From assembly GCA_938074045.1 (NCBI GenBank), contig CALJGI010000006.1, forward strand, positions 186,001-250,000: a stretch of DNA of 64,000 nucleotides, written 5' to 3'. The notes under the pieces are model-generated. The model saw nothing but the letters and a program-made list of their open reading frames with translations, searched no databases and had not been told where the DNA came from. Positions within the stretch are counted from its first letter, which is position 1; each line of letters begins with the position of its first letter. A program made the translations under genes and the position numbers. Positions 1 through 64,000 of this stretch are shown here, piece by piece. The DNA is from an uncultured Halieaceae bacterium. GTDB lineage: Bacteria; Pseudomonadota; Gammaproteobacteria; Pseudomonadales; Halieaceae.

Positions 1-398
1 TCCGAATCAGAGATTCTACCGGCTTCCTGTAGCGGCACGTTCTGTTCCAGCCGGACCAGGTCATCCTCGCTGGGAACGCCATCATACAAGGTGAAGGTGG
101 CGTCCCAGGCGGTGGCTATCACGCGATCTGAGCGATTCTCATCGGCAAGGTAATGTGAAAAGGCGACCAGAGAATAGGCTCGCTCAGTTCCTCGCACGGT
201 ATATACCGCGCGCCCGTAGCCGTACTCATCCATGTCCCACAGTGTTCTCGTGAAACGCCATTGCTCCAGTTTCATTCGGCGCAACAGACTGCGCATAAAG
301 GACAGGCGCGTTTGATGGAAACTGCCCATGCGCTCAAGGCGCATGACAACCTCTGGTGCACGACGAAACGGCGACAAATTGGGTGGGTTTGTTGTCAT
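1..398 (-). CDS. Conserved hypothetical protein, C-terminus cut by window edge
   Basis: An open frame reads from an ATG at 398 down to base 1 without a stop (about 132 codons visible), so the 3' end lies outside the window. The protein is basic and rich in Arg and Met near its N-terminus (RAPEVVMRLERMGSFHQTRL), then has a run resembling a compact globular domain (YSLVAFSHYLADE, VIATAWDATFTLYDG). I see no signal peptide or membrane segment. It starts only 11 nt after the stop of the M19 peptidase-like gene on the same strand, so the two are probably cotranscribed. I recognise no characterised family and give no function. Continuous good-quality reading frame and tight spacing make it a real gene. 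Confidence 0.75.
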   Translation of the reverse strand, partial: MTTNPPNLSPFRRAPEVVMRLERMGSFHQTRLSFMRSLLRRMKLEQWRFTRTLWDMDEYGYGRAVYTVRGTERAYSLVAFSHYLADENRSDRVIATAWDATFTLYDGVPSEDDLVRLEQNVPLQEAGRISDS

Positions 399-409
399 AG
401 TGATATGGG

Positions 410-1399
410 TTAGTCTTCTGGACCGAAATTCTGGTCAAAAAAACGCAGCCAATTATTGCCCATCACCTTGGCTGTGTCTTCTGCTGTGAAACCAACTTCC
501 CTCAGTCCCTGCTCGACATTGCCGAAATGGTGGTTCCCCTGAAACCAGTCTGGCATGGGAGGGAATCCGGCATTGTTTGCGCTTCCTTCGCCAAAGTCAA
601 TTTTCTTCGTCCATCGACCTACGCGCATCCATTCGACTACGGAATCCGGCTGATCCTGGCACAGGTCTGAGCCCAGGCCAATATTGTCGACCCCCATAAG
701 TCCGGCGCATTCAGCCACCATTTCGCAAAAGCTTTGCAAGGTGCATGCGCCTTTGTCCTTCAGATGATGAGGATACAGACTGAAGCCCATCATGCCACCG
801 GTCTGAGCGAGAGCCTCCAGCACAGTATTGGACTTGTTTCTGAGAGCAGGAGCCCAGAAGGCCGGATTTGCATGCGTTATGACAATGGGTCTGGCGCTGA
901 TCTGAATCGCTTCCAGCGTTGATCGTTCGGCGGAATGGCTCATGTCGACCACCAGGCCGACACGGTTCATCTCCTCGATAACCTCGCGGCCCATGCGCGT
1001 TATTCCCGGGTCCTCGGCCTCGTAACACCCGGTAGCCAACATTGACTGGTTGTTGTACGACAGTTGCATAAATCGTACACCCAGCGAATGTAATATCTCG
1101 ACCAGTCTAATGTCGTCTTCTATAGGAGAGGGGTTTTGAAAGCCGTAGAATATAGCGGTTCGATTGGTGTCCCGGGCGAGGCGAACATCATCTCCGGTGA
1201 TACCGTGAAATATCAGGTGAGGGAATTGTTCAAAATACTCGTTCCATTGCTCGATATTTGCCACGGTCTCACGAAAATTTTCATGGTAGGCGATAGTGAC
1301 ATGCACCGCGTCAACGCTGCCGTCTCGCATTTGTCTAAAGATTTTCTCAGACCAGTTGCAGTACTGCAGGGCGTCTACTCTGTAGGATGTCGGACTCAA
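410..1399 (-). CDS. Peptidase M19 (membrane/renal dipeptidase) family protein with altered metal site
   Basis: 329 residues matching the M19 TIM-barrel fold throughout: VVDMSHSAERST and PIVITHANPAF correspond to the two later zinc histidines, and IGLGSDLCQ to the active-site Asp strand. The usual N-terminal HxD zinc ligands (DGHND in family members) are replaced by DALQY at about residue 9, and the bridging Glu (GVEGG) appears as Gln in FYGFQN. A classical binuclear dipeptidase is therefore doubtful; a modified-site subfamily is more likely (inference). The start is TTG: it follows an in-frame TAA directly and has AAGGAG 8 nt upstream, so no earlier start is possible. No signal peptide is visible, so it is probably cytoplasmic. 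The gene for the truncated hypothetical follows 11 nt downstream. Confidence 0.85.
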   Translation of the reverse strand: MSPTSYRVDALQYCNWSEKIFRQMRDGSVDAVHVTIAYHENFRETVANIEQWNEYFEQFPHLIFHGITGDDVRLARDTNRTAIFYGFQNPSPIEDDIRLVEILHSLGVRFMQLSYNNQSMLATGCYEAEDPGITRMGREVIEEMNRVGLVVDMSHSAERSTLEAIQISARPIVITHANPAFWAPALRNKSNTVLEALAQTGGMMGFSLYPHHLKDKGACTLQSFCEMVAECAGLMGVDNIGLGSDLCQDQPDSVVEWMRVGRWTKKIDFGEGSANNAGFPPMPDWFQGNHHFGNVEQGLREVGFTAEDTAKVMGNNWLRFFDQNFGPED

Positions 1400-1429
1400 T
1401 TAGGCAGTCTCCTTTTCAATAGCGAGAGA

Positions 1430-3020
1430 TTATACAGGTTGGAGGGTCTCTTGTGTTCTGCGCAGGTGTTTTTCGAATTCATCGGCTGCTACTGGCTTGC
1501 CGAACAAATACCCCTGGATACGGTCGCATGACTGGGCTCGCAGAAACTCCAGCTGGCTCTGTGTTTCAACGCCCTCGGCGATCGTTTCAATGCCGAGGTC
1601 CTTGGCCAGCGAAATAATGGCCCTAACCAGCTGTTCATCTGCAGGCTCTTTGCCAATGTCCCAGATGAAAGACCTGTCGATTTTCAGAAAATTGAATTTG
1701 AAGCGGCGCAGATGGCTTAGTGAGGAATACCCCGTGCCGAAGTCATCCAATGCCAGGGCAATTCCCATTTCAGAGAGACAATTTATCGCTCTTTCCGTCA
1801 AGGGATTTTCTGAGAGAATACAACTCTCGGTTATTTCGAACACTACTGATCGACCGTCAATATCCCCCTGGTTCATAATCGCCTCAACATCCGCGATAAA
1901 GGATTGATCAAAAAGTTGCCTGGCTGAAATATTCACCGCCACACAGGGCAGTTTGTAACCGGCGGCTCGCCACTGTTTCATTTGCGCGCAGGCTGAGTTC
2001 ATAACCCAATTCCCAATATCGACAATCAGACCCGTTTCATCCGCAATGGGCACAAACTCATCCGGACTCACGTTGCCCAGTTCAACGTTGCTCTATCTCA
2101 GCAGTACCTCTGTTGATAGGAGGTACTCAGTATCAGCTTTGCGAATCGGTTGGAAAAACAGCTGCATTTCATCCCTCGCAATGGCATGACGCAGGCGTAA
2201 CCCGATGTTGTCGCGGCGGCGGGCGCGTTCACTCATTTCCCTACTGAAAAATTCACAGCGTCCGCGACCACTTTGTTTAGCACTGGCCAATGCGTGATCG
2301 CAGTTAAGGATCAATTCGTCGGTTGCGGTGCCATCCTGGGGAAACATGGCAATACCTATACTGGCACCAACCGTCGCCTCTGTGGTATCCAGCTGAAATG
2401 GGCGGGACAGTTCGTCGTTTAGACGTCGTGCCATCAGGGCTGCATCATCGGGATGCGCCAGGCGCGTCAGAATTATCATAAATTCATCGCCACCGAGCCG
2501 TGAAACCATCACGTCACCCGTGTCATCGGCGCCAGTGACGCGATCGCCCAGGCGGATACAACTGAGAATGCGACTGGCTACCTGTCGCAGGAGTTCATCG
2601 CCAGCTTGAACGCCGAATCCGATGTCAGCGACACCTACCGCCAGACCAGCCCGTGAAAATCTTTGGTGAATACCAAACCTATGATGGAGAGGGTAAATAG
2701 CACCATGACTGGCAGTAGTTTATTCAGCCAGTCAATTTTTCCTATTGCATGGAGCACGATTGATAATGCTGAGGGTGGTAGGGTGGTAGGGAGGCTACTC
2801 TCAGGTACTGAATCTGTGTGGCGAGGATTTCACCGTCCGAGGAGCCCGGCAGATGCTCGGCCGCCGCACCGAAAGCCCATATCGCTGACCCCACCAATAA
2901 AGCAGGTAGACCTGACCCTGACTGGTCGGTGCGCCGTTGCCACGTGAGAAGCGACAGCGTGCACAAAACGATGCCGCCGGTAATCAACAGGCCAATTAGT
3001 AGCTGAATCTCTTGATTCAA
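1430..3020 (-). pseudogene. Degraded sensor diguanylate cyclase/phosphodiesterase (7TM-GGDEF-EAL)
   Basis: Three same-strand pieces together resemble one c-di-GMP signalling protein. Piece 1 (3020 to about 2780) is the N-terminus of a histidine-kinase-type 7TM sensor (IGLLITGGIVLCTLSLL, then IQYLRVASLPP). An 8-bp duplication at 2773-2788 shifts the frame; removing one copy restores a continuous 7TM reading ending in TKDFHGLVWR near 2638. There the 7TM frame runs into a TAG (2635-2637), while the GGDEF frame (LAVGVADI, GVQAGDELL, RLGGDEF) is open, indicating a deletion that joined the two and removed the remaining helices. GGDEF also lacks about ten residues, including the usual DxFKxIND. The EAL part is separated by an in-frame TAG at 2093-2095 where homologues have Trp (LLR-stop-SNVELGN). 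EAL residues look intact (FEITESCIL, DDFGTGYSSL, KIDRSF, IAEGVE). Nonfunctional as a whole; an EAL-only product from GTG 2071 is conceivable. Confidence 0.85.
2773..2788. repeat. 8-bp tandem duplication (gggtggta x2)
   Basis: Two exact adjacent copies of gggtggta occupy 2773-2780 and 2781-2788, followed by ggg. The unit is not a multiple of three, so the second copy shifts the reading frame of the 7TM sensor gene. Deleting one copy in silico turns SLPPYHPQ... into SLPPSALSIVLHAIGKIDWL and continues with the expected hydrophobic helix, which identifies the duplication as a slippage lesion. Confidence 0.8.
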
Positions 3021-3267
3021 GGATATGGTCCCCAGTGGGTCAACTATGTACTGTGCTGCAAGCAGCTGTAATGTTTAGCGGCCGCTTAACAATCCCCGAT
3101 TTGCAGGATTATTCATCCGGCTGTGTATAAATGGCGCAGATTGGCGCAATGTAGGCATTGCATGCCTTCGACGCTCTGTTCTATGAACAATCTATGTTTG
3201 TAGTATGCTCAACAATCATCATATATTTCAGCTCATGCTCGCGTCTAAAGGCCGCAGACGTGTCGTA

Positions 3268-3618
3268 CTATTGCTGACGCATTTTGGCGATTCCTCGTTC
3301 AATAAAATGAAGAAATGCCAGCCACAGACAGATATATGCCGCGGTAAAACCCCAGGCCTCGAAGAAATAGCCTATAAATATTCCAATTACAGGGAATATG
3401 GCCAGCCAGTGACCTAAAACCCAGGAGTTATGTGCAGCGGAAATCCAAACAGCACTGACGGCGGAGATGATCATCAACACAGAGAAGAGCAGTTGAGCCC
3501 AATCATAAACGTACATCAGGCCGCCTAATGCCATTGCAGTTAATCCGGCGATGGAATGAATTATTGCACCAACGTCCAACATGGTGGAATGGGCGTCAGA
3601 GGGTGTATCGTCAGTCAT
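3268..3618 (-). CDS. Small integral membrane protein, function unknown
   Basis: 116 residues, mostly hydrophobic, with about four predicted membrane segments: IIHSIAGLTAMALGGLMYVY, LLFSVLMIISAVSAVWI, WLAIFPVIGIFIGYFFEAWG and AAYICLWLAFLHFI. A short acidic N-terminus (MTDDTPSDAHS) precedes them and the C-terminus is basic (ERGIAKMRQQ). I recognise no named family. It stands alone between the GGDEF-EAL pseudogene, 247 bases away, and the divergent SDR gene. The membrane-segment pattern and a continuous frame support a real gene; no function is proposed. Confidence 0.65.
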   Translation of the reverse strand: MTDDTPSDAHSTMLDVGAIIHSIAGLTAMALGGLMYVYDWAQLLFSVLMIISAVSAVWISAAHNSWVLGHWLAIFPVIGIFIGYFFEAWGFTAAYICLWLAFLHFIERGIAKMRQQ

Positions 3619-3749
3619 CTTCGGTTTACTCCAGGGAACATGAGTGCAGCCAGATTATCGGCTACACTCGACAAAATGGCGAGTTCTTCAGACCAGGATG
3701 TATTGATGTCGGTGTATTCACGCCGCCACAAATCAGCGGGAGTTAATTA

Positions 3750-4574
3750 ATGTTTCAAGATAAAACGGTAATCGTGACCGGCGCTTCGGCGGGCGTAGGT
3801 GCCGCCTGTGCGCGTACCTTTGCCTCGCTGGGCGCCAACCTTGTGCTGGTAGCCCGGGGCAGGGAGGCTCTTCATGCGATAGCTGATGAACTTCAGGTGC
3901 AGACCGAGGTACTGGCGGTGGCCATGGATGTCGCAGATGTAGTGGCATGCCAGTCGTTGATCAGCAAGGCTGTTGCGAGGTTTGGCCGAATAGATGTGCT
4001 GGTCAATAACGCTGGAGTTCATCATCGCGGAGCGGTTGAAAATGTTCAACCTATGGAAGTGGCGGCTATGGTTGACGTGAACCTGAGAGCGCCCCTGCAA
4101 CTTACGGTCGAGGCTCTGTCCCATATCCGGGCTGCGGGTGGCGGTGCGATCGTGATGGTTGGATCGCTGGCGGGCAGGGCTCCTCTCCAGGGTGCCGCCA
4201 CGTATGCCGCAACTAAAGCCGGGCTGCGAGCCTTTACCTATGCGCTGGCGGACGAACTGGTCGACAGTGATGTCAATGTCGGCGTGGTTTCTCCTGGCCC
4301 GATTGATACGGGTTTTATCATGGACGAAATCGACCGGGTTGAGGACATCGTGTTTTCCCAGCCCATGAGCAGCGGCCAGGAGGTGGCTGATGCCGTGGTT
4401 CGTATAGCCCGGGGCGAGGCGCTTGAGATTTCCATGCCCTGGATCAGTGGCAAGTTGACCACCGTGGGCTATTTATTCCCCCGATTCCGGCGTTGGACTC
4501 GCCCCATGCTGTATAAAAAGGGCCGACAAAATAAGGAAAAGTACCGCCGTGTCGAACAGAATGTCGCGGATTGA
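3750..4574 (+). CDS. Short-chain dehydrogenase/reductase (SDR)
   Basis: 274 residues with a complete classical SDR core. The cofactor loop TGASAGVG is at 10-17, NNAG at 86-89, and the catalytic set is Ser139, Tyr152 and Lys156 (TYAATKAG). Asp60 in AMDVAD follows the usual acidic position after the third strand. The C-terminus (MPWISGKLTTVGYLFPRFRR) is long and basic and resembles SDRs that act on bulky lipid-like substrates, but the substrate cannot be read from sequence. ATG 3750 is preceded by GGGAG about nine bases upstream, supporting this start. It is a single-gene unit, convergent with the alpha/beta-hydrolase lipoprotein gene. Confidence 0.9.
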   Translation: MFQDKTVIVTGASAGVGAACARTFASLGANLVLVARGREALHAIADELQVQTEVLAVAMDVADVVACQSLISKAVARFGRIDVLVNNAGVHHRGAVENVQPMEVAAMVDVNLRAPLQLTVEALSHIRAAGGGAIVMVGSLAGRAPLQGAATYAATKAGLRAFTYALADELVDSDVNVGVVSPGPIDTGFIMDEIDRVEDIVFSQPMSSGQEVADAVVRIARGEALEISMPWISGKLTTVGYLFPRFRRWTRPMLYKKGRQNKEKYRRVEQNVAD

Positions 4575-4591
4575 GTCCGTGAGACTTTTTT
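4573..4591 (+). terminator. Possible weak intrinsic terminator after the SDR gene
   Basis: AGTC (4574-4577) pairs with GACT (4583-4586) across a five-base loop and is followed by six T residues. It overlaps the SDR stop codon. The stem is only four base pairs, so this is a weak candidate. Confidence 0.25.
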
Positions 4592-4599
4592 GCGTTGTG

Positions 4600-6540
4600 C
4601 TACTGCTGGTTTCTCGCCACAAACTCGAGTAACGGCGCCACTATGTTATTGCTGTCGTCGTCTTCCGCCGTCAGCACATCCAGGTGTGCGTACCCCTCGG
4701 CGATATAAACCTCAAATCCACCCGAGACATCGCCAAAGGAGGGGAAGGCCTCGCTCGGCATAGTGGCACTGACCAGTCTGTTGGTCACGCCATCACAGGA
4801 GGGCGCCCCGCAGGGCGCAATCGCCGCGGCGAACCCCAGCCATGAAGATGGTGTCGGCGTTAGACCATTGCTGCCACCGAAGGCGATAACGGGCAGGTCA
4901 ATTTTATGAGCCTGGGTGCGATTTTCTATGTCGTGGCGACCACGACCTAGCGGTGGTGGCGCTGACAGCGCCGTGGTGTCAAGGCTCAGACCCTGAGTAA
5001 CGCTCAGGCCCGATGATGGGTAGTACCAATCGCTGAAATTGGTTTTCCCGCGATAAAACATGGGCAGCATATGTGCCAGGTCCGAGGGCTCAGCCTCCTG
5101 CCCCCATCTGCCGCGTGTGGCAATCGTTTCCGGGGCGGGGCCGTTATCCGGGGTTGCCTCGATGGGCAGTTCCTCACCGTAACCTGACCAGGTCTTTACA
5201 CCATCAACTTCGGGCCCGGCAAATCCTACGGAGGTGGCAACAAAGGAAGCAATCTGCGCGATCAGTCCATCGTCGTCGAGGAATTGTCCCAGCAGGTTTA
5301 ATGACGAAGCCGGTGCGGTACCGAGAAACACACCGAGAGCGGCGAGCTGGGGTACGCGCTGAAACGCATTGTTGCCGGCCTCATTATTGTGATCGAATTG
5401 CAGGATTGAAGGCTGACCATCACCGTGTAATTCAATGTCGAGGGCAGAGATTTCCGAGACGGCCAGCAGTTGGGGACTGAGCAGGCCGCCACCATCGGCA
5501 TAGGCTTTTACAGGTGTCACGCATACCGGATTGCTGAAAGCAGCACAGTCTGTTGTCGCTGTGGATTCCTTGCATGCAGTTACCCCATCCACGCATCTTG
5601 GGGCCTGATCCCTGACCGCACCGTGCAAGCCGCCATCAAATTTGGCTTCAATCATATCCAGGGTTGCCTCATCGACGGGTAGACCGGAGACAGATCCGCC
5701 GCCGCCCTCGAACAGAATCAGCCCACGCAGGTTTTTATAGCCCGGCATCTCCGCCTCGCTGTCCAGATCGAAGTCGGTCGCCGCATAACGTGCAGCGTAA
5801 CCCGTGCCAGCAGAGTGTCCGCCCATAAATACATTGCCGTTATGCGCCGTTGCTCGCGCCGCCTGCACGATGGCGTCTATATCCTGAGAGTGGACGAGGG
5901 TGGTCCACTGCGCCATAAACGCCGTGTCCTCATCTGTGTTATAGAACACCGCTCGTCGTCCAGGGCCATCCATTGCTGCTTCGATCAGGGAAAGTCCTAG
6001 CTGTTCACCGAACAGAAAGTCCAGCCCCAGTGTCAGGTCGCCAGTGTCCTCGGCTATATCAAGACCCACGGTATCCTCGAGCTGATTGCTGCGTCGGTCG
6101 ATCGCCCAGACTTCCAGTGACAATGATTTTTCCTGCTGGGCTCTGCGCAAAAGATTATCTGCCAGTACCAGGTAGTTTGACGCACCACCTTCAAAGCCGG
6201 GGATAAGAACCAAAATGGCATCGGGCTGCATGGTTGCCTGATTGGATAAAAAATAACGCGTGTACAGAGCGTTATTCAGGTTGACGTCTGGACTGCCGAA
6301 GTGATTGATCAAACGCTCATTGGTGACGACGACAGAAGGAGAGCCTGGGGTGTGAGCCGGCTGTGCTGCGCTGGGTAGAGCAATAGATTCCTGCTGCAAC
6401 AGAATAATCTCTGGTTCAGGCGGCTGACTTTCTGTGACGACTACGGTTTCATCTGCGTTATCTTCACAGGCCCATAGCAGACTGCAGCAAAGCACAAGGG
6501 CCAGTGGGCGGCAAGATCTGTTGGCTTGGTTATTTGTCAA
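4600..6540 (-). CDS. Alpha/beta-hydrolase-like lipoprotein
   Basis: 646 residues. The N-terminus has a hydrophobic segment (LALVLCCSLLWAC) ending at Cys25, a likely lipobox, so the protein is probably lipid-anchored and periplasmic or outer-membrane facing. An acidic, proline-rich linker follows (about 26-70). The hydrolase core shows VLIPGFEGG at about 111-119 (oxyanion region) and the nucleophile elbow GHSAG at 241-245 with Ser243. A cysteine-rich insertion lies near residues 315-345 (RCVDGVTACKES, DCAAFSNPVC), which may be disulphide-stabilised. The late EGYAHLDVL supplies a candidate catalytic His. Substrate is unknown; an esterase or lipase role is inference. It is divergent from the metalloprotease gene, and the two share a 118-base promoter region. 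Confidence 0.8.
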   Translation of the reverse strand: MTNNQANRSCRPLALVLCCSLLWACEDNADETVVVTESQPPEPEIILLQQESIALPSAAQPAHTPGSPSVVVTNERLINHFGSPDVNLNNALYTRYFLSNQATMQPDAILVLIPGFEGGASNYLVLADNLLRRAQQEKSLSLEVWAIDRRSNQLEDTVGLDIAEDTGDLTLGLDFLFGEQLGLSLIEAAMDGPGRRAVFYNTDEDTAFMAQWTTLVHSQDIDAIVQAARATAHNGNVFMGGHSAGTGYAARYAATDFDLDSEAEMPGYKNLRGLILFEGGGGSVSGLPVDEATLDMIEAKFDGGLHGAVRDQAPRCVDGVTACKESTATTDCAAFSNPVCVTPVKAYADGGGLLSPQLLAVSEISALDIELHGDGQPSILQFDHNNEAGNNAFQRVPQLAALGVFLGTAPASSLNLLGQFLDDDGLIAQIASFVATSVGFAGPEVDGVKTWSGYGEELPIEATPDNGPAPETIATRGRWGQEAEPSDLAHMLPMFYRGKTNFSDWYYPSSGLSVTQGLSLDTTALSAPPPLGRGRHDIENRTQAHKIDLPVIAFGGSNGLTPTPSSWLGFAAAIAPCGAPSCDGVTNRLVSATMPSEAFPSFGDVSGGFEVYIAEGYAHLDVLTAEDDDSNNIVAPLLEFVARNQQ

Positions 6541-6658
6541 AACGGCTGTTTCCTCAATATGATGGCCCGACTGTTTCGATGCGATTTCACGCTTGATATA
6601 CTACGCATCGCCGGCAGCCTGTGCCAGCCGGTATCCACATTATCATTGGAGAAAACTG

Positions 6659-9214
6659 ATGCCATTTATCGGACTTTTTCGGTATCTGAAAATATGTGTG
6701 CTGTGCTTCTTGGCAGCCATTAGCCCTTATATCGCGGCGACTGCTGAAGAAGCTGAAAAGCCGGAGGAACTCAAATCACTGACGGAAACCGTAGCTGGAT
6801 ACGAAAAACAACAGGGATTATTCAATATCTATCGGGACCCCAAGACCGGTTCAGTATTTATGGAGCTTGGTTCGGAACAGCTGGACCGGGAATACATTTA
6901 TTTTAACTATGCCGAGAATGGCGTGGTGGATGGCAATAATTTTCGTGGTGCCTACCGGAATGAAGGTATCCTGCGACTGGAGCGGTATTATGACCGGATA
7001 GAGTTCATCAAGGTCAACACCCTCTTTTACTTTGATCCACACAGCGCTCTGTCACGGGCAGCCGATGCCAATATCAGCGAAGCCCGTCTGGCCGCTACGA
7101 AGATTGTTGCCACCAGCGATGACGGTAAGCGCTTTTTGATAAATATGGACGGGGTGTTATTGAAAGAAGCCCTGCACCCGGTCAATTTCCTACCGAATCC
7201 CGAGAAAAAACCTCACGAGCAATTTGCCCTGGGGCAGCTGTCAGAAGACCGATCGCGTTACGCTGAAATCCGCTCCTATCCCGACAATATAGATTTTGTT
7301 GTGGACTACGTTTACGACAACAAGGCTCCCTATGTGGCTGGTGGTGATGACATAACAGATGCCCGCTCTGTCACGGTGAGGTATCAGCACACCTTTATCA
7401 AAATGCCGGAAAATAACTACGTACCACGGCGCGATGACGCGCGGGTGGGATATTTTTCTGATCGGATTACAGATTTGACCAGTCATTCCAGCGTGCCTTA
7501 TCGAGATCTGATACAACGCTGGCACCTGGAGAAAAAGAACCCGGAAGCGGCACTGTCTGAGCCGGTGACGCCCATCGTATGGTGGTTGGAAAACACCACA
7601 CCCCTTCCATACAGAGAACATATTGCCAATGGGGTTTTGGCCTGGAATCAGGCATTTGAAAAAGCCGGTTTCAAAAACGCTATCGAAGTGAGACAGCAAC
7701 CTGACGATGCGGATTGGAAGGCAGGGGATATCCGCCATAATGTGATACGTTGGACATCATCGCCCAATCCACCTTTTGGGGGATATGGTCCACGGTTCAC
7801 CAACCCGAGAACGGGTCAGATTATCGGCGCTGACATTATGATGGAGGATGTTTACGCCAAAAATATCGCGAGACGCCCGCCTATCTATGCGCCGGGACCG
7901 GAACAACCAGTCCTTGAATCCGAACTGGGCAATTTGAGCGTCTGCAGTGCGGGTTTCAGCATGGCCGACGGGGCTGCCCTGGCCCGTATCGGCCTGACAG
8001 CAGCCGCTGCTGATACAGAATTGGAGAAGTTGTTGGAGCAAAGCCTTGTTAGGCTGGCGCTGCACGAAGTGGGTCATACGTTGGGCTTGTTGCACAACAT
8101 GAAAGGTACGCAGTTACATGGCCGTGATCAGGTTTATGATGCCTCCGTGACACAGGGTGTTTTGTCAGCATCTGTGATGGACTATCCCGCCATCAACTTT
8201 GCGCCGCCGGGTATTGAACAAGGAGATTATTACGACACCAGGCCGGGCCCTTACGATGTCTGGGCGATACAGTTTGGCTACGCCCCTGATCTGGAAGGTG
8301 ATCGCAGGGTGGCGCATCTGGCCCGTTCCTCGGAAAGGGAATTGGGTTTTGGTAACGACGCCGACGATATGCGAGCACCGGGGTCGGCCATTGATCCCAG
8401 GATAAATGTCAATGATATGTCCGCGGATGCCATAACCTACGCCACTGACCGCTTTACATTGGTGCGCTCTCTTCTGGCCGACCTGCGGGAAAAAATGACT
8501 ATCCCTGGCGAAAGCTGGGCTGAGCTTCGCAATGCGTTCGCAGTGGTGTCCCGGGATTACCATAGACAGGCCGTTGTCGTGTCGCGCTATATTGGTGGGG
8601 TGTATGTCGAACGCGCATGGGCGGGGGAAGGACCGCCCGGATCACAGCCCTACACGCCGGTTCCCGAAGAACGGCAGCGGGAAGCCATGCGGGTTTTGGG
8701 GGACGCAGTATTTGCGCCAAATGCCTTTGAGGTGCCGGAAGATTTGGTCACACACCTGGGGGAACAGCGTCGTGGGTTTGATTTGTATGGCAAAACAGAG
8801 GATCCCAAGCTTCACGCCCGGGCTTTAGTCACCCAGAAAGATGTGCTGGACCATTTGCTGCATCCGGTGGTCATGACGCGAATTTCTGACACCATGCTGT
8901 ACGGCAATACCTATTCGTTGAATGAGGTCTTATCTGATCTTACCGATGCCATTTTTGCCTCGGATCTGAAGGGAGAGATGAACTCCTTTCGTCAGAATCT
9001 GCAGGTAGAGTACGTCACCCGGATGCTTGCGATTGCAAGCGATAAAGAGGGTAGTCCCTACGATTATAGCGCCCGCGCGGTGGCGTTGTTTGAGCTGGAG
9101 CGAATAGAATCCTGGATGAAGCGCTATGGAAAATCCAAGTCCGGTTCAGCTGCCCACGCCGCTCGCAATTATGTTCTGCATTTGATCGAAAAAGGCCTCG
9201 ATAGAAAAGCCTGA
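6659..9214 (+). CDS. Secreted zinc-dependent metalloprotease (DUF5117/DUF4953 type)
   Basis: 851 residues from ATG 6659, chosen over an upstream ATG at 6593 because the sequence from 6659 begins with a signal peptide (LFRYLKICVLCFLAAISPYI, then ATAEE) and has GGAG upstream. The zinc site HEVGHTLGLLHN is at about 469-480 (His469, His473, His479, catalytic Glu470), a metzincin-like HExxHxxGxxH. ASVMDYP about 45 residues on fits a Met-turn. The N-terminal half (YEKQQGLFNIYRDPKTG, YFNYAENGVVDG) is the DUF5117-type prodomain typical of this family. Size and order match family members of 800-900 residues. Likely periplasmic or secreted; substrates are not known. An SDR gene starts 47 bases downstream on the same strand. 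Confidence 0.88.
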   Translation: MPFIGLFRYLKICVLCFLAAISPYIAATAEEAEKPEELKSLTETVAGYEKQQGLFNIYRDPKTGSVFMELGSEQLDREYIYFNYAENGVVDGNNFRGAYRNEGILRLERYYDRIEFIKVNTLFYFDPHSALSRAADANISEARLAATKIVATSDDGKRFLINMDGVLLKEALHPVNFLPNPEKKPHEQFALGQLSEDRSRYAEIRSYPDNIDFVVDYVYDNKAPYVAGGDDITDARSVTVRYQHTFIKMPENNYVPRRDDARVGYFSDRITDLTSHSSVPYRDLIQRWHLEKKNPEAALSEPVTPIVWWLENTTPLPYREHIANGVLAWNQAFEKAGFKNAIEVRQQPDDADWKAGDIRHNVIRWTSSPNPPFGGYGPRFTNPRTGQIIGADIMMEDVYAKNIARRPPIYAPGPEQPVLESELGNLSVCSAGFSMADGAALARIGLTAAAADTELEKLLEQSLVRLALHEVGHTLGLLHNMKGTQLHGRDQVYDASVTQGVLSASVMDYPAINFAPPGIEQGDYYDTRPGPYDVWAIQFGYAPDLEGDRRVAHLARSSERELGFGNDADDMRAPGSAIDPRINVNDMSADAITYATDRFTLVRSLLADLREKMTIPGESWAELRNAFAVVSRDYHRQAVVVSRYIGGVYVERAWAGEGPPGSQPYTPVPEERQREAMRVLGDAVFAPNAFEVPEDLVTHLGEQRRGFDLYGKTEDPKLHARALVTQKDVLDHLLHPVVMTRISDTMLYGNTYSLNEVLSDLTDAIFASDLKGEMNSFRQNLQVEYVTRMLAIASDKEGSPYDYSARAVALFELERIESWMKRYGKSKSGSAAHAARNYVLHLIEKGLDRKA

Positions 9215-9260
9215 AGATGATTTGAATTTGGGCTCGATGACGTTAAAAAAAGGGAAAACC

Positions 9261-10037
9261 ATGACCGAGCCTATGCCTGACAATACTGAGCAATCCGATG
9301 TGGCGTTGATTGTTGGTGGTGGACCAGGGGTCAGCGCCAGCTGTGCGAGGCTGTTTGCCGAAGCCGGTATGCGTGTAGCGATAGCGGCCAGAAGCCCAGA
9401 CAAGGCCGAACTACTGGAACTGGAAACCTCACACGGCGTCATTCGTTTCGCCTGTGATGCCAGCAGTCAGCAGGATGTCGAAGATCTTTTTACCGAGGTG
9501 GTGGGCAAGGTTGGTCGCCCGACTCTGGTGGTGCATAACATCGATGGCAGGTTCAGCGGAATTTTCCGTAACCCCATTGCTGAGGTAGATCCGGATCTGG
9601 CCATGCAAGTGTTGAACAATTCAGCGTTCAGCGCGCTGTTGGTAGGTCGTCAGGCAGTGCGGTGTATGCTAGGGAATCCCGACTCGGGGCCCAGTGGACG
9701 TGGCACCGTCATATTTACCAATGCCAGCGGTGCGTTCAAAGGCTTTGCCCAGAGTGCGGCTTTTGCTATGGCCTGTCACGCGAAAGCGGGACTGGCTCAG
9801 AGTATGGCGCGGGAGTTGATGCCCCAGGGTATCCACGTTGTCAATGTGCCCATTGATGGCGCTGTGGGTCGTACCCGGAAAGACGGCACCCGGGGACACT
9901 GGCTGGCGGGTGACGTCGTTGATGACAACATGTTGGACCCGGATCGCATTGCGGAAGCCTATCTACAACTTCACCGCCAACACCGGTCCACCTGGGCCTC
10001 TGAGGTTGTGTTGAGACCCTGGACAGAAAACTGGTAA
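9261..10037 (+). CDS. SDR-family protein lacking the catalytic tyrosine
   Basis: 258 residues from ATG 9261, preferred over ATG 9222 because AGGGAAAACC sits directly before it. The Rossmann part is clear (ALIVGGGPGVSASCARLFAEAG, VAIAARS), but the glycine loop is GGGPGVS rather than TGxxxGIG. The central motif NNAG is HNIDG, and the active site reads AMACHAKAGLAQ, which keeps Lys but has Ala where the YxxxK tyrosine belongs. Ser is replaced in TNASGAF only by a nearby Ser. Such divergent SDRs exist in proteobacteria as likely non-classical or inactive members. It follows the metalloprotease gene by 47 bases and is convergent with the DUF3604 gene. Confidence 0.85.
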   Translation: MTEPMPDNTEQSDVALIVGGGPGVSASCARLFAEAGMRVAIAARSPDKAELLELETSHGVIRFACDASSQQDVEDLFTEVVGKVGRPTLVVHNIDGRFSGIFRNPIAEVDPDLAMQVLNNSAFSALLVGRQAVRCMLGNPDSGPSGRGTVIFTNASGAFKGFAQSAAFAMACHAKAGLAQSMARELMPQGIHVVNVPIDGAVGRTRKDGTRGHWLAGDVVDDNMLDPDRIAEAYLQLHRQHRSTWASEVVLRPWTENW

Positions 10038-10054
10038 GACCGCTGCTGATCCGG

Positions 10055-11935
10055 TTAGGGTGTGTACCAGACCGGTGAGCTGTATGCGCGCTCCTGAATA
10101 GTGGATGGACCCTCCTCGGGCGGGTCTATTTGCAGTGCGATCGCATCCAGCAGCGAATGCCGGGGTGTCGGTATTTGGAGTACACGCACGTAGTAAAAGG
10201 CTCGTTGATCGGGATCAAAATCCGGATCACTCCAGACGACAACGAGTGACTCAGCACCGATGTCATTGGTATAGCTGCCGTCCTCGAGGTTTACGGTATT
10301 GCCTACGGCTGATAACTCGCCCGTGCTATCCAGTGCGCGGTTATCTGACCAGCTAACGTTATACACTTTTTCAGTTTCCCGACCGGCGGCATCTACCCAG
10401 CCTTTGATGACCTGCACCCGATCCAGGTTACCGCCCACCGGATCTTTTTCGGTTCGAATCAAAAATTGGGGGGCGGTGGCATTTTCATTTCTGGTCAGTT
10501 CACCCCCCATGGGCACGCCATCGGCATAACCCCGCGCTGAAAAATCGGCGGCGTGTAAATCCTCCTCGGTCAGGCTCCAGCCAGCGAAAAGTCGCAACTT
10601 GATACGGGGACCGGTGGTAGCGTATACCTCCCGGCGTTGAAACGCGGCGTAGATGTCTTCCCGGGTATTGTCCTGCGCCCATACCGCGGCCACCCCTGAC
10701 GCTGACATATCCCAACCCGTGCTGCCACTGCCGCCGAGTTGCTCCTTGCCGCGCTTGGTTTCCGGGGTCGAATCCCGGGCAAACTTGCCCCAGAAATTGT
10801 TTTCGTCCGGCGACGACAAGCCGGAGTGTGAGTCTGTCGAGCCAACGACACCAAACTTGAAGGGGTTGTGTCCGAGCTTGGCATCCAGCCGCAGCCCCGA
10901 TTTTAGCGCCCCGCGCATGTAGTCAGCAGGTGTGGCGACAAATTCCTCGTTGAAAGCCTGAAGGTAAAAGGGAAAGGTTTCAAAATCGGCAAAGGGATCA
11001 TCCGGAGATAGCGTCGGGTGGGTTTCTGAATCGCCTTTTATTTGTGTCATTTCCGATACCGGCTCCCACTTCATTCTTTGCATCGCGGCCTCGAGGGTCA
11101 TGTCCTCGCCCTTGAGATTTTTATCCGCATACATGTATCCCTTGGAGAGATTGGAATTGTGGGGTAGCGCGATAAAGCGTGTTCCCGTGCTGTCTTCGGT
11201 CTGCTGCAGCCAGGACCAGAGGTCTTCCGGGTACTGGCTTTGATCGGAGCCATAGGGCACAAATTTTTTGGCCTTCTCGGCACCGTCCGGGGTCCAGACT
11301 ATGCGATGAAGATTGGCTCCTGTGGGAATGGAGCTCCACTCCCAGCCTATCAGTGAGGTAAATGTGCCCGGGACATTGTACCGCTCCGCCGCATCAACTA
11401 TTTCGTGCCAGGCGGTGGTCTCCGTTGCCGTGGTGTCGCCAAAGGGGTTTTCGCCACTGCTAACAAGTTTATTGCTGGGGTCAGTTACCGGGTTAATGAC
11501 GGGCCCTTCCGGCTTGGGTGGCAAAAAGGCGTTGAAGGCAGCGACGGCATCTTTGTTTTCGATAGAGCGCACCAGCAGTTCTACGGTTATCCAGCGCTTG
11601 AAATTTCCCCACAATCCCAGGTCATCGTTTTCTGCCGTGCCTTTGTGCAATGCCCGCATTACACCCATCAACTCGGCGTGATCGGACACAACAAGGAAGT
11701 CCAGCGGCGTCTCCAGCTGCACTCGGGCGCGGTTGTGGGGATGTATCACGGGCATACCCCTGGCCCAGCGGTAGGCTGTGTCGGGGTCGGCGGTCTCGTT
11801 TTTGTTCAGATAAGCGTCGAAGGAATAGGACGAATGCAGATGGGTGTCACCAAATAGCAAGCGCTCGGCGGAACCGTTGGCCATGGTGTTGCCGGAGATA
11901 ACAGCGACCAGCAGAATTGTCAGGCAATATTTCAT
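10055..11935 (-). CDS. DUF3604 (PHP-like) exported protein
   Basis: 626 residues with a signal peptide (YCLTILLVAVISGNTMA). Mature sequence begins with a PHP-like metal motif, FGDTHLHSSYS, followed by FLVVSDHAELMG and a late GSTDSHSGLSS, the pattern that defines DUF3604 proteins. Also diagnostic are IGWEWSSIP, LPHNSNLSKGYMY and the C-terminal ERAYSSPVWYTP, a common ending in this family. These proteins are thought to be metal-dependent hydrolases, but no reaction is established. The gene is alone on its strand here, ending 17 bases from the stop of the convergent SDR gene. Confidence 0.88.
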   Translation of the reverse strand: MKYCLTILLVAVISGNTMANGSAERLLFGDTHLHSSYSFDAYLNKNETADPDTAYRWARGMPVIHPHNRARVQLETPLDFLVVSDHAELMGVMRALHKGTAENDDLGLWGNFKRWITVELLVRSIENKDAVAAFNAFLPPKPEGPVINPVTDPSNKLVSSGENPFGDTTATETTAWHEIVDAAERYNVPGTFTSLIGWEWSSIPTGANLHRIVWTPDGAEKAKKFVPYGSDQSQYPEDLWSWLQQTEDSTGTRFIALPHNSNLSKGYMYADKNLKGEDMTLEAAMQRMKWEPVSEMTQIKGDSETHPTLSPDDPFADFETFPFYLQAFNEEFVATPADYMRGALKSGLRLDAKLGHNPFKFGVVGSTDSHSGLSSPDENNFWGKFARDSTPETKRGKEQLGGSGSTGWDMSASGVAAVWAQDNTREDIYAAFQRREVYATTGPRIKLRLFAGWSLTEEDLHAADFSARGYADGVPMGGELTRNENATAPQFLIRTEKDPVGGNLDRVQVIKGWVDAAGRETEKVYNVSWSDNRALDSTGELSAVGNTVNLEDGSYTNDIGAESLVVVWSDPDFDPDQRAFYYVRVLQIPTPRHSLLDAIALQIDPPEEGPSTIQERAYSSPVWYTP

Positions 11936-12079
11936 GGAAGAGTTTCACCGCCGCGTTGTTGTTCTGGCGATTGTAGAACACCGGTACCAATGGCGCATTC
12001 GCCGTTGTGATATTTGCGGCTGCCACTCTAATACCGCCGCGTGGGGTCTAACTATTCAATCTAGGTGACGGTGCACTAA

Positions 12080-15000
12080 TCATAATTTCATCACATTGTC
12101 GTCACTATTGCGGTCAATCAACTTGTTGTAGGGATCAATTCCCACATGGCTGGGTTTCTCATCCACCACAAAAACCAATGATTGATTACCGTTGCTGATG
12201 GACTGCTTTTCGAACAGCAATACATGTTCGTCGCCCCTGGTCACGTCATCGGGGTCAGTGGAAAACAGGCCGAAATCGACCGCCATGCTGAATGGAGCTT
12301 CGGTCTGCCTGCCATCGCCATCAGCCTCGTATTTGGTGGTAGATACCTGTACTTCTACATCGAAGCGTCCGTCTTCACGCTCGGTCACTGTCGCGTCTTC
12401 CACCTTCATATCCCATAGCACGATTTTCTCGAACAGGTCAGTGATCAGATCCTGCTGCGCCTGGGTCGTCGCCTCGGCACGCAAATGCCTGATCAGATCG
12501 CGGGAGGTGGGGTAGGGCGAGTACTGGTAGGCTTGTTCGCTGACCAGGTTGGCCAGAGCACGGTTCACCGCGTCTTCTCCCAGGGCGTCTTTGATAGCAT
12601 ACATCACCACAGAACCTTTTCTATAGTGGATGTACGCCTGGTTTTCGACTCGATAGAGCGGCAGTTCTTCCATAGCTTCGCCGCCACGACCCGATAGATA
12701 ACGATCCAGTTCGAATTTCAGAAAGCGGCGCATTACGTGTGGGCCATATTCCTGCTCCATCACCATCAGGGCGGAGTATTGTGACAGTGTCTCAATAAGT
12801 GACGTCTGACCTTGTACATTCGCGCCGGAAACCTGGTGACCCCACCATTGATGAGCCACTTCGTGCGCGCCGACGTAGAATACGTAGTCAATCGTTTCAG
12901 GGTCGCGTAGATCGGCGATAAAGCCAAGTCCCTCAGACCAAGGGACGGTATTTGGGAAAGACTGGGCGAAGGGCGAATAAGCCGGGAATTCCAATACCCG
13001 CATCTGGCGATATTGGTAGGGGCTGAAGTTGTTGGAAAAATATTCCAGCGACGATTGCAAGCTGTACATCATGCGTTCCACATTCTTGCTATGGTCGCCG
13101 TGGTAGTACACGGATAATTCAATGCCATTCCAGTCTTCGCGCAGGGTCTCGTATCGCGCCGACAATACCGAATAAAAATTCTGCATGGGAGCATCCATGC
13201 GATAGTGAAAATGCCGACGATCACCCTCAGTTCGCTCTTCAATCAGGTACCCGGGGGCAATGGCGATTTGATCGGCGTCGGTGGTAATCCTTATTTCGAA
13301 ATTAATCCAGTCGGCATCCTGGGCGAAACCATTGCCCCATTTGCTCTGGTCATCGAGGTCAGGCGCACGCCGCACGGGCTCCAGGTCCTCCCTTGCTCGA
13401 TCGGCCCGGTCGGTCAGCAATACACCACGCGGGAAGCCCAGGTAGGGTGCCATGGCAAAATTATTCAGAAACGTTCCATTACCAAAAACACCGCCACCGG
13501 AGAGCAGGTCGGGCAGATTATTGCTGTGGACAAAGCCTTCCGGAAAGCGACTAATCTCAAAGGTCAGGCGCCTGCGTTCACCGGGTTGCAGAGCGGGCTC
13601 GAACTGAAATTGATACAGATTGAATTCCTTATTACTCTCGATGATGACCGCTCCCTCGAGTTCAAGCGCCTCAACATCCAGATGCCAGGCTGTGCCCACA
13701 GGTACATCGACTATGGGCTCGCCCGATTTGTTTTCAACCAGGTACTCGCCTTTGACGAGATAGGCCTTCTCGGTGGGATATAAAGCAACATCTACTGTCA
13801 CATCGGTGATACGGGGTACCACCTGTTGCTCCAAATGGACATAACGACGCTCAAAATCCGCAAGCTGTCCGCGCTGATCATCCGCGGTGACGTATTCGTT
13901 GAGCACGTGTGTGTTGTAGAAAATCCAGCTACCCAAAGAGACAAAAGACAGCAGCGCAACAGCGGTTATCATGGCGGTCTGGCTGCTACCGTTAGCCGTG
14001 AGGTTGCGCAAGCGCAGGCGCAGGCTTTCTTCAGGCCCTCGCGTCCATAGCAAGAAACCCACTACACCTAATAGCACCGCGAAAGCACTCCAGTACAGGT
14101 TGTACCACAGGGAAATGATCAGCTGACCATCCCAGCCATTCATATCAGAATAGGTGACCGGGTTGTTGTTGCCATAGATATAGAGTGGGTCCTCGAATCC
14201 TGCACCGGGAAGCGCGATCAAGCCCACGATGTATAAAACCATCAGCAGCATGCCAAAATATTTGCTCGGGGATACGATCTGAATCACCACTGAAAGTATG
14301 ACGGCCAGATAAAACGATATGCCGTAGTCGTACAAAAATCCGACCAGGTAGAGTGCCGGTTCGACATTGGTGTAGCCGTTGAACAGTTGAAAGGCGATGG
14401 CGGTCAATACGCAGACCAGCAGAAAGATCACCACAACCAGAATCGCCGCCAGAATTTTGGATAGGACGAATGCCCAGTTGGGTGTTGGGGTGCTGCCGAG
14501 AATGTCCTGAAAGCGCACTTCGCGGTCGCGCCATACCAGCTCAGCCCCGTAGAACACGATCAGAATAAATAACGAGAGTGTTACTGTGCCCCTCATCATG
14601 TTTATCAATACGCGTGTGACTGGATACAACTCTGTGCCGAAAATGGCTGAAAGACCAAAAAAACTGCCCATAGAATTGGCAATCGCCAGTGCCAACAAGA
14701 TCCAGAAAAATGCGCTGCGCACGATGGCCCGCACTTCGAATACCATGCGTGAAAAAAATTGAAACCAGGCATCCCCTGGTCCTGGTTTGGCTCTGACCCT
14801 GGGAAACTCGGCGATGGCAACAAACGAGCCCGAGGCGGGAGCTGCTTCTGCGGCGTTCTTTTTGCGCGACCGCTTGTCATCGCTGCTGAATTGAAACCGC
14901 ACATAGGTTACGGCCAGCATGATCAGACCGATGGCTGTCCACATTATTCTGTTCTGCAGCAGGGTGCCTTCCAATGGCACAAGCTCGGTATTTCGTTCAA

Positions 15001-15673
15001 AAATGGTCCAGTACTGGATGGCATCCCCCAGCGCCCCGCCGCTAGTGGGGTCAACCAGCGCGGCCAGGTAGCGGTACTCCATTTGGCCGAGTATCGCCGA
15101 GGCGACCTGATACAGTACCAGCAGAGCAATGATTACCGCATAAGCTATGCGTTGGTCCCGACTCGCGACGGCCACGGCGTAGACAATGGCTGAGTTGGCG
15201 AACAGCGTGGGCAAACCAATGGCCATTGACGCGTAGATATAATGAGATAAAACAAAGGGTCCAATCAGTTCCTGATCCAACCAGGGCGCCGCTGCTCCGG
15301 CCATAAATCCCAATGTTGTGGCGAGGTAAGCCAGGTAGGTGGCCAGAAATGCACCGAGAAAGCGTGCAAAAATATAGGCGCTGCGCGTTATGTTGGTGGA
15401 GTACACGATGCCGCTCATGCGAAACTCATCGTCTCTCAAGGCTGCTGAACTGAGGAATGCCGTTCCCAGCAGCACAGCGAAAATGCCCATGATCAGATGA
15501 GTTTGTATCAGGGCCAGTGGTGAATTGAAATTGGCACCACCCAGGCTACCAACGCTCACGTTGGGACTGGCAACACTCAGGAGCGTGAGTAAAAAGAATA
15601 TGATTGCGCCGAACAGAAACAGGCGGCTCTTGAGGTGGTAGCCGAGCTCAAAGAAAAAGACCTTGGCAAACAT
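12080..15673 (-). CDS. ABC-2 type permease fused to M1-family aminopeptidase domain
   Basis: 1197 residues from ATG 15673. Earlier in-frame starts would overlap the ATPase gene, and MFAKVFFFELGYHLKSRLF is the typical first permease line. Residues about 1-590 hold two sets of ABC-2 transmembrane helices. After a loop the C-terminal half is an M1 peptidase: HEVAHQWWGHQ at about 937-947 (zinc His937 and His941, catalytic Glu938) with the third ligand Glu in LIETLSQYSA. The permease-M1 fusion is a known but poorly understood family. The peptidase part follows the last membrane helix near FVSLGSWIFYN and probably faces the periplasm. The ABC ATPase gene ends 19 bases upstream, so both form one operon and probably one complex. 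Confidence 0.9.
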   Translation of the reverse strand: MFAKVFFFELGYHLKSRLFLFGAIIFFLLTLLSVASPNVSVGSLGGANFNSPLALIQTHLIMGIFAVLLGTAFLSSAALRDDEFRMSGIVYSTNITRSAYIFARFLGAFLATYLAYLATTLGFMAGAAAPWLDQELIGPFVLSHYIYASMAIGLPTLFANSAIVYAVAVASRDQRIAYAVIIALLVLYQVASAILGQMEYRYLAALVDPTSGGALGDAIQYWTIFERNTELVPLEGTLLQNRIMWTAIGLIMLAVTYVRFQFSSDDKRSRKKNAAEAAPASGSFVAIAEFPRVRAKPGPGDAWFQFFSRMVFEVRAIVRSAFFWILLALAIANSMGSFFGLSAIFGTELYPVTRVLINMMRGTVTLSLFILIVFYGAELVWRDREVRFQDILGSTPTPNWAFVLSKILAAILVVVIFLLVCVLTAIAFQLFNGYTNVEPALYLVGFLYDYGISFYLAVILSVVIQIVSPSKYFGMLLMVLYIVGLIALPGAGFEDPLYIYGNNNPVTYSDMNGWDGQLIISLWYNLYWSAFAVLLGVVGFLLWTRGPEESLRLRLRNLTANGSSQTAMITAVALLSFVSLGSWIFYNTHVLNEYVTADDQRGQLADFERRYVHLEQQVVPRITDVTVDVALYPTEKAYLVKGEYLVENKSGEPIVDVPVGTAWHLDVEALELEGAVIIESNKEFNLYQFQFEPALQPGERRRLTFEISRFPEGFVHSNNLPDLLSGGGVFGNGTFLNNFAMAPYLGFPRGVLLTDRADRAREDLEPVRRAPDLDDQSKWGNGFAQDADWINFEIRITTDADQIAIAPGYLIEERTEGDRRHFHYRMDAPMQNFYSVLSARYETLREDWNGIELSVYYHGDHSKNVERMMYSLQSSLEYFSNNFSPYQYRQMRVLEFPAYSPFAQSFPNTVPWSEGLGFIADLRDPETIDYVFYVGAHEVAHQWWGHQVSGANVQGQTSLIETLSQYSALMVMEQEYGPHVMRRFLKFELDRYLSGRGGEAMEELPLYRVENQAYIHYRKGSVVMYAIKDALGEDAVNRALANLVSEQAYQYSPYPTSRDLIRHLRAEATTQAQQDLITDLFEKIVLWDMKVEDATVTEREDGRFDVEVQVSTTKYEADGDGRQTEAPFSMAVDFGLFSTDPDDVTRGDEHVLLFEKQSISNGNQSLVFVVDEKPSHVGIDPYNKLIDRNSDDNVMKL

Positions 15674-15692
15674 GGATGTGCTCCTGGCCCGC

Positions 15693-16583
15693 CTAGGCGG
15701 CTTCCTGGTGGCGGTCACCGTGTGCCTGAAGAGTGGCGAAGTAGACATCCTCGAGATCGGGTTCATGCAGGCTGAATCCATCATGCGGAGGCTCATCGGC
15801 GAGCACGTGAATGATACAACTGCCCGCGTAGAGGTGGCTGGAGATAACGTTCAGATCGCTGCGGTAGGAGTCGACCTCCCTGCGCCCCACCGCCTTGCTC
15901 CAGACCCGGCCCACGAGCTCACTGATGAGTTGTGTCGGACTACCCTGGGAGACAATTTCCCCGTCTGCGATAATGGCCATTTGAGGGCAGAGATTGGTCA
16001 CGTCCTCCACGATATGCGTAGACAGTATGACGACCTTGTTCTCTCCGATGTCTGAGAGGAGATTGAGAAAGCGATTGCGTTCCTCAGGATCGAGCCCCGC
16101 CGTTGGTTCGTCAACGATGATGAGCTGTGGATCCCCGATTAGCGCCTGGGCAATACCAAAGCGCTGGCGCATACCCCCAGAAAATCCGGCAATAGCCTTC
16201 TTGCGATGATCCATCAGATTGGTTTGCAACAGCAGTGACTCGACGATATCGCGGCGTTGCTGCTTGTCGTGAAATCCCTTCAGGCTGGCAAGGTGATCCA
16301 GCATATCCTGGGCGCTTATTCGTGGATAAACACCAAAATCCTGGGGAAGGTAGCCCAGTTGCTTGCGAATTTCCTCAGGCTGGTCCTGCACGTCAATGCC
16401 ATTTAGCGTTACTAAGCCGGAGTCTGGCTGTTGCAGTGTGGCAATGGTGCGCATGAGCGAAGATTTTCCGGCCCCGTTGGGGCCCAGTAGACCGAACATG
16501 CCAGTAGGGATATCAAGACTGACATCGCAGAGCGCTCTGACCCCATTAGGATAAGTTTTTGACAGGTTGCAAATGGTGAGCAT
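15693..16583 (-). CDS. ABC transporter ATP-binding protein
   Basis: 296 residues. Walker A is GPNGAGKSS near 35-43, the signature SGGMRQRFG near 138, Walker B with LIIVDEPTAGLDPEE, and the H-loop LSTHIVED. The N-terminus MLTICNLSKTYPNGVRAL is a standard CcmA/DrrA-like beginning. The C-terminal 80 residues (REVDSYRSDLNVISSHLY, then DLEDVYFATL) match the regulatory tail of exporter-type ATPases. It energises the permease-M1 fusion encoded 19 bases downstream. The exported substrate is unknown. The iron alcohol dehydrogenase gene lies 115 bases upstream on the same strand. Confidence 0.92.
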   Translation of the reverse strand: MLTICNLSKTYPNGVRALCDVSLDIPTGMFGLLGPNGAGKSSLMRTIATLQQPDSGLVTLNGIDVQDQPEEIRKQLGYLPQDFGVYPRISAQDMLDHLASLKGFHDKQQRRDIVESLLLQTNLMDHRKKAIAGFSGGMRQRFGIAQALIGDPQLIIVDEPTAGLDPEERNRFLNLLSDIGENKVVILSTHIVEDVTNLCPQMAIIADGEIVSQGSPTQLISELVGRVWSKAVGRREVDSYRSDLNVISSHLYAGSCIIHVLADEPPHDGFSLHEPDLEDVYFATLQAHGDRHQEAA

Positions 16584-16698
16584 TATTCATACTCCAGTGT
16601 ATTGTGGGCATTTAGTGCGCTCTACAGTGACTTCTGCAGAGGCTTTTCGCAAGGTTTTCGGGACCAGCTGAGACGGCGACGCGATAAACGGTTGCAGT

Positions 16699-17904
16699 TC
16701 AGGCTGAGCGCAATTGCTCGATGATTTGCCGGCATTCATCCCGTCCAAAATATCTGGGTGTCGGGTAGCTGGATCCTTCAGACAGCGCCGCGTCCACCAG
16801 TTCCTCAATGTCTTCCGATTTTATGACATCTGTCGTAGCCGGTATACCGATCTGCTCGTTCAACTGCCAGATTCGATCGATGAGTTTTTGTGCCAAAAGG
16901 TCGGGATTCTCTTCCCATGTGCCGATGCCGGCGTGTATGGCGATCCTGGCCATACTTTCCTGGGCATCATCCTTCAGCCGCTCGAGCACGTGGGGCAGCA
17001 CCATGGCATTGCCAAGACCGTGGGGAACGCCATAGCGGGCACCGAGGTTATGGGAAATGGCATGCACGTAACCGACCAGCGCCTGTGTTATCGCCATACC
17101 GCCGTAATACGATGCCATGGCCATGGCTTCCCTCGCTGCCAGATTGTCGCCATTGGAGCAGGCCTCAGGCAGATGTTCAAACACCAGTTTTGCCGCAGCG
17201 AGACCAAAAAAATCTGTGTCCTCATTTCCCAGTGTACCGATATAGGATTCGATGGCGTGCGTGAGGGCGTCCATGCCGGTGGCGGCGGTAATGTGAGGGG
17301 GCAGGCCCTGCATAATGAGTGGATCGAGTGCGGTTGCTCTGGGGATGATCTTGTTGTCGATCACCGCACCTTTGGCGTGGGTGTCGTTGTCGGATATCAC
17401 GGCAATGCAAGTCGCCTCGGAGCCGGTGCCAGCTGTGGTTGGAATGCTAAAGAAAGGTAACGTGGGAAGTTTGCATTTGTTCACACCGATACACTCGGCC
17501 ACGGAATAGTTGTTGGCAGCAGCCAGGGCGATCACCTTGGCACAGTCGATGGAAGAGCCACCGCCGATGGCGAGCACTGCATCACAGCTCTCGGCTTTGA
17601 CCTGGGCGATTCCAGCGTCGACAATCTGCGCGGTCGGATCCGGAAGCACGCCATCGTAAATCACCGCAGCAACACCGTGGGATTGGAGTGCCACAATTGT
17701 GGGTTCCAGTGCTCCCAGCTCGCGCAGTGGCTTGTCCGTAACGATCAGTAACTTCCTGATACCGAACTCGCCTATCGCCCGACTGAGTTTCTCCGCTGAT
17801 CGCGGGCCGACGAAGGTTAGCGGTCTGGGTTGTGGTTTCATGAGTAGTTGCCCGACCAGTTTTAGTTTTGCCCGGTAAAACCAAATTTTGTAAAAGGGTG
17901 GCAC
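16699..17904 (-). CDS. Iron-containing alcohol dehydrogenase
   Basis: 401 residues, the usual size for group III Fe-ADHs. The nucleotide-binding GGGSSIDCAK is near 100, SIPTTAGTGSEAT near 150, and the metal site is AISHNLGARYGVPHGLGNAMVLPHV, which holds the conserved histidines; the Asp ligand lies in the preceding helix around GMDALTHAIE. Expected reaction: NAD(P)-dependent interconversion of an alcohol and aldehyde; substrate not readable. The start is GTG 17904 with GAGG upstream; an alternative is ATG 17841 (MKPQPRPLTF). The gene is divergent from the luciferase-like monooxygenase at 18028. Confidence 0.92.
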   Translation of the reverse strand: MPPFYKIWFYRAKLKLVGQLLMKPQPRPLTFVGPRSAEKLSRAIGEFGIRKLLIVTDKPLRELGALEPTIVALQSHGVAAVIYDGVLPDPTAQIVDAGIAQVKAESCDAVLAIGGGSSIDCAKVIALAAANNYSVAECIGVNKCKLPTLPFFSIPTTAGTGSEATCIAVISDNDTHAKGAVIDNKIIPRATALDPLIMQGLPPHITAATGMDALTHAIESYIGTLGNEDTDFFGLAAAKLVFEHLPEACSNGDNLAAREAMAMASYYGGMAITQALVGYVHAISHNLGARYGVPHGLGNAMVLPHVLERLKDDAQESMARIAIHAGIGTWEENPDLLAQKLIDRIWQLNEQIGIPATTDVIKSEDIEELVDAALSEGSSYPTPRYFGRDECRQIIEQLRSA

Positions 17905-18027
17905 GTTATTTTCCTCGTCGGTTGTTACTATCGGATGTTGTCTGTAGTGTAATTGATATTAGAGGATGGGGCTGGTGAAAATACAGTCTCTTACCGGGTC
18001 TTGATCGAGAGAGGGGAGAAGGGATAT

Positions 18028-18894
18028 ATGAAGTTTGGGCTAGCATTTGCAAGCAGCGTGTCATTCGAAGCGGATACGGCATTGGAGATGGCCCGCTGTG
18101 CGGAAGAAGTGGGTTTTGAATCCATTTGGGGCGGCGAACATGTTATCGTTCCCAGTGTCATCGAATCGCCCTATCCCTACACAGAAGATGGCAAGATTCC
18201 GATTCCGGTGGATGCCCCCATCCCGGATCCTCTGATCTGGTTGGCTTACGTGGCGACCGCAGCGCCGACTCTGCGCCTGGGAACCTGTATCCTCATCCTG
18301 CCGCAGCGAAATCCGTTAACGCTGGCCAAGGAATTGGCTACGCTTGATGTGCTGTCTGGCGGGCGGGTGGAATTGGGAATCGGGGTTGGTTGGATGCGCG
18401 AGGAATTTGATGCACTTGGTATTCCCTGGGAGCGCCGCGGTCGCAGAAATGATGAGTATGTTGAAGCAATGCGCGTTCTCTGGTCGGGTACAGAGGTCGA
18501 GTTTCACGGCGAATTTGTCGACTTCGACAAGGTGACCTGTTCGCCCAGGCCGCCCGGTGCAAATATCCCGATTGTTGTTGGTGGGGATACCGAGATCGCG
18601 ACCAGTCGTGCGGCGAGACTCGCTGATGGCTATTTCCCGGGTTCGACCGATGTGGAAAAGTTGACTCAGTTGATTGCATCGCTGCAGGAAAAAACGCAGG
18701 CACAGGGCAGAGAAGCATCGGCGATTGAGGTCAGCGCCATCTATGGTGAGCAGATGGCAGATCCAGCTAAGGGTCTGGCACAAATGGCGGCCGCGGGGGT
18801 CGATAGAATGATGGTACCCGCATTTTTCTTTGGCGGCGAAGGTGGCCTGGATAGACTGCGGGAATTTGGCGAGAAGGTGATACAACAGAACTGA
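18028..18894 (+). CDS. Luciferase-like monooxygenase, F420-dependent class oxidoreductase
   Basis: 288 residues from ATG 18028, which has a purine-rich ribosome site (GAGGGGAGAAGGGA) just upstream; the longer frame from 17953 is not protein-like at its start. The luciferase-like fold shows in EEVGFESIWGGEHV, LRLGTCILILPQRNPLTLAKELATLD, and GGRVELGIGVGWMREEFDALG, the strong signature of the TIGR03619-type F420 family. Family members use coenzyme F420 or FMN; which one applies here is not decidable from sequence. It is convergent with the CMD/AhpD-like selenoprotein candidate, 27 bases away. Confidence 0.88.
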   Translation: MKFGLAFASSVSFEADTALEMARCAEEVGFESIWGGEHVIVPSVIESPYPYTEDGKIPIPVDAPIPDPLIWLAYVATAAPTLRLGTCILILPQRNPLTLAKELATLDVLSGGRVELGIGVGWMREEFDALGIPWERRGRRNDEYVEAMRVLWSGTEVEFHGEFVDFDKVTCSPRPPGANIPIVVGGDTEIATSRAARLADGYFPGSTDVEKLTQLIASLQEKTQAQGREASAIEVSAIYGEQMADPAKGLAQMAAAGVDRMMVPAFFFGGEGGLDRLREFGEKVIQQN

Positions 18895-18921
18895 CAGGGT
18901 TACAGGTTAACCAAAGTCCGC

Positions 18922-19470
18922 TCAGTATTTGTTGCCGGGGTCCATGACGAGATCTCGCATGTCAGCGGGTACATCGGGGGGGTCGACTATGAACAAACCC
19001 TCTTCAACCGCGGCGGGGACATCAAAAACATTGTTGAATTTGTGGATGGAATCCCAGATGCCGATGGCCACGGTCAATTCTACCACCTCGGCCTCACTGT
19101 AGTGTTCACGCAATCGGCCCATGAACTCGTCATTGACGCCGCGGGCATGATTGGAGACAAAGTCCTCGGTCAGGTCCAGCGCGACTTTAAGACGCTCGTC
19201 CATATCTGAATTCCGATGATCCAGCATCTGCAGAACCATCTCTTCAGTTAAACCGTTCTGCTGCGCCGCAGCAGATCTGGCGGGAATTCAGTAATGGCAG
19301 CCATTGATGTTGGCGGATTTCAGTCTAACCAGGTCTTTCAGAACCGGGTCCAGGCGACTGTGTGACCAGAGCAGGCCGTAGCGGTACATAAACCCCTTGA
19401 ATAGATCAGGGCAGTGCGCGTACACCCCCATAAAACCTTCCATACCACCGACTTCAGATACTCTTGGCAC
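18922..19470 (-). CDS. CMD/AhpD-like protein, probable selenoprotein (CxxU), in-frame TGA
   Basis: Read through one TGA (19288-19290), the frame gives 182 residues of the carboxymuconolactone decarboxylase/AhpD family. Before the TGA: LVRLKSANINGCHY (Cys58); after it: IPARSAAAQQNGLTEE, then MVLQMLDHRN and the helical C-terminal half. In homologues the motif is CxxC followed by xxxRSxxA, so TGA is exactly at the second Cys, giving C58-H-Y-U61. Both halves are in the same frame with normal sequence on each side and no other lesion. A perfect hairpin lies 20 nt after the TGA (separate entry). AhpD-like selenoproteins are known from marine metagenomes. The start is GTG 19470 with GAGG 8 nt upstream. 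Expected role: thiol/selenol peroxidase-like or related redox chemistry. The alternative is a point nonsense mutation of TGC or TGT. It is divergent from the ABC importer operon. Confidence 0.82.
19257..19275 (-). promoter_or_regulatory. Candidate bacterial SECIS hairpin
   Basis: On the minus strand TCTGCTGC (19275-19268) pairs perfectly with GCAGCAGA (19264-19257) across a GGC loop (19267-19265). The loop begins 20 nt after the in-frame TGA at 19288-19290. This agrees with what is known of bacterial SECIS elements: a short stem immediately downstream of UGA, a small apical loop starting with G, and a UGA-to-loop distance of roughly 16-37 nt. It also codes for RSAAAQQN, so coding constraint could contribute to the pairing. 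Confidence 0.7.
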
Positions 19471-19594
19471 GACTCAAACCTCGATTTAAGTGGTCATACT
19501 CTAGCTGCTCACTCTCTTTGGCTCAAGCTGATCTGGTGGCAATCCGGTTGATGATACCCCTATACTCGGACAGGTCCTTGCAGAGTGGCATTAC

Positions 19595-21190
19595 GTGGTA
19601 GTCGAAACACCATTGAACTCCAGGCGCTTCAATCGTCGAGTATTTCTGCGCGGTACGACGCTGGCAGGTTTGTCCCTCGCCGGGGCAATTCCTGGAATCT
19701 CCTGGGCGGTGCGCAACAATCAGCTGCATATCCGCAATTACACCGATGTTTCCTCGCTGGATCCGCCCTTTATGATATCCGGTGCTGAGGGTGTGATCGC
19801 TAACGCCATATACCAGTCATTGCTGCAGTTTCGTTCCGATGGCACCTGGAACACCCAGCTGGACGCCGCCGAGTATTTTGCGGAAATTGATGCTACGCAT
19901 TACGCGTTTCGACTGAGGCCCGGTCAGATGTTCAGCAATGGCTTTGGTGAGCTCACCGCTGATGATGTCAAATTTTCACTGGAGCGAGCTATCGACCCGA
20001 CATTGAACGCGCTTAATGCTGAAGACATGGGCCCATTCAGTCACGTAGAAGTCCAGGATAGATATTCCGGCACGATTGTTCTGCACTCACCCTATGCCGC
20101 ATTTGTTCCCGTGGCCATTGCCGGAGGTACTGCCGCGATCATGTCGCGCAAGGCAGTGAGCGCGGCAGGCGGACGGTTCGGTACAGAACCGCCATGCTGT
20201 TCAGGTCCCTATTTGTTCCGCGAGTGGCGGGCCCAGAGAAAGACGGTACTGGAACGAAATCCAGATTGGAGCGGACCCGCGGTCGCATTTGATGAAATAC
20301 ACGTGTACGCCATGAGCGACGTGAAGGCTTCCGAAACGGCCTTTGAGGCAGGCCAGCTGGATTGCGCGGAGATATCCGTGGAGTCCACAGCCCACTTTAG
20401 AAAGAATATGCCCCCTGACAGCAAACTGAAAATTTACCCGTCTGGAAGAAACTACTGGTTGGGTATGAACCAGAGTAATCCCGCGCTGCAGGATATTCGC
20501 GTGCGACAGGCGATCCAGTGGGGTGTCGATGTTAACGCCGTGGTAGAGGCGGCGTGGTTCGGTCTGGCACAGCCATCCACCGGTCCAGTACCTGCAGGTA
20601 TGTTGGGGCATCGACCGAGCTCGCATGTTCCGCCCGCGGGTGACCCTGCCAGGGCGAAGGCGCTGCTCGTCGAGGCGGGCATCTCGCTGCCGCTGCGATT
20701 GCGACTGGACGTGAACAACGATGCGCTCGAGTTGACCGCGGTACAGGTCATTCAATGGTCGCTGAAAAAAATAGGCATTGAGGTGGACATACGTGCCCAG
20801 GACAACGGCACTTTTCTTTCCATCGGGCGCGAGGATGCCGGTGATCAGTGGCAAGACATCCAGTTGTTTTTTCAGAGCTTTGTGGGTGGAGCCGACCCCT
20901 ATTATTCGCTGGTCTGGTTTGTCAGCGAACAAATGGGCCGCTGGAATTGGGAACGCTTCAGCAATGAAGAATTTGATCTATTGAATGACAAGGCTATCGC
21001 TACCACGGTTCAGGTTGAGAGAGACACATTCTATCGCCGTATGCAGGACATCATGGAAGACTCGGGTTGCTATCGTTTTGTCACCAATGGTGTGATGCCG
21101 CAGATCATCAGAAACACCATCCAGCCAGCGTTTCAACCGGACGGCTATGCACTGCTGCGGGACTTCCAGCCGACCAAGGGTGAAGTCTGA
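19595..21190 (+). CDS. Extracellular solute-binding protein, peptide/nickel ABC importer (family 5)
   Basis: 531 residues. The N-terminus has a twin-arginine-type signal (RRVFLRGTTLAGLSLAGAIP). The mature part shows the family 5 pattern: NYTDVSSLDPPFMISG, AEYFAEIDATHYAFRLRPGQ, ADDVKFSLERAIDP, and VRQAIQWGVDVNAVVEAAW. It would capture a peptide or other small ligand in the periplasm and deliver it to the two permeases. The start is GTG 19595; TTG 19610 would also keep the signal. Its TGA overlaps the next ATG by one base, so translation is probably coupled. Ligand identity is open. Confidence 0.92.
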   Translation: MVVETPLNSRRFNRRVFLRGTTLAGLSLAGAIPGISWAVRNNQLHIRNYTDVSSLDPPFMISGAEGVIANAIYQSLLQFRSDGTWNTQLDAAEYFAEIDATHYAFRLRPGQMFSNGFGELTADDVKFSLERAIDPTLNALNAEDMGPFSHVEVQDRYSGTIVLHSPYAAFVPVAIAGGTAAIMSRKAVSAAGGRFGTEPPCCSGPYLFREWRAQRKTVLERNPDWSGPAVAFDEIHVYAMSDVKASETAFEAGQLDCAEISVESTAHFRKNMPPDSKLKIYPSGRNYWLGMNQSNPALQDIRVRQAIQWGVDVNAVVEAAWFGLAQPSTGPVPAGMLGHRPSSHVPPAGDPARAKALLVEAGISLPLRLRLDVNNDALELTAVQVIQWSLKKIGIEVDIRAQDNGTFLSIGREDAGDQWQDIQLFFQSFVGGADPYYSLVWFVSEQMGRWNWERFSNEEFDLLNDKAIATTVQVERDTFYRRMQDIMEDSGCYRFVTNGVMPQIIRNTIQPAFQPDGYALLRDFQPTKGEV

Positions 21191-22140
21191 TGCTTGAGTA
21201 TGTGATCCGGCGCAGCGGTTTGGCTCTGGTGATTCTGTTGCTGGCAGTCACCCTTTTGTTCGCCATGATTCATATGATGCCCGGTGATCCCGCCAGCATT
21301 CTGCTCGGCCCCAAAGCGTCGCCGGAACTCAAGGCGGCACTGAATCAACGCATGGGTCTTGATCAACCATTGCTGGTTCAACTTGCCCGCTTTTATGCGG
21401 ATCTGGCCCAGGGTGATCTCGGAACCGATGTGTTTTCCAACCGTCCGGTGCTCGAGATGGTGCTGGAACAACTGCCATATACGATTGTATTAGTGCTTGC
21501 TGCTATCGGTGGCGCCTCTCTGGTGGGTATTCCGCTGGGCTGTTACTCCGCGATAAGGCATAACTCGCTGCTGGATCGGCTGGTTGGCGTTATGTCAGTT
21601 GCGTTCATCGCCATCCCATCCTTTGTTATCGCCCTCTATCTCTTGCTTTTGTTATCGGTGAAGTGGCGTTGGTTTCCAGCCATGGGTGCCGGTGACAGCG
21701 GTGATATAGTCGATCAGGCGCGTCACCTGGTGCTGCCTGCACTTGCTCTGGGGTTGGGCTGGGTGGGGTATATCGCGCGCCTGGTTCGCACTTCCATGCT
21801 TGAAGTCATGGAAGAAAACCATATTCGCACCGCCCGGGCCTTTGGCTTGTCCGAAAGAACTATCATTGTGCACTACGCGCTGCGAATCGCCGTGCTTCCC
21901 ACGGTGACCATCCTCGGTCTTGGTATAGGCACAATGTTATCGGGAGCGCTCTTTGCGGAGATAGTATTTTCACGACCGGGGATTGGCAAACTTCTGCATG
22001 AAGGGGTGCTCACCCGAAATTATCCGGTCGTGATGGGATCAGTCTTGATGACAACGGCCTTTTTTGTTCTCTGTACGCTTATCTCAGATGTAATCAATGC
22101 AATGCTCGATCCGCGCGTGCGCGACGGTGAATCATCGTGA
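21190..22140 (+). CDS. ABC permease, DppB-type
   Basis: 316 residues with about six membrane helices. The N-terminus MLEYVIRRSGLALVILLLAV and LFAMIHMMPGDPASILLG are hallmark DppB/OppB lines. The EAA loop is RTARAFGLSERTIIVHYALR, which contacts the ATPases. It overlaps the binding-protein stop codon by one base and is followed 19 bases later by the second permease. Acts as half of the inner-membrane channel of the importer. Confidence 0.93.
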   Translation: MLEYVIRRSGLALVILLLAVTLLFAMIHMMPGDPASILLGPKASPELKAALNQRMGLDQPLLVQLARFYADLAQGDLGTDVFSNRPVLEMVLEQLPYTIVLVLAAIGGASLVGIPLGCYSAIRHNSLLDRLVGVMSVAFIAIPSFVIALYLLLLLSVKWRWFPAMGAGDSGDIVDQARHLVLPALALGLGWVGYIARLVRTSMLEVMEENHIRTARAFGLSERTIIVHYALRIAVLPTVTILGLGIGTMLSGALFAEIVFSRPGIGKLLHEGVLTRNYPVVMGSVLMTTAFFVLCTLISDVINAMLDPRVRDGESS

Positions 22141-22159
22141 TTGCTGAGGTCTACTCCCG

Positions 22160-23008
22160 GTGAAAAATTTTCTACGTGAATTAAGTCGCGACACACCGGG
22201 CATGATCGGTTTTGTGATCGTGATAATCGTTCTCGCTCTGAGCGTGTTTGCCTCTGTAATCGCGCCGGCTGACCCTCTGGAAATTGATGTTTACAATCGC
22301 CTGGCCAGCCCCAGCTGGCAGCACTGGCTTGGTACAGATCAGTTGGGCAGGGATATTTTTTCGCGGGTTTTGTACGGAGGTCGCGTCGCGCTTAAAGTGG
22401 CATTGATCTCGATTTCCGTAGCGCTGCTCTGCGGCTTGTTACTTGGCATGATCGCAGGCTTTGGTCCCAGTTGGCTCGATCGCATACTGGTGGTCTGTTT
22501 TGACACCATGCGCTCCTTTCCTACGGTGATGTTTGCCCTGGCCATCATGACACTGACGGGGCCATCGCTTAACACGGTTATCGCCGTTATTATCATTACG
22601 TCCATCCCGGTTTACGCGCGGGTTGTGCGCACCCAGACCCTCGCGGTTCGTAATCTCGATTTCATTTTGGCGGAACGTGCCATGGGAGCATCGACCCTCC
22701 GTATTTTGCGCGATCACATTTTGCCGAATATATCGGCACCCCTGTTAATTCTCGCATCCATGGATGTACCGGCTGTGGTTGGTATGGAAGCTGGCTTGAG
22801 TTTTCTGGGTCTGGGAGTCGGCCCTCCGACGGCAAGCTGGGGGAGCATTCTCAATGACGGGTACTCCTATCTGCGAAATTCCCCCTGGCCCATTATTGCC
22901 GGCGGTATCCCGCTGATTCTGGTCACCCTCGGTTTTACCTTTCTGGGTGAATCCATGCGCGATATTCTTGATCCCAAACTGCGCGGCAAGGGCGCACTAA
23001 ACCAGTGA
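22160..23008 (+). CDS. ABC permease, DppC-type
   Basis: 282 residues with about six membrane helices. Typical DppC features are HWLGTDQLGRDIFSRVLYGG near residues 55-74, the EAA loop with LAERAMGASTLRILRDHILP, and the ending FLGESMRDILDPKLRG. The start is GTG 22160 with GAGG about 14 bases upstream. The stop overlaps the start of the first ATPase gene by four bases (GTGA), indicating translational coupling. It partners the DppB-type permease. Confidence 0.93.
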   Translation: MKNFLRELSRDTPGMIGFVIVIIVLALSVFASVIAPADPLEIDVYNRLASPSWQHWLGTDQLGRDIFSRVLYGGRVALKVALISISVALLCGLLLGMIAGFGPSWLDRILVVCFDTMRSFPTVMFALAIMTLTGPSLNTVIAVIIITSIPVYARVVRTQTLAVRNLDFILAERAMGASTLRILRDHILPNISAPLLILASMDVPAVVGMEAGLSFLGLGVGPPTASWGSILNDGYSYLRNSPWPIIAGGIPLILVTLGFTFLGESMRDILDPKLRGKGALNQ

Positions 23009-23967
23009 GCGCACCCGTACTCAACATCAGTAATCTTTCGGTGAATTACAGTACTGATCGAGGCACGTTACATGCGCTTCGTGATGTTGACCTTCATATC
23101 CAGGCGGGCCGTATTGTCGGTATCGTGGGCGAGAGCGGCTGCGGCAAGTCCACACTGATATCGACAATTATCCGACTGCTGTCTGCTAACGCCTGCGTTG
23201 AAGAAGGCGAAGTATTGTTTCAAGGGGAGGATTTGTTGGCACTGGATGCGAAGGCCATGCGTAAGCTGCGTGGAAACGAGTTGGCCATGGTGTTTCAGGA
23301 TCCAATGACCAGCCTCAATCCTGTCCTGAGCATCGGACGCCAGATGTTGGATATTCAGTATCGCGATGATGGATCGAAGGCAGAAAAAAAATCTCGCTCT
23401 CTGCACATGTTGGAGCGCGTTGGCATACCAGATGCGGCCACCCAGTTGGATCGCTACCCGCATCATCTGTCAGGTGGAATGCGTCAACGCGTTGCCATCG
23501 CCATGGCGTTGATGACCGAGCCTTCTTTGTTGATTGCCGATGAACCGACCACGGCGCTGGACGCGACTCTGGAGATTCAGATTATTCAGCGTCTGCGCCA
23601 GCTACAGCGCGATGTGGGCTGTGCCGTTCTGTTTATTTCACACCATCTTGGGGTTATCTCTGAACTTTGCGATGAAGTAGTGGTTATGTACGCGGGGGAG
23701 GTGGTGGAGAGTGGCGGCACGCGGCAGGTTTTCGATGCACCGAAGCACCCTTACACGCGAGGGTTACTGGAGTGTGATCCGGCCAGCATTCAGGCGAGTG
23801 ATAATATTCTCCCGGTGATACCGGGTCAGCTTCCCGATCTGACGGACCCTCCACCCGGATGTATTTTCCAGCCCAGATGTGACCGATCCGTCGCTCAATG
23901 TTCAAGTCAGCGACCGCGTCTGGATGGTCAGGGGCATCGTGCAGCTTGCTTTGTGGCCACCTCATGA
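23005..23967 (+). CDS. ABC importer ATPase, DppD-type
   Basis: 320 residues. Walker A GESGCGKST near 43-51, Q-loop FQDPMTSLNPVLSIG, signature LSGGMRQRVAIAMAL, Walker B LLIADEPTTALDAT, and H-loop ISHHLGVISELCDE. The C-terminal oligopeptide-type domain is present (PPGCIFQPRCDRSVAQCS), which in relatives carries cysteines that can bind an iron-sulphur cluster. It starts at GTG 23005, overlapping the permease stop, and overlaps the next ATPase start by four bases (ATGA). Confidence 0.93.
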   Translation: MSAPVLNISNLSVNYSTDRGTLHALRDVDLHIQAGRIVGIVGESGCGKSTLISTIIRLLSANACVEEGEVLFQGEDLLALDAKAMRKLRGNELAMVFQDPMTSLNPVLSIGRQMLDIQYRDDGSKAEKKSRSLHMLERVGIPDAATQLDRYPHHLSGGMRQRVAIAMALMTEPSLLIADEPTTALDATLEIQIIQRLRQLQRDVGCAVLFISHHLGVISELCDEVVVMYAGEVVESGGTRQVFDAPKHPYTRGLLECDPASIQASDNILPVIPGQLPDLTDPPPGCIFQPRCDRSVAQCSSQRPRLDGQGHRAACFVATS

Positions 23968-24941
23968 AAGAAGTGCTCGCTGTCAGGGATATGCAGGTTC
24001 GATACCCAACCAGTGGCGGTCTGGCAGCACTCATGGCGGGTAAACGGGCGACCAGCATTGATGTAGTCTGCGGCGTATCCTTTGCCGTGGCTCCGGGGGA
24101 TACGCTGGCCATTGTTGGAGAAAGTGGTTCCGGCAAGACGACGCTGGCCATGGGGCTCAGCGGATTGGTCCCGGTGAGTGGCGGAGATGTAGTCCTGGAT
24201 GGCAACGCGGTAGCCATGAACAGCAAGGGTTTTTTGCAGCCTGATCGTCGCCGAATTTCAGTGATGCTGCAGGACCCTGTCGGTTCCCTGAGCCCAAGGA
24301 TGACGGTTCAACGACTATTGGCTGAGCCGTTTCGTATTGACCCTGAACTCGCCGATGATCCCGACGCCGCCGCGTTGCGATTGCTGGACCGGGTAGGACT
24401 GAGCCGCGAATTCGCCGGGCGATACCCGCACCAACTCAGTGGTGGACAGGCCCGGCGTGTGGGTTTGGCCAGGGCACTGGCACAAAAACCTGGATTACTG
24501 ATTGCAGATGAACCAACCGCCGGACTTGATGTATCCATCCAGGGCGAAATGCTTAACCTGCTGGCCGAGGTACAACGAGACATGGGTTTGGGGATTATCA
24601 TGATTACCCACAATCTCAATATTGTTCGCCACGCGGCCACCGATATGGCCATCATGTATCTCGGTCGATTTATCGAGCAGGGATTGCCGCAGCGTATATT
24701 CGAGCGTCCCCGTCACCCCTATACTGCGGCACTGCTCGCCGCCAATCCCAGCGTTAATCCCGCTACTGCAATAGATAGAATCCAACTCCTGGGAGAGGTC
24801 CCAAGCCTGTTTGAGCGACCACGTGGTTGCGAGTTTCACACCCGTTGTCCCCGGGCACAGGACGTATGCCTGGAGCGTTTTCCCCAGCGCCAAGGTGTGG
24901 CCAATACACAAGTCTGGAACTGCGTAAATCCCGTCGACTAG
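23964..24941 (+). CDS. ABC importer ATPase, DppF-type
   Basis: 325 residues from ATG 23964, which overlaps the preceding stop as ATGA; a longer frame from 23898 lies inside the preceding gene and is not used. Walker A GESGSGKTT, Q-loop LQDPVGSLSPRMTVQ, signature LSGGQARRVGLARAL, Walker B LLIADEPTAGLDVS, H-loop ITHNLNIVRH. The C-terminal domain includes RGCEFHTRCPRAQDVC. It completes the five-gene importer (binding protein, two permeases, two ATPases). The gene is convergent with the CocE/NonD hydrolase gene, whose stop is six bases away. Confidence 0.93.
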   Translation: MKEVLAVRDMQVRYPTSGGLAALMAGKRATSIDVVCGVSFAVAPGDTLAIVGESGSGKTTLAMGLSGLVPVSGGDVVLDGNAVAMNSKGFLQPDRRRISVMLQDPVGSLSPRMTVQRLLAEPFRIDPELADDPDAAALRLLDRVGLSREFAGRYPHQLSGGQARRVGLARALAQKPGLLIADEPTAGLDVSIQGEMLNLLAEVQRDMGLGIIMITHNLNIVRHAATDMAIMYLGRFIEQGLPQRIFERPRHPYTAALLAANPSVNPATAIDRIQLLGEVPSLFERPRGCEFHTRCPRAQDVCLERFPQRQGVANTQVWNCVNPVD

Positions 24942-24947
24942 AGTATG

Positions 24948-26978
24948 TCAGATTCCGTCACGGGGAATACGTGAATGCCAATCGCGAGCGAATACCTCGT
25001 CTTCGCCATTTTTGACCTGCAGTCTGGCCTCGATAATAAAATGTGTTTCATCACTGGTCATTTTCTGCTGCGCCGAAATGCGTGCATCAAGTTCGCCTTC
25101 TCTGCTGTAGGCTTCCTCTGTTGACAGGTCAACACAAGCGGAGGTTGGATCATCCGGGTGAATGTTGTACCGGTAATCAACTTTTACGCTGGTGGTCCAT
25201 CCATGACGGTCATAACGATTGGTGCCAGTGTCGGTCTGGTAGATAAAGGAGTGGATGCCACTCGAACGATCCGTCTCGAACCGCACGCGGTCCGGCTCGG
25301 CTGCTACCAGTGCGGAAACAGGGTGCGGTTTTGCGTGGCGGGGTGGTGCCAGCTGCAGCAATTGCTTGTCTGAAGGCAGCTTATTGCGAATAGGCAGACT
25401 CAGTGTACTGGTGCCGTAGAAAATCGTGACCGTGGCTGATTGTGGCGACGGCCATACGATCGGCCAAAAGGCGGTAGAGATGGCGATCCGAATCTGACTA
25501 CCAGCGGCAAATGTATGCGCGATATCGTTGAGTTGAATGCATACGGAATACTGTTTATTCGGCTCGAGGTCCTCGGGGGACTCGTGGCCGTTTCTGTGGG
25601 TCAGATTTAGAATACCGTAAGTTACTTGCAGGGATTCTCCAGAGGCCAGAACCTCATTCAGTCTTACACAGACAAAGGCCTGCTTCTGGTCCGCCGCCAC
25701 ATCCAGATTCACCCGCGGCGCACCGATGATGGTGAGGGAGTCCTCCAGTACCTCCCCGTCGAAGCAGGCAGACATGGCATCATCCGGGCGCTGATCAACG
25801 GGGTCTTCCGGTCCGCCATAGCCATTGCTGCCCAGAAACGGGGTACACATACCCGTCGTTTGGGGCGAGCATACCGATACCGAATCTACGGGATTTGCTG
25901 CGGCTGCCAGTCCGCTGTTGTTCAGATGGAGAACCAGTTCCTGCACATTGGGCGAAGGCCACTCGGATTCCGCTGCCCAGAATCCGGGTCGATTCGCATG
26001 ACAGGCGCTGGGTTGCACACTCTCCTGCACCCACACGCGATAGGCAGGTTCCTCCATGATGCCTGTGTATTCACCCTTCAACCAATGGTCCCACCAACGT
26101 AGCGCCTCGTCCATAAATCCCATTTTCGGACCAGGTACGGCCTGATGCATGTACTGATGTCCCCATGGACCTATTAACCCCTTGCGCGGAGCCGTGAGCC
26201 CCGACAACATGCGTGGAATAGGATTGGAGTAGGGATCGGCCCAGCCACCGATGGCGTAGACGGGGATCTTTATCAGGGAGAAATCCTCGCACACGGAACC
26301 GTGCTTCCAGTAATTGTCGCGACGTTGGTGTTCAACCCAGGGAATAATCCATGGCTTGATGGCGGTGAGTCGTTCCTGCCATAGCTCATTCCATTTATCA
26401 CCGACGAGTTGGGGGTCTGGCGGTCTGGCCAGCGCAGGAAACATGACGAATGCCCACTCCGGATTCTGGGTGGTCATGCAGCCGCCTATATAGTGGACGT
26501 CGTCTGCGTAGCGGTCGTCAGTGGAAAAGACGGTTACTATGCACTTCAGGGCCGGGGGTTGCAGCGCGGCGACCTGGAGTCCGTTGAAGCCACCCCAGGA
26601 TTTTCCCATCATGCCAACGTCGCCATTGCACCAGCGCTGGGTCGAGATCCAGTGGATAACTTCCAGTGCATCCTCCTGCTCCAGCTTGAGGTATTCGTCC
26701 AGCAATACCCCCTCGGATTCTCCACTTCCACGTATGTCCACACGCACCGCAGCATAGCCGTGACCGGCAAAATACGGGTGCATAGCCTCGTCTCTGGCCG
26801 CCGTGCCATCTCGGGTACAATAGGGGATATATTCAAGAATGGCGGGTACCGGATTGTTCAGTGCGTCTACCGGTCGCCAGTAGCGGCAGGAAAGCAGCAC
26901 ACCATCGCTCAGCGGGATCTGCTCAAATTCGATCTCTTCTATCGCCAGTGGGAAGCTGTCGATAACCTCTACGACCAT
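24948..26978 (-). CDS. CocE/NonD family hydrolase (X-Pro dipeptidyl-peptidase-like)
   Basis: 676 residues from ATG 26978, chosen because AGGAG lies 6 bases upstream; the open frame continues to 27431 but its first 150 codons are not protein-like. The alpha/beta-hydrolase domain shows the nucleophile GKSWGGFNG, the acid in GGWADPYSNP and the His in GPWGHQYMHQ. DIRGSGESEG is the typical strand preceding the active site. The C-terminal jelly-roll (LVLHLNNSG, FVCVRLNEVLASGE, IRIAISTAFWPIVWPSP) fits the X-Pro dipeptidyl-peptidase C-terminal domain. No signal peptide, so probably cytoplasmic. A role in hydrolysing peptides or esters imported by the neighbouring ABC system is inference from position. 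Confidence 0.9.
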   Translation of the reverse strand: MVVEVIDSFPLAIEEIEFEQIPLSDGVLLSCRYWRPVDALNNPVPAILEYIPYCTRDGTAARDEAMHPYFAGHGYAAVRVDIRGSGESEGVLLDEYLKLEQEDALEVIHWISTQRWCNGDVGMMGKSWGGFNGLQVAALQPPALKCIVTVFSTDDRYADDVHYIGGCMTTQNPEWAFVMFPALARPPDPQLVGDKWNELWQERLTAIKPWIIPWVEHQRRDNYWKHGSVCEDFSLIKIPVYAIGGWADPYSNPIPRMLSGLTAPRKGLIGPWGHQYMHQAVPGPKMGFMDEALRWWDHWLKGEYTGIMEEPAYRVWVQESVQPSACHANRPGFWAAESEWPSPNVQELVLHLNNSGLAAAANPVDSVSVCSPQTTGMCTPFLGSNGYGGPEDPVDQRPDDAMSACFDGEVLEDSLTIIGAPRVNLDVAADQKQAFVCVRLNEVLASGESLQVTYGILNLTHRNGHESPEDLEPNKQYSVCIQLNDIAHTFAAGSQIRIAISTAFWPIVWPSPQSATVTIFYGTSTLSLPIRNKLPSDKQLLQLAPPRHAKPHPVSALVAAEPDRVRFETDRSSGIHSFIYQTDTGTNRYDRHGWTTSVKVDYRYNIHPDDPTSACVDLSTEEAYSREGELDARISAQQKMTSDETHFIIEARLQVKNGEDEVFARDWHSRIPRDGI

Positions 26979-27113
26979 GTTGACTCCTGATTGAAAGCGA
27001 CATACTGAGTCGCAATTGCAGCACCTGTGCCGGGTTAGTAAACCACAGATTGATTGCGAACCAAATCGCTGCTTCAATGCGGAAATTTCCGCGGCGCACA
27101 GGAGATAAGTCCT

Positions 27114-28139
27114 ATGTCTGTCTCTGGAAGTAATAATAATACGGTGGAGGCAGGGCGCGAATCCCGACGGGCCTGGCACTTCACACCTGAACTGCCAATT
27201 CAGCAGGCGCCGCTGTTTGAACTGCCCCTCAGTGCAAAGGCAAGTGCACGCTACTTCATAACCATCTGGCGGCCTTTCGGTTTTCGTTTTCTTCTGCTGC
27301 TGGCGGCTATCGTCGTCTGGACCTGGTTTACCCCCTCGCTTGCGAGGGCCCGGACTTTCGACTGGGCCTGGGTGCTGGAGATCGGCTTGCGTAACCTGAT
27401 TATCATGGTGTTTGTCGCCGGGGGACTTCACTTGTTGCTATATGTATGGCATAGACAGGGGGATGAGCAGCGCTACCACGATCGACCAATGGAGGTTGAC
27501 TCACCAACGTTTTTTTTCAGAGATCAGGTCTGGGACAACATGTTCTGGACATTGGTGGGATCAGTACCTATTGGCACATTGTGGGAATCTGGCCTGCTGT
27601 GGGCCTATGCCAATGGCTATGCCACCCTGATCACATTCGAGCAGAACCCGGTTTGGTTTGTGTCACTGATCATCATTATTCCGATTTACAGCGGCTTTCA
27701 TTTTTATTGGTATCACCGACTTTTTCACGTGGGTTTGTTGTATCGCTGGTTTCACAGTTGGCATCACAAGAACATTAATACCGGACCCTGGTCGGGACAC
27801 GCGATGCACCCCGTTGAACATGTGTTCGTGTATTCAGACCTGCTGCTCTACCTTTTTGTCGCCAGTCATCCCATCCATGTTATTTTTAATCATATGTTGC
27901 ATAGTATTGCCGGACCCACCTCCCACTGCGGTTATCACACGGTGAGGATAAATCGGTTTTTCAGTCTGCAACTGGGCGATTTTATGCACCAATTGCATCA
28001 CCGTTATTTTGACTGCAACTACGGGGCTTATGAATCCCCCTGGGACAAAGTGTTCGACAGTTTTCACGACGGAACCCCGGAAGGAGATGAGTGGATGGCT
28101 GCCCGCCGTAAGCGAATCCGGGCAAGCAGGAAGAACTGA
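27114..28139 (+). CDS. Sterol desaturase/fatty acid hydroxylase family membrane oxygenase
   Basis: 341 residues from ATG 27114 with AGGAGATAAGTCCT upstream; the frame extends to 27054 but without a better ribosome site. Several membrane helices precede the diiron histidine boxes: YHRLFH, WFHSWHHKNIN, and GHAMHPVEHVF, with LHHRYFDCNYG as a later box. These are the ligands of the FA_hydroxylase superfamily, which use O2 and a diiron centre to hydroxylate or desaturate lipids or other hydrophobic substrates in the membrane. Substrate is not readable. The HD-domain gene follows 41 bases later on the same strand. Confidence 0.9.
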   Translation: MSVSGSNNNTVEAGRESRRAWHFTPELPIQQAPLFELPLSAKASARYFITIWRPFGFRFLLLLAAIVVWTWFTPSLARARTFDWAWVLEIGLRNLIIMVFVAGGLHLLLYVWHRQGDEQRYHDRPMEVDSPTFFFRDQVWDNMFWTLVGSVPIGTLWESGLLWAYANGYATLITFEQNPVWFVSLIIIIPIYSGFHFYWYHRLFHVGLLYRWFHSWHHKNINTGPWSGHAMHPVEHVFVYSDLLLYLFVASHPIHVIFNHMLHSIAGPTSHCGYHTVRINRFFSLQLGDFMHQLHHRYFDCNYGAYESPWDKVFDSFHDGTPEGDEWMAARRKRIRASRKN

Positions 28140-28180
28140 CTTAACAAGAGATAAATGACGTCATTGATGGAGATCGCCCT

Positions 28181-28777
28181 ATGAATCAACAAAACCGCGC
28201 TGCGTGGACTTCGTTTGAGGAGACCACTCCAGCGGACTGGGAAGCGGTGATGGATTACGAAGCCCAGTTTAATGCCGGCCTGGTCGATCGACTGCTGGCA
28301 GATCTGAAACTCCTGGATGAACCCTGGACCGCCTATCCAGTTAATCGATTTCAGCATTCCCTGCAGTCGGCGACGCTGGCATTCGAAGACGGGGCTGATG
28401 AGGAAACGGTTGTGGCCGCTTTGCTACATGATATTGGCGATGTTGTTGCGCCCTACAACCATTGTGAGGTAGCCGCTGCGATTTTGAAGCCCTATGTGTC
28501 AGAAAAAACCTGGTGGATTGTTAAACACCACGGCGTATTTCAGGGCTATTACTACAACCATCATCTGGGAGGGGACCGACACGCCCGGGAGAACTACAGG
28601 GATAGCCCCTACTTTGAAGCGGCGGAGTACTTCTGCCACCACTACGACCAGAATGCCTTCGACCCGGAGTTTGTCAATAAGCCGCTGGATTTTTTCGAGC
28701 CCATGATGCGCCGAGTTTTCGGACAGCCGGTTGGCCACGCAGAGCAGGCCGAGCGTCGAGAAGATGCGCAGGAATGA
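28181..28777 (+). CDS. HD-domain protein, possible PhnZ-like diiron oxygenase or hydrolase
   Basis: 198 residues. Metal ligands of the HD superfamily are visible: FQHSLQSA (His59), LLHDIGD (His83, Asp84), His94 in YNHCEV, and VKHHGVFQ (His116/His117), with HYDQNAFD as a late Asp. The start HSLQ..A followed by GADEETVVAALLHDIG resembles the phosphonate oxygenases PhnZ/TmpB and myo-inositol oxygenase-type HD oxygenases more than ordinary HD phosphohydrolases, but this is a visual judgement. Reaction unknown. It lies 41 bases after the sterol desaturase gene and is probably cotranscribed. The molybdopterin oxidoreductase gene is convergent. Confidence 0.75.
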   Translation: MNQQNRAAWTSFEETTPADWEAVMDYEAQFNAGLVDRLLADLKLLDEPWTAYPVNRFQHSLQSATLAFEDGADEETVVAALLHDIGDVVAPYNHCEVAAAILKPYVSEKTWWIVKHHGVFQGYYYNHHLGGDRHARENYRDSPYFEAAEYFCHHYDQNAFDPEFVNKPLDFFEPMMRRVFGQPVGHAEQAERREDAQE

Positions 28778-28798
28778 TATCCCGCATGTGAACCGGCC

Positions 28799-30838
28799 TT
28801 ACAGACCGATTACATCTACCGTCGTATCGTTATAGCAGGCTCCCCCCGCTATATCGGCAACGTGCCCGGGCACCAAAGCGTTCAGGCTTTGGCCAGTGGG
28901 ACATGATCGCAGCCAGGCGCCCTTGGGCACACAGAGGGTGCCCGTTCGAATTTTGTCCGATAGTCGAAGCGGCAGTTCGACTTCACCCTGCGCATTGTAC
29001 AGGCGAATATTCTGCCCGCCGCTAAGCGATAGCGAGTGTGCATCTTGAGGATGCATTTCCACTTGCAGGTCTTTTTCGTGGCCGGCTACGCCACCGAAAG
29101 TTGAGTTGGTACGGTTCTCAGAGGCAGGACTGACCACGATAAAGCGATGGCTGGAGGGAAGCGGGCGGAAACGGGGTAGCCCTTCCCCACATTCCTCGTG
29201 CAGCGCGGTACTGTAGAGTTCTATTTTGCCGCTGGGCGTATCCAGTTTTGCGCCCCGCAAAACCGACTCAGAATTTTCCACCGTCATATCCACAGCTTCC
29301 ATGATCTTTACAGCAAGTGCGCTGCGCCCTCCAAGCGCCGGCGTGTCGCTGCTTACCGCTTGCTCAATCAACTGCTCGTCGGAATCAGAAAAACACGCCT
29401 CATCAAAACCAAAGCGCCGGGCCAGGCGACGAAACAGTTCAGTGTTTGCAACCGACTCCCCCACGGGCGGAATCACCGCTTCCGTGCGCTGGAGATATTG
29501 GTGTCCATAGGCTTTATAGATATCACTGTACTCAAGATGGGTTGAGGCGGGCAGTATAATGTCGGCGTAGGCCATGGAGTCTGTCATGCTTACTTCTGAG
29601 CCCACCACAAAAAGGTCTTCCCGTAGCAATGCTTCCTGCATGCGCCGGGCACGGGGATGGACGGCGACGGGATTGTGATTAAAAATAAAAACGGACTTTA
29701 TCGGCGTTGCTGAGCCGGGGTCGAGTATGTGTTCAGGCAGGTCGAGAACGCTGAATTTACGTAGCCCCGGTGGGGCCAGGTCTGATCTTTCCAGGGCTTC
29801 ATGTTGTATCGGAAAGAATCCGGAGACGTCACAGACACCTGCACCCGGCGGGCCGATGTTTCCGGTCAGCACGGGTAATGCGAATGCCGCACGAATACCG
29901 CCACCGCCATTGCGATTGCGCTCGGGGGCAACGCCCATGGATATCGCCGCCGGCGACAGCTCGCGCCACATATCTACAAACTTATGCAATTGATCGAGGG
30001 ATAAACCGCATATATCAGCTGCCCCATCCAGGGTGTATTTTTTGGCCTCAGCGAGAAACTCTTCTGACCCAACAACGTATTCAGCGATAAATTTGTGATC
30101 CAGGGCCCCCTGGCGGTCAAGTTCTGCTGCCACGGCGTATGCCAAAACAACATCCGTTCCAGGAATTATCGGGAGGAACAAATCCGCTTCCTCGGCTATG
30201 CGTATCCGCTTGGGGTCAATGACCACCAGCTTGGCACCACGTTTCCGCGCCTCGCGCAGTATCTTCACCAGGTGAAGGTGGGTGACGGTGATGTTGTTAC
30301 CCCACACGACGATGAGCTTTGACTCGGACAGCTCGGTGTAGGGAATACCACCAGCACTGCCAAAAACGCTTTCCCAGGCGGCGCCGGCAACACCAGCGCA
30401 CAGAGGTGAGGCATCGACCACACTGGCCCCGAGTTTATTGAAAAATCGGGTGGCCATGCTGCCGTGGTTCAATATACCCATGGGGCCGCCATAGGTGAGT
30501 GGTGCAATTGCTTCTGTTCCGTGTTGCGCGATGATCTGCTGGTAGCGTTGATAGATTTCGTCCAGCGCTTCGTCCCAGCTAATTCTCGCAAAGCGTCCTG
30601 AACCTTTGGCTCCTGTTCGCCTCAGTGGATGAGTAACACGGTCAGACCCATGTACCTGCTCCGCCAGACCGGTGGCAACCTTGGCGCATATTTTTCCTCG
30701 GGTGAAGGGATTGACGTCGCTGCCACGTACTTCCAATACCTTACCGGCCTTCACTCCGATGGACATGCTGCAGGTGTCAGCGCAGTCGAGTGGGCATACG
30801 GTGGGGTGATATGAAACTTGCGGATCAACGCTTCTCAT
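28799..30838 (-). CDS. Molybdopterin oxidoreductase with N-terminal [4Fe-4S] motif
   Basis: 679 residues of the DMSO-reductase superfamily. The N-terminal iron-sulphur motif is Cys15-x3-Cys19-x3-Cys23-x27-Cys51 (HPTVCPLDCADTCSM, GKICAK). Molybdopterin-binding segments include RISWDEALDEIYQRY, VVWGNNITVTHLH, VVIDPKRIRIAEEADLFLPIIPGTD and a C-terminal domain with VEMHPQDAHSL. A Cys in DASPLCAGVAG may be the Mo ligand. There is no Tat signal, so it is likely cytoplasmic, and no electron-transfer subunit is encoded next to it. Substrate cannot be named. BCCT transporter gene lies 30 bases upstream on the same strand. Confidence 0.9.
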   Translation of the reverse strand: MRSVDPQVSYHPTVCPLDCADTCSMSIGVKAGKVLEVRGSDVNPFTRGKICAKVATGLAEQVHGSDRVTHPLRRTGAKGSGRFARISWDEALDEIYQRYQQIIAQHGTEAIAPLTYGGPMGILNHGSMATRFFNKLGASVVDASPLCAGVAGAAWESVFGSAGGIPYTELSESKLIVVWGNNITVTHLHLVKILREARKRGAKLVVIDPKRIRIAEEADLFLPIIPGTDVVLAYAVAAELDRQGALDHKFIAEYVVGSEEFLAEAKKYTLDGAADICGLSLDQLHKFVDMWRELSPAAISMGVAPERNRNGGGGIRAAFALPVLTGNIGPPGAGVCDVSGFFPIQHEALERSDLAPPGLRKFSVLDLPEHILDPGSATPIKSVFIFNHNPVAVHPRARRMQEALLREDLFVVGSEVSMTDSMAYADIILPASTHLEYSDIYKAYGHQYLQRTEAVIPPVGESVANTELFRRLARRFGFDEACFSDSDEQLIEQAVSSDTPALGGRSALAVKIMEAVDMTVENSESVLRGAKLDTPSGKIELYSTALHEECGEGLPRFRPLPSSHRFIVVSPASENRTNSTFGGVAGHEKDLQVEMHPQDAHSLSLSGGQNIRLYNAQGEVELPLRLSDKIRTGTLCVPKGAWLRSCPTGQSLNALVPGHVADIAGGACYNDTTVDVIGL

Positions 30839-30868
30839 CGCTGTGGGTCTCTCGTTTATGCCAGCAGG

Positions 30869-32467
30869 CTATTCGACACCGTCAACGTCTTTGCGGAGCC
30901 ATTTGTAGAAAGTGTAGCTCATCATAAAAAATACGGGAATGAGGGGTATTGAGGAGATGACGGTAATGGACTTTACTGTCTCTTCTATGTCATTGCTCAC
31001 GGTCCCGGCGACCATCAGACCGATGGCTACCAGACCCAGAACGCAGGCCCACAGCAATCGATTTTTGCGGCCAGGTTCTTCGTTACTGGGTAGGTTTTTT
31101 GAGCAGATGCTCGCCAGAACAAAAGCGGCCGAATCAAATGTCGTAGCATAAAAAATAACTGACAGCAGTGTTACCACGGCCAGGATAAAACCTCTTGCTG
31201 GCAGGTGGCTGATTACCACTGCTACCAGGCCTCCCATGCCGCGATCATTGAGAACCGCAGCAGTATCCAGAATGCCGTTCAATTCCAGGTGGAGTACATA
31301 GGCCCCGGCAATCGACATAAAACTGATGGCGCCGAAACTGCCGATGCCAATGACGCCGCAGATGTACTGCTTGATGGTTCTGCCCCTGGAAATGCGTCCG
31401 AAGAACAGTCCCATCATGGGTACATAGGCCAGCCACCAAGCCCAGTAAAAGATTGTCCAGCTTTCTGGAAAGCCGCTTTTGGCAATGGGGTCGGTCCAGA
31501 AACTCATGCGCAACATATTATCCAGCATCAAGCCGATGCTGTTGGTGGTAATGGACATGATGAAAGAGGTGGGACCGATAAACAGCACGAATACCATAAC
31601 GAAGATCATCAACACCAGGTTTATGTCTGAAAGGACTTTGATGCCGCGTTTCAGTCCAAGATAGGCGCTGGTCCCAAATATCGCAGTCCAGAGTATGATG
31701 ACAAAAATCTTTGTCATCAGGGTGTCGGGTGCACCTGTCAGTTCGACAAGCAGAGACGAGACCAGGGGTACGCCAAAACCCAGTGACGTAGCTGCCCCGG
31801 CGACAACACTAAGTAGGACAAAGATATCCAGCGCATTGCGGGATTTTATGTTCTGTTCCGGGATAAATTCATCACAAGATGAACTGATGCGCATTTCCTG
31901 CTTGTTTTTTACAAACAACATGTAAGCAATGGGTAGGCCCGGAAGGCAGTATATCGCCCAGGGGATAACGCTCCAGTGATACAGGGGGTACATATGAGCC
32001 CACTCAAAAGCTTCATTGCTGTGTGGCTCAATACCGAAGGGTGGCGTCTGCAGATAGAATATGGGTTCGGCAAATCCCCAGGCGATCAGACTCGCTCCCA
32101 TGCTGGCCGTGAACATCATCGCCGCCCAGCTGAATGTTGAGTATTCGGGGGGTTCGTCCGCCGCTCCCAGCTTTACATCTCCATAGCGGCCGAATGCCAG
32201 CCATCCGCAGAATGCAACAGGCATGATTCCAGCCAACAAATAAAACCATCCGACCTTGTCAGTCAATAAATCCCGCAGTGCTCTTGTACTGGTTGCGGCG
32301 TCCTCAGGGTCTGCAATCAGAAACAAGGCAAACATCAGGACCAGGGCGAGTGAGATTGAAAATACGGTCTTGTCGAGAATGGGTTTGTAGTTTGGGTCAG
32401 ATGAATCTGCGTTGCTGTCCTGTTCCATTTTTTGTTTTTCTATTTCTGTTGGCTGGGTAGAGCGCAC
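30869..32467 (-). CDS. BCCT-family (betaine/choline/carnitine) transporter
   Basis: 532 residues with about 12 membrane helices. The BCCT signature is clear: TIFYWAWWLAYVPMMGLFFG followed by RISRGRTIKQY, which includes the tryptophan-rich substrate box on helix 8. The N-terminal soluble tail is short (about 35 residues) and a basic/acidic C-terminus (KWLRKDVDGVE) follows the last helix. Family members import quaternary ammonium compounds or related zwitterions with Na+ or H+, or exchange them. It precedes the molybdopterin oxidoreductase gene by 30 bases, so transport and oxidation of one compound are possible (inference). Confidence 0.92.
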   Translation of the reverse strand: MRSTQPTEIEKQKMEQDSNADSSDPNYKPILDKTVFSISLALVLMFALFLIADPEDAATSTRALRDLLTDKVGWFYLLAGIMPVAFCGWLAFGRYGDVKLGAADEPPEYSTFSWAAMMFTASMGASLIAWGFAEPIFYLQTPPFGIEPHSNEAFEWAHMYPLYHWSVIPWAIYCLPGLPIAYMLFVKNKQEMRISSSCDEFIPEQNIKSRNALDIFVLLSVVAGAATSLGFGVPLVSSLLVELTGAPDTLMTKIFVIILWTAIFGTSAYLGLKRGIKVLSDINLVLMIFVMVFVLFIGPTSFIMSITTNSIGLMLDNMLRMSFWTDPIAKSGFPESWTIFYWAWWLAYVPMMGLFFGRISRGRTIKQYICGVIGIGSFGAISFMSIAGAYVLHLELNGILDTAAVLNDRGMGGLVAVVISHLPARGFILAVVTLLSVIFYATTFDSAAFVLASICSKNLPSNEEPGRKNRLLWACVLGLVAIGLMVAGTVSNDIEETVKSITVISSIPLIPVFFMMSYTFYKWLRKDVDGVE

Positions 32468-32535
32468 ACAATAACACCAATGTGAGTAAGCGGTAACGTG
32501 ATGGGCTGTTCTAGAGTGTAAAAGGATTCCCCGGG

Positions 32536-33405
32536 CTACCTGTTATTCCAGGGGAAGAGCACAGGCGTTCTCTCCAGGTATGCCTGATATTCGGCTGATT
32601 CTCCCCAGCGCTTTTTGGCCATGTATTCCAGTAGGGGTACACCGCTGATACGGGTCAGCAGTAGATAGACAAAGCAGGGGGAAAGCAGCGTCATCAATTG
32701 CCAACCCTGGAGTTGCGGCAGCGCGGCCAACGCAATACCCAGCCACAGAAGTATCTCACCCACATAGTTTGGATGCCGGGAGTAACTCCAAAGGCCGGTT
32801 TGAATGAATGGAGATGATTTGTCTGGATCGGCGCGAAAGCGGCGCTTCTGGCTGTCAGCAACGACTTCAGCCGTAAACCCAAAAAGCCATAGCGTAACTC
32901 CTGCAAGCGTAACTGCAGTCACGGGAAACGGTTCGGCGCTGGTCAGTGCCGCCAGTCCAGCAGAAAAGGTGAAAAACACCCACAGGCCCTGTAGTGTCCA
33001 GGTTCGCAGAAAGAGCGGAAAACTGGGTTTTATTTTGTCAAAGCGTACATCCTTGCCATCGGCTCTTATGCGCAAGAATAGAAAACCCCCCAATCTTGTC
33101 GCCCATACGATGACCATGCCGGCGACAAGAACTCGTCCCAGATCGATTTGACTCGCGTGGTACAACGATGACAGGGCCAGGCCTATGTAGGTTAAACTGC
33201 CCACGAGGTCGTAGTACTTTTCGGTTTGGTAAATGTAGGCTGGAATAAAGCACATCCATTGCACCGCGAATGCGAGCGCGGCGCACCACCAGAACAGCGG
33301 CAAACCATAAAGCACCGAGCCGTGTGTGCCGCCAGCCACGGCCAGAGCGGCGGCAATAGCAACCGCCGCCAATGTACCCAGGGTCGCAGATAGTGTAGTT
33401 TTCAT
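32536..33405 (-). CDS. DUF1295 family membrane protein (steroid 5-alpha-reductase/ICMT-like)
   Basis: 289 residues with six to eight membrane helices. The C-terminal half carries the family pattern FTAEVVADSQKRRFRADPD, LWSYSRHPNYVGEILLWLG, which is the cofactor-binding region shared by DUF1295, isoprenylcysteine methyltransferases and steroid 5-alpha-reductases. The N-terminus is hydrophobic and may be an uncleaved signal (ATLGTLAAVAIAAALAVAGG). The reaction is not established for this family. It is on the same strand as the BCCT gene (68 bases away) and divergent from the NUDIX gene. Confidence 0.88.
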   Translation of the reverse strand: MKTTLSATLGTLAAVAIAAALAVAGGTHGSVLYGLPLFWWCAALAFAVQWMCFIPAYIYQTEKYYDLVGSLTYIGLALSSLYHASQIDLGRVLVAGMVIVWATRLGGFLFLRIRADGKDVRFDKIKPSFPLFLRTWTLQGLWVFFTFSAGLAALTSAEPFPVTAVTLAGVTLWLFGFTAEVVADSQKRRFRADPDKSSPFIQTGLWSYSRHPNYVGEILLWLGIALAALPQLQGWQLMTLLSPCFVYLLLTRISGVPLLEYMAKKRWGESAEYQAYLERTPVLFPWNNR

Positions 33406-33469
33406 AGGCCCATGCTAATGACAGATTCAGCTACACGCAAACAGTATGTACCCGAAGTGAAGTAACGAG

Positions 33470-34183
33470 ATGACCAAAAACTCTGAACCCAGAACCGCCG
33501 CCACTGTGGTGCTATTGCGGGATGGTAAAAACGGCCCTGAAACCTTGCTGTTACAGCGCAACAAGGCGGTGAAATTTGCCGGTGGTATGTGGGTTTTCCC
33601 CGGCGGTTCGCTGGATCCTGAGGACTGGGAACAGGGTGACAATGAGGAATCAAAAGCCGCTCGCATAGGTGCTGCCCGGGAGGCTGGTGAAGAATCAGGG
33701 TTGGATGTGGACCCTGATCTCATGGTTCAGATAAGCCACTGGACCACGCCGGAAGCCGAGCCGAAACGATTTTATACCTGGTTTTTTCTGGCATTGGTGG
33801 CAGATGAGCCAGACGTTGCCATCGATCACAGTGAGATAACTGACCATCTATGGATTAACGTTGACGAGGCGGTGCAACGCCATGAGAGCAATGACCTGGG
33901 TTTGTTTCCGCCAACGATTATGACCTTGCGGCGGCTACAGGGATTTCTCAGCGCTGAAGACGCCATGATAGATGTGGCCGCCCGTGAACCGGTCGATGTT
34001 TTTCCGGTGTTCGCCGGGACTGAAGATGGTATTGCGGTCATGTTCCGAGGTGATGCGGGTTATGACACGTCTGATCCCTCCACGCCAGGAGCGCGACACC
34101 GGGCTGTGATAGCTGATGGCATCTGGCGCTACCAATACGAGGGGCTCGATCCCGCCGATGAGCCGCGTCTCGATGGGGCTTGA
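33470..34183 (+). CDS. NUDIX hydrolase
   Basis: 237 residues. The Nudix box is seen as GSLDPEDWEQGDNEESKAA followed by REAGEESGL, with a longer than usual insertion before the REAGEE helix. The start ATVVLLRDGKNGPETLLLQR is the typical first strand, and AVKFAGGMWVFPGG leads into the box. The larger size fits CoA-diphosphatase-like or NUDT7/8/19-like members rather than MutT. Expected to cleave a nucleoside diphosphate linked to another moiety. The start is ATG 33470, preceded by a purine-rich AAGTAACGAG. Confidence 0.88.
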   Translation: MTKNSEPRTAATVVLLRDGKNGPETLLLQRNKAVKFAGGMWVFPGGSLDPEDWEQGDNEESKAARIGAAREAGEESGLDVDPDLMVQISHWTTPEAEPKRFYTWFFLALVADEPDVAIDHSEITDHLWINVDEAVQRHESNDLGLFPPTIMTLRRLQGFLSAEDAMIDVAAREPVDVFPVFAGTEDGIAVMFRGDAGYDTSDPSTPGARHRAVIADGIWRYQYEGLDPADEPRLDGA

Positions 34184-34215
34184 GGCGCTTCGAACCGGTT
34201 TTCAATTTGACGTCG

Positions 34216-34629
34216 TCAGCTTTCTGGTCGCTGGCCACCACAAATGACATCGGTGACTGTTTCGGTGTCCATATATTCCTTTAGTTGTAACAACTTGCCA
34301 TCCCGCCACACAAACAGAAAATGATAGTGGTTGGTGTAGTACTTGCCGGAGACATGCGTTCCCTCACCGGTGGCCTCAACCGCTACCCGGTCATCTTCGG
34401 CTGTCATATGGTGAATGGTGTAGCTTAAGCCCTCGGGAAATGACTCGAGCACGCTGCCTGCAAACTGGCGTATGGTCGGCTTGTCATAGGTGCCAGAAAT
34501 CATTGTTTTGCCCATGGTGAAAAGCTGTCCATCATCGGCGTAGCTGTCGGCGATAAAATTGGCATCACCTGATCCTATCGCACCTACAAACTCCCGTGTC
34601 AGTGCTTTGTTTTTCTCGACGTCACTCAC
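34216..34629 (-). CDS. SnoaL-like / nuclear transport factor 2 fold protein
   Basis: 137 residues with the cone-shaped NTF2 pattern: NKALTREFVGAIGSGD, FIADSYADDGQLFTMG, VAVEATGEGTHVSGKYYTNH, and WRDGKLLQLKEYMDTE. The EYxDT ending is characteristic of ketosteroid-isomerase-like SnoaL proteins, which include small hydrolases, isomerases and binding proteins, so a reaction cannot be assigned. It starts 52 bases... from the stop codon of the luciferase-like gene upstream on the same strand, so they may be cotranscribed with it and the P450. Confidence 0.85.
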   Translation of the reverse strand: MSDVEKNKALTREFVGAIGSGDANFIADSYADDGQLFTMGKTMISGTYDKPTIRQFAGSVLESFPEGLSYTIHHMTAEDDRVAVEATGEGTHVSGKYYTNHYHFLFVWRDGKLLQLKEYMDTETVTDVICGGQRPES

Positions 34630-34680
34630 CTTTATCTCCTTGATATCAATATCGCAGTATTGCTTTTCTGTATTGGCTAC

Positions 34681-35709
34681 TCAGGCGCGCAAAATATTCA
34701 TTTGCTGCTCCAGCACCTCGGTGCTGAAGTTTGGTGTAAGAATAGTTCTGTCGATAATGCCACCAAATCGTTCCTTCAGTTGATGAGCAATCTCCAGCGG
34801 GGCGCCCACAACCGCGAAGGCCTCCAGCATCTCGTCGGTAATCTCATTGGGCAACTGATCCCACTGTCCTTCTTTTGTCATACGGTTGAGACGGGGTTGC
34901 AGATCCCCCCAGCCGTGAGTGTCCAGTACGGTTTTGTAAGCTGGTGTGGAGGCATAGAAACCAATCCGGTACTTGATCGAAGCCTTTTCTTTCTCCAGCT
35001 GCTCTTCTGTTTCTCCGCTGACCACAAAAACGGGAAACTGGATCTGAAAGTCTTCCAGACTCCTGCCATGCGCGGCCAGATCTGCCTCCAGTTTGGGCAA
35101 CATGACTTCCTTAAAATGCTTCTCGGTGCAGAACGAATGAATGATGATGCCGTCTGCGACAGCGGTGGCCGTTTCCATCATCAACGGCCCCACTGCTGCC
35201 ATCAGCACCGGGGGTGCGCCGAATTCAGTATTGGTCGGTGTAAACTCCGGAGTCATCAATCGGTGTTGATAACTTTCGCCCACATAATTGAGTGGCTCAC
35301 CTTCATACCAACACGCCCAGATAGCCCGCATCGCCTCGATGTATTCGCGCATCTGTTTGGCGGGTCCATTCCAGGGCATGCCGAATCTCTTGGTAACGTG
35401 GGGTTTGATCTGTGAGCCCAGTCCCAGGGTAAAGCGCCCACGGGAGTAGGCGTTCAGGTCATGGCCTATATTCGCCATGTTCATGGGATTGCGAGCCAGG
35501 GCGACGGCAATCGACGTCCGCAGCTCGATGCTTTTTGTCTGAGCGGCAGCGATAGCCAGTGGCATAAAAGGTTCGTGGGCAATTTCGGCAACCAGCAGGC
35601 CGTCGTAACCCAGTTCTTCCAGCTCCTGGGCCCGTCTCACCAGCTTGTCGGTGTCGTGAAACTCGCCGGCGAAGCCGAAGCCGCCGTCAATCTTGATGGT
35701 CTTTGCCAT
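34681..35709 (-). CDS. Luciferase-like monooxygenase, F420-dependent class (TIGR03617-like)
   Basis: 342 residues. Luciferase-like fold motifs: RAQELEELGYDGLLVAEIAH, ELRTSIAVALARNPMNMANI, FTLGLGSQIKPHVTKRFGM. The signature RFxLGLGSQIKPHxxRRF is typical of the TIGR03617 group of F420-type oxidoreductases. The C-terminal VVGAPLEIAHQLKERFGG is also standard. It probably reduces or oxidises a small carbonyl or enone compound with F420 or flavin; the cofactor is not proven. On the same strand as the SnoaL-like gene downstream and the P450 gene upstream (83 bases). Confidence 0.9.
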   Translation of the reverse strand: MAKTIKIDGGFGFAGEFHDTDKLVRRAQELEELGYDGLLVAEIAHEPFMPLAIAAAQTKSIELRTSIAVALARNPMNMANIGHDLNAYSRGRFTLGLGSQIKPHVTKRFGMPWNGPAKQMREYIEAMRAIWACWYEGEPLNYVGESYQHRLMTPEFTPTNTEFGAPPVLMAAVGPLMMETATAVADGIIIHSFCTEKHFKEVMLPKLEADLAAHGRSLEDFQIQFPVFVVSGETEEQLEKEKASIKYRIGFYASTPAYKTVLDTHGWGDLQPRLNRMTKEGQWDQLPNEITDEMLEAFAVVGAPLEIAHQLKERFGGIIDRTILTPNFSTEVLEQQMNILRA

Positions 35710-35792
35710 TTTATCTGTCCCTGTTTGTAATCAGTCGGTGTCCTGGCGGCAGTTTAAACAACTCTATGGGGGATAGGCAGTGATTCGACCCC

Positions 35793-36935
35793 TTATGCAT
35801 TGATGGTCAGGGCCGCATAACCCCGGGCCCAGTGCGATAAGCGCCAGCGGGACTCTGCTATCTCGTAGTCTGGGTAGGCTGACAACAGGCGTGGGAAGTA
35901 GGCCTTTGCTTCCAGTCGTGCCAGGTGTTGACCTATGCACTTGTGTAAGCCAAAACCCAGGGCCAGGTGATCCTTGTTGGGTCGCTCAATATCAAAGCTG
36001 TCCGGATCAGAGTAATGCTGGGGATCATGATTGGCGGCAGCAAAAACCAGACTGATTTCAGCGCCGTTGGGAATGACGGTGCCGTCTATGTCCAGATCCT
36101 GGGTCAGGCGTCGGGGCAGTCCCTGGGCGGGTGGATCAAAGCGCAACATTTCTTCGATGGCTCCATCCAGCATTTGCGGGTTCTCAATTAATTTTTGTCT
36201 CTGCTCCGGAAAACGAGCAAGTAGCGCCGTGCCATTGCCGAGCAGATTAATGGTGGTGTCTACGCTGGCAAAACCCAGGCAATTGGCAAAAATACTGGTC
36301 TCCTCCGACGTCAATACGCCGGCCGACTCCTGGCTCACCAGCCAACTGAGGTGATCATCGTCGGGTTGGTGACGCTTTTCCTCCAGCACTTGGTCGATAA
36401 GTGCCGCGAAATCATCCAGCGTCTTAACCGCGAGTTCAGGTGTGGCGTTTTCGTTGGACAAGGGGTCGGCCCCCATCAGTATGTTGCCGATATCGTGCCA
36501 TTGATCGACGGCGGAGGCGGGAAAGCCCAGAAACCGTGTCATAAACTGCTGGGGCAGCATTCTAACCACGTCATTGTAGATATCGATGGTGCCGGAGGCG
36601 GGGAGCGAGGCGAACAGGCCCTCGACAATGTCGTTAACGAGGGGCTCCAGCTGCGCGATAACACCCCGGGAAAATTCCGGGATGATGGCTTTGCGAACGG
36701 TGTTGTGCAAATCGCCATCCGTGGTGGCCAAAGAGGGTATATAACTATGGCCAGTCTCTCCGTTCAGCGTACCCTCGGAGTGACGTAGCAGTCTGCGCAC
36801 GTCCTCATAGCGGGTGATCATCCATATATTGCGACTGGCATCAAAGTACGCCGGGTGGTTTTCCCGCAACACGGCGTAGCGCTCATAGATATTGTCGTGG
36901 TAGTCAGAGGAGAGGACGTCAACGAGGGCGTTCAT
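35793..36935 (-). CDS. Cytochrome P450
   Basis: 380 residues, slightly short for a bacterial P450 but with all core elements. The heme loop is LALGFGLHKCIGQHLARLE with the axial Cys, the I-helix oxygen-binding motif is FASVDTTINLLGNG, the K-helix ExxR is in EEMLRFDPP, and PRRL follows. Soluble class I type, needing ferredoxin and ferredoxin reductase, which are not encoded here. The C-terminus (LSHWARGYAALTINA) is close to the family ending. It may act on a terpenoid, fatty acid or steroid-like substrate (inference from the neighbourhood of other lipid oxidoreductases). Confidence 0.92.
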   Translation of the reverse strand: MNALVDVLSSDYHDNIYERYAVLRENHPAYFDASRNIWMITRYEDVRRLLRHSEGTLNGETGHSYIPSLATTDGDLHNTVRKAIIPEFSRGVIAQLEPLVNDIVEGLFASLPASGTIDIYNDVVRMLPQQFMTRFLGFPASAVDQWHDIGNILMGADPLSNENATPELAVKTLDDFAALIDQVLEEKRHQPDDDHLSWLVSQESAGVLTSEETSIFANCLGFASVDTTINLLGNGTALLARFPEQRQKLIENPQMLDGAIEEMLRFDPPAQGLPRRLTQDLDIDGTVIPNGAEISLVFAAANHDPQHYSDPDSFDIERPNKDHLALGFGLHKCIGQHLARLEAKAYFPRLLSAYPDYEIAESRWRLSHWARGYAALTINA

Positions 36936-37059
36936 TGGGGGAGTGCTCCTGTATTCCCTGTCAGATGAGCTAACACTACAGATACGAGAGGCTGACCGCC
37001 ATCGCGTCTAGTTTGAAATGCTCGACTCCGTGGGTCTGTGTGTCTCCGACGCCGATCGG

Positions 37060-37086
37060 CTTGCCAAGCTACTACAGAACTTGCCA
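37060..37086. repeat. Direct repeat pair cttgcca, 20-base period, upstream of the P450 gene
   Basis: cttgcca occurs at 37060-37066 and 37080-37086, two helical turns apart, in the 159-base gap between the LysR gene stop and the P450 start. A perfect 10-base palindrome gccgatcggc adjoins at 37051-37060. This could be an operator for the P450 gene, but it could also be chance. Confidence 0.25.
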
Positions 37087-37094
37087 GCAATTCT

Positions 37095-37991
37095 TTATTG
37101 GGTGATGGGTATTATTAAGGCTGCCAATGCAGCACCCGCACTGGATAAGGGGTAGCGTTTGCGGGTAACCAGGCCCACGCGGCGGGAGGTTGTCGGTGCT
37201 ACCAGGGGGCGGCATACAGCCCCCATTTCCTGCATTTGCAGTTTACATAGATCCGGCACAATGCTGACCCCCAGGCCATTGGCGACCAGGCGGCCGATGG
37301 TGGATAGCTGATGTGCTTCCACCTCTACTGACATGTTCAATTGGCGTTCTTCTATGACTTTGTCTATCTGCCTGCGGATACTGGAGGGAAGTTGCAGCAG
37401 AATAAGTGGGTGTTGCTCCAGGTGTTGCCACCTCACGGTACTCTGATTTGTCAGTGTGTTATCAGGCGGGAGAGCTACCTGAAAGCGGTCGTCAAACAGT
37501 GGGGTGAATTCAAGGTCCTTATCGTCTCCTGGCCAGAAGGTCAGACCAATTTCCACCTGCCCGTTCCTGACCATATCAACCACCGATTCCGCGACCACGT
37601 CGTGCAGTACAATCTTGACATTGGGGTGAGCGGATCGAAATTTCACCAGTTCGGCAGCCAACAGGTTGGACGCGTATGAAGGCATAGCAGCTATACTGAG
37701 TTTGCCCCGGCGCAGTGCGAATAGTTCGCCCAGGTCATCGAAGGCTTCGTCCCAGTCGGCCAGGATTTGCCTGGCGGCCGGGAGAAAGGATTCACCTTCA
37801 GGCGTCAATGACAGGGTTCTGGTTGTGCGGGCGAGAAGCTTGCCGCCGACCTGTTCTTCGAGGTTTTTGATAGCAGCGCTTAGTGCGGGTTGCGACAAAT
37901 GCAGCACGGCGCAGGCGTCGACGAAGCTCTTCGCCTCTGTGGTCGCGACGAAGGCGCGTAATTGCTTGATGGTGATACTGTTTGATTGCAT
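37095..37991 (-). CDS. LysR-family transcriptional regulator
   Basis: 298 residues from ATG 37991. The N-terminal winged helix-turn-helix is textbook LysR: ITIKQLRAFVATTEAKSFVD, LHLSQPALSAAIKNLEEQVGG, LLARTTRTLSLTPEGE. The effector-binding half begins about residue 90 (GKLSIAAMPSYASNLLAAEL). An upstream ATG at 38060 would add 23 residues of non-typical sequence. It is divergent from the CoA-transferase operon, with starts 107 bases apart, the standard LysR arrangement, so it probably controls that operon in response to a pathway intermediate. Confidence 0.92.
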   Translation of the reverse strand: MQSNSITIKQLRAFVATTEAKSFVDACAVLHLSQPALSAAIKNLEEQVGGKLLARTTRTLSLTPEGESFLPAARQILADWDEAFDDLGELFALRRGKLSIAAMPSYASNLLAAELVKFRSAHPNVKIVLHDVVAESVVDMVRNGQVEIGLTFWPGDDKDLEFTPLFDDRFQVALPPDNTLTNQSTVRWQHLEQHPLILLQLPSSIRRQIDKVIEERQLNMSVEVEAHQLSTIGRLVANGLGVSIVPDLCKLQMQEMGAVCRPLVAPTTSRRVGLVTRKRYPLSSAGAALAALIIPITQ

Positions 37992-38098
37992 TCTATTATT
38001 CTGTTTTATGGAATAGTTAATAGATAATATCCAATTGTTAGAATTATTGGCACCCACCATAATAGCGTTTTGCAGGTGCGTGCGGAGAACACATCACT
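37992..38098. promoter_or_regulatory. Divergent LysR/CoA-transferase promoter region
   Basis: This AT-rich 107-base region separates the LysR regulator and the CoA-transferase operon. It contains inverted elements of the LysR T-N11-A type: CTATT and AATAG arms around 37993-38016, and a further run gttaatagataatatccaat downstream. It would hold the regulator's own operator and the operon promoter. The exact sites are not defined. Confidence 0.45.
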
Positions 38099-38809
38099 AT
38101 GGCTGGATTTGATAAGGTAGTGCCGGACTATGCGGCGGCAATGGCTGGTCTGGAGGACGGGATGAGCGTTATCGCGGGTGGCTTTGGCCTCTGCGGTATT
38201 CCAGAGGGCCTGATCGCGCAGATCAAACGAATGGGAACCACGGGTTTGACGGTGTACTCGAACAATTGCGGGGTCGACGGGTTTGGCCTGGGTATTCTGC
38301 TGGAGGACAGACAGGTCAAAAAAATGGTGTCCTCCTACGTCGGCGAGAACAAGTTGTTCGAACAGCAGTTGCTGGCCGGGGAACTGGAGGTTGAGTTGAC
38401 CCCCCAGGGTACGCTGGCGGAAAAAATGCGCGCCGGTGGTGCTGGAATCCCCGCCTTTTTCACGGCAACCGGATACGGAACGCCGGTGGGTGAGGGCAAG
38501 GAATCCCGTTGCTTTAATGGCGTGAACTGTATTCTGGAGGATGCCATCACCGCCGATTTTTCTATCGTCAAGGCATGGAAGGCCGATCGCTATGGCAACG
38601 CCATCTACCGCCATACGGCACAAAATTTCAATCCGATGGCGGCCACCGCGGGTAAGATCACGGTGATGGAAGTCGAAGAAATCGTCGAGCCCGGAGAGCT
38701 GGATCCCACTGGAATTCACACCCCTGGCATCTATGTGGATCGATTGATTCAGGGGACGTTCGAAAAACGAATTGAACAGCGCACCATCAGCGCCAGCGGA
38801 GGTGCCTGA
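38099..38809 (+). CDS. scoA: 3-oxoacid CoA-transferase subunit A (SCOT/AtoD-like)
   Basis: 236 residues of the family I CoA-transferase alpha subunit. [19 protein letters not shown] is the glycine-rich CoA-binding motif (usually near residue 25-40) and GRCFNG-like [15 protein letters not shown] the middle part. Expected reaction: transfer of CoA between a 3-oxoacid and succinyl-CoA or acetyl-CoA, together with subunit B. The next gene starts two bases after the stop, indicating a coupled heterodimer. It is the first gene of the operon facing the LysR regulator. Confidence 0.92.
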
Positions 38810-38810
38810 T

Positions 38811-39470
38811 ATGTCATTGAGCAGAGAACAAATGGCCAGCCGGGTAGCCCGGGAGTTGAAGGATGGTTACTACGTGAATCTTGGGATAGGCATTCCCACG
38901 CTGGTCGCCAATTACATACCCCAAGGTGTAGAGGTGATGTTGCAGTCGGAAAATGGCTTGCTTGGCATGGGGCCTTTTCCCACGGAAGAGACCATCGATG
39001 CAGATATGATCAACGCCGGCAAACAAACTGTCACGGCAATTACCGGCGCTTCCATTTTCTCATCAGCTGAGTCATTCGCCATGATCCGCGGTGGTCATGT
39101 CGACCTTACCGTGCTGGGTGCCTTTGAGGTCGACGTCAATGGCGACATTGCCTCCTGGATGATTCCCGGTAAGTTGATCAAGGGCATGGGGGGGGCCATG
39201 GATCTGGTGGCCTCCGCGGAGAACATCATTGTGATCATGACCCATGCAGACAAGCATGGAAACTCGAAGCTGCTGGAAAAATGCACCCTGCCGCTCACAG
39301 GCGCGGGTTGTATCAAGCAGATCATGACAGACCTCGCCTGGCTGACTGTTGAGGACGGTGCATTTGTGTTGCGCGAGACAGCACCCGGCATCAGCATCGA
39401 CGAGATCAGGGCCAAGACCGCAGGAAAATTGATCGTGCCGGACGACGTGCGAGAAATGACCTTCTCGTAA
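38811..39470 (+). CDS. scoB: 3-oxoacid CoA-transferase subunit B
   Basis: 219 residues from ATG 38811, directly after subunit A; a frame beginning at 38772 lies within subunit A and is not used. The catalytic Glu47 is in the conserved MLQSENGLLGMGPFP motif, and the glycine-rich VNLGIGIPT is near residue 22-30. The ending GKLIVPDDVREM is typical. Forms the active site with ScoA and would activate a 3-oxoacid for thiolysis by the thiolase encoded next. Confidence 0.93.
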   Translation: MSLSREQMASRVARELKDGYYVNLGIGIPTLVANYIPQGVEVMLQSENGLLGMGPFPTEETIDADMINAGKQTVTAITGASIFSSAESFAMIRGGHVDLTVLGAFEVDVNGDIASWMIPGKLIKGMGGAMDLVASAENIIVIMTHADKHGNSKLLEKCTLPLTGAGCIKQIMTDLAWLTVEDGAFVLRETAPGISIDEIRAKTAGKLIVPDDVREMTFS

Positions 39471-39503
39471 ATCACTGGCTCTGAAACATCAGGAGGAAGA
39501 GTT

Positions 39504-40697
39504 TTGACAGATTCAAGCACATCAGTATATGTAACCGGCGCCGCGCGAACGGCTATTGGCACCTTTGGAGGTTCTCTTAAAGGTGTGTCACCGGCGGATC
39601 TGGGAGCACACGTCACCGCAGCGGCGATAGCGCGCGCGGGTATCGACCCCGAGCTGGTGGGATCTAACGTGGTGGGGCATGTAACCCGCTCTGAATCACG
39701 GGATAGTTATATTTCCAGACGTATCGCACTGCAGGGTGGGCTGCCGGTATCTACCCAGTCGCTGACAGTTAACCGCCTATGTGGCAGTGGTCTGGAGGCC
39801 ATTGTGCTGGCAACCCAGCAGTTGCTTCTGAACGAAATTGACGTCGCCGTGGCAGGCGGTGCGGAATCGATGAGTCGCGCGGGTCATCTGATGACCACCA
39901 ACCGCTGGGGGCAACCCCTGGGTGATGGCAAGATACAGGACGAACTGATGGGTGCGTTGACCTGTCCCTTCGGCGACCACCACATGGGTATCACGGCGGA
40001 AAATCTGGCCGCGAAGTATTGCATCAGTCGGGAAGAACAGGACGAATTTGCAGCGGAGAGTCAGAGACGGGCGGCTCACGCCATCGCCGAAGGTTATTTC
40101 AAAGAGCAGATAGCACCCTATGAATTGAAATCACGAAAGGGTGTGCAACTGTTCGATACCGATGAACACGTGCGGGGAGAGACGACAACGGATGCCTTGA
40201 GTGGATTGCGTCCGGCATTCAAGCCCGATGGAGGAACGGTTACCGCGGGTAACGCCTCGGGGATTAACGACGGCGCTGCCATGGTCGTGCTGATCAATGG
40301 ACAGAAAATGGCGGAGCTGGGAGCGACACCCCTGGCTCGCATTGTTTCCTATGGTCGCTGCGGTGTACAACCGGACATCATGGGTATCGGTCCGGTGGGT
40401 GCCAGTAGCACAGCGCTGGAAAGAGCAGGTCTGACGGTAGCCGATATGGATGTGATCGAATCCAATGAAGCCTTTGCTGCTCAGGCGCTTTCCGTATCCC
40501 GAGAATTGGGTTTGCCGGCTGATCGGACCAACCCCAATGGCGGTGCCATCGCACTGGGTCATCCCATTGGCGCCAGTGGAGCCATCATTTTTATCAAGGC
40601 TATTTATGAACTGCAGCGCACCGATGGCCGCTATGGCCTGGTGACCTTGTGTATTGGCGGTGGTCAGGGAATCGCCGCTGTTATCGAGCGGATGTAG
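39504..40697 (+). CDS. Thiolase (acetyl-CoA acetyltransferase type)
   Basis: 397 residues. The acyl-binding Cys93 is in [12 protein letters not shown], the His in [12 protein letters not shown], and the second Cys in [19 protein letters not shown] is also characteristic. The start ATG/TTG at 39504 is preceded by AGGAGGAAG, a strong ribosome site. With the CoA-transferase it would cleave a 3-oxoacyl-CoA to acetyl-CoA and a shorter acyl-CoA. The gene follows scoB by 33 bases. Confidence 0.93.
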
Positions 40698-40711
40698 CAG
40701 GGACTACGAGG

Positions 40712-41551
40712 GTGTCTGCCAGACGACCTACAGGTGCACCGGCGCTGTGTTGGGGCACCTTGCAGGATGCTGATTTTGTCAGCTTTGTGGAAACCGCTGC
40801 GCGCGCCGGCTATGGCGCAGTTACCCTGAATAATATCCTCTGTGATGATGCCCGCAGCCGGGGTGTGGATATCGCCGGTGCGCTGGCGAACCACGGTCTG
40901 CTCGTCAGCAATATTGATCCATTGCCGGGGTGGGTCCCGCAACCGCTGCCCTTGCCCGGGGATGATTTTTTTTCCCGACTCTCGCGGTCCAGCGTGGAGG
41001 CGACCTTCGAACTCGCCCATTCAGTTGGCACAGACCTTATCAATGCCCCTGCCATATTTTCCGAGGCCACAGCGGAAGCCGAGTTTGTCGACGCTTTTGG
41101 TTCTCTTTGCAGTCGCGCCGCCGATGAGGGTTTGCGTGTCTGTCTGGAGTTTATGCCCATCACGCCCATAGTGGATCTTCCCACAGCAGCGCGGATCATA
41201 AAACAGGTAAATGCCAGCAATGGCGGTGTCATGCTCGATTGCTGGCATTTTCGACGTACCGGGGGAACACTGGCGGATCTCCGACTGTTACCCGCGGAGT
41301 CCTTTTATGGTGTGCAGCTGGATGATGTTCGCGCAGAACCCATGGATGATGTTGTTGAAGAAACCATGAACCACCGCCTATTACCGGGGCAGGGGGTAGG
41401 CGAAGTTGCGGATCTTGTGCGTGCGCTGAAGGAAATGGGTGTCGAAGTCGTATACGATGTTGAAATCTTCAATGTCGATATACGCAAGCTCAGCTTGTTG
41501 GAACAAGCCGAGAAAAGCCTTTCGGCGGCACAATTCGTGCTCCAGGGCTGA
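40712..41551 (+). CDS. Xylose isomerase-like TIM-barrel protein (sugar phosphate isomerase/epimerase family)
   Basis: 279 residues, starting at GTG 40712 just after the thiolase stop (ACGAGG precedes it); the frame runs back to 40649 inside the thiolase and that part is ignored. The AP-endonuclease-2 fold is visible: PALCWGTLQDADFVSFVETA, GYGAVTLNN, LRVCLEFMPI (metal Glu), VMLDCWHFRR (metal Asp and His), YGVQLDDVRAEP, and VVYDVEIFN (Glu). These are the expected divalent-metal ligands. Substrate unknown; it may isomerise or cleave an intermediate of the operon's pathway. Confidence 0.85.
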   Translation: MSARRPTGAPALCWGTLQDADFVSFVETAARAGYGAVTLNNILCDDARSRGVDIAGALANHGLLVSNIDPLPGWVPQPLPLPGDDFFSRLSRSSVEATFELAHSVGTDLINAPAIFSEATAEAEFVDAFGSLCSRAADEGLRVCLEFMPITPIVDLPTAARIIKQVNASNGGVMLDCWHFRRTGGTLADLRLLPAESFYGVQLDDVRAEPMDDVVEETMNHRLLPGQGVGEVADLVRALKEMGVEVVYDVEIFNVDIRKLSLLEQAEKSLSAAQFVLQG

Positions 41552-41572
41552 CAAGCCACAACTGGAAAACCT

Positions 41573-43303
41573 ATGAAACACTATGATCTGATCATCAGAA
41601 ACGGTGAGGTATACGACGGAACCGGCGGTCAATCCCGTGTTTGTGATGTCGCGGTAGCCGCGGGAAAGATCGCTGAGGTAGGCCCTGCCATTGAAGCCAC
41701 AGCGGATCAGACGCTGGATGCCAGCGGTAAAATCGTTACTCCCGGCTTTGTTGATGTTCACACCCACTACGACGGCCAGGCTACCTGGGACGTCCATATG
41801 AAACCGTCTTCCAATCTCGGCACTACCACGGTAATCATGGGTAATTGCGGCGTGGGGTTCGCGCCCTGTCGAAAAGAGGATCACGCAGAGCTGGTCAAGT
41901 TGATGGAGGGTGTGGAGGAAATTCCAGGGTCTATCATGGATGCCGGTTTGCCCTGGAACTGGGAGAGCTTTCCCGAATATCTGGATGCGCTTGATGAGCG
42001 GGAACGGGACATAGATATTGCCGCCTTGTTTCCCCATGCACCGCTCAGAGTTTTCGTCATGGGCGAGCGTGCATTGAATCGCGAGACGGCAAATGAAGAC
42101 GATATCCAGGCCATGCAGGCGCTGCTTAAAGAAGGAATTGAGGCTGGAGCCATGGGTCTCTCTACCTCCAGAACCCTGGTTCATCGCAGTGCCAGCGGCC
42201 ACTTTATTCCAACCTATCAGGCGGCGACAGCGGAGCTTAAGCGGCTGGGAGAATCCTTGTCCGGTGAGCGGGGCAGCGTATTGCAATTTATTTCGGACTG
42301 GGAGGATGCCGACGACGAGTTCGGTATTCTTGCAGAAACCAGCGCCAAGACCGGTGCCAAAGGTACTTTTACTCTGGTTGATGTGGGAGGCGCCCTGGAT
42401 GGTCAGAGCGCTGCCGGTCAACCCGGGCAGTGGAAAAAGCAGCTGGATCGTCTGGAAAAGGCCCAGGCTGAAGGACTGGATATCAGGGGTCAGGTGCTAT
42501 CCCGTCCCATCGGTATTCTGATGGGTTTTCCCGGCTCCATGCACAGTTTCTATCGCCGTCCCACATTCGCAGCTCTCGCGGATCTGCCCTGGGAGGAGCG
42601 CAAATCTGAGCTGAGTAAGCCAGAGGTGAAGGCCAAAATTCTGGCGGAAGAAAACGTGAACCCCCACGTTTTTGTGGAGATCTTCAATAAGCGTTTTCGC
42701 AATATGTACCCCCTGGAAGACCCTATTAACTATCTTCCCGACAGGAGTGGGTCGGTAAAGGCCTGCGCCGAAAAAGAGGGACGGGATCCTGAGGAATGGT
42801 TATACGATTTTTTCCTGGGGAACGATGGCAATAACCTGGTGTACATTCCAGCTGTAAATTTCACCGAGAATATTCCGGCCTTACTGAGACATCCCCATAC
42901 CGTATCGGCACTGGGCGACGGTGGCGCGCATGTGGGGTCAATATGCGACACCAGCGCGAACGTATATTTGCTCACGGAATGGGTGAAGACAAAGAAAGAA
43001 ATTGAGTTAGCCGATGCGATTCACATGCTCTGCCGCCAACCGGCGGAATTGTACTCTCTACTGGATCGGGGAGTGATCGCAGAAGGCATGCTGGCTGATC
43101 TCAATATTATCGACTTTGACGCCTTGCAACTGCATACACCGCACGTGGAGTATGATTTACCGGGTGGCGGAAAACGATTTTTACAGCACGCCGATGGTAT
43201 ATGCTCGACCATTAAATCCGGTGAGGTGATTTTTGCCCACAATGAGCCTACCGGGGCTTTGCCGGGAAGGCTGTTGCGCGGCAATCAGGCGGATCCACGT
43301 TAA
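41573..43303 (+). CDS. N-acyl-D-amino-acid deacylase / D-aminoacylase-type amidohydrolase
   Basis: 576 residues. The amidohydrolase metal motif is DVHTHYDGQATWD near residue 63, preceded by VTPGFVDV. GNCGVGFAP and LGDGGAHVGSICD are typical of the D-aminoacylase group. The C-terminal HVEYDLPGGGKRFLQHADG and final VIFAHNEPTGALPGRLLRG are family endings. A zinc hydrolase of an amide or cyclic amide is expected, with substrate unknown. It is the last gene of the five-gene operon and is followed by a candidate terminator. Confidence 0.9.
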   Translation: MKHYDLIIRNGEVYDGTGGQSRVCDVAVAAGKIAEVGPAIEATADQTLDASGKIVTPGFVDVHTHYDGQATWDVHMKPSSNLGTTTVIMGNCGVGFAPCRKEDHAELVKLMEGVEEIPGSIMDAGLPWNWESFPEYLDALDERERDIDIAALFPHAPLRVFVMGERALNRETANEDDIQAMQALLKEGIEAGAMGLSTSRTLVHRSASGHFIPTYQAATAELKRLGESLSGERGSVLQFISDWEDADDEFGILAETSAKTGAKGTFTLVDVGGALDGQSAAGQPGQWKKQLDRLEKAQAEGLDIRGQVLSRPIGILMGFPGSMHSFYRRPTFAALADLPWEERKSELSKPEVKAKILAEENVNPHVFVEIFNKRFRNMYPLEDPINYLPDRSGSVKACAEKEGRDPEEWLYDFFLGNDGNNLVYIPAVNFTENIPALLRHPHTVSALGDGGAHVGSICDTSANVYLLTEWVKTKKEIELADAIHMLCRQPAELYSLLDRGVIAEGMLADLNIIDFDALQLHTPHVEYDLPGGGKRFLQHADGICSTIKSGEVIFAHNEPTGALPGRLLRGNQADPR

Positions 43304-43322
43304 ACACGCTGGACCGTGTTTT
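43302..43322 (+). terminator. Candidate intrinsic terminator of the CoA-transferase operon
   Basis: aaacacg (43302-43308) pairs with cgtgttt (43315-43321) across ctggac, and a short T run (tttt) ends the stem. It overlaps the stop codon of the amidohydrolase gene. Stem of seven pairs, moderate U tract. Confidence 0.5.
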
Positions 43323-43354
43323 CACGGATTGAAGCGACTCTAAAACTACCCGCG

Positions 43355-44308
43355 CTACGGTTCTAACTCAGGTGGCCTTTTCAGCGCTGACTTCCAGTTA
43401 ATCCCCCGCGCCAGAATCAGGGTACTGAACAACAGCGTGTCCATCAGGAAAATCAAACCGTGTAGTGCAATCGCAGCGGTCAGCGCCGCATTTTTGTCTA
43501 TGCCGTACCAGCTGGTGGCAAAAACGATACTGGCGTGAAATGTGCCGATCCCGCCGGGCGTCAGTGGAATTGACAGGGCCACCGTTGATAACACAAATAC
43601 CGTGACGATCTGCAAAAAATTCAGTTCGAAGTCGGTGGCCACAGCGAAAAAGCTGCAGTGAATAGCCAGATAAAAAAACCAGAGAAACGCGGTGCTACTG
43701 ATGTATTTGGTAGCCAGGCCAAGGGTCAGGATATTCTGTGTCGCCTGCAGTGCATTGATTACAAAATCACGCATCCCTTGAATGGGAATTTTTTCAATGA
43801 AAGGGTGAAGATAGGAGGATTTCACCAGCAGCAGAACGGCTGTGCTCAATAACAGAAATACGATTGATGCCGTTATCAGGTTATCGCTATCCAGGATGAA
43901 AACAGAGGTCAGTACCAACAGCATGCTCAACACGACAATGTCAGCGAACCGCTCGGCAAACAGAATGGCGACGCCAAGGTTCAGGTCCAGAGAGTAAGCG
44001 GCCTTTAGATAGGCGATCTTGGAAAGCTCACCGGTTTTTGCGGGAAGCATCATATTGAGAAAACTTCCCAGTATGGTCGCCTCCAGCGACGCCTGATAAG
44101 TGCAGCTTCCGTTGGCCATCAGCTGCCAGCGTAATGCCATGGCAAAGTAACTCAGCAGCATCAACAGAGCGGTGAGAAACAAACCAAAAAGCGAATAGCC
44201 TTGCAGAGAATACAGCAGTTCGTCGTACTGTACGCCCAACAAAAGATAGGCGAATACGCCAAGAATGGCGACCGCCTTCAGACCGGTTGTGGCGGTGCTA
44301 CGATTCAT
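43355..44308 (-). CDS. Lysylphosphatidylglycerol synthase TM region / UPF0104-like membrane protein
   Basis: 317 residues with seven to eight membrane helices. Signatures of the UPF0104 flippase-like family are LNMMLPAKTGELSKIAYLK and ALSIPLTPGGIGTFHASI, with FAERFADIVVLSMLL between. Members include the flippase part of MprF and membrane proteins of lipid or polysaccharide export. Role here unknown. The Ddn-type gene lies 30 bases upstream on the same strand. Confidence 0.88.
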   Translation of the reverse strand: MNRSTATTGLKAVAILGVFAYLLLGVQYDELLYSLQGYSLFGLFLTALLMLLSYFAMALRWQLMANGSCTYQASLEATILGSFLNMMLPAKTGELSKIAYLKAAYSLDLNLGVAILFAERFADIVVLSMLLVLTSVFILDSDNLITASIVFLLLSTAVLLLVKSSYLHPFIEKIPIQGMRDFVINALQATQNILTLGLATKYISSTAFLWFFYLAIHCSFFAVATDFELNFLQIVTVFVLSTVALSIPLTPGGIGTFHASIVFATSWYGIDKNAALTAAIALHGLIFLMDTLLFSTLILARGINWKSALKRPPELEP

Positions 44309-44338
44309 TGCGTATACAGGGACACCGCAGCTGAATGG

Positions 44339-44773
44339 TTATTTTGGCTCAGCGAGAAAAACAGGAATCCTGCGTGAGGTTTTTGCCTGGTACTCCTCAT
44401 AGGGTGGGTAGGCTTCCACTGCGGCGGCCCATAAGCGAGCGCGTTCCTCTTCGTCGGAGACCTCTCTGGCCCGCATGGCAAAAACCTCGGTTTTGTCGCG
44501 GATCTCGACATCGGGATTGGCCTGCAGGTTGTACACCCACACCGGGTTGTTGGGTTGTCCGCCCATTGAGCCGATCAATACATAGCAACCATTCGTCTCC
44601 ACCCGCATCAGCGGAATTTTGCGTACGCCACCGGTCTTGTTGCCGGTATGGGTCACGAGAATGCAGGGCATACCGGTGTCCAGTAGTGTTGTGCCCTCGG
44701 TTCCGCCACTGCTTTCGTACAGCTCCACCTGTTCGCGTACCCAGTCCAGGGCGGGGGGTATATATTCAGCCAT
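44339..44773 (-). CDS. Ddn-type F420 (deazaflavin)-dependent nitroreductase family protein
   Basis: 144 residues. LDTGMPCILVTHTGNKTGGVRKIPLMR and GSMGGQPNNPVWVYNLQANPDVEI are the family hallmark, which forms the F420-binding split-barrel. The tail (YPPYEEYQAKTSRRIPVFLAEP) matches family members from mycobacteria and other actinobacteria, but also occurs in proteobacteria. The start ATG 44773 has AGGAG 10 bases upstream. Genuine F420 use would require F420 biosynthesis in this genome, which the window does not show. Confidence 0.9.
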   Translation of the reverse strand: MAEYIPPALDWVREQVELYESSGGTEGTTLLDTGMPCILVTHTGNKTGGVRKIPLMRVETNGCYVLIGSMGGQPNNPVWVYNLQANPDVEIRDKTEVFAMRAREVSDEEERARLWAAAVEAYPPYEEYQAKTSRRIPVFLAEPK

Positions 44774-44803
44774 GTCTACTTGCTCCTGCTTGAAAAGCTA
44801 TGA

Positions 44804-45574
44804 TTATGGTTTGCGAAACTTCAGGGTCCAGCGATCGGTATTACCCGTTACTGATTTGCGGCCCACTTCATAAACCAATTCGTCGTCAGCCCGGTAGTGC
44901 AATTCCGAGTAGTCAACAAACTCGAAGCCGGCAGCCTGTATTTCCTTGATGGCCAATACCGGGTCAAACCGGCGTCGGTTCTCGTGATTCAGGGCTTGCA
45001 TATGCCGGCGTGTATGATCAACCACAGCGTAGACTCCGCCTGACTTCAGTGCCTTGTACGCCGACTCATTGATAGCCGCGCGTGAGGCATCATCGAAATT
45101 ATGATAGTTGCGGAACGTGAAGATCATATCCGCATTGGATATCCCGAGATCAGTATTACTGGCTTCGTAGAATCGCGCGCCTTCGGGGCGGCCCATTTTA
45201 GCGTCCTGGCCCGTCACCTTCATTTTTTCGAAACCGGGCACATCTTTGAGTTTTTTCTCCGCACGAGAGGTGCCATAGGCGATATGGAACTCGCCGTTTT
45301 CAGCGAGCACTGGTGCCAGCAAACGGGTGTACCATCCACCTCCCGGAATCAGCTCTACCACTTTCATATTGTCGCGCAACCCGAAAAATTGCAGTGTTTC
45401 GATGGGCTTTCTGTTTTTGTCGCGTGCCTTGTCAGCCTCGGGTCGGCTGTCGGCCGTCATGGCGGCTTCGATTTTGGATTTGACGGTATCAAAGTCTGCG
45501 GACAGTGCGGCATTTGCTGAGGCAATCAGCAGAGAAATCGCCATAAATTTCAGTAATTTGAGTTTTGCTTTCAT
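44804..45574 (-). CDS. Exported class I SAM-dependent methyltransferase-like protein
   Basis: 256 residues with a signal peptide (KLLKFMAISLLIASANAALS). The mature part carries a class I methyltransferase fold: ETLQFFGLRDNMKVVELIPGGGWYTRLLAP with the glycine-rich AdoMet motif, then FTFRNYHNFDDAS and VYAVVDHTRRH. A methyltransferase in the periplasm is unusual because AdoMet is cytoplasmic, yet this signal-bearing family is common in gammaproteobacteria. Function unknown. The promoter region is shared with the divergent DUF2235 gene. Confidence 0.88.
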   Translation of the reverse strand: MKAKLKLLKFMAISLLIASANAALSADFDTVKSKIEAAMTADSRPEADKARDKNRKPIETLQFFGLRDNMKVVELIPGGGWYTRLLAPVLAENGEFHIAYGTSRAEKKLKDVPGFEKMKVTGQDAKMGRPEGARFYEASNTDLGISNADMIFTFRNYHNFDDASRAAINESAYKALKSGGVYAVVDHTRRHMQALNHENRRRFDPVLAIKEIQAAGFEFVDYSELHYRADDELVYEVGRKSVTGNTDRWTLKFRKP

Positions 45575-45599
45575 GGGTATTCGACCATTCCTGTATATA

Positions 45600-45708
45600 G
45601 TGAAATCGCGTAGCTGCTCACTTTGCTCGTTTTCGCTGCGGGCTGCAAACGCTTTTCCCGTACCTCCACATGTTTGCTGATATGAGAGCGTCCAAATACT
45701 GATTTCAC
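45600..45708. promoter_or_regulatory. Inverted octamer gtgaaatc/gatttcac flanking the divergent promoter
   Basis: gtgaaatc at 45600-45607 and its reverse complement gatttcac at 45701-45708 bracket the intergenic region between the exported methyltransferase and the DUF2235 gene. The second copy lies just upstream of the DUF2235 start. This could be a pair of operator half-sites for both genes; with one pair only, chance cannot be excluded. Confidence 0.3.
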
Positions 45709-45725
45709 CGGGTTATACTCCTGTT

Positions 45726-46775
45726 ATGGCCAAGAACATTGTCATTTGTGCGGACGGAACCTGGAACCGCCCGGAGAAGAATCCGAAACAGGAATATCCG
45801 AGCAACGTACTGCGCCTGGCCCGGGCGATCCGACCTGTGACGCCAGACAATACCCAGGTTGTGTTCTATGACTGGGGGCTGGGCTCTTATCACGATAAAG
45901 TCGCCGCAGGCATCACCGGGGAGGGTATCCAGAAGAATATTCAGGATGGGTATCGGTTTATCATTCAGAACTATTCACCTGGAGATAAGATTTTTTTGTT
46001 CGGGTTCAGCCGGGGTGCGTACACGGTGCGTGCGCTGAGCGGTCTGATTTACAACTGTGGCATTTTAAAGCGCGAGTTTGCGAATCAGGTTGCGCAGGCA
46101 TGGAAGATCTACCGCACCGATGGCGGGGCCAACGCACCCGGCGGTGACAACGCGGTCCAATTCCGGAAAGACCACAGTTACCGGGATCGTACCGTTCATT
46201 TTGTCGGTGTCTGGGATACCGTTGGCGCCCTGGGCATCCCAGTCAGCTTTCTCGGTTTGTTCCAGCGGGACGACGAATTCTATGATACGCGTATGGGAGC
46301 CAATCTCCGGTTTGCACGGCATGCGCTGGCCCTTGACGAGAAACGGGCCGACTTTAAACCGACCATCTGGCAACCCAGGGATGAGGTGGACCTGAAGCAG
46401 GTCTGGTTTGCCGGGGCCCATGCCGACGTGGGTGGCACATACAAGCCGGATGCAAAGAGGAATAATTCCTTTGCCAGTGATATTCCGCTGGCCTGGCTGC
46501 TGCGCGAGGCGAAGGCGGCGGGCTTGTCGGTGGAGTCACACCTGAAGACCAGTAACGATCCGCTATCCAGAATTCACCGCAGTCGAAAGTCCTACTATCG
46601 CTTAAAACGTGAAGCGCTGCGGAATATGGTTCCGCTGGACAGAAAAAAGCAGCCCATTCCAACTAGAGTGCACGATTCTGTGAAGACGCGATGGGATAAC
46701 GATCCCGATTATCGCCCTGAAAACCTGCGTGATTTTTTGGCCACCCGACGCTGGTCAGAGGTGCTGGAAAAGTAG
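45726..46775 (+). CDS. DUF2235 alpha/beta-hydrolase (Tle1-like phospholipase family)
   Basis: 349 residues. It opens with KNIVICADGTWNRPEK and has the nucleophile elbow in FLFGFSRGAYTVRALSG (GFSRG), then VGVWDTVGALG and VWFAGAHADVGGTY, all hallmarks of DUF2235, the domain of type VI secretion phospholipase effectors such as Tle1 and of free-standing hydrolases. There are no type VI secretion genes or VgrG adapters beside it, so a chromosomal housekeeping or lipid-metabolic role is more likely. The start codon ATG at 45726 is close behind GAGT-like sequence. Confidence 0.9.
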   Translation: MAKNIVICADGTWNRPEKNPKQEYPSNVLRLARAIRPVTPDNTQVVFYDWGLGSYHDKVAAGITGEGIQKNIQDGYRFIIQNYSPGDKIFLFGFSRGAYTVRALSGLIYNCGILKREFANQVAQAWKIYRTDGGANAPGGDNAVQFRKDHSYRDRTVHFVGVWDTVGALGIPVSFLGLFQRDDEFYDTRMGANLRFARHALALDEKRADFKPTIWQPRDEVDLKQVWFAGAHADVGGTYKPDAKRNNSFASDIPLAWLLREAKAAGLSVESHLKTSNDPLSRIHRSRKSYYRLKREALRNMVPLDRKKQPIPTRVHDSVKTRWDNDPDYRPENLRDFLATRRWSEVLEK

Positions 46776-46827
46776 GGGCACGGTGAGTGCATGCTGCCTT
46801 CGGCAATTCTTCGCTGACATCGATACT

Positions 46828-47643
46828 TCAGTTCGTGGGAAGCGTTTTGATCAACTCCTCGATGATGGGCATCACCTGCTCGCGCGTCATCCCTGCCTTA
46901 ACACGCGGATCGTAGAGTAAGCGCAACAATTGCGTGTCGTGGTGACTGAGTTGTTGATCGATACTTTTGTCATTAAAGATGGACGGGAACACCTTGTCCG
47001 AGTCATTTACCAGGCCGAGGATTTGCGTCAGCTCTTCAACGATACAGGTAGGTAGCTTGGCCTTTCCCCTGGCTCTATCCACCGGAATGATGATCACCGA
47101 CTTTTTAATGGAGTAGTCCGGGTTAAGGTAGAAGGTGGCAAAGCAGACGCTATTGTTGAGAAACTCGTCGCTAAGTCGTGCCTCGGGCACCAGTGTGTCC
47201 GCCAGGGAGCGCAGATTATTCTCGGTGTCGAATACCAGTAGCGTATTGGCGCTGTTACTGTCCGTGGTAGTGGCGATATCGTGGCCCGTGTAGCGCACCA
47301 GATCAGCCAGATGCATTGCCACCAGTTCTTCCTGTATGTGGGTATAGCCAACACGGGAATCCAGATAAATTCTGACCGGCTCTACCCATTTTCGTACCGG
47401 CATCCATCCCTTGTTGCCATATTCATTCTGTAGTGCGATCAGCTCGAAGCTTTCCGCAAGGCCGGCACCAAAGGGTATTTTTAGGGGGTCAGTTTGTGCC
47501 TGTGCGACAACCACTGGGTTAAACATGCAATCAGTGAGGTGCAGCGTCAACAACAAGCCAGTGGCCGCAGCCGCTCTCATCCAGCGTGGTCGTGTGGGAA
47601 TGGCACCGGACATTGTGGCAGTTTGGCAGGCTTGGTTGGGCAT
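46828..47643 (-). CDS. DUF2927 family protein, exported
   Basis: 271 residues. A basic start then a hydrophobic run (AAAATGLLLTLHLTDCMF) suggests an N-terminal signal; a second ATG at 47613 would shorten it. The C-terminal core has the DUF2927 sequence CIVEELTQILGLVNDSDKVF and FNDKSIDQQLSHHD, LLRLLYDPRVKAGMTREQV. Members are thought to be metal-dependent hydrolase-like proteins with an HxxxE-type pattern, but no activity is known. The dbpA gene ends five bases upstream on the same strand, so they are cotranscribed. Confidence 0.85.
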   Translation of the reverse strand: MPNQACQTATMSGAIPTRPRWMRAAAATGLLLTLHLTDCMFNPVVVAQAQTDPLKIPFGAGLAESFELIALQNEYGNKGWMPVRKWVEPVRIYLDSRVGYTHIQEELVAMHLADLVRYTGHDIATTTDSNSANTLLVFDTENNLRSLADTLVPEARLSDEFLNNSVCFATFYLNPDYSIKKSVIIIPVDRARGKAKLPTCIVEELTQILGLVNDSDKVFPSIFNDKSIDQQLSHHDTQLLRLLYDPRVKAGMTREQVMPIIEELIKTLPTN

Positions 47644-47648
47644 GGGAG

Positions 47649-49028
47649 CTAAAGCGCACGCACCTTGAACTTGCGACCCTTGATGGTCCCCTGTCGCAGC
47701 TGCTGTAGCGCCTGCCCAGCCTGGTCCCGTTCCACCGCGACATAGGCTGCAAACTCGGTTATCTCGATCTTCCCCACGGCTTTGCCACTGATCCCACCGG
47801 CGCTGGTGAGTGCCCCCAGAATGTCACCCGGGCGCACTTTGTTTTTACGCCCGCCGCTGATACACAGGGATGTAAATGGACTGGGAGCCAGGGTGTCCTT
47901 ATTGCCTGGCAGGGAGTCGATAGAGCTCAGCTCTAGGGTTTCGTTTTTGTAGTCGCCAATAATGTCGAGTCGGAAGCGCTCGGATTCGCCAACCACGCTA
48001 ACGCTGAGACCACGGCGGCCGGCCCGTCCGGTTCTGCCAATACGATGCACGTACTGTTCTGGTTGCCGTGGGAGGTCATAGTTTATAACCGCGGGCAGAT
48101 CATCGATGTCCAGTCCACGGGCTGCTACGTCGGTGGCGACCAGTATGCGACAACTTTGCTGTCGGAACTGAATCAGTACCTGATCGCGGTCTCGCTGCTC
48201 CATATCACCGTGCAGGCTGAGCGCTTCGACGTTGCGGTTTTGCAGGTAGGCCCCCAACTCTCTGGTGGCCTCTTTGGTATTGCAAAAAATTACCACCGAG
48301 GAGGGCGCATGGTGGGTCAGGATTTTCCACAGCGCTTCGCGTTTTCTTCCCCCCTGGCAGAGATAGAATTTTTCTTCTATGAGCGGTTTGTTCTCGGTGG
48401 TAGCCTCGCGGACCTCCTGAGCATTGCGGGTGAAGCGGGCGCTCAGTCGTTGTATATCTTCTGGATAGGTGGCTGAAAACAGCAGCGTTTGTCGACTATT
48501 CGGCGTGGCGTCGGCTATGGCAACGATGTCATCCATAAATCCCATTTCCAGCATCCGGTCGGCTTCGTCGAAAACAAGTGTTTCGACCCTGGCGAGGGAC
48601 AAGGTCTGCTTGCGCAGATGATCTTTGATGCGGCCCGGTGTTCCCACGACAATATGAGCGCCGTGTTCCAGTGATCCTATCTGCGGGCCGATAGATTGGC
48701 CGCCGACCAGAGTCACCACTTTTATATTCTGCAGATGACGGGTCAGTCTTCGGATTTCGGCAGCGACCTGGGCAGCCAGTTCTCTTGTCGGACATAAAAT
48801 GAGCGCCTGGGTGCCAAAGTCCCGGGGGTTGATCTTGCTCAGCATGGGCAGGGCAAATGTGGCGGTCTTGCCGCTGCCCGTTTTTGCCTGTGCAATCAGG
48901 TCGGTGCCCGTCAGTGCCAGCGGTAACGCCGCCTGTTGGATAGCTGTCATCGCCAGGTATCCCAGCGACTCCAGGTTTTGCAGCTGTGCCGGTGATAACG
49001 GGAGCTGGGAAAATGCCGTGCCGCTCAT
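47649..49028 (-). CDS. dbpA: ATP-dependent RNA helicase DbpA
   Basis: 459 residues of the DEAD-box helicase family. Motif I is AQAKTGSGKTATFALPML, DEAD in LVFDEADRMLEMGF, SAT in LLFSATYPEDIQRL, and the C-terminal motif VI HRIGRTGRAG. The C-terminal 75 residues (KNKVRPGDILGALTSAGGI, then KIEITEFAAYVAV) form the DbpA RNA-binding domain, which in E. coli recognises hairpin 92 of 23S rRNA during large-subunit assembly. Its start overlaps the RIO kinase stop (ATGA), indicating translational coupling. Confidence 0.95.
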   Translation of the reverse strand: MSGTAFSQLPLSPAQLQNLESLGYLAMTAIQQAALPLALTGTDLIAQAKTGSGKTATFALPMLSKINPRDFGTQALILCPTRELAAQVAAEIRRLTRHLQNIKVVTLVGGQSIGPQIGSLEHGAHIVVGTPGRIKDHLRKQTLSLARVETLVFDEADRMLEMGFMDDIVAIADATPNSRQTLLFSATYPEDIQRLSARFTRNAQEVREATTENKPLIEEKFYLCQGGRKREALWKILTHHAPSSVVIFCNTKEATRELGAYLQNRNVEALSLHGDMEQRDRDQVLIQFRQQSCRILVATDVAARGLDIDDLPAVINYDLPRQPEQYVHRIGRTGRAGRRGLSVSVVGESERFRLDIIGDYKNETLELSSIDSLPGNKDTLAPSPFTSLCISGGRKNKVRPGDILGALTSAGGISGKAVGKIEITEFAAYVAVERDQAGQALQQLRQGTIKGRKFKVRAL

Positions 49029-49891
49029 TCTCCCGACTCCAGCTCTTCCGCGGCTGCCCGCAGAGCCTGGCGCTTTTCTTCCTCGGCGATAACCGCTTTG
49101 ATTTCCAGCATCAGGCTGTCGACATCCGCCTCCTCGGTGCTGGCCTCGTATAACCCTGTAAGTTTCACGTCGGGGTGAAGTTCGCCTTCTTCATAGAGCT
49201 CCCATATTTCACCGGCGTAGAGTTTGCCCTCTAGCTCTGGCGCGAACTGGGCATAGTAGTTGGTCATATTGTCCACGTCTCTTTCCAGCATGGACTGCGC
49301 ATGGGTGTTTGCCGCTGCATCGACAGCCTGGGGCAGGTCGATGACGATGGGCCCGTCTTCATCCACCAGCACATTAAATTCTGAGAGATCGCCGTGAACC
49401 AGGCCAGCACAGAGCATGCGCACCACGTTCAGCATCATTTCCGCGTGGTCTTCCAGGGCTTGTTCCCGGGTCAGGGTTACGTCACTGAGACGCGGTGCAG
49501 CATTGCCAGATTCGTCCGTGATCAGCTCCATCAGCAGAACCCCGTCAAAACAGCCGTAGGGCTGGGGCACACGCACCCCGGCTGAGGCCAATCGGTACAG
49601 TGCATCAACCTCGGCATTATGCCAGGTCTCTTCGAGCTGTTTGCGACCGTACTTTGAACGCTTTTCCATTGCCCTGGCGCGGCGGGTGTTGCGCACCTTG
49701 CGGCCTTCGCGGTACTGCACGGCCTGCTTAAAGCTGCGTTTGTCTATCTCTTTGTAAACCTTGGCACAGCGCACCTCCGCGCCGCAGCGTACGACATACA
49801 CCGTGGCTTCTTTACCACTCATCAGTTGTCGCAAAACCGCGTCGACCAGGCCGTCATCGATCAGGGGTTGAATGCGCTTGGGGGTTTTCAT
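49025..49891 (-). CDS. RIO1-like serine protein kinase
   Basis: 288 residues from ATG 49891 (AAGGGCGCC precedes it); the frame extends to 49972 but the extra part is not conserved-looking. Kinase motifs: LMSGKEATVYVVRCG (ATP loop), CAKVYKE (Lys), LVHGDLSEFNVLVDEDG (catalytic loop), and IVIDLPQAVDAAA (metal Asp), with SMLERDVDNM typical of RIO proteins. In eukaryotes and archaea RIO kinases act in small-subunit ribosome maturation; bacterial members are less well known. The four-base overlap with dbpA supports a shared role in ribosome assembly (inference). Confidence 0.9.
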   Translation of the reverse strand: MKTPKRIQPLIDDGLVDAVLRQLMSGKEATVYVVRCGAEVRCAKVYKEIDKRSFKQAVQYREGRKVRNTRRARAMEKRSKYGRKQLEETWHNAEVDALYRLASAGVRVPQPYGCFDGVLLMELITDESGNAAPRLSDVTLTREQALEDHAEMMLNVVRMLCAGLVHGDLSEFNVLVDEDGPIVIDLPQAVDAAANTHAQSMLERDVDNMTNYYAQFAPELEGKLYAGEIWELYEEGELHPDVKLTGLYEASTEEADVDSLMLEIKAVIAEEEKRQALRAAAEELESGE

Positions 49892-49983
49892 GGCGCCCTT
49901 ATACAGGACTCCGTTGTTTGTGGCTAATTGAATTGCGGTGTTGTTCCGCTGCGGGGGGGTGTAAAAGGTCACTGCATCAACGC

Positions 49984-50982
49984 TTACTCGACGGATGCAA
50001 TCTCGAATTTAGGGTAGCTGCCCAGCCGGTATTGACAGGCATAACTGGATGCGGGTGTTGGCGGTGTTAAATCCTCGCAGCAAAGCGGCAGTGTTATTTC
50101 TGCATCGCCGCTGTTGAGCCGATGTTGTCCGAAGACATCGATCCGGGTTTGCAACACAGCTTGGTAATCTCCCGGCTTTTCCAGTTGCGGTATAGTGACA
50201 ATGGTTCCGGGTAGCGCCGGTGAGCTGCCGTGATCAGCGGCGCGTGCTGTAGCTGCCTGCTCTGCTGCCAGACGGGGTGTCAGCTCAAATACAGTGCCCA
50301 GCGCGATCTTCTCGCAGGCGCTACTCAGATGTAAAGACACCTCAATTCGCTCAGGCAGGAACAGGCCCTCCGGGAGCAACTGGGAGGCGAGATTAGCCGT
50401 CACGGCGAATTGGGGTTCCTGCTCCAGGGATTTCTGCATGGTTTCGGCGACGATCAAATGCCAAGGCCGGGGGTGTTGATACCTACAGGCGTCGTCGCAG
50501 ATCAGGTGAATGCTGTGATAGTTCAGTTCGAGTCCAGCGACAAGCCGAGCCACACTGTCGATAGATTCCTGATGAATATCAATCAGATAGAACTCGAAAC
50601 GTGGTGCCGGCAAGTTTGCCAGAAGGGGTAGCAGCAAAGTCCCGTAGGGGCCACAGCCGGCATACATTACGCGAATAGGTTCATCAGGGAATCGCTGCTG
50701 ACAGACGGTGAGGGCGGCTTTCAGACCACGAATAAATACCACACTGCGCTGATAATCCTGTACACAGTGCGCAGCTGCGCCTGGATTTATGGCGACGCCC
50801 GATGGCAGAAGCGTGTCTCCCGACCAGGCGCTAAAGCTGCGGTCTGGCCGCACACCGCTGAACTGAGAACAGGTTTGGGTAAATTCGTCCAGCGCGCCGT
50901 GCAGTGCCTTGGTAGAACTGGATTCATCCAGAATGACAGCGGCAATACGGGCGATGCTTTGGGCGACTGCGTTGTCCTTAAT
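49984..50982 (-). CDS. SAM-dependent methyltransferase-like protein, unusual start
   Basis: The AdoMet motif is IRVMYAGCGPYGTLLLPLL, with FYLIDIHQESIDSVARLV following and LIVAETMQKSLEQEPQFAV further on, a pattern seen in class I methyltransferases; LPERIEVSLHLSSA continues the fold. A conventional start, GTG 50853, gives 289 residues but omits about 42 upstream codons that look coding (NAVAQSIARIAAVILDES, STKALHGALDEF). No ATG, GTG or TTG exists upstream before the in-frame stop at about 51009. The first candidate is ATT at 50982-50980, overlapping the TAA of the NTF2-like gene upstream (GATTAAG), giving 332 residues. Rare ATT starts are known (infC). The true start is uncertain; the protein itself is clear. 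Confidence 0.72.
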   Translation of the reverse strand: MKDNAVAQSIARIAAVILDESSSTKALHGALDEFTQTCSQFSGVRPDRSFSAWSGDTLLPSGVAINPGAAAHCVQDYQRSVVFIRGLKAALTVCQQRFPDEPIRVMYAGCGPYGTLLLPLLANLPAPRFEFYLIDIHQESIDSVARLVAGLELNYHSIHLICDDACRYQHPRPWHLIVAETMQKSLEQEPQFAVTANLASQLLPEGLFLPERIEVSLHLSSACEKIALGTVFELTPRLAAEQAATARAADHGSSPALPGTIVTIPQLEKPGDYQAVLQTRIDVFGQHRLNSGDAEITLPLCCEDLTPPTPASSYACQYRLGSYPKFEIASVE

Positions 50983-51412
50983 CGGTGAAGTCGTCCGCGC
51001 TGGCCTTCATCATTTCCTCCAGGAACCAGTCGGGAAACTGGCCGACAAATTTTTGCATATCCCAGAAGTCACTCCAGCGGTAGACCAGACCATCTTTCAT
51101 CTCATGCATGGTGACAAAGCGGTGCGCGGCGGTTTCTCCGGAGGTGAAGGTCCATTTTTCCGTGTGATCCAGAAACACCACATCACCTTCTGCGGCGAGG
51201 TGGTGAGTGATCTGCTCCTGCTTCTGCAGGTGATCAAAGGCGATTTTGAGGCGCTTCACACAATTTTCTGGACCGTCTGCACCGGGGTCGTCACTGGGTA
51301 CATCCTCGTAGTGAATGTCGGGGTGCATGCAGGACTTCATGACTTCCCAGTCCATTGCACTTAGCGCTGCCCACATTTTTTCTACGACAGACTTATTCAG
51401 ATTTTCGGTCAT
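50978..51412 (-). CDS. NTF2-like / SnoaL-like protein
   Basis: 144 residues with the NTF2 cone pattern: VEKMWAALSAMDWEVMKSCM, HPDIHYEDVPSDDPG, VVFLDHTEKWTFTSGET, MHEMKDGLVYRWSDFWD. The HYEDVP segment and WSDFWD end resemble limonene-1,2-epoxide hydrolase and ketosteroid isomerase-like proteins, but no reaction is fixed. It overlaps the downstream methyltransferase region if the latter starts at ATT. It is 35 bases from the dienelactone hydrolase gene stop. Confidence 0.85.
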   Translation of the reverse strand: MTENLNKSVVEKMWAALSAMDWEVMKSCMHPDIHYEDVPSDDPGADGPENCVKRLKIAFDHLQKQEQITHHLAAEGDVVFLDHTEKWTFTSGETAAHRFVTMHEMKDGLVYRWSDFWDMQKFVGQFPDWFLEEMMKASADDFTD

Positions 51413-51447
51413 CAGATTTACAGAGCTCCTTGAGCGTCAGTGATAGT

Positions 51448-52326
51448 TCAGGCCAGCTCGCGTTCGAACAGCGCCAGCAGTCTTGCCCATGCGCGCTCCG
51501 CCTGCTCTTCGTGATAGACAACTGAGTCCGGCGGACACCAGCCGTGCTGGGCTGGGTAGACCTCGATTTCGGCGGCGACGTCGGCCGCTTTAAAGGACTC
51601 GCGCAAAATATCCTTTGCATCTGGTTGCTTGGCGTCGTCGTTCTCGGCGATGGCGATCAACAAGCCGGCTTTAATCTTGCCCGCCAGCAGATGCGGGCTG
51701 GAGGGACGCTCGGTGGCAAGCCCGCCGCCGTGGAATGAGCCACCGGCACCGATACGATCAGGCATGTCCGCGGCGAGGCGGATGACATATGAGCCGGTCA
51801 TACAGTAGCCCGCGGTGCCTATTTTTCTGGCGGTGTCGACGGAAGACTGTTGGTCGAGATACTTCACATAATCCCGCCCGTCCAACACGCAGGTTTCAGG
51901 AGACAGGGAACGCGCATGGGGCATGAGCACCTCACGCAGGTTGGCGTTGCTGAAGCCCATGCCCTCCGGCGTGATACGGCCGTTTACAGTTCGGTAGTAG
52001 GGATTGACCACCAGAACGGTGTAGCCGGATTGGGCCAACCGTTTCCCCATGGCACGAAAGGACGGCCGTATACTCATGATGTCCGGCCACAGGATGACAG
52101 CCGCGTGTTTGCCGGCTGCCGGGTGCACGAAATAGCAGTCCGACATCTCACCACCGGTCATTGGAACATTGATGTCCTGTTCGACAACATCCATGGGATT
52201 GGCGACCGCAGGGAGTGCCATCAACAGAGAGGCCCCCGCGCCCAGCTGGGCAAATTCACGACGTGTGACCCCCGCCTTTTCCGCCAGATATGCCTCGTTG
52301 CTGTCATTGGTTGATTCATCACACAT
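51448..52326 (-). CDS. Dienelactone hydrolase family protein with Tat-like signal
   Basis: 292 residues from ATG 52326, preceded by GAGG; a longer frame to 52449 is not supported. The N-terminus carries a twin-arginine-like signal (TRREFAQLGAGASLLMALP), so the protein is probably exported folded. The catalytic triad of dienelactone hydrolases is visible: Cys in GTAGYCMTGSYVI, Asp in IAENDDAKQP, His in YPAQHGWCPPDS. It would hydrolyse a lactone or ester in the periplasm. The NTF2-like gene follows 35 bases downstream on the same strand. Confidence 0.9.
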   Translation of the reverse strand: MCDESTNDSNEAYLAEKAGVTRREFAQLGAGASLLMALPAVANPMDVVEQDINVPMTGGEMSDCYFVHPAAGKHAAVILWPDIMSIRPSFRAMGKRLAQSGYTVLVVNPYYRTVNGRITPEGMGFSNANLREVLMPHARSLSPETCVLDGRDYVKYLDQQSSVDTARKIGTAGYCMTGSYVIRLAADMPDRIGAGGSFHGGGLATERPSSPHLLAGKIKAGLLIAIAENDDAKQPDAKDILRESFKAADVAAEIEVYPAQHGWCPPDSVVYHEEQAERAWARLLALFERELA

Positions 52327-52565
52327 GTAATTACCTCGCGCTTGGCTTTCAGCAGATTGACGATGAGTTTCGTACAGTCTTTGAGGTATTACAAGTGAGA
52401 CGCGGCGGGGTGCTGTGAAATCGGTATTGCGTCGGAGTGCAAGCAGCAAAAAAGTATCAGGCCAGCGCGATGTGCCGCGTAGAGCTTGGAATCAATCATC
52501 GGTACCTTGTCAGTACAATGTTGCCCTGACCTCATCTAATTGGGTCGTCATTTGGAGTACGCGCT

Positions 52566-54818
52566 ATGAAACGCCCTCTGCTTATAACAGTCGTCAATGC
52601 CTTGTTGTTGCCAATCTATCCTGCCTTTGGACAGGGTATGCTCGAAGAGGTGATTGTTACCGCGCAAAAGCGGGAACAGAACCTGCAGGATATTCCGCTG
52701 GCTATTTCCGCATTTGGCGCTGAAGACCTCAAGAATATGAATGCGGTCGATTTTCGCGATTTGAGCACACGGCTCAGCAACGTGAATATTTCCAACGATC
52801 AGTCTAATCTGGACATCGCCATCCGGGGCGTATCCAACAACCGCGGGTTTGCTCCGGCCACGGCATTCCACATCGACGGCATCTATTCGGGTCAGGGCCA
52901 GACTGGTATGGCGGCATTTCTCGATGTGGCCAGAGTCGAGGTGTTGCGCGGCCCACAGGGTACCCTGTATGGGCGCAATGCCACGGCTGGGGCTGTTAAT
53001 GTTATTACCACCCGGCCCAATTTTGATGAGATGGCAGCATCCATTGAAATTACGGCGGGCAATTACGATCGCACACGGCTGGAAGCCATTGGCAATCTAC
53101 CATTGATTGAAAATCAACTTGCCGCTCGGGTAGCACTGATGCAGGAGGAGCGCGATGGCTACAGCGAGCACGGTGGCCTGGGTATCGAGGGACCGGATTC
53201 CGACGACGCCGATAACAGCGGCGGTAAGATCCGGCTGCAGTGGATGCCTAATGACAAGATTGACTGGATGCTGGGCTACGACTTCGTTGATCAGCAGGGC
53301 GCTGGACCGCGGCTGTTACCCGACGCCGACAGGATCATCCCGCTGGATGATCTGTATGCGCAAACGGATGATTTTCTGGCCACCTTCCTGCTTCCCCGTC
53401 TCCAGCCTGGCACCGCCTTGTCGAATCTTCCCGCAGATATTCAGCGCAAGATCAAAAGCGATCCCCGCTTCGTTCCAGTGACCTATGATGGCGCTGACGA
53501 TCCCGCAATTGTTGCCGCCAATCGAATTGACGATGATACAGAACAGACGGCATTTTTGACCGAGCTGAATGTTGATCTTGACGTGGTACAACTGACTTTT
53601 CTGGCAGGTGTCCGCGAGCTGGAACAAGAGCGATTAGGTGATAACGACTATTGGGCAGGAAACCGCATCTCCTCCAGTATGGTAGACGCCAAAGAAACGT
53701 CGTACGAACTGCGCATCGCCCAGACCAAAGATAATTTCGACTGGTTGTTGGGTCTCTATTACTACACTAATGACCGAAAAAGTTACTTCGATGCTGGAGC
53801 TGCAGTGGGCTACGGTACCGAGTCGACGTCGAGGGGGGTTTTTACCCACGGCAGCTATTCGGTGTCTGATACGGTTCGTCTGACTGCCGGCGTGCGTTAC
53901 AGTGAAGACGAATCAGACGATTCTGATTTATTGAATCCAGGCTCACCGGAAACACATGTTGACTTTGACCACACCAGTTGGAAGTTGGCGGTTGAATGGG
54001 ATGCGGGAGACAACTCCCTGATTTATGGGTCGGTATCGACGGGTTACAAAACCGGGGGTCTCAACAGCGGTAGTCAAACAATGCCTGAGTTCGATAAGGA
54101 AACATTGCTGGCCTATGAGATTGGTTCCAAAAACCGCTTTATGGACGGCAGATTGCAGCTGAATGGTTCACTATTTTACTACGAATACAGCGATCTGCAG
54201 GTGAGTGGCTTCGAAGTTATTTTCGCAAAGGATGAAAACGGGGATCTCATCCCCGATCCGTCCACGCCGGGCAACTTTGTGACGGAGTCTGTTAATTCCG
54301 CAAACGCCAATATTGAAGACACAGTGATGTATGGCGCCGAGTTGGAGTGGGTTGCCCTGGTGACCGATAATTTTCAAATTGACGGCGGCATAGGACTGTT
54401 GGAAACAGAGGTTGATGAAGGCCTGGTGGACAACGGCGCCATCTTCGGCGCCGCACCGGTCGACGTCAGTGGTAACGAACTCAGAAAGGCACCACCCGTC
54501 AGCTTTAATCTGGGATTGCAGTACAGTTATACCTTTGCGGGTAATGGTGCGACGTTGACGACGCGGCTCGATTTCCACTATGAGGATGAGCAATACCATG
54601 ACGTGCTCAACCGGAATGAAGATCGTGAGCCATCATATACGCGGACGGATCTCAGCGTACTGTACAGAGACGCCGGTGACCGCTATTTCGTGCAATTTTT
54701 TGGACGCAATCTGGAAGATGAAGATGTGCGCACACTAACCTTCCAGTCGACGGCAGGTCCGCTCTCCGCTTTTGCACCGCCGCGTACTTACGGCGTTCGC
54801 TTCGGATTCAATTTCTAG
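52566..54818 (+). CDS. TonB-dependent outer-membrane receptor
   Basis: 750 residues. Signal peptide at the start (LLITVVNALLLPIYPAFGQ), TonB-box-like EEVIVTAQKREQNLQDIP, then the plug domain (LSNVNISNDQSNLDIAIRGV, AFLDVARVEVLRGPQGTLYG, NATAGAVNVITTRP). A 22-strand beta-barrel follows, ending with the aromatic Phe (YGVRFGFNF), typical for outer-membrane insertion. Substrate unknown; this receptor type transports diverse large or hydrophobic compounds including lipids and steroids. Genes for an acyl-CoA dehydrogenase, kinase and SDR follow on the same strand, which could fit uptake and degradation of one compound. Confidence 0.93.
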   Translation: MKRPLLITVVNALLLPIYPAFGQGMLEEVIVTAQKREQNLQDIPLAISAFGAEDLKNMNAVDFRDLSTRLSNVNISNDQSNLDIAIRGVSNNRGFAPATAFHIDGIYSGQGQTGMAAFLDVARVEVLRGPQGTLYGRNATAGAVNVITTRPNFDEMAASIEITAGNYDRTRLEAIGNLPLIENQLAARVALMQEERDGYSEHGGLGIEGPDSDDADNSGGKIRLQWMPNDKIDWMLGYDFVDQQGAGPRLLPDADRIIPLDDLYAQTDDFLATFLLPRLQPGTALSNLPADIQRKIKSDPRFVPVTYDGADDPAIVAANRIDDDTEQTAFLTELNVDLDVVQLTFLAGVRELEQERLGDNDYWAGNRISSSMVDAKETSYELRIAQTKDNFDWLLGLYYYTNDRKSYFDAGAAVGYGTESTSRGVFTHGSYSVSDTVRLTAGVRYSEDESDDSDLLNPGSPETHVDFDHTSWKLAVEWDAGDNSLIYGSVSTGYKTGGLNSGSQTMPEFDKETLLAYEIGSKNRFMDGRLQLNGSLFYYEYSDLQVSGFEVIFAKDENGDLIPDPSTPGNFVTESVNSANANIEDTVMYGAELEWVALVTDNFQIDGGIGLLETEVDEGLVDNGAIFGAAPVDVSGNELRKAPPVSFNLGLQYSYTFAGNGATLTTRLDFHYEDEQYHDVLNRNEDREPSYTRTDLSVLYRDAGDRYFVQFFGRNLEDEDVRTLTFQSTAGPLSAFAPPRTYGVRFGFNF

Positions 54819-54949
54819 GCGTTTACACTGCTGGAATCCCAATCAGTCCCATCTTGTGCCTCGCGATGGACAGGTATCTTTCTTTCTCTTCCCGGGAGCC
54901 AAGCAGTCTCTTCAGGAATTGCTTTTCATGATCATTAGGGGTGAACACG

Positions 54950-56236
54950 ATGGCTTGGGACTTTTGCTCGGATTCTGATTTTCAGACTCAATTGGATTGG
55001 ATGGAGCAGTTCGTTGCCGAGGAACTGATCCCGCTGGAACCCATACTGGGAGAACTCAATGCCTCACAGTGGGCGGCCATCATGAACCCGTTGAAAGAGA
55101 AGGTTAAAGCGCGGGGGTTGTGGGCATGTCATCTGGAAAAGGAGCTGGGTGGCCAGGGCATGGGTCAGCTGGCTCTTGCACAGATGAACCTCATAACCGG
55201 TCGCTGTGCCTTTGCGCAGGAAATATTTGGCAATATGGCGCCAGATTCCGGCAACGCCGAGCTACTCGCTGAGGGCGGCACGGAGGAGCAAAAGGAGCGC
55301 TGGTTGTGGCCGAATCTGCGTGGCGACCTGCGTTCAGCTTTTGCCATCACAGAGCCCTGGGTTGCCGGCACCGACCCAACCCAGATTCAGACCCACGCCC
55401 ATCTCGACGGTGATGAGTGGGTGATCAATGGCCGGAAATGGATGATCACGAATGCCTCTATCGCGGACTTTATCATTTTCATGGTGGTCACCGATCCCGA
55501 TGCTGCGCCCCATCGTCGCTGTTCCATGCTGGTGGTGGAAAAGGGGACACCGGGTATGAGTATTACTCGGGATATACCCACCATGCATCACCCGACCTGT
55601 GAATTTGGGCAGATAGGCAACCATGCGGAAATCATGCTGGACAATGTGCGTATTCCCGCCGCCAACGTGATTGGTGAGCCTGGCGGGGGCTTCGTATTGT
55701 CCCAGGTGCGACTGGGTCCTGGCAGGATCCATCACGCCACACGTTGGCTGGCTGAGGCAGAGCGCGCATTTGATATGATGTGTGAGCGAACCCTGTCTCG
55801 GTCTTCCTTTGGCAAGAGTTACGCCAAACACGGCATGGTTCAGGAATATATTGCTGATTCGCGGATTGAACTGGAATCAGCAAGGCTCCTGACCTTGAGA
55901 ACGGCCTGGCAGATGGACCGGATCGGCCATCGGGCAGCGCGCGCGGAGATAGCCATGGTCAAGGTCAATAATGCGAAGGTTCTATACAACGTTGTGGATC
56001 GTTCGCTGCAGGTGCACGGATCACTGGGCTACAGCGCTGATATGCCTCTTGAGCATATGTACCGCGCTGCCCGTATGGCACCCCTGGTCGATGGCGCAAA
56101 TGAAGTTCATAAAATATCCATCGCCAAAGAACAGCTCAAGGGATACCAGGCGGTGGAGGGGTGGCCCAGTGAACATATTCCAACTCGCCGTCAACTGGCC
56201 CTTGAGCGCTTCTCAACGCTGCTTGAATCTGTCTGA
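54950..56236 (+). CDS. Acyl-CoA dehydrogenase family protein
   Basis: 428 residues from ATG 54950, with AGGGG upstream; three extra codons from 54941 are possible. Acyl-CoA dehydrogenase motifs: RSAFAITEPWVAGTD, WVINGRKWMITNAS, GFVLSQVRLGPGRIHHATRW, and QVHGSLGYSADMPLEHMYRA near the C-terminus. FAD-dependent alpha,beta-oxidation of a CoA thioester is expected. Its stop overlaps the next gene start by one base (TGATG), which indicates coupling with the APH-like kinase, a pairing known for FadE-type enzymes. Confidence 0.93.
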   Translation: MAWDFCSDSDFQTQLDWMEQFVAEELIPLEPILGELNASQWAAIMNPLKEKVKARGLWACHLEKELGGQGMGQLALAQMNLITGRCAFAQEIFGNMAPDSGNAELLAEGGTEEQKERWLWPNLRGDLRSAFAITEPWVAGTDPTQIQTHAHLDGDEWVINGRKWMITNASIADFIIFMVVTDPDAAPHRRCSMLVVEKGTPGMSITRDIPTMHHPTCEFGQIGNHAEIMLDNVRIPAANVIGEPGGGFVLSQVRLGPGRIHHATRWLAEAERAFDMMCERTLSRSSFGKSYAKHGMVQEYIADSRIELESARLLTLRTAWQMDRIGHRAARAEIAMVKVNNAKVLYNVVDRSLQVHGSLGYSADMPLEHMYRAARMAPLVDGANEVHKISIAKEQLKGYQAVEGWPSEHIPTRRQLALERFSTLLESV

Positions 56237-57258
56237 TGTCAGAGTTTGATTTCGAAGTAGAAGTTCTCACTAACTGGCTGGTTTCTCATTGTGATGCAAG
56301 TGGGCCGCCAGTGCTGACGCCGCTGCAGGGCGGTGGCTCCTGCGACATGTACGCACTGGATCTGGATGGGTGTCGCTGGGTGATCAAGCGTGCCCCCCTC
56401 AGTGGCGTTGCCGACTCGGCCCATGATGTCGCTCGGGAGTACCGGATTATTGACGCATTGCAGCGCTCCGATGTGCGGGTTCCTGAGTTACTGGCCAGCT
56501 GTGACGATCCTGATGTCTTGGGTGCGCCCTTTTACATCATGAAATATGTGGAAGGGGAAGTGATTCGACGCCGGCTACCTGACAGCTACGTCAGTCATCC
56601 CGAATTGCAAATCACGATTGGAGAAGAACTGATTGATGCGCTGGTGGAATTACATGGCTTCGAATGGCGGGGCACTTCCTTTGAAACCATCGCGCACCCG
56701 GAGAATTTTCTTCACCGCCAGGTGAACCGGTGGATGTCCCAACTCGAGGGTTATAGAAACAGGGATTTGCCGGGTGTGGATGAAGTGGCCGATTGGCTTG
56801 ATCGTAACCGCCCGGGAGAGGGCCGTCTCACGGTTATGCATGGAGATTATAAGGTGGACAACACGATTTTCAGTTGTGACCTACCGCCTCGTATCCTCAC
56901 GATTGTCGACTTTGAAATGACCACGGTTGGTGACCCACTGATTGATTTGGCCTGGGCGATGATATTTTGGCCGGAAGAGGACAACCTGATAGCCATTGCC
57001 GGATTTGATGCCGAAGGCGGCATGCATAGAGGTTATTGCCAGAGTGCCGACGAGTTAATTGCCCGCTATGTGACCAATACCGGCTTTGATCTTGGCAAAT
57101 TTGGCTGGTATCAGGCTTTTGCAGCCTGGAAACTGGCGATTGTACTGGAGGCGTCCTATGCCAAATTTCGCAAGGGAGAATCCAGAAACCCCAACCATGA
57201 ATTTTTCGGTTTTCTGGTTGATCAGTTATTACAGCGTGCCCGGCGGTTTGCGCAGTGA
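56236..57258 (+). CDS. Aminoglycoside phosphotransferase (APH)-like kinase
   Basis: 340 residues with the kinase-like APH fold: GGGSCDMYALDL (ATP loop), VMHGDYKVDNTIF (HGDxxxxN catalytic loop), ILTIVDFEMTTVGDPLIDL (metal Asp). LASCDDPDVLGAPFYIMKYV is typical of members encoded with acyl-CoA dehydrogenases (as in human ACAD10/11), where a hydroxyacyl substrate is phosphorylated before elimination. The preceding acyl-CoA dehydrogenase gene overlaps by one base, and the SDR gene overlaps its end by four, supporting one operon. Confidence 0.92.
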   Translation: MSEFDFEVEVLTNWLVSHCDASGPPVLTPLQGGGSCDMYALDLDGCRWVIKRAPLSGVADSAHDVAREYRIIDALQRSDVRVPELLASCDDPDVLGAPFYIMKYVEGEVIRRRLPDSYVSHPELQITIGEELIDALVELHGFEWRGTSFETIAHPENFLHRQVNRWMSQLEGYRNRDLPGVDEVADWLDRNRPGEGRLTVMHGDYKVDNTIFSCDLPPRILTIVDFEMTTVGDPLIDLAWAMIFWPEEDNLIAIAGFDAEGGMHRGYCQSADELIARYVTNTGFDLGKFGWYQAFAAWKLAIVLEASYAKFRKGESRNPNHEFFGFLVDQLLQRARRFAQ

Positions 57259-58031
57259 GTGGTGACGCAGTGGATGATCTTTTTGACGTAACAGGTAAGA
57301 CTGTGTTGATCACCGGTGGCAGCCGCGGCCTGGGTAAGGAAATGGCGCTGGAATTTGCCCGCCGCGGTGCCAGGGTCGCGGTTGCAAGTCGCAAACTGGA
57401 ACAGTGCGAAAAAGTAGCGGCAGAAATTCAATCACTTGGGGGCGAAGCGCTGGCTCTTGTCTGCCACGTCGGCCACTGGGACAAACTGGGTGAGGTAGTA
57501 GATGCAGTCGTCGCCAGATTCGGGCAACTGAATGTGCTGGTGAATAATGCCGGGATGTCACCTATCGCGCCCAGTCTATTGGATACCAGCGAGCAATTGT
57601 TTGACAAAATTATTGATGTGAACCTCAAGGGTCCGACCCGCCTCACGGCATTGGCAGCGACCCGAATGGCGGATAGCGGTGGCGGCAGCATTATTAATAT
57701 CAGCTCCCTGGCGTCATATCGACCCTCTCCCATCACTACCGTATATAGCGCGGCCAAAGCTGGCCTGAACGCTCTGACGGCGGCGGCAGCTCAGGAATAT
57801 GCCGCGGTTGGCGTGCGCGTAAACTGCGTGGTGTGCGGTACTTTTGATACCGATGCAGCGGCGGGGATGGTGCGAAACCCCGAGATTCTCCCACATATAC
57901 TGGAACCGATCGCGCAACAACGAATCGGTCATCCCAGCGAGGTTGTTGGTGCCGTGCTGTACTTTGCATCAGCGGCTTCCAGCTATACGACCGGGACCTG
58001 CTTGACGGTAGATGGTGGTGTAAGGCCCTGA
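57255..58031 (+). CDS. Short-chain dehydrogenase/reductase
   Basis: 258 residues. TGGSRGLGKEMA is the cofactor loop, NNAGM the central motif, and the active site is ISSLASYRPSPITTVYSAAK (Ser, Tyr, Lys). The C-terminus (YTTGTCLTVDGGVRP) is the classical SDR ending, close to gluconate-5-dehydrogenase-like members. Overlaps the kinase gene by four bases (GTGA), so it belongs to the acyl-CoA dehydrogenase operon and could oxidise a hydroxyacyl intermediate. Confidence 0.92.
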   Translation: MSGDAVDDLFDVTGKTVLITGGSRGLGKEMALEFARRGARVAVASRKLEQCEKVAAEIQSLGGEALALVCHVGHWDKLGEVVDAVVARFGQLNVLVNNAGMSPIAPSLLDTSEQLFDKIIDVNLKGPTRLTALAATRMADSGGGSIINISSLASYRPSPITTVYSAAKAGLNALTAAAAQEYAAVGVRVNCVVCGTFDTDAAAGMVRNPEILPHILEPIAQQRIGHPSEVVGAVLYFASAASSYTTGTCLTVDGGVRP

Positions 58032-58148
58032 TTCTGCCGCACTGCAGGTTCCAGTACATCAGCCAATAGAGTACACGCTGCTTGTTAAGCCGGCATTGGA
58101 TAGCGATGACCGCATCAGGTGTAATGACATCATGAGTAGGGAGGTGTT

Positions 58149-58703
58149 GTGATGAATCGCAGAGAACTCTTGTTCGGACTGGGTATGGTGATGGGCGCTG
58201 CTATATCTGCCAGCGTGAGCAGGGCGGTGCTGGCCGGTGTCACTGTGCCCGGGGAAAATTCTGCTGGCCGGATGGGTGACACTCGGCTTGCCCTTATTTC
58301 ACGTCTCACGGATTTAATTATTCCCGCTACTGACACCCCCGGCGCGCTGGCTGCTGGGGTGCCAGCGTTTGTCGATCTGATTTATAACGATTGGTATCGC
58401 GAGCAGGAGCGAAAAGAATTCGATGATGGCATGTCGGCCCTGGCGCAGTATGTCGCGGCGATTTATAGCTGTACATTCCTGGAGTGCGATGCTGACACTC
58501 AGATCAGTATGTTGGTCGCCGCAGATGTGGGCCAGGCAGCCCCCCCTATTGCCAGGTTTGTGCATACCATCAAGGAACTGACAACGGTGGGCTATTACAC
58601 CTCCGAAATCGGCGCTCGACAGGAAATGATCTATCAGCCCGTTCCCATCCATTACAAAGGGGACTATCTGTATGCAGACGCTGGCCGGCAGTGGAGTCGA
58701 TAG
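58149..58703 (+). CDS. Gluconate 2-dehydrogenase subunit 3 family protein
   Basis: 184 residues with a Tat-like N-terminus (NRRELLFGLGMVMGAAISA), followed by the family pattern LISRLTDLIIPATDTPGALA, VPAFVDLIYNDWYREQE, and YYTSEIGARQEM. These small subunits accompany membrane-bound GMC dehydrogenases, helping export and assembly. A strong ribosome site (GGGAGGTGTTG) precedes ATG 58149/58152. The GMC gene begins two bases after its stop. No cytochrome c subunit gene is present nearby, so the third partner may be encoded elsewhere. Confidence 0.9.
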   Translation: MMNRRELLFGLGMVMGAAISASVSRAVLAGVTVPGENSAGRMGDTRLALISRLTDLIIPATDTPGALAAGVPAFVDLIYNDWYREQERKEFDDGMSALAQYVAAIYSCTFLECDADTQISMLVAADVGQAAPPIARFVHTIKELTTVGYYTSEIGARQEMIYQPVPIHYKGDYLYADAGRQWSR

Positions 58704-58705
58704 TT

Positions 58706-60409
58706 ATGGAACAAACGGGTACAGCTACCTTTGATGCGATTGTTGTCGGGTCGGGCATAACCGGTGGCTGGGCGGCCAAGGAGCTGACCGAGAAAGGACT
58801 CAGGGTTCTGATGCTGGAGCGAGGGCGGAAGCTGGAGCATGGCAGGGACTACCTCGGTGAACACCAGGCTTCCTGGGATATACCGTTTGGTGGAAAGCCG
58901 CTTCGTGATCTCTACGAAGAGGACTATGCGGTGCAGAGTCGCTGTTACGCGTTTGACGAGACGACTCGACACTTCTGGAACAATGACCGCCTGAATCCCT
59001 ATGTTGTAAATGAGGATAAGCCGTTTTATTGGCAGCGCTCGGATATCGTCGGTGGTCGATCAATTTTGTGGGGACGTCAATCTTATCGATTCAGCGAGCA
59101 GGACTTCCTGGCCAATAAAATGGATGGCCACGGAGTGGATTGGCCTATTCGCTATGCTGATCTTGCTCCCTGGTATAGCTATGTTGAATCCTTTATCGGT
59201 GTCAGTGGTCAGGCAGAAGGGCTTGCCACCTTGCCTGATGGCGATTTTCTTCCGCCCATGGAACTGAACGTTGTTGAGCAGATGGCTCGCCGCGCTATTG
59301 CCGCCAACTATCCGGAACGACGTTTGACCATCGGGCGTACCGCTACACTTACTGAACCTAAAGAGGGTCGGGGCAGTTGCCATTACTGCGGCCCCTGCCA
59401 GCGTGGTTGCTCAGTAGGCGCTTATTTCAGTACACAGAGCTCAACACTTCCAGCGGCGCAAAAGACCGGGCGATTAACCTTGCTTGCCGATAGCGTTGTA
59501 GAAAGTATCGATTACTGTGCCGGTACTGGTCACGCGACGGGAGTACAGGTTATTGATACGAGGACACGGGAGCGCAAGACGTTTCAATCCAGAATTGTTT
59601 TTCTCTGTGCATCCACGGTAGCCAGTGCTCAGATTCTCCTCAATTCCAGGTCGGCAGAATTTCCGACCGGACTCGCCAATCACAGTGGCGTGATCGGGCA
59701 CTATTTAATGGACCATGTGCTTGGCCCGGGTGCCATGGGAGTGATACCCGGATTCGAAGAGTATGTAGAGCATGGAAGCCGTCCCACTGGGAGTTATCTA
59801 CCTCGTTTCCGCAACGTGGGGCGACAGGAAGACAGCGTGAATTACGTGCGGGGATACGGTTACCAGGTTTATATGGGTCGTGCGGGCTGGAAAACCATGT
59901 CGGGTATCACGCCGGGTATCGGGGTGGAATACAAAGAAGCGCTACGCCGGCCCGGCCCCTGGACTGCCCTGTTCCTCGGTTACTCAGAGTGTCTGCCGCG
60001 GCATGAGAATTACATGGCGCTGGACAAGCGCAAGGTCGACCGTTTCGGTGTTCCTCAGGTGCGTTTTAATTTCAGTTTTGGTGCCAATGAAGAGGCGATG
60101 ATCGATGACATGGTGGACGATGCTGCTGCCATGATTGAGAGCATGGGTGGAGTGAAGATTGACAGACGACGAAATCGCGGCAAACCTGGCGAAGCGATTC
60201 ACGAGATGGGTACTGTGCGAATGGGACGTGACCCAAAAACATCAGTTCTGAATGCTCATAATCAGGCGCATGATGTGCCTAATTTATTTGTCACGGATGG
60301 GTCTTGTATGACCTCTTCCTCCTGCGTTAATCCCTCATTGACGTATATGGCTTTGACGGCACGGGCCGTCGACTACGCCGTAGCGCAAATCAATTCAGGG
60401 AATCTTTAG
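58706..60409 (+). CDS. GMC-family oxidoreductase (large subunit of a membrane-bound dehydrogenase)
   Basis: 567 residues from ATG 58706 (an upstream in-frame ATG at 58691 would overlap the small subunit). FAD-binding GSGITGGWAAKELTEKG is at the start, GRSILWGRQSYRFSEQDF near 120, and the C-terminal active-site part is HEMGTVRMGRDPK, then LFVTDGSCMTSSSCVNPSL, which has the conserved His/Asn residues of the family. It probably oxidises a sugar, alcohol or steroid-type substrate in the periplasm, delivered by the Tat-borne small subunit. Confidence 0.93.
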   Translation: MEQTGTATFDAIVVGSGITGGWAAKELTEKGLRVLMLERGRKLEHGRDYLGEHQASWDIPFGGKPLRDLYEEDYAVQSRCYAFDETTRHFWNNDRLNPYVVNEDKPFYWQRSDIVGGRSILWGRQSYRFSEQDFLANKMDGHGVDWPIRYADLAPWYSYVESFIGVSGQAEGLATLPDGDFLPPMELNVVEQMARRAIAANYPERRLTIGRTATLTEPKEGRGSCHYCGPCQRGCSVGAYFSTQSSTLPAAQKTGRLTLLADSVVESIDYCAGTGHATGVQVIDTRTRERKTFQSRIVFLCASTVASAQILLNSRSAEFPTGLANHSGVIGHYLMDHVLGPGAMGVIPGFEEYVEHGSRPTGSYLPRFRNVGRQEDSVNYVRGYGYQVYMGRAGWKTMSGITPGIGVEYKEALRRPGPWTALFLGYSECLPRHENYMALDKRKVDRFGVPQVRFNFSFGANEEAMIDDMVDDAAAMIESMGGVKIDRRRNRGKPGEAIHEMGTVRMGRDPKTSVLNAHNQAHDVPNLFVTDGSCMTSSSCVNPSLTYMALTARAVDYAVAQINSGNL

Positions 60410-60426
60410 CGCCCTGATATTCCCTG
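60396..60426. repeat. Inverted repeat between convergent genes
   Basis: cagggaat (60396-60403) and attccctg (60419-60426) form perfect 8-bp arms around a 15-base loop, spanning the end of the GMC gene and the gap before the epimerase stop. Possible bidirectional terminator without a T run. Confidence 0.3.
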
Positions 60427-60441
60427 CAGATCGGATTCAGA

Positions 60442-61395
60442 TTATGCGGTGTGGGAAGGGTTAAATTTCAGAGAAGTGAGTGCTGATTGCACTGCCTCCA
60501 GTGAGGAGTACCGCGATTGAAACCCCAGCAATAATCTGGCCTTTGCGTTGCTGCAATTCGAGCTGTGCGCTAAATGATCAACTGTTGCTGCGTAGTCCGC
60601 TTCGTTGTAGTGCCCTCGCAGTTGCTCCATATCCACATAGTCAATATCAGGAGCAGTATTGAAATAGCTTGCCATACCTTCAGCGTATTCACGCAGTGAC
60701 AGGGAAGCATTGGAGACAATGTTGAAACTTTCACCCGCCGCTTTTTCCGGCATGGCTATCGCCAACTCGAATGCCTGGGCCACGTCATCCGTATGCACGT
60801 GATGTAGCATGGCACTTCCGTCGTCGGGCAAAAAAGTTTTTCCCCCGGTAGCCAGCTGGGTGAAAACAGTCGAGTTGAAGTTGGCTGCGGGATTCAGCGG
60901 GACCCAACTGTCACCAACCAGATGTCCGGGATGAATAACGGTGGAGGGAAGATCGCCTGCAGTCTGCTGCTCGAATAACCAGGATTCTATGGCGGACTTG
61001 TCACGTCCGTACTGGCAGATGGGCGCTCTGGGCGTAGATTCCGTAGCGGGTATTCTTCCTCCGGGTGGATAGACCCAGATAGTGCCACAATGGAGAAAGT
61101 GTTGGACTTCCCCGCGCAGCGCTTGGGCTAACTGCTGAGTGCTCGCCAGCGTGAAGCCAATTAAATCGATCACTGCATCACAATCTAGTGCAGCGATCTC
61201 CACGCCAAACCGCTGTTCTTGTTCAAGGGCGGTGCGATTCAGTTGGACATGTTGTACCTGATCCCAGGCGGAATCTTTGACATAGGGCAGGGCACTACCA
61301 CGGCTGACCGCATAGATCTCGTGACCTGCAAGCACAAGGCGGGGGATGAGATAGCTTCCGATATGTCCGGTTGCTCCTATTACCGCTATCCGCAT
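60442..61395 (-). CDS. NAD-dependent epimerase/dehydratase family protein
   Basis: 317 residues. RIAVIGATGHIGSYLIPRLV is the extended-SDR NAD loop and ICQYGRDKSAIESWLF the YxxxK active site. The rest, with IWVYPPGGRIPATE and VIHPGHLVGDSWVPL, is typical of epimerase-like proteins acting on nucleotide sugars, but the substrate is unknown. The gene starts six bases after the MFS gene stop on the same strand, so they form one transcript. Confidence 0.9.
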   Translation of the reverse strand: MRIAVIGATGHIGSYLIPRLVLAGHEIYAVSRGSALPYVKDSAWDQVQHVQLNRTALEQEQRFGVEIAALDCDAVIDLIGFTLASTQQLAQALRGEVQHFLHCGTIWVYPPGGRIPATESTPRAPICQYGRDKSAIESWLFEQQTAGDLPSTVIHPGHLVGDSWVPLNPAANFNSTVFTQLATGGKTFLPDDGSAMLHHVHTDDVAQAFELAIAMPEKAAGESFNIVSNASLSLREYAEGMASYFNTAPDIDYVDMEQLRGHYNEADYAATVDHLAHSSNCSNAKARLLLGFQSRYSSLEAVQSALTSLKFNPSHTA

Positions 61396-61401
61396 TTCGG
61401 C

Positions 61402-62787
61402 TTACTCCGCAGCTGCCGTGTTTGCTCGTAGGCCGGAAATGGGTACAAAAGGTTCGTTATTGTTAAGTCGATCTTGTACTTCGATCAGCGTCGCGTCATC
61501 CAGTTTGTATCGGGTAACAAGTATGGCACCCAGCGTCGCGGTGATCGCGGGTACCGCGGTGAAGAGAATAATAATGCCACGCTGGGCGGATTCTGATTGC
61601 TCGGCCAGGTTGCCGTCATAGCCGTATCCAGCGAGCATCCAGCCGGTCATGGCTCCCGCCAGGGCCATACCCAGTTTGAGGGCAAACAGGGTGGCAGAAA
61701 ACGTGAGTCCTGTCGTGCGAACGCCGCTCTTCCATTCCCCGTAATCCACGGTGTCCGCAAGCATTGCCCAAAGAATAGGGGTCGTCATCTGTTGGAGCAG
61801 GCCAATGGCAAAGTGCAGTCCGAAGGCGAGCGCAATAGCGTGTTGATCCTGGAAGTAAAACACCACACTCAGTATGGCGATAGCAACATTACAGATACTG
61901 TAGGCCTTGACCTTGCTTATGCGCCGAGTCACGGCAGGTGCCATGGCGCTGCCGATGAGCATACCGAGCATACCCAGGGTCATGAATGCCGTGGCTGACG
62001 ATTCGCTCATCAGAATGTATTTTATATAGTACAGCGCTACCGCCCCCCTGATCATCACGCCGATAACAATGAGAAACGTTAGTCCTGAAAGCAGCAGCCA
62101 CTGATCATTTCGCAGCAGGCCCCGCACATCCTTTATGAGACTGCCAGAGGACTCCACTACGGCTGTCACGCGCTCACGGGTATTGATGAAACAAATGATG
62201 AACATGACGATGCCCATGGCGCTCATAAGGGCGATGGCCAACTGATACCCGCGTGCCTGATCTCCTTCTCCCAACAGCTCAACCAGTGGCAGTGTCAGTC
62301 CCGTCACCATGAGCCCACCGGCAGAGGCAAGCACGAAGCGCCATGACTGCAGGGATACGCGTTCCGAAGGGTCACTGGTCAAAACACCCCCCAGTGCGCA
62401 ATAGGGAATATTGATTGCTGTGTACATCACCATGAGCAGGGCATAGGTAATATAGGCGTAAATCAACTTGCCGCTCTCGCTGAAGTCGGGTGTGCTGAAG
62501 GTGAGCACACAGATTGCCGCGTAGGGCAGAGCCAGCCATATCAGGTAGGGTCGAAATTTACCCCAGCGGGTTTGGGTGCGGTCAGCGAGCGCACCCATCA
62601 AGGGATCGGTGACGGCATCCAAAACCCTGACGGCCAGAAACATAGTTCCCACGGCTGCGGCTGAAAGCCCGAAGATGTCCGTGTAAAAGAAGGTCAAAAA
62701 CATCATCACAGACTGGAATACAATATTGCTGGCGGTATCACCCAGCCCGTAGGAAAATTTTTCCTTGACCGACAATTGCGCTGCCAT
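61402..62787 (-). CDS. GPH-family sugar:cation symporter (MFS_2, MelB-like)
   Basis: 461 residues with 12 membrane helices. The N-terminus KEKFSYGLGDTASNIVFQS and RVLDAVTDPLMGALADRTQT are standard GPH motifs, and YGEWKSGVRTTGLTFSATLF the central one. Members take up sugars or glycosides with Na+ or H+. It sits between the GH39 glycosidase and epimerase genes on one strand, so uptake of the glycoside degraded by that enzyme is probable (inference). Confidence 0.93.
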   Translation of the reverse strand: MAAQLSVKEKFSYGLGDTASNIVFQSVMMFLTFFYTDIFGLSAAAVGTMFLAVRVLDAVTDPLMGALADRTQTRWGKFRPYLIWLALPYAAICVLTFSTPDFSESGKLIYAYITYALLMVMYTAINIPYCALGGVLTSDPSERVSLQSWRFVLASAGGLMVTGLTLPLVELLGEGDQARGYQLAIALMSAMGIVMFIICFINTRERVTAVVESSGSLIKDVRGLLRNDQWLLLSGLTFLIVIGVMIRGAVALYYIKYILMSESSATAFMTLGMLGMLIGSAMAPAVTRRISKVKAYSICNVAIAILSVVFYFQDQHAIALAFGLHFAIGLLQQMTTPILWAMLADTVDYGEWKSGVRTTGLTFSATLFALKLGMALAGAMTGWMLAGYGYDGNLAEQSESAQRGIIILFTAVPAITATLGAILVTRYKLDDATLIEVQDRLNNNEPFVPISGLRANTAAAE

Positions 62788-62801
62788 CGTGGTGACCTCG
62801 T

Positions 62802-64000
62802 TCAGTTCAGTTTTTCAAGGGTGTATAAGACTACGGCATAGGACGACATTGTCCCATGCAGTACAAATTCATCTGCATCGATCGTTGTAACATCATCTAT
62901 GCAAACGGCGGGTTCAGCCGCGGCATGTAATACCTCCAATTGATCAGTGGAGGGATATTGTGGAGACCCCAATCGTTGCCACGCCCGATACGCATTGCCA
63001 GCAACGGCGTCAGTGCGCTTCCCGGTTATGCGGTAGCGACCCTTGACGCCCGCCAGATGCAGCTGTCTTTGAACCGACTCCGTTGTATGGGTGTAATCGC
63101 CTCCATTGAAATCAGTTGCAGTTGGGTCATGGAACTGCCATATCAAGATCTTGAAATTATCGCCGTCTCGTGTGACCCGGATGTTGTCATAGGCTGTGGG
63201 AACCTCTTCGTCGTAGAGCTGATTCAGCCACGTAAAGGCGTGATACACCGGCTTTTTAACGCCATGGATATTCAATAGGCCGTATTTGCCCGAAAACGGG
63301 TACAACCCCGGTCCCGATTCCTCGAAAATATCTGAGATACACCAGTAGGAGTAGACGTCCACGAGACCATCCAGATCCGTCAGCGTCTGCAGTACGAAGG
63401 CAGGATTAAATTCAGAGTCTTTGCCAAATCGGTCCTCGTGGCAGGGTGAGACATTCCACTCGGTGTAGTGAACCTCCGCAGCGGCATAGGGTGAAGCTCT
63501 AACGATATCCACCGTGCGCTGTACATCATCTCGCATCGCCTGTTGTCCGCGGTAGGAGATGTCGTAGATGTCACTGCCCAGTTCCAGAGAGGCGTCGGCA
63601 CAATAGTGATGTGTGGAAACAAAATCCAGGGGCAGTTTGTGCGCGTGACAGTAGTCCAGTGTATCCTGAATCCACTGGTTTTTTGATGTCGAGGGGCCGC
63701 CGACACGCAGTTGTTCATCTATGCTCTTGATTGCCAGAGCCGTGTGCCGATACAGCTCCAGGTAGTCCTCCTTGTTGCCGGACCAGAATACATCGGTTAG
63801 ATCGGGTTCGTTCCAAACTTCGAAGTACCATTGCCGGATTTCATCCAGCCCGTAGCGTTCAATCAGATGATTTACAAATGCATCGATCATATCTATCCAG
63901 CGCGCCATATCGGCGGGTGGGCTGATGTTTGCCTGGTAGCGAAAAATTGTTTTGGATAAGTCAGAGGCGAGCGCTTCTGGCATAAAGCTCAGTTCGACAT
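62802..64000 (-). CDS. Glycoside hydrolase family 39 protein, N-terminus cut by window edge
   Basis: At least 398 residues are in the window; the reading frame continues past 64000 (upstream codons VELSF precede the first ATG), so the true start lies outside. The family 39 TIM-barrel is clear: YFEVWNEPDLTDVFW carries the acid/base Glu, and AAEVHYTEWNVSP the nucleophile Glu. VSTHHYCAD and VDVYSYWCISDIFEE also match. Members are beta-xylosidases or related beta-glycosidases. It precedes the GPH symporter gene by 14 bases on the same strand. Confidence 0.9.
   Translation of the reverse strand, partial: VELSFMPEALASDLSKTIFRYQANISPPADMARWIDMIDAFVNHLIERYGLDEIRQWYFEVWNEPDLTDVFWSGNKEDYLELYRHTALAIKSIDEQLRVGGPSTSKNQWIQDTLDYCHAHKLPLDFVSTHHYCADASLELGSDIYDISYRGQQAMRDDVQRTVDIVRASPYAAAEVHYTEWNVSPCHEDRFGKDSEFNPAFVLQTLTDLDGLVDVYSYWCISDIFEESGPGLYPFSGKYGLLNIHGVKKPVYHAFTWLNQLYDEEVPTAYDNIRVTRDGDNFKILIWQFHDPTATDFNGGDYTHTTESVQRQLHLAGVKGRYRITGKRTDAVAGNAYRAWQRLGSPQYPSTDQLEVLHAAAEPAVCIDDVTTIDADEFVLHGTMSSYAVVLYTLEKLN

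Follow-up and report, generated by a model that had tools for sequence, protein, structure and literature searches.

The window, the whole 64,000-nt stretch analysed here, sits in contig C6 of a 4.1-Mb, 94% complete genome and carries on its minus strand a reading frame running from 19470 to 18922 that is split by one TGA (19290–19288) and contains no further stop. The frame consists of a GTG start followed by 59 codons, the TGA, 121 codons and a terminal TGA (18924–18922), and GAGG at 19479–19482 (minus strand), 8 nt before the GTG, reads as a possible ribosome-binding site. With the internal TGA translated as selenocysteine (Sec), the product has 182 residues and the motif C58-H-Y-U61, in the context GCHY-TGA-IPARSAAA. 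This arrangement of two open pieces in a single frame parted by one TGA, which the original prediction had described, was recovered to the base, as was a perfect hairpin 12 nt downstream of the TGA, in which an 8-bp stem (19275–19268 with 19264–19257, minus strand) closes a GGC loop (19267–19265). The Pfam CMD domain (PF02627) matched the protein at 42.1 bits, against a gathering cut-off of 23, over residues 21–100, a match that spans the TGA. A scan of positions 18850–19700 for promoters and terminators returned none, where 0.7 and 0.6, respectively, would be expected by chance.

Mechanical read-through of TGA codons gave 13 candidates in the window, and the C-x-x-TGA motif occurred only in the gene at 18922–19470. 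One other candidate, 40649–43303, was rejected as a Sec gene because it consists of two adjacent open reading frames (ORFs), each with its own start, and the remaining 11 were judged solely from the residues flanking the TGA. The source genome has four CMD matches, and only the window gene has a TGA inside. The same genome encodes a tRNA-Sec (64.2 bits, gathering cut-off 47), which ARAGORN also calls with anticodon tca, together with selB (392.9 bits), selA (590.6 bits) and selD (272.1 bits), each above its own cut-off; selB adjoins the tRNA gene, selA adjoins selB and selD lies elsewhere. A search for selA, selB, selC and selD, on which the prediction had staked itself, thus found all four.

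Across genomes, selA scored above its cut-off in all 29 that carry the gene. In a set of 58 related genomes that includes the window genome itself, 17 carry selA; G000 and G006, the two that hold the ortholog, are among these, which leaves 15 of the 56 relatives without the gene. Comparing 30/30 (the 29 genomes plus G000) with 15/56, and treating G006 and the genome of locus L055 as one, gave a Fisher p of 2.7e-12, a value that serves as a guide only, since it joins two differently drawn sets of genomes related by descent, which limits what it adds to the case for Sec. Across a broader sample of the order, selA occurs in 56 of 390 genomes. In the window genome, the selD gene (L053:4690–6894, contig C4, minus) is a putative fusion whose N-terminal part resembles NADH dehydrogenase and whose SelD part has CGGC, that is, Cys rather than Sec; the ORF adjoining it (L053:6882–7979, minus) resembles what we take to be the tRNA 2-selenouridine synthase MnmH/SelU. 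The putative fusion recalls the Ndh–SelD fusions described in the excerpted text of PMC2398784.

Scanning genome contigs yielded 29 homologous loci with 65–82% identity, which come from Gammaproteobacteria and Chloroflexota (Dehalococcoidia, Tepidiformaceae), going by the titles of the records; the gammaproteobacterial carriers include Candidatus Litorirhabdus singularis IMCC14734 (L055, 81% identical) and also a MAG of the K189A clade. TGA occupies the same codon in all 27 loci that cover the site, the other two (L081 and L082) starting after it, and in the alignment of these loci (A1) C58 and the TGA at codon 61 are present in 27/27 rows. P63, R65, A69 and G73, which lie after the TGA and before the window gene's next ATG, are likewise invariant in the 27 rows. 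The median pN/pS was 0.18 before the TGA and 0.25 after it (231 pairs, 22 sequences), rough values, as many pairs approach saturation at synonymous sites. Purifying selection acts on both sides of the TGA, and the selection after it, together with the invariant residues, speaks for translation through the codon. The preceding codon 60 is TAC in all 28 sequences, with the synonymous Tyr codon never used, a sign that the codon context of the UGA may be fixed.

Protein databases hold this family almost entirely as fragments. In the first protein search, the best 120 of 126 matches were 101–145 residues long and covered 49–60% of the query, corresponding to the piece after the TGA, so that the matches listed are almost all C-terminal pieces lacking the active site, much as had been anticipated for standard pipelines. 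One of the matches listed, P0109, has an unrelated start. Pieces of this size are what gene callers would also deliver for a pseudogene or a sequencing error, in which the TGA would be a nonsense mutation or a miscalled base and either fragments or nothing would be made. Such an accident would not put a TGA at this one codon in all 27 covering loci, which span two phyla, and selection after the TGA, the covarying hairpin described below and selA in 29/29 gene-bearing genomes likewise oppose it; with the 27/27 conservation and the selection after the TGA, we regard this explanation as refuted for practical purposes, its probability being close to nil.

The hairpin behaves as a conserved element of the gene. 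The original prediction had proposed 19240–19290 (minus strand) for SECIS analysis, and the stem-loop found there is conserved and covarying, with the loop GGC in all 28 rows. It lies just after the UGA, and its small apical loop containing a G agrees with the loop description of bacterial SECIS elements in the accessible part of PMC1088965; SelB is predicted to bind it. Across 23 distinct rows, three of the eight pairs change on both sides: the fourth is G-C in 12, U-A in 7 and U-G in 4, the sixth is U-A in 21 and C-G in 2, and the eighth is C-G in 22 and A-U in 1; three other pairs are constant and two change on a single side. The score for covariation, 0.226, exceeded the shuffled mean of 0.099 and was reached by none of 500 shuffles, and versions of the stem slid along the alignment scored at most 0.063. 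Against the Sec reading stand an ordinary folding energy for the hairpin by itself (z = -1.73; 10 of 200 shuffles fold equally well or better), an outer pair that fails in 6 of the 23 distinct rows and an unremarkable count of further pair types, matched by 103 of 500 shuffles. The weight given to the hairpin rests on covariation, not energy. Codons 68, 69 and 70 in the stem read GCG GCG CAG almost without exception. Their relative codon diversities are 0, 0.09 and 0, where 77 other conserved codons have a median of 0.84; just these three stem codons qualify for the comparison.

Relatives with Cys in place of Sec were recovered by a profile search, in which the best 120 of 207 matches contained a single full-length protein, P0132, 41% identical to the window protein and reading C-K-M-C at the site. 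Its relatives P0157–P0160 also carry Cys there, so that CKMC or CKLC is found across the P0132 family, and in all of these proteins the chain continues downstream, as a check of homologues proposed with the original prediction had envisaged. The TGA thus takes the place of the second Cys in a CxxC redox pair, the assignment first made from the window and now borne out by Cys both in this sister family and in relatives of known structure. No Cys form of the Sec clade itself appeared among the matches listed (best 120 of 126 and best 120 of 207). Four further records, P0161–P0164, are fragments of 108–111 residues that are 58–68% identical to the second half of P0132 and begin where gene callers restart after the Sec codon in the window family; they may be Sec forms of the P0132 family.

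These relatives bear on two other ways of reading the TGA. In one, the codon is a true stop and the halves are two proteins made from two starts, as might be suggested by the 105-residue ORF (18922–19239, minus strand) that follows the TGA with an ATG of its own and resembles the database pieces of the family. We consider this extremely unlikely: P63, R65, A69 and G73 are invariant upstream of that ATG, the Cys relatives P0132 and P0157–P0160 are single chains, and the CMD match crosses the TGA. In the other, a changed code or leaky suppression would supply Trp or Cys at the TGA, and plain read-through of this kind would explain the selection after the TGA equally well. TGA is an ordinary stop here, however, ending 16 of the 34 window ORFs of at least 300 aa and the gene itself, and the genome has tRNA-Sec, selA and selB; the sister family has Cys at the site, and the hairpin is conserved. 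Insertion of another amino acid is accordingly very improbable, and the reading we retain is that codon 61 specifies Sec.

A tree built from 88 rows groups the 20 Sec orthologs in a single clade that is sister to P0132 (branches 95 and 96, SH-aLRT). Three changes between Cys and Sec are needed on this tree, and its starred branches force three, a count that is provisional because the alignment is short (144 columns), the search was quick, with no bootstrap, and some long branches are joined. One possible reading is that the clade, L050 and L098 took up Sec separately; losses are also conceivable. All Sec rows fall within a 42-row group (support 86), in which Arg occupies the position four residues after the second Cys or Sec (+4) in 22/22 Sec rows and 18/20 Cys rows; it does so in none of the 46 rows outside. 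The L050 gene (L050:2643–3176, plus strand) is a second, distant CMD-family ORF in G006, a genome that also has an ortholog; it contains one in-frame TGA, reads CFTULNTR and is followed by a weak hairpin (-5.2 kcal/mol). A luciferase-like monooxygenase-type ORF adjoins the window gene, and a putative similar ORF adjoins the L050 gene. L098 (G177:C58:140064-140456) and G177:C58:2168-2554 are two further CMD-family copies that carry an in-frame TGA, both from one gammaproteobacterial genome; the motif of L098 is CFLUIHAR, and a strong hairpin (-16.0 kcal/mol) follows its TGA.

In the samples of its class and order the gene is rare, since across 369 class genomes and 390 order genomes the window's own gene alone scored above 80 bits (G006 belongs to neither sample). 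Two stretches of viral contigs matched the search pattern and neither encodes a relative, so no phage link was seen there. When 252 ORFs from 30 loci (the window and the 29 fetched ones) were clustered, no neighbour proved to be shared by the whole family; the most widespread cluster reached 13 loci, several loci ending early at contig ends. A cluster resembling short-chain dehydrogenases (putative) lies near the gene in 13 of the 30 loci. Rieske-type ring-hydroxylating dioxygenase ORFs, in a cluster of which one member was confirmed by Pfam, occur near it in 11 of the 30 loci (11 of the 29 fetched ones) in several arrangements (for example, L057:272–1723), and they may just reflect genomes rich in such genes.

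The predicted structure (mean pLDDT 75.7, pTM 0.73) found its best PDB match in 2gmy (E = 1.2e-5), and both sequence and predicted structure identify AhpD-like proteins as the relatives of known structure. In the portion of PMC3141380 available to us, the proton relay of Mycobacterium tuberculosis AhpD comprises Glu118, Cys130, His132, Cys133 and His137, that of PA0269 comprises Glu36, Cys48, Tyr50, Cys51 and His55, and the relay His is invariant in the family members compared there. The matching residues of the window protein are Asp46, Cys58, Tyr60, Sec61 and Arg65. The relay acid, which lies 12 residues ahead of the first Cys, is therefore present as Asp46, with Asp or Glu in relatives. The relay His, which AhpD-like enzymes have at +4, is absent, its place being taken by Arg65 in 27/27 rows of A1.

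Together, the selenocysteine machinery, the TGA in 27/27 loci, the covarying hairpin, the Cys relatives and the selection on both sides of the TGA support the proposal that the gene at 18922–19470 (minus strand) encodes a full-length, 182-residue selenoprotein of the CMD/AhpD fold, which we hold to be very probably correct. From the sequence we infer how Sec would be inserted and used. SelB, loaded with Sec-tRNA, would engage the hairpin and read UGA61 as Sec, the terminal TGA still being read as a stop. U61 would then be the attacking selenolate of the CxxU pair, reducing a hydroperoxide or some other substrate that is oxidising or electrophilic; C58 would resolve it as a selenenylsulfide, which a cellular thiol donor would in turn reduce. 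Asp/Glu46 and Tyr60 occupy the proton-relay positions of AhpD-like enzymes, and Arg65, in place of the relay His, might stabilise the selenolate. Because selenols are mostly ionised at neutral pH, the relay base may not be needed here, and Arg may keep the selenolate in place. Speaking against this idea, Cys relatives with Arg at +4 exist as well, so the Arg was not acquired solely with Sec.

We take the reduction of peroxides or disulfides as the default activity. With the relay His of AhpD-like enzymes missing, peroxidase chemistry is a guess, and no conserved neighbour indicates a substrate. The selenoprotein could instead dehalogenate organic substrates reductively, or reduce them by two electrons in some other way, in the manner of the CMD-fold debrominase Bmp8 (6ohi, 6ohj), which is among both the structure and the sequence matches, aligns its CMYC with the CxxU and has no His at +4. 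Animal deiodinases use Sec, and some relatives lie near catabolic genes, namely the Rieske-type and putative short-chain dehydrogenase ORFs noted above. The similarity to Bmp8 is weak, however, at 34.7 bits, below 2gmy (58.2 bits) and PA0269 (51.7 bits), and no neighbour is common to the family; we judge this activity unlikely, though by some way the most serious of the alternatives.

On a broader view, the clade is Sec-only in everything searched, across Gammaproteobacteria and Chloroflexota, with Sec and an invariant Arg replacing the Cys and His of the AhpD relay, and Cys and Sec would have been exchanged at least three times in the sampled tree, always on the side with Arg at +4. We tentatively suggest, as an idea with more against it than for it, that the Arg primes the site for selenium, perhaps for a substrate other than peroxide. 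An Arg for the relay His beside Sec asks what the relay does once the thiol is a selenol. The family is also a clear case of annotation cutting at a recoded UGA, since records among the matches listed lack the active site, and a model for the clade would correct the C-terminal-piece records.

No model in NCBIfam 20.0 scored above its cut-off. The best, NF053654 (YciW-related (seleno)protein), matched residues 16–153 at 67.6 bits against a cut-off of 310, so the window protein is a non-member; TIGR01926 gave 28.8 against 81.8, NF041047 gave 15.3 against 110 and NF041238 was absent at E <= 1. PA0269 (2ijc, 2o4d, 7xw1) and Atu0492 (2gmy) share the fold and the CxxC pair with the window protein and differ from it in having Cys for Sec and His at +4 rather than Arg65, with 22–27% identity in the structure matches; the relay residues excerpted for PA0269 place a Tyr beside its second Cys, as Tyr60 in the window protein. 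Bmp8 has the CMD fold and lacks the His, and differs in its Cys for Sec and in its ligand, a brominated pyrrole according to the PDB title. The P0132 family is closer, with similar length, the CxxC-x3-R arrangement and the KFNNAFD motif, and differs in having Cys at the Sec site.

CxxU selenoproteins of this fold have been in print since 2005, so the kind is already known. According to the accessible portions of these reports, the Sargasso Sea survey of that year listed 27 AhpD-like (COG2128) and 4 CMD-domain (Pfam02627) CxxU selenoproteins (PMC1088965), the 2008 GOS survey listed 299 AhpD-like 1 and 70 AhpD-like 2 selenoproteins (PMC2398784), and two reviews, among them PMC13188914, also list such families. 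Of the claim to a new selenoprotein, the selenoprotein part therefore stands and the novelty, as to kind, does not. At most the window clade is new: we found no literature on this clade in particular in open-licence papers, which does not prove its absence, and the Sargasso and GOS sets, compared by description only, may already include it. The original prediction's statement that AhpD-like selenoproteins occur in marine metagenomes is borne out by these two surveys, whose AhpD-like and CMD-domain selenoproteins, as far as the excerpts describe them, share with the window protein the fold, a CxxU motif with Sec in the second position, a hairpin after the UGA and a marine setting.
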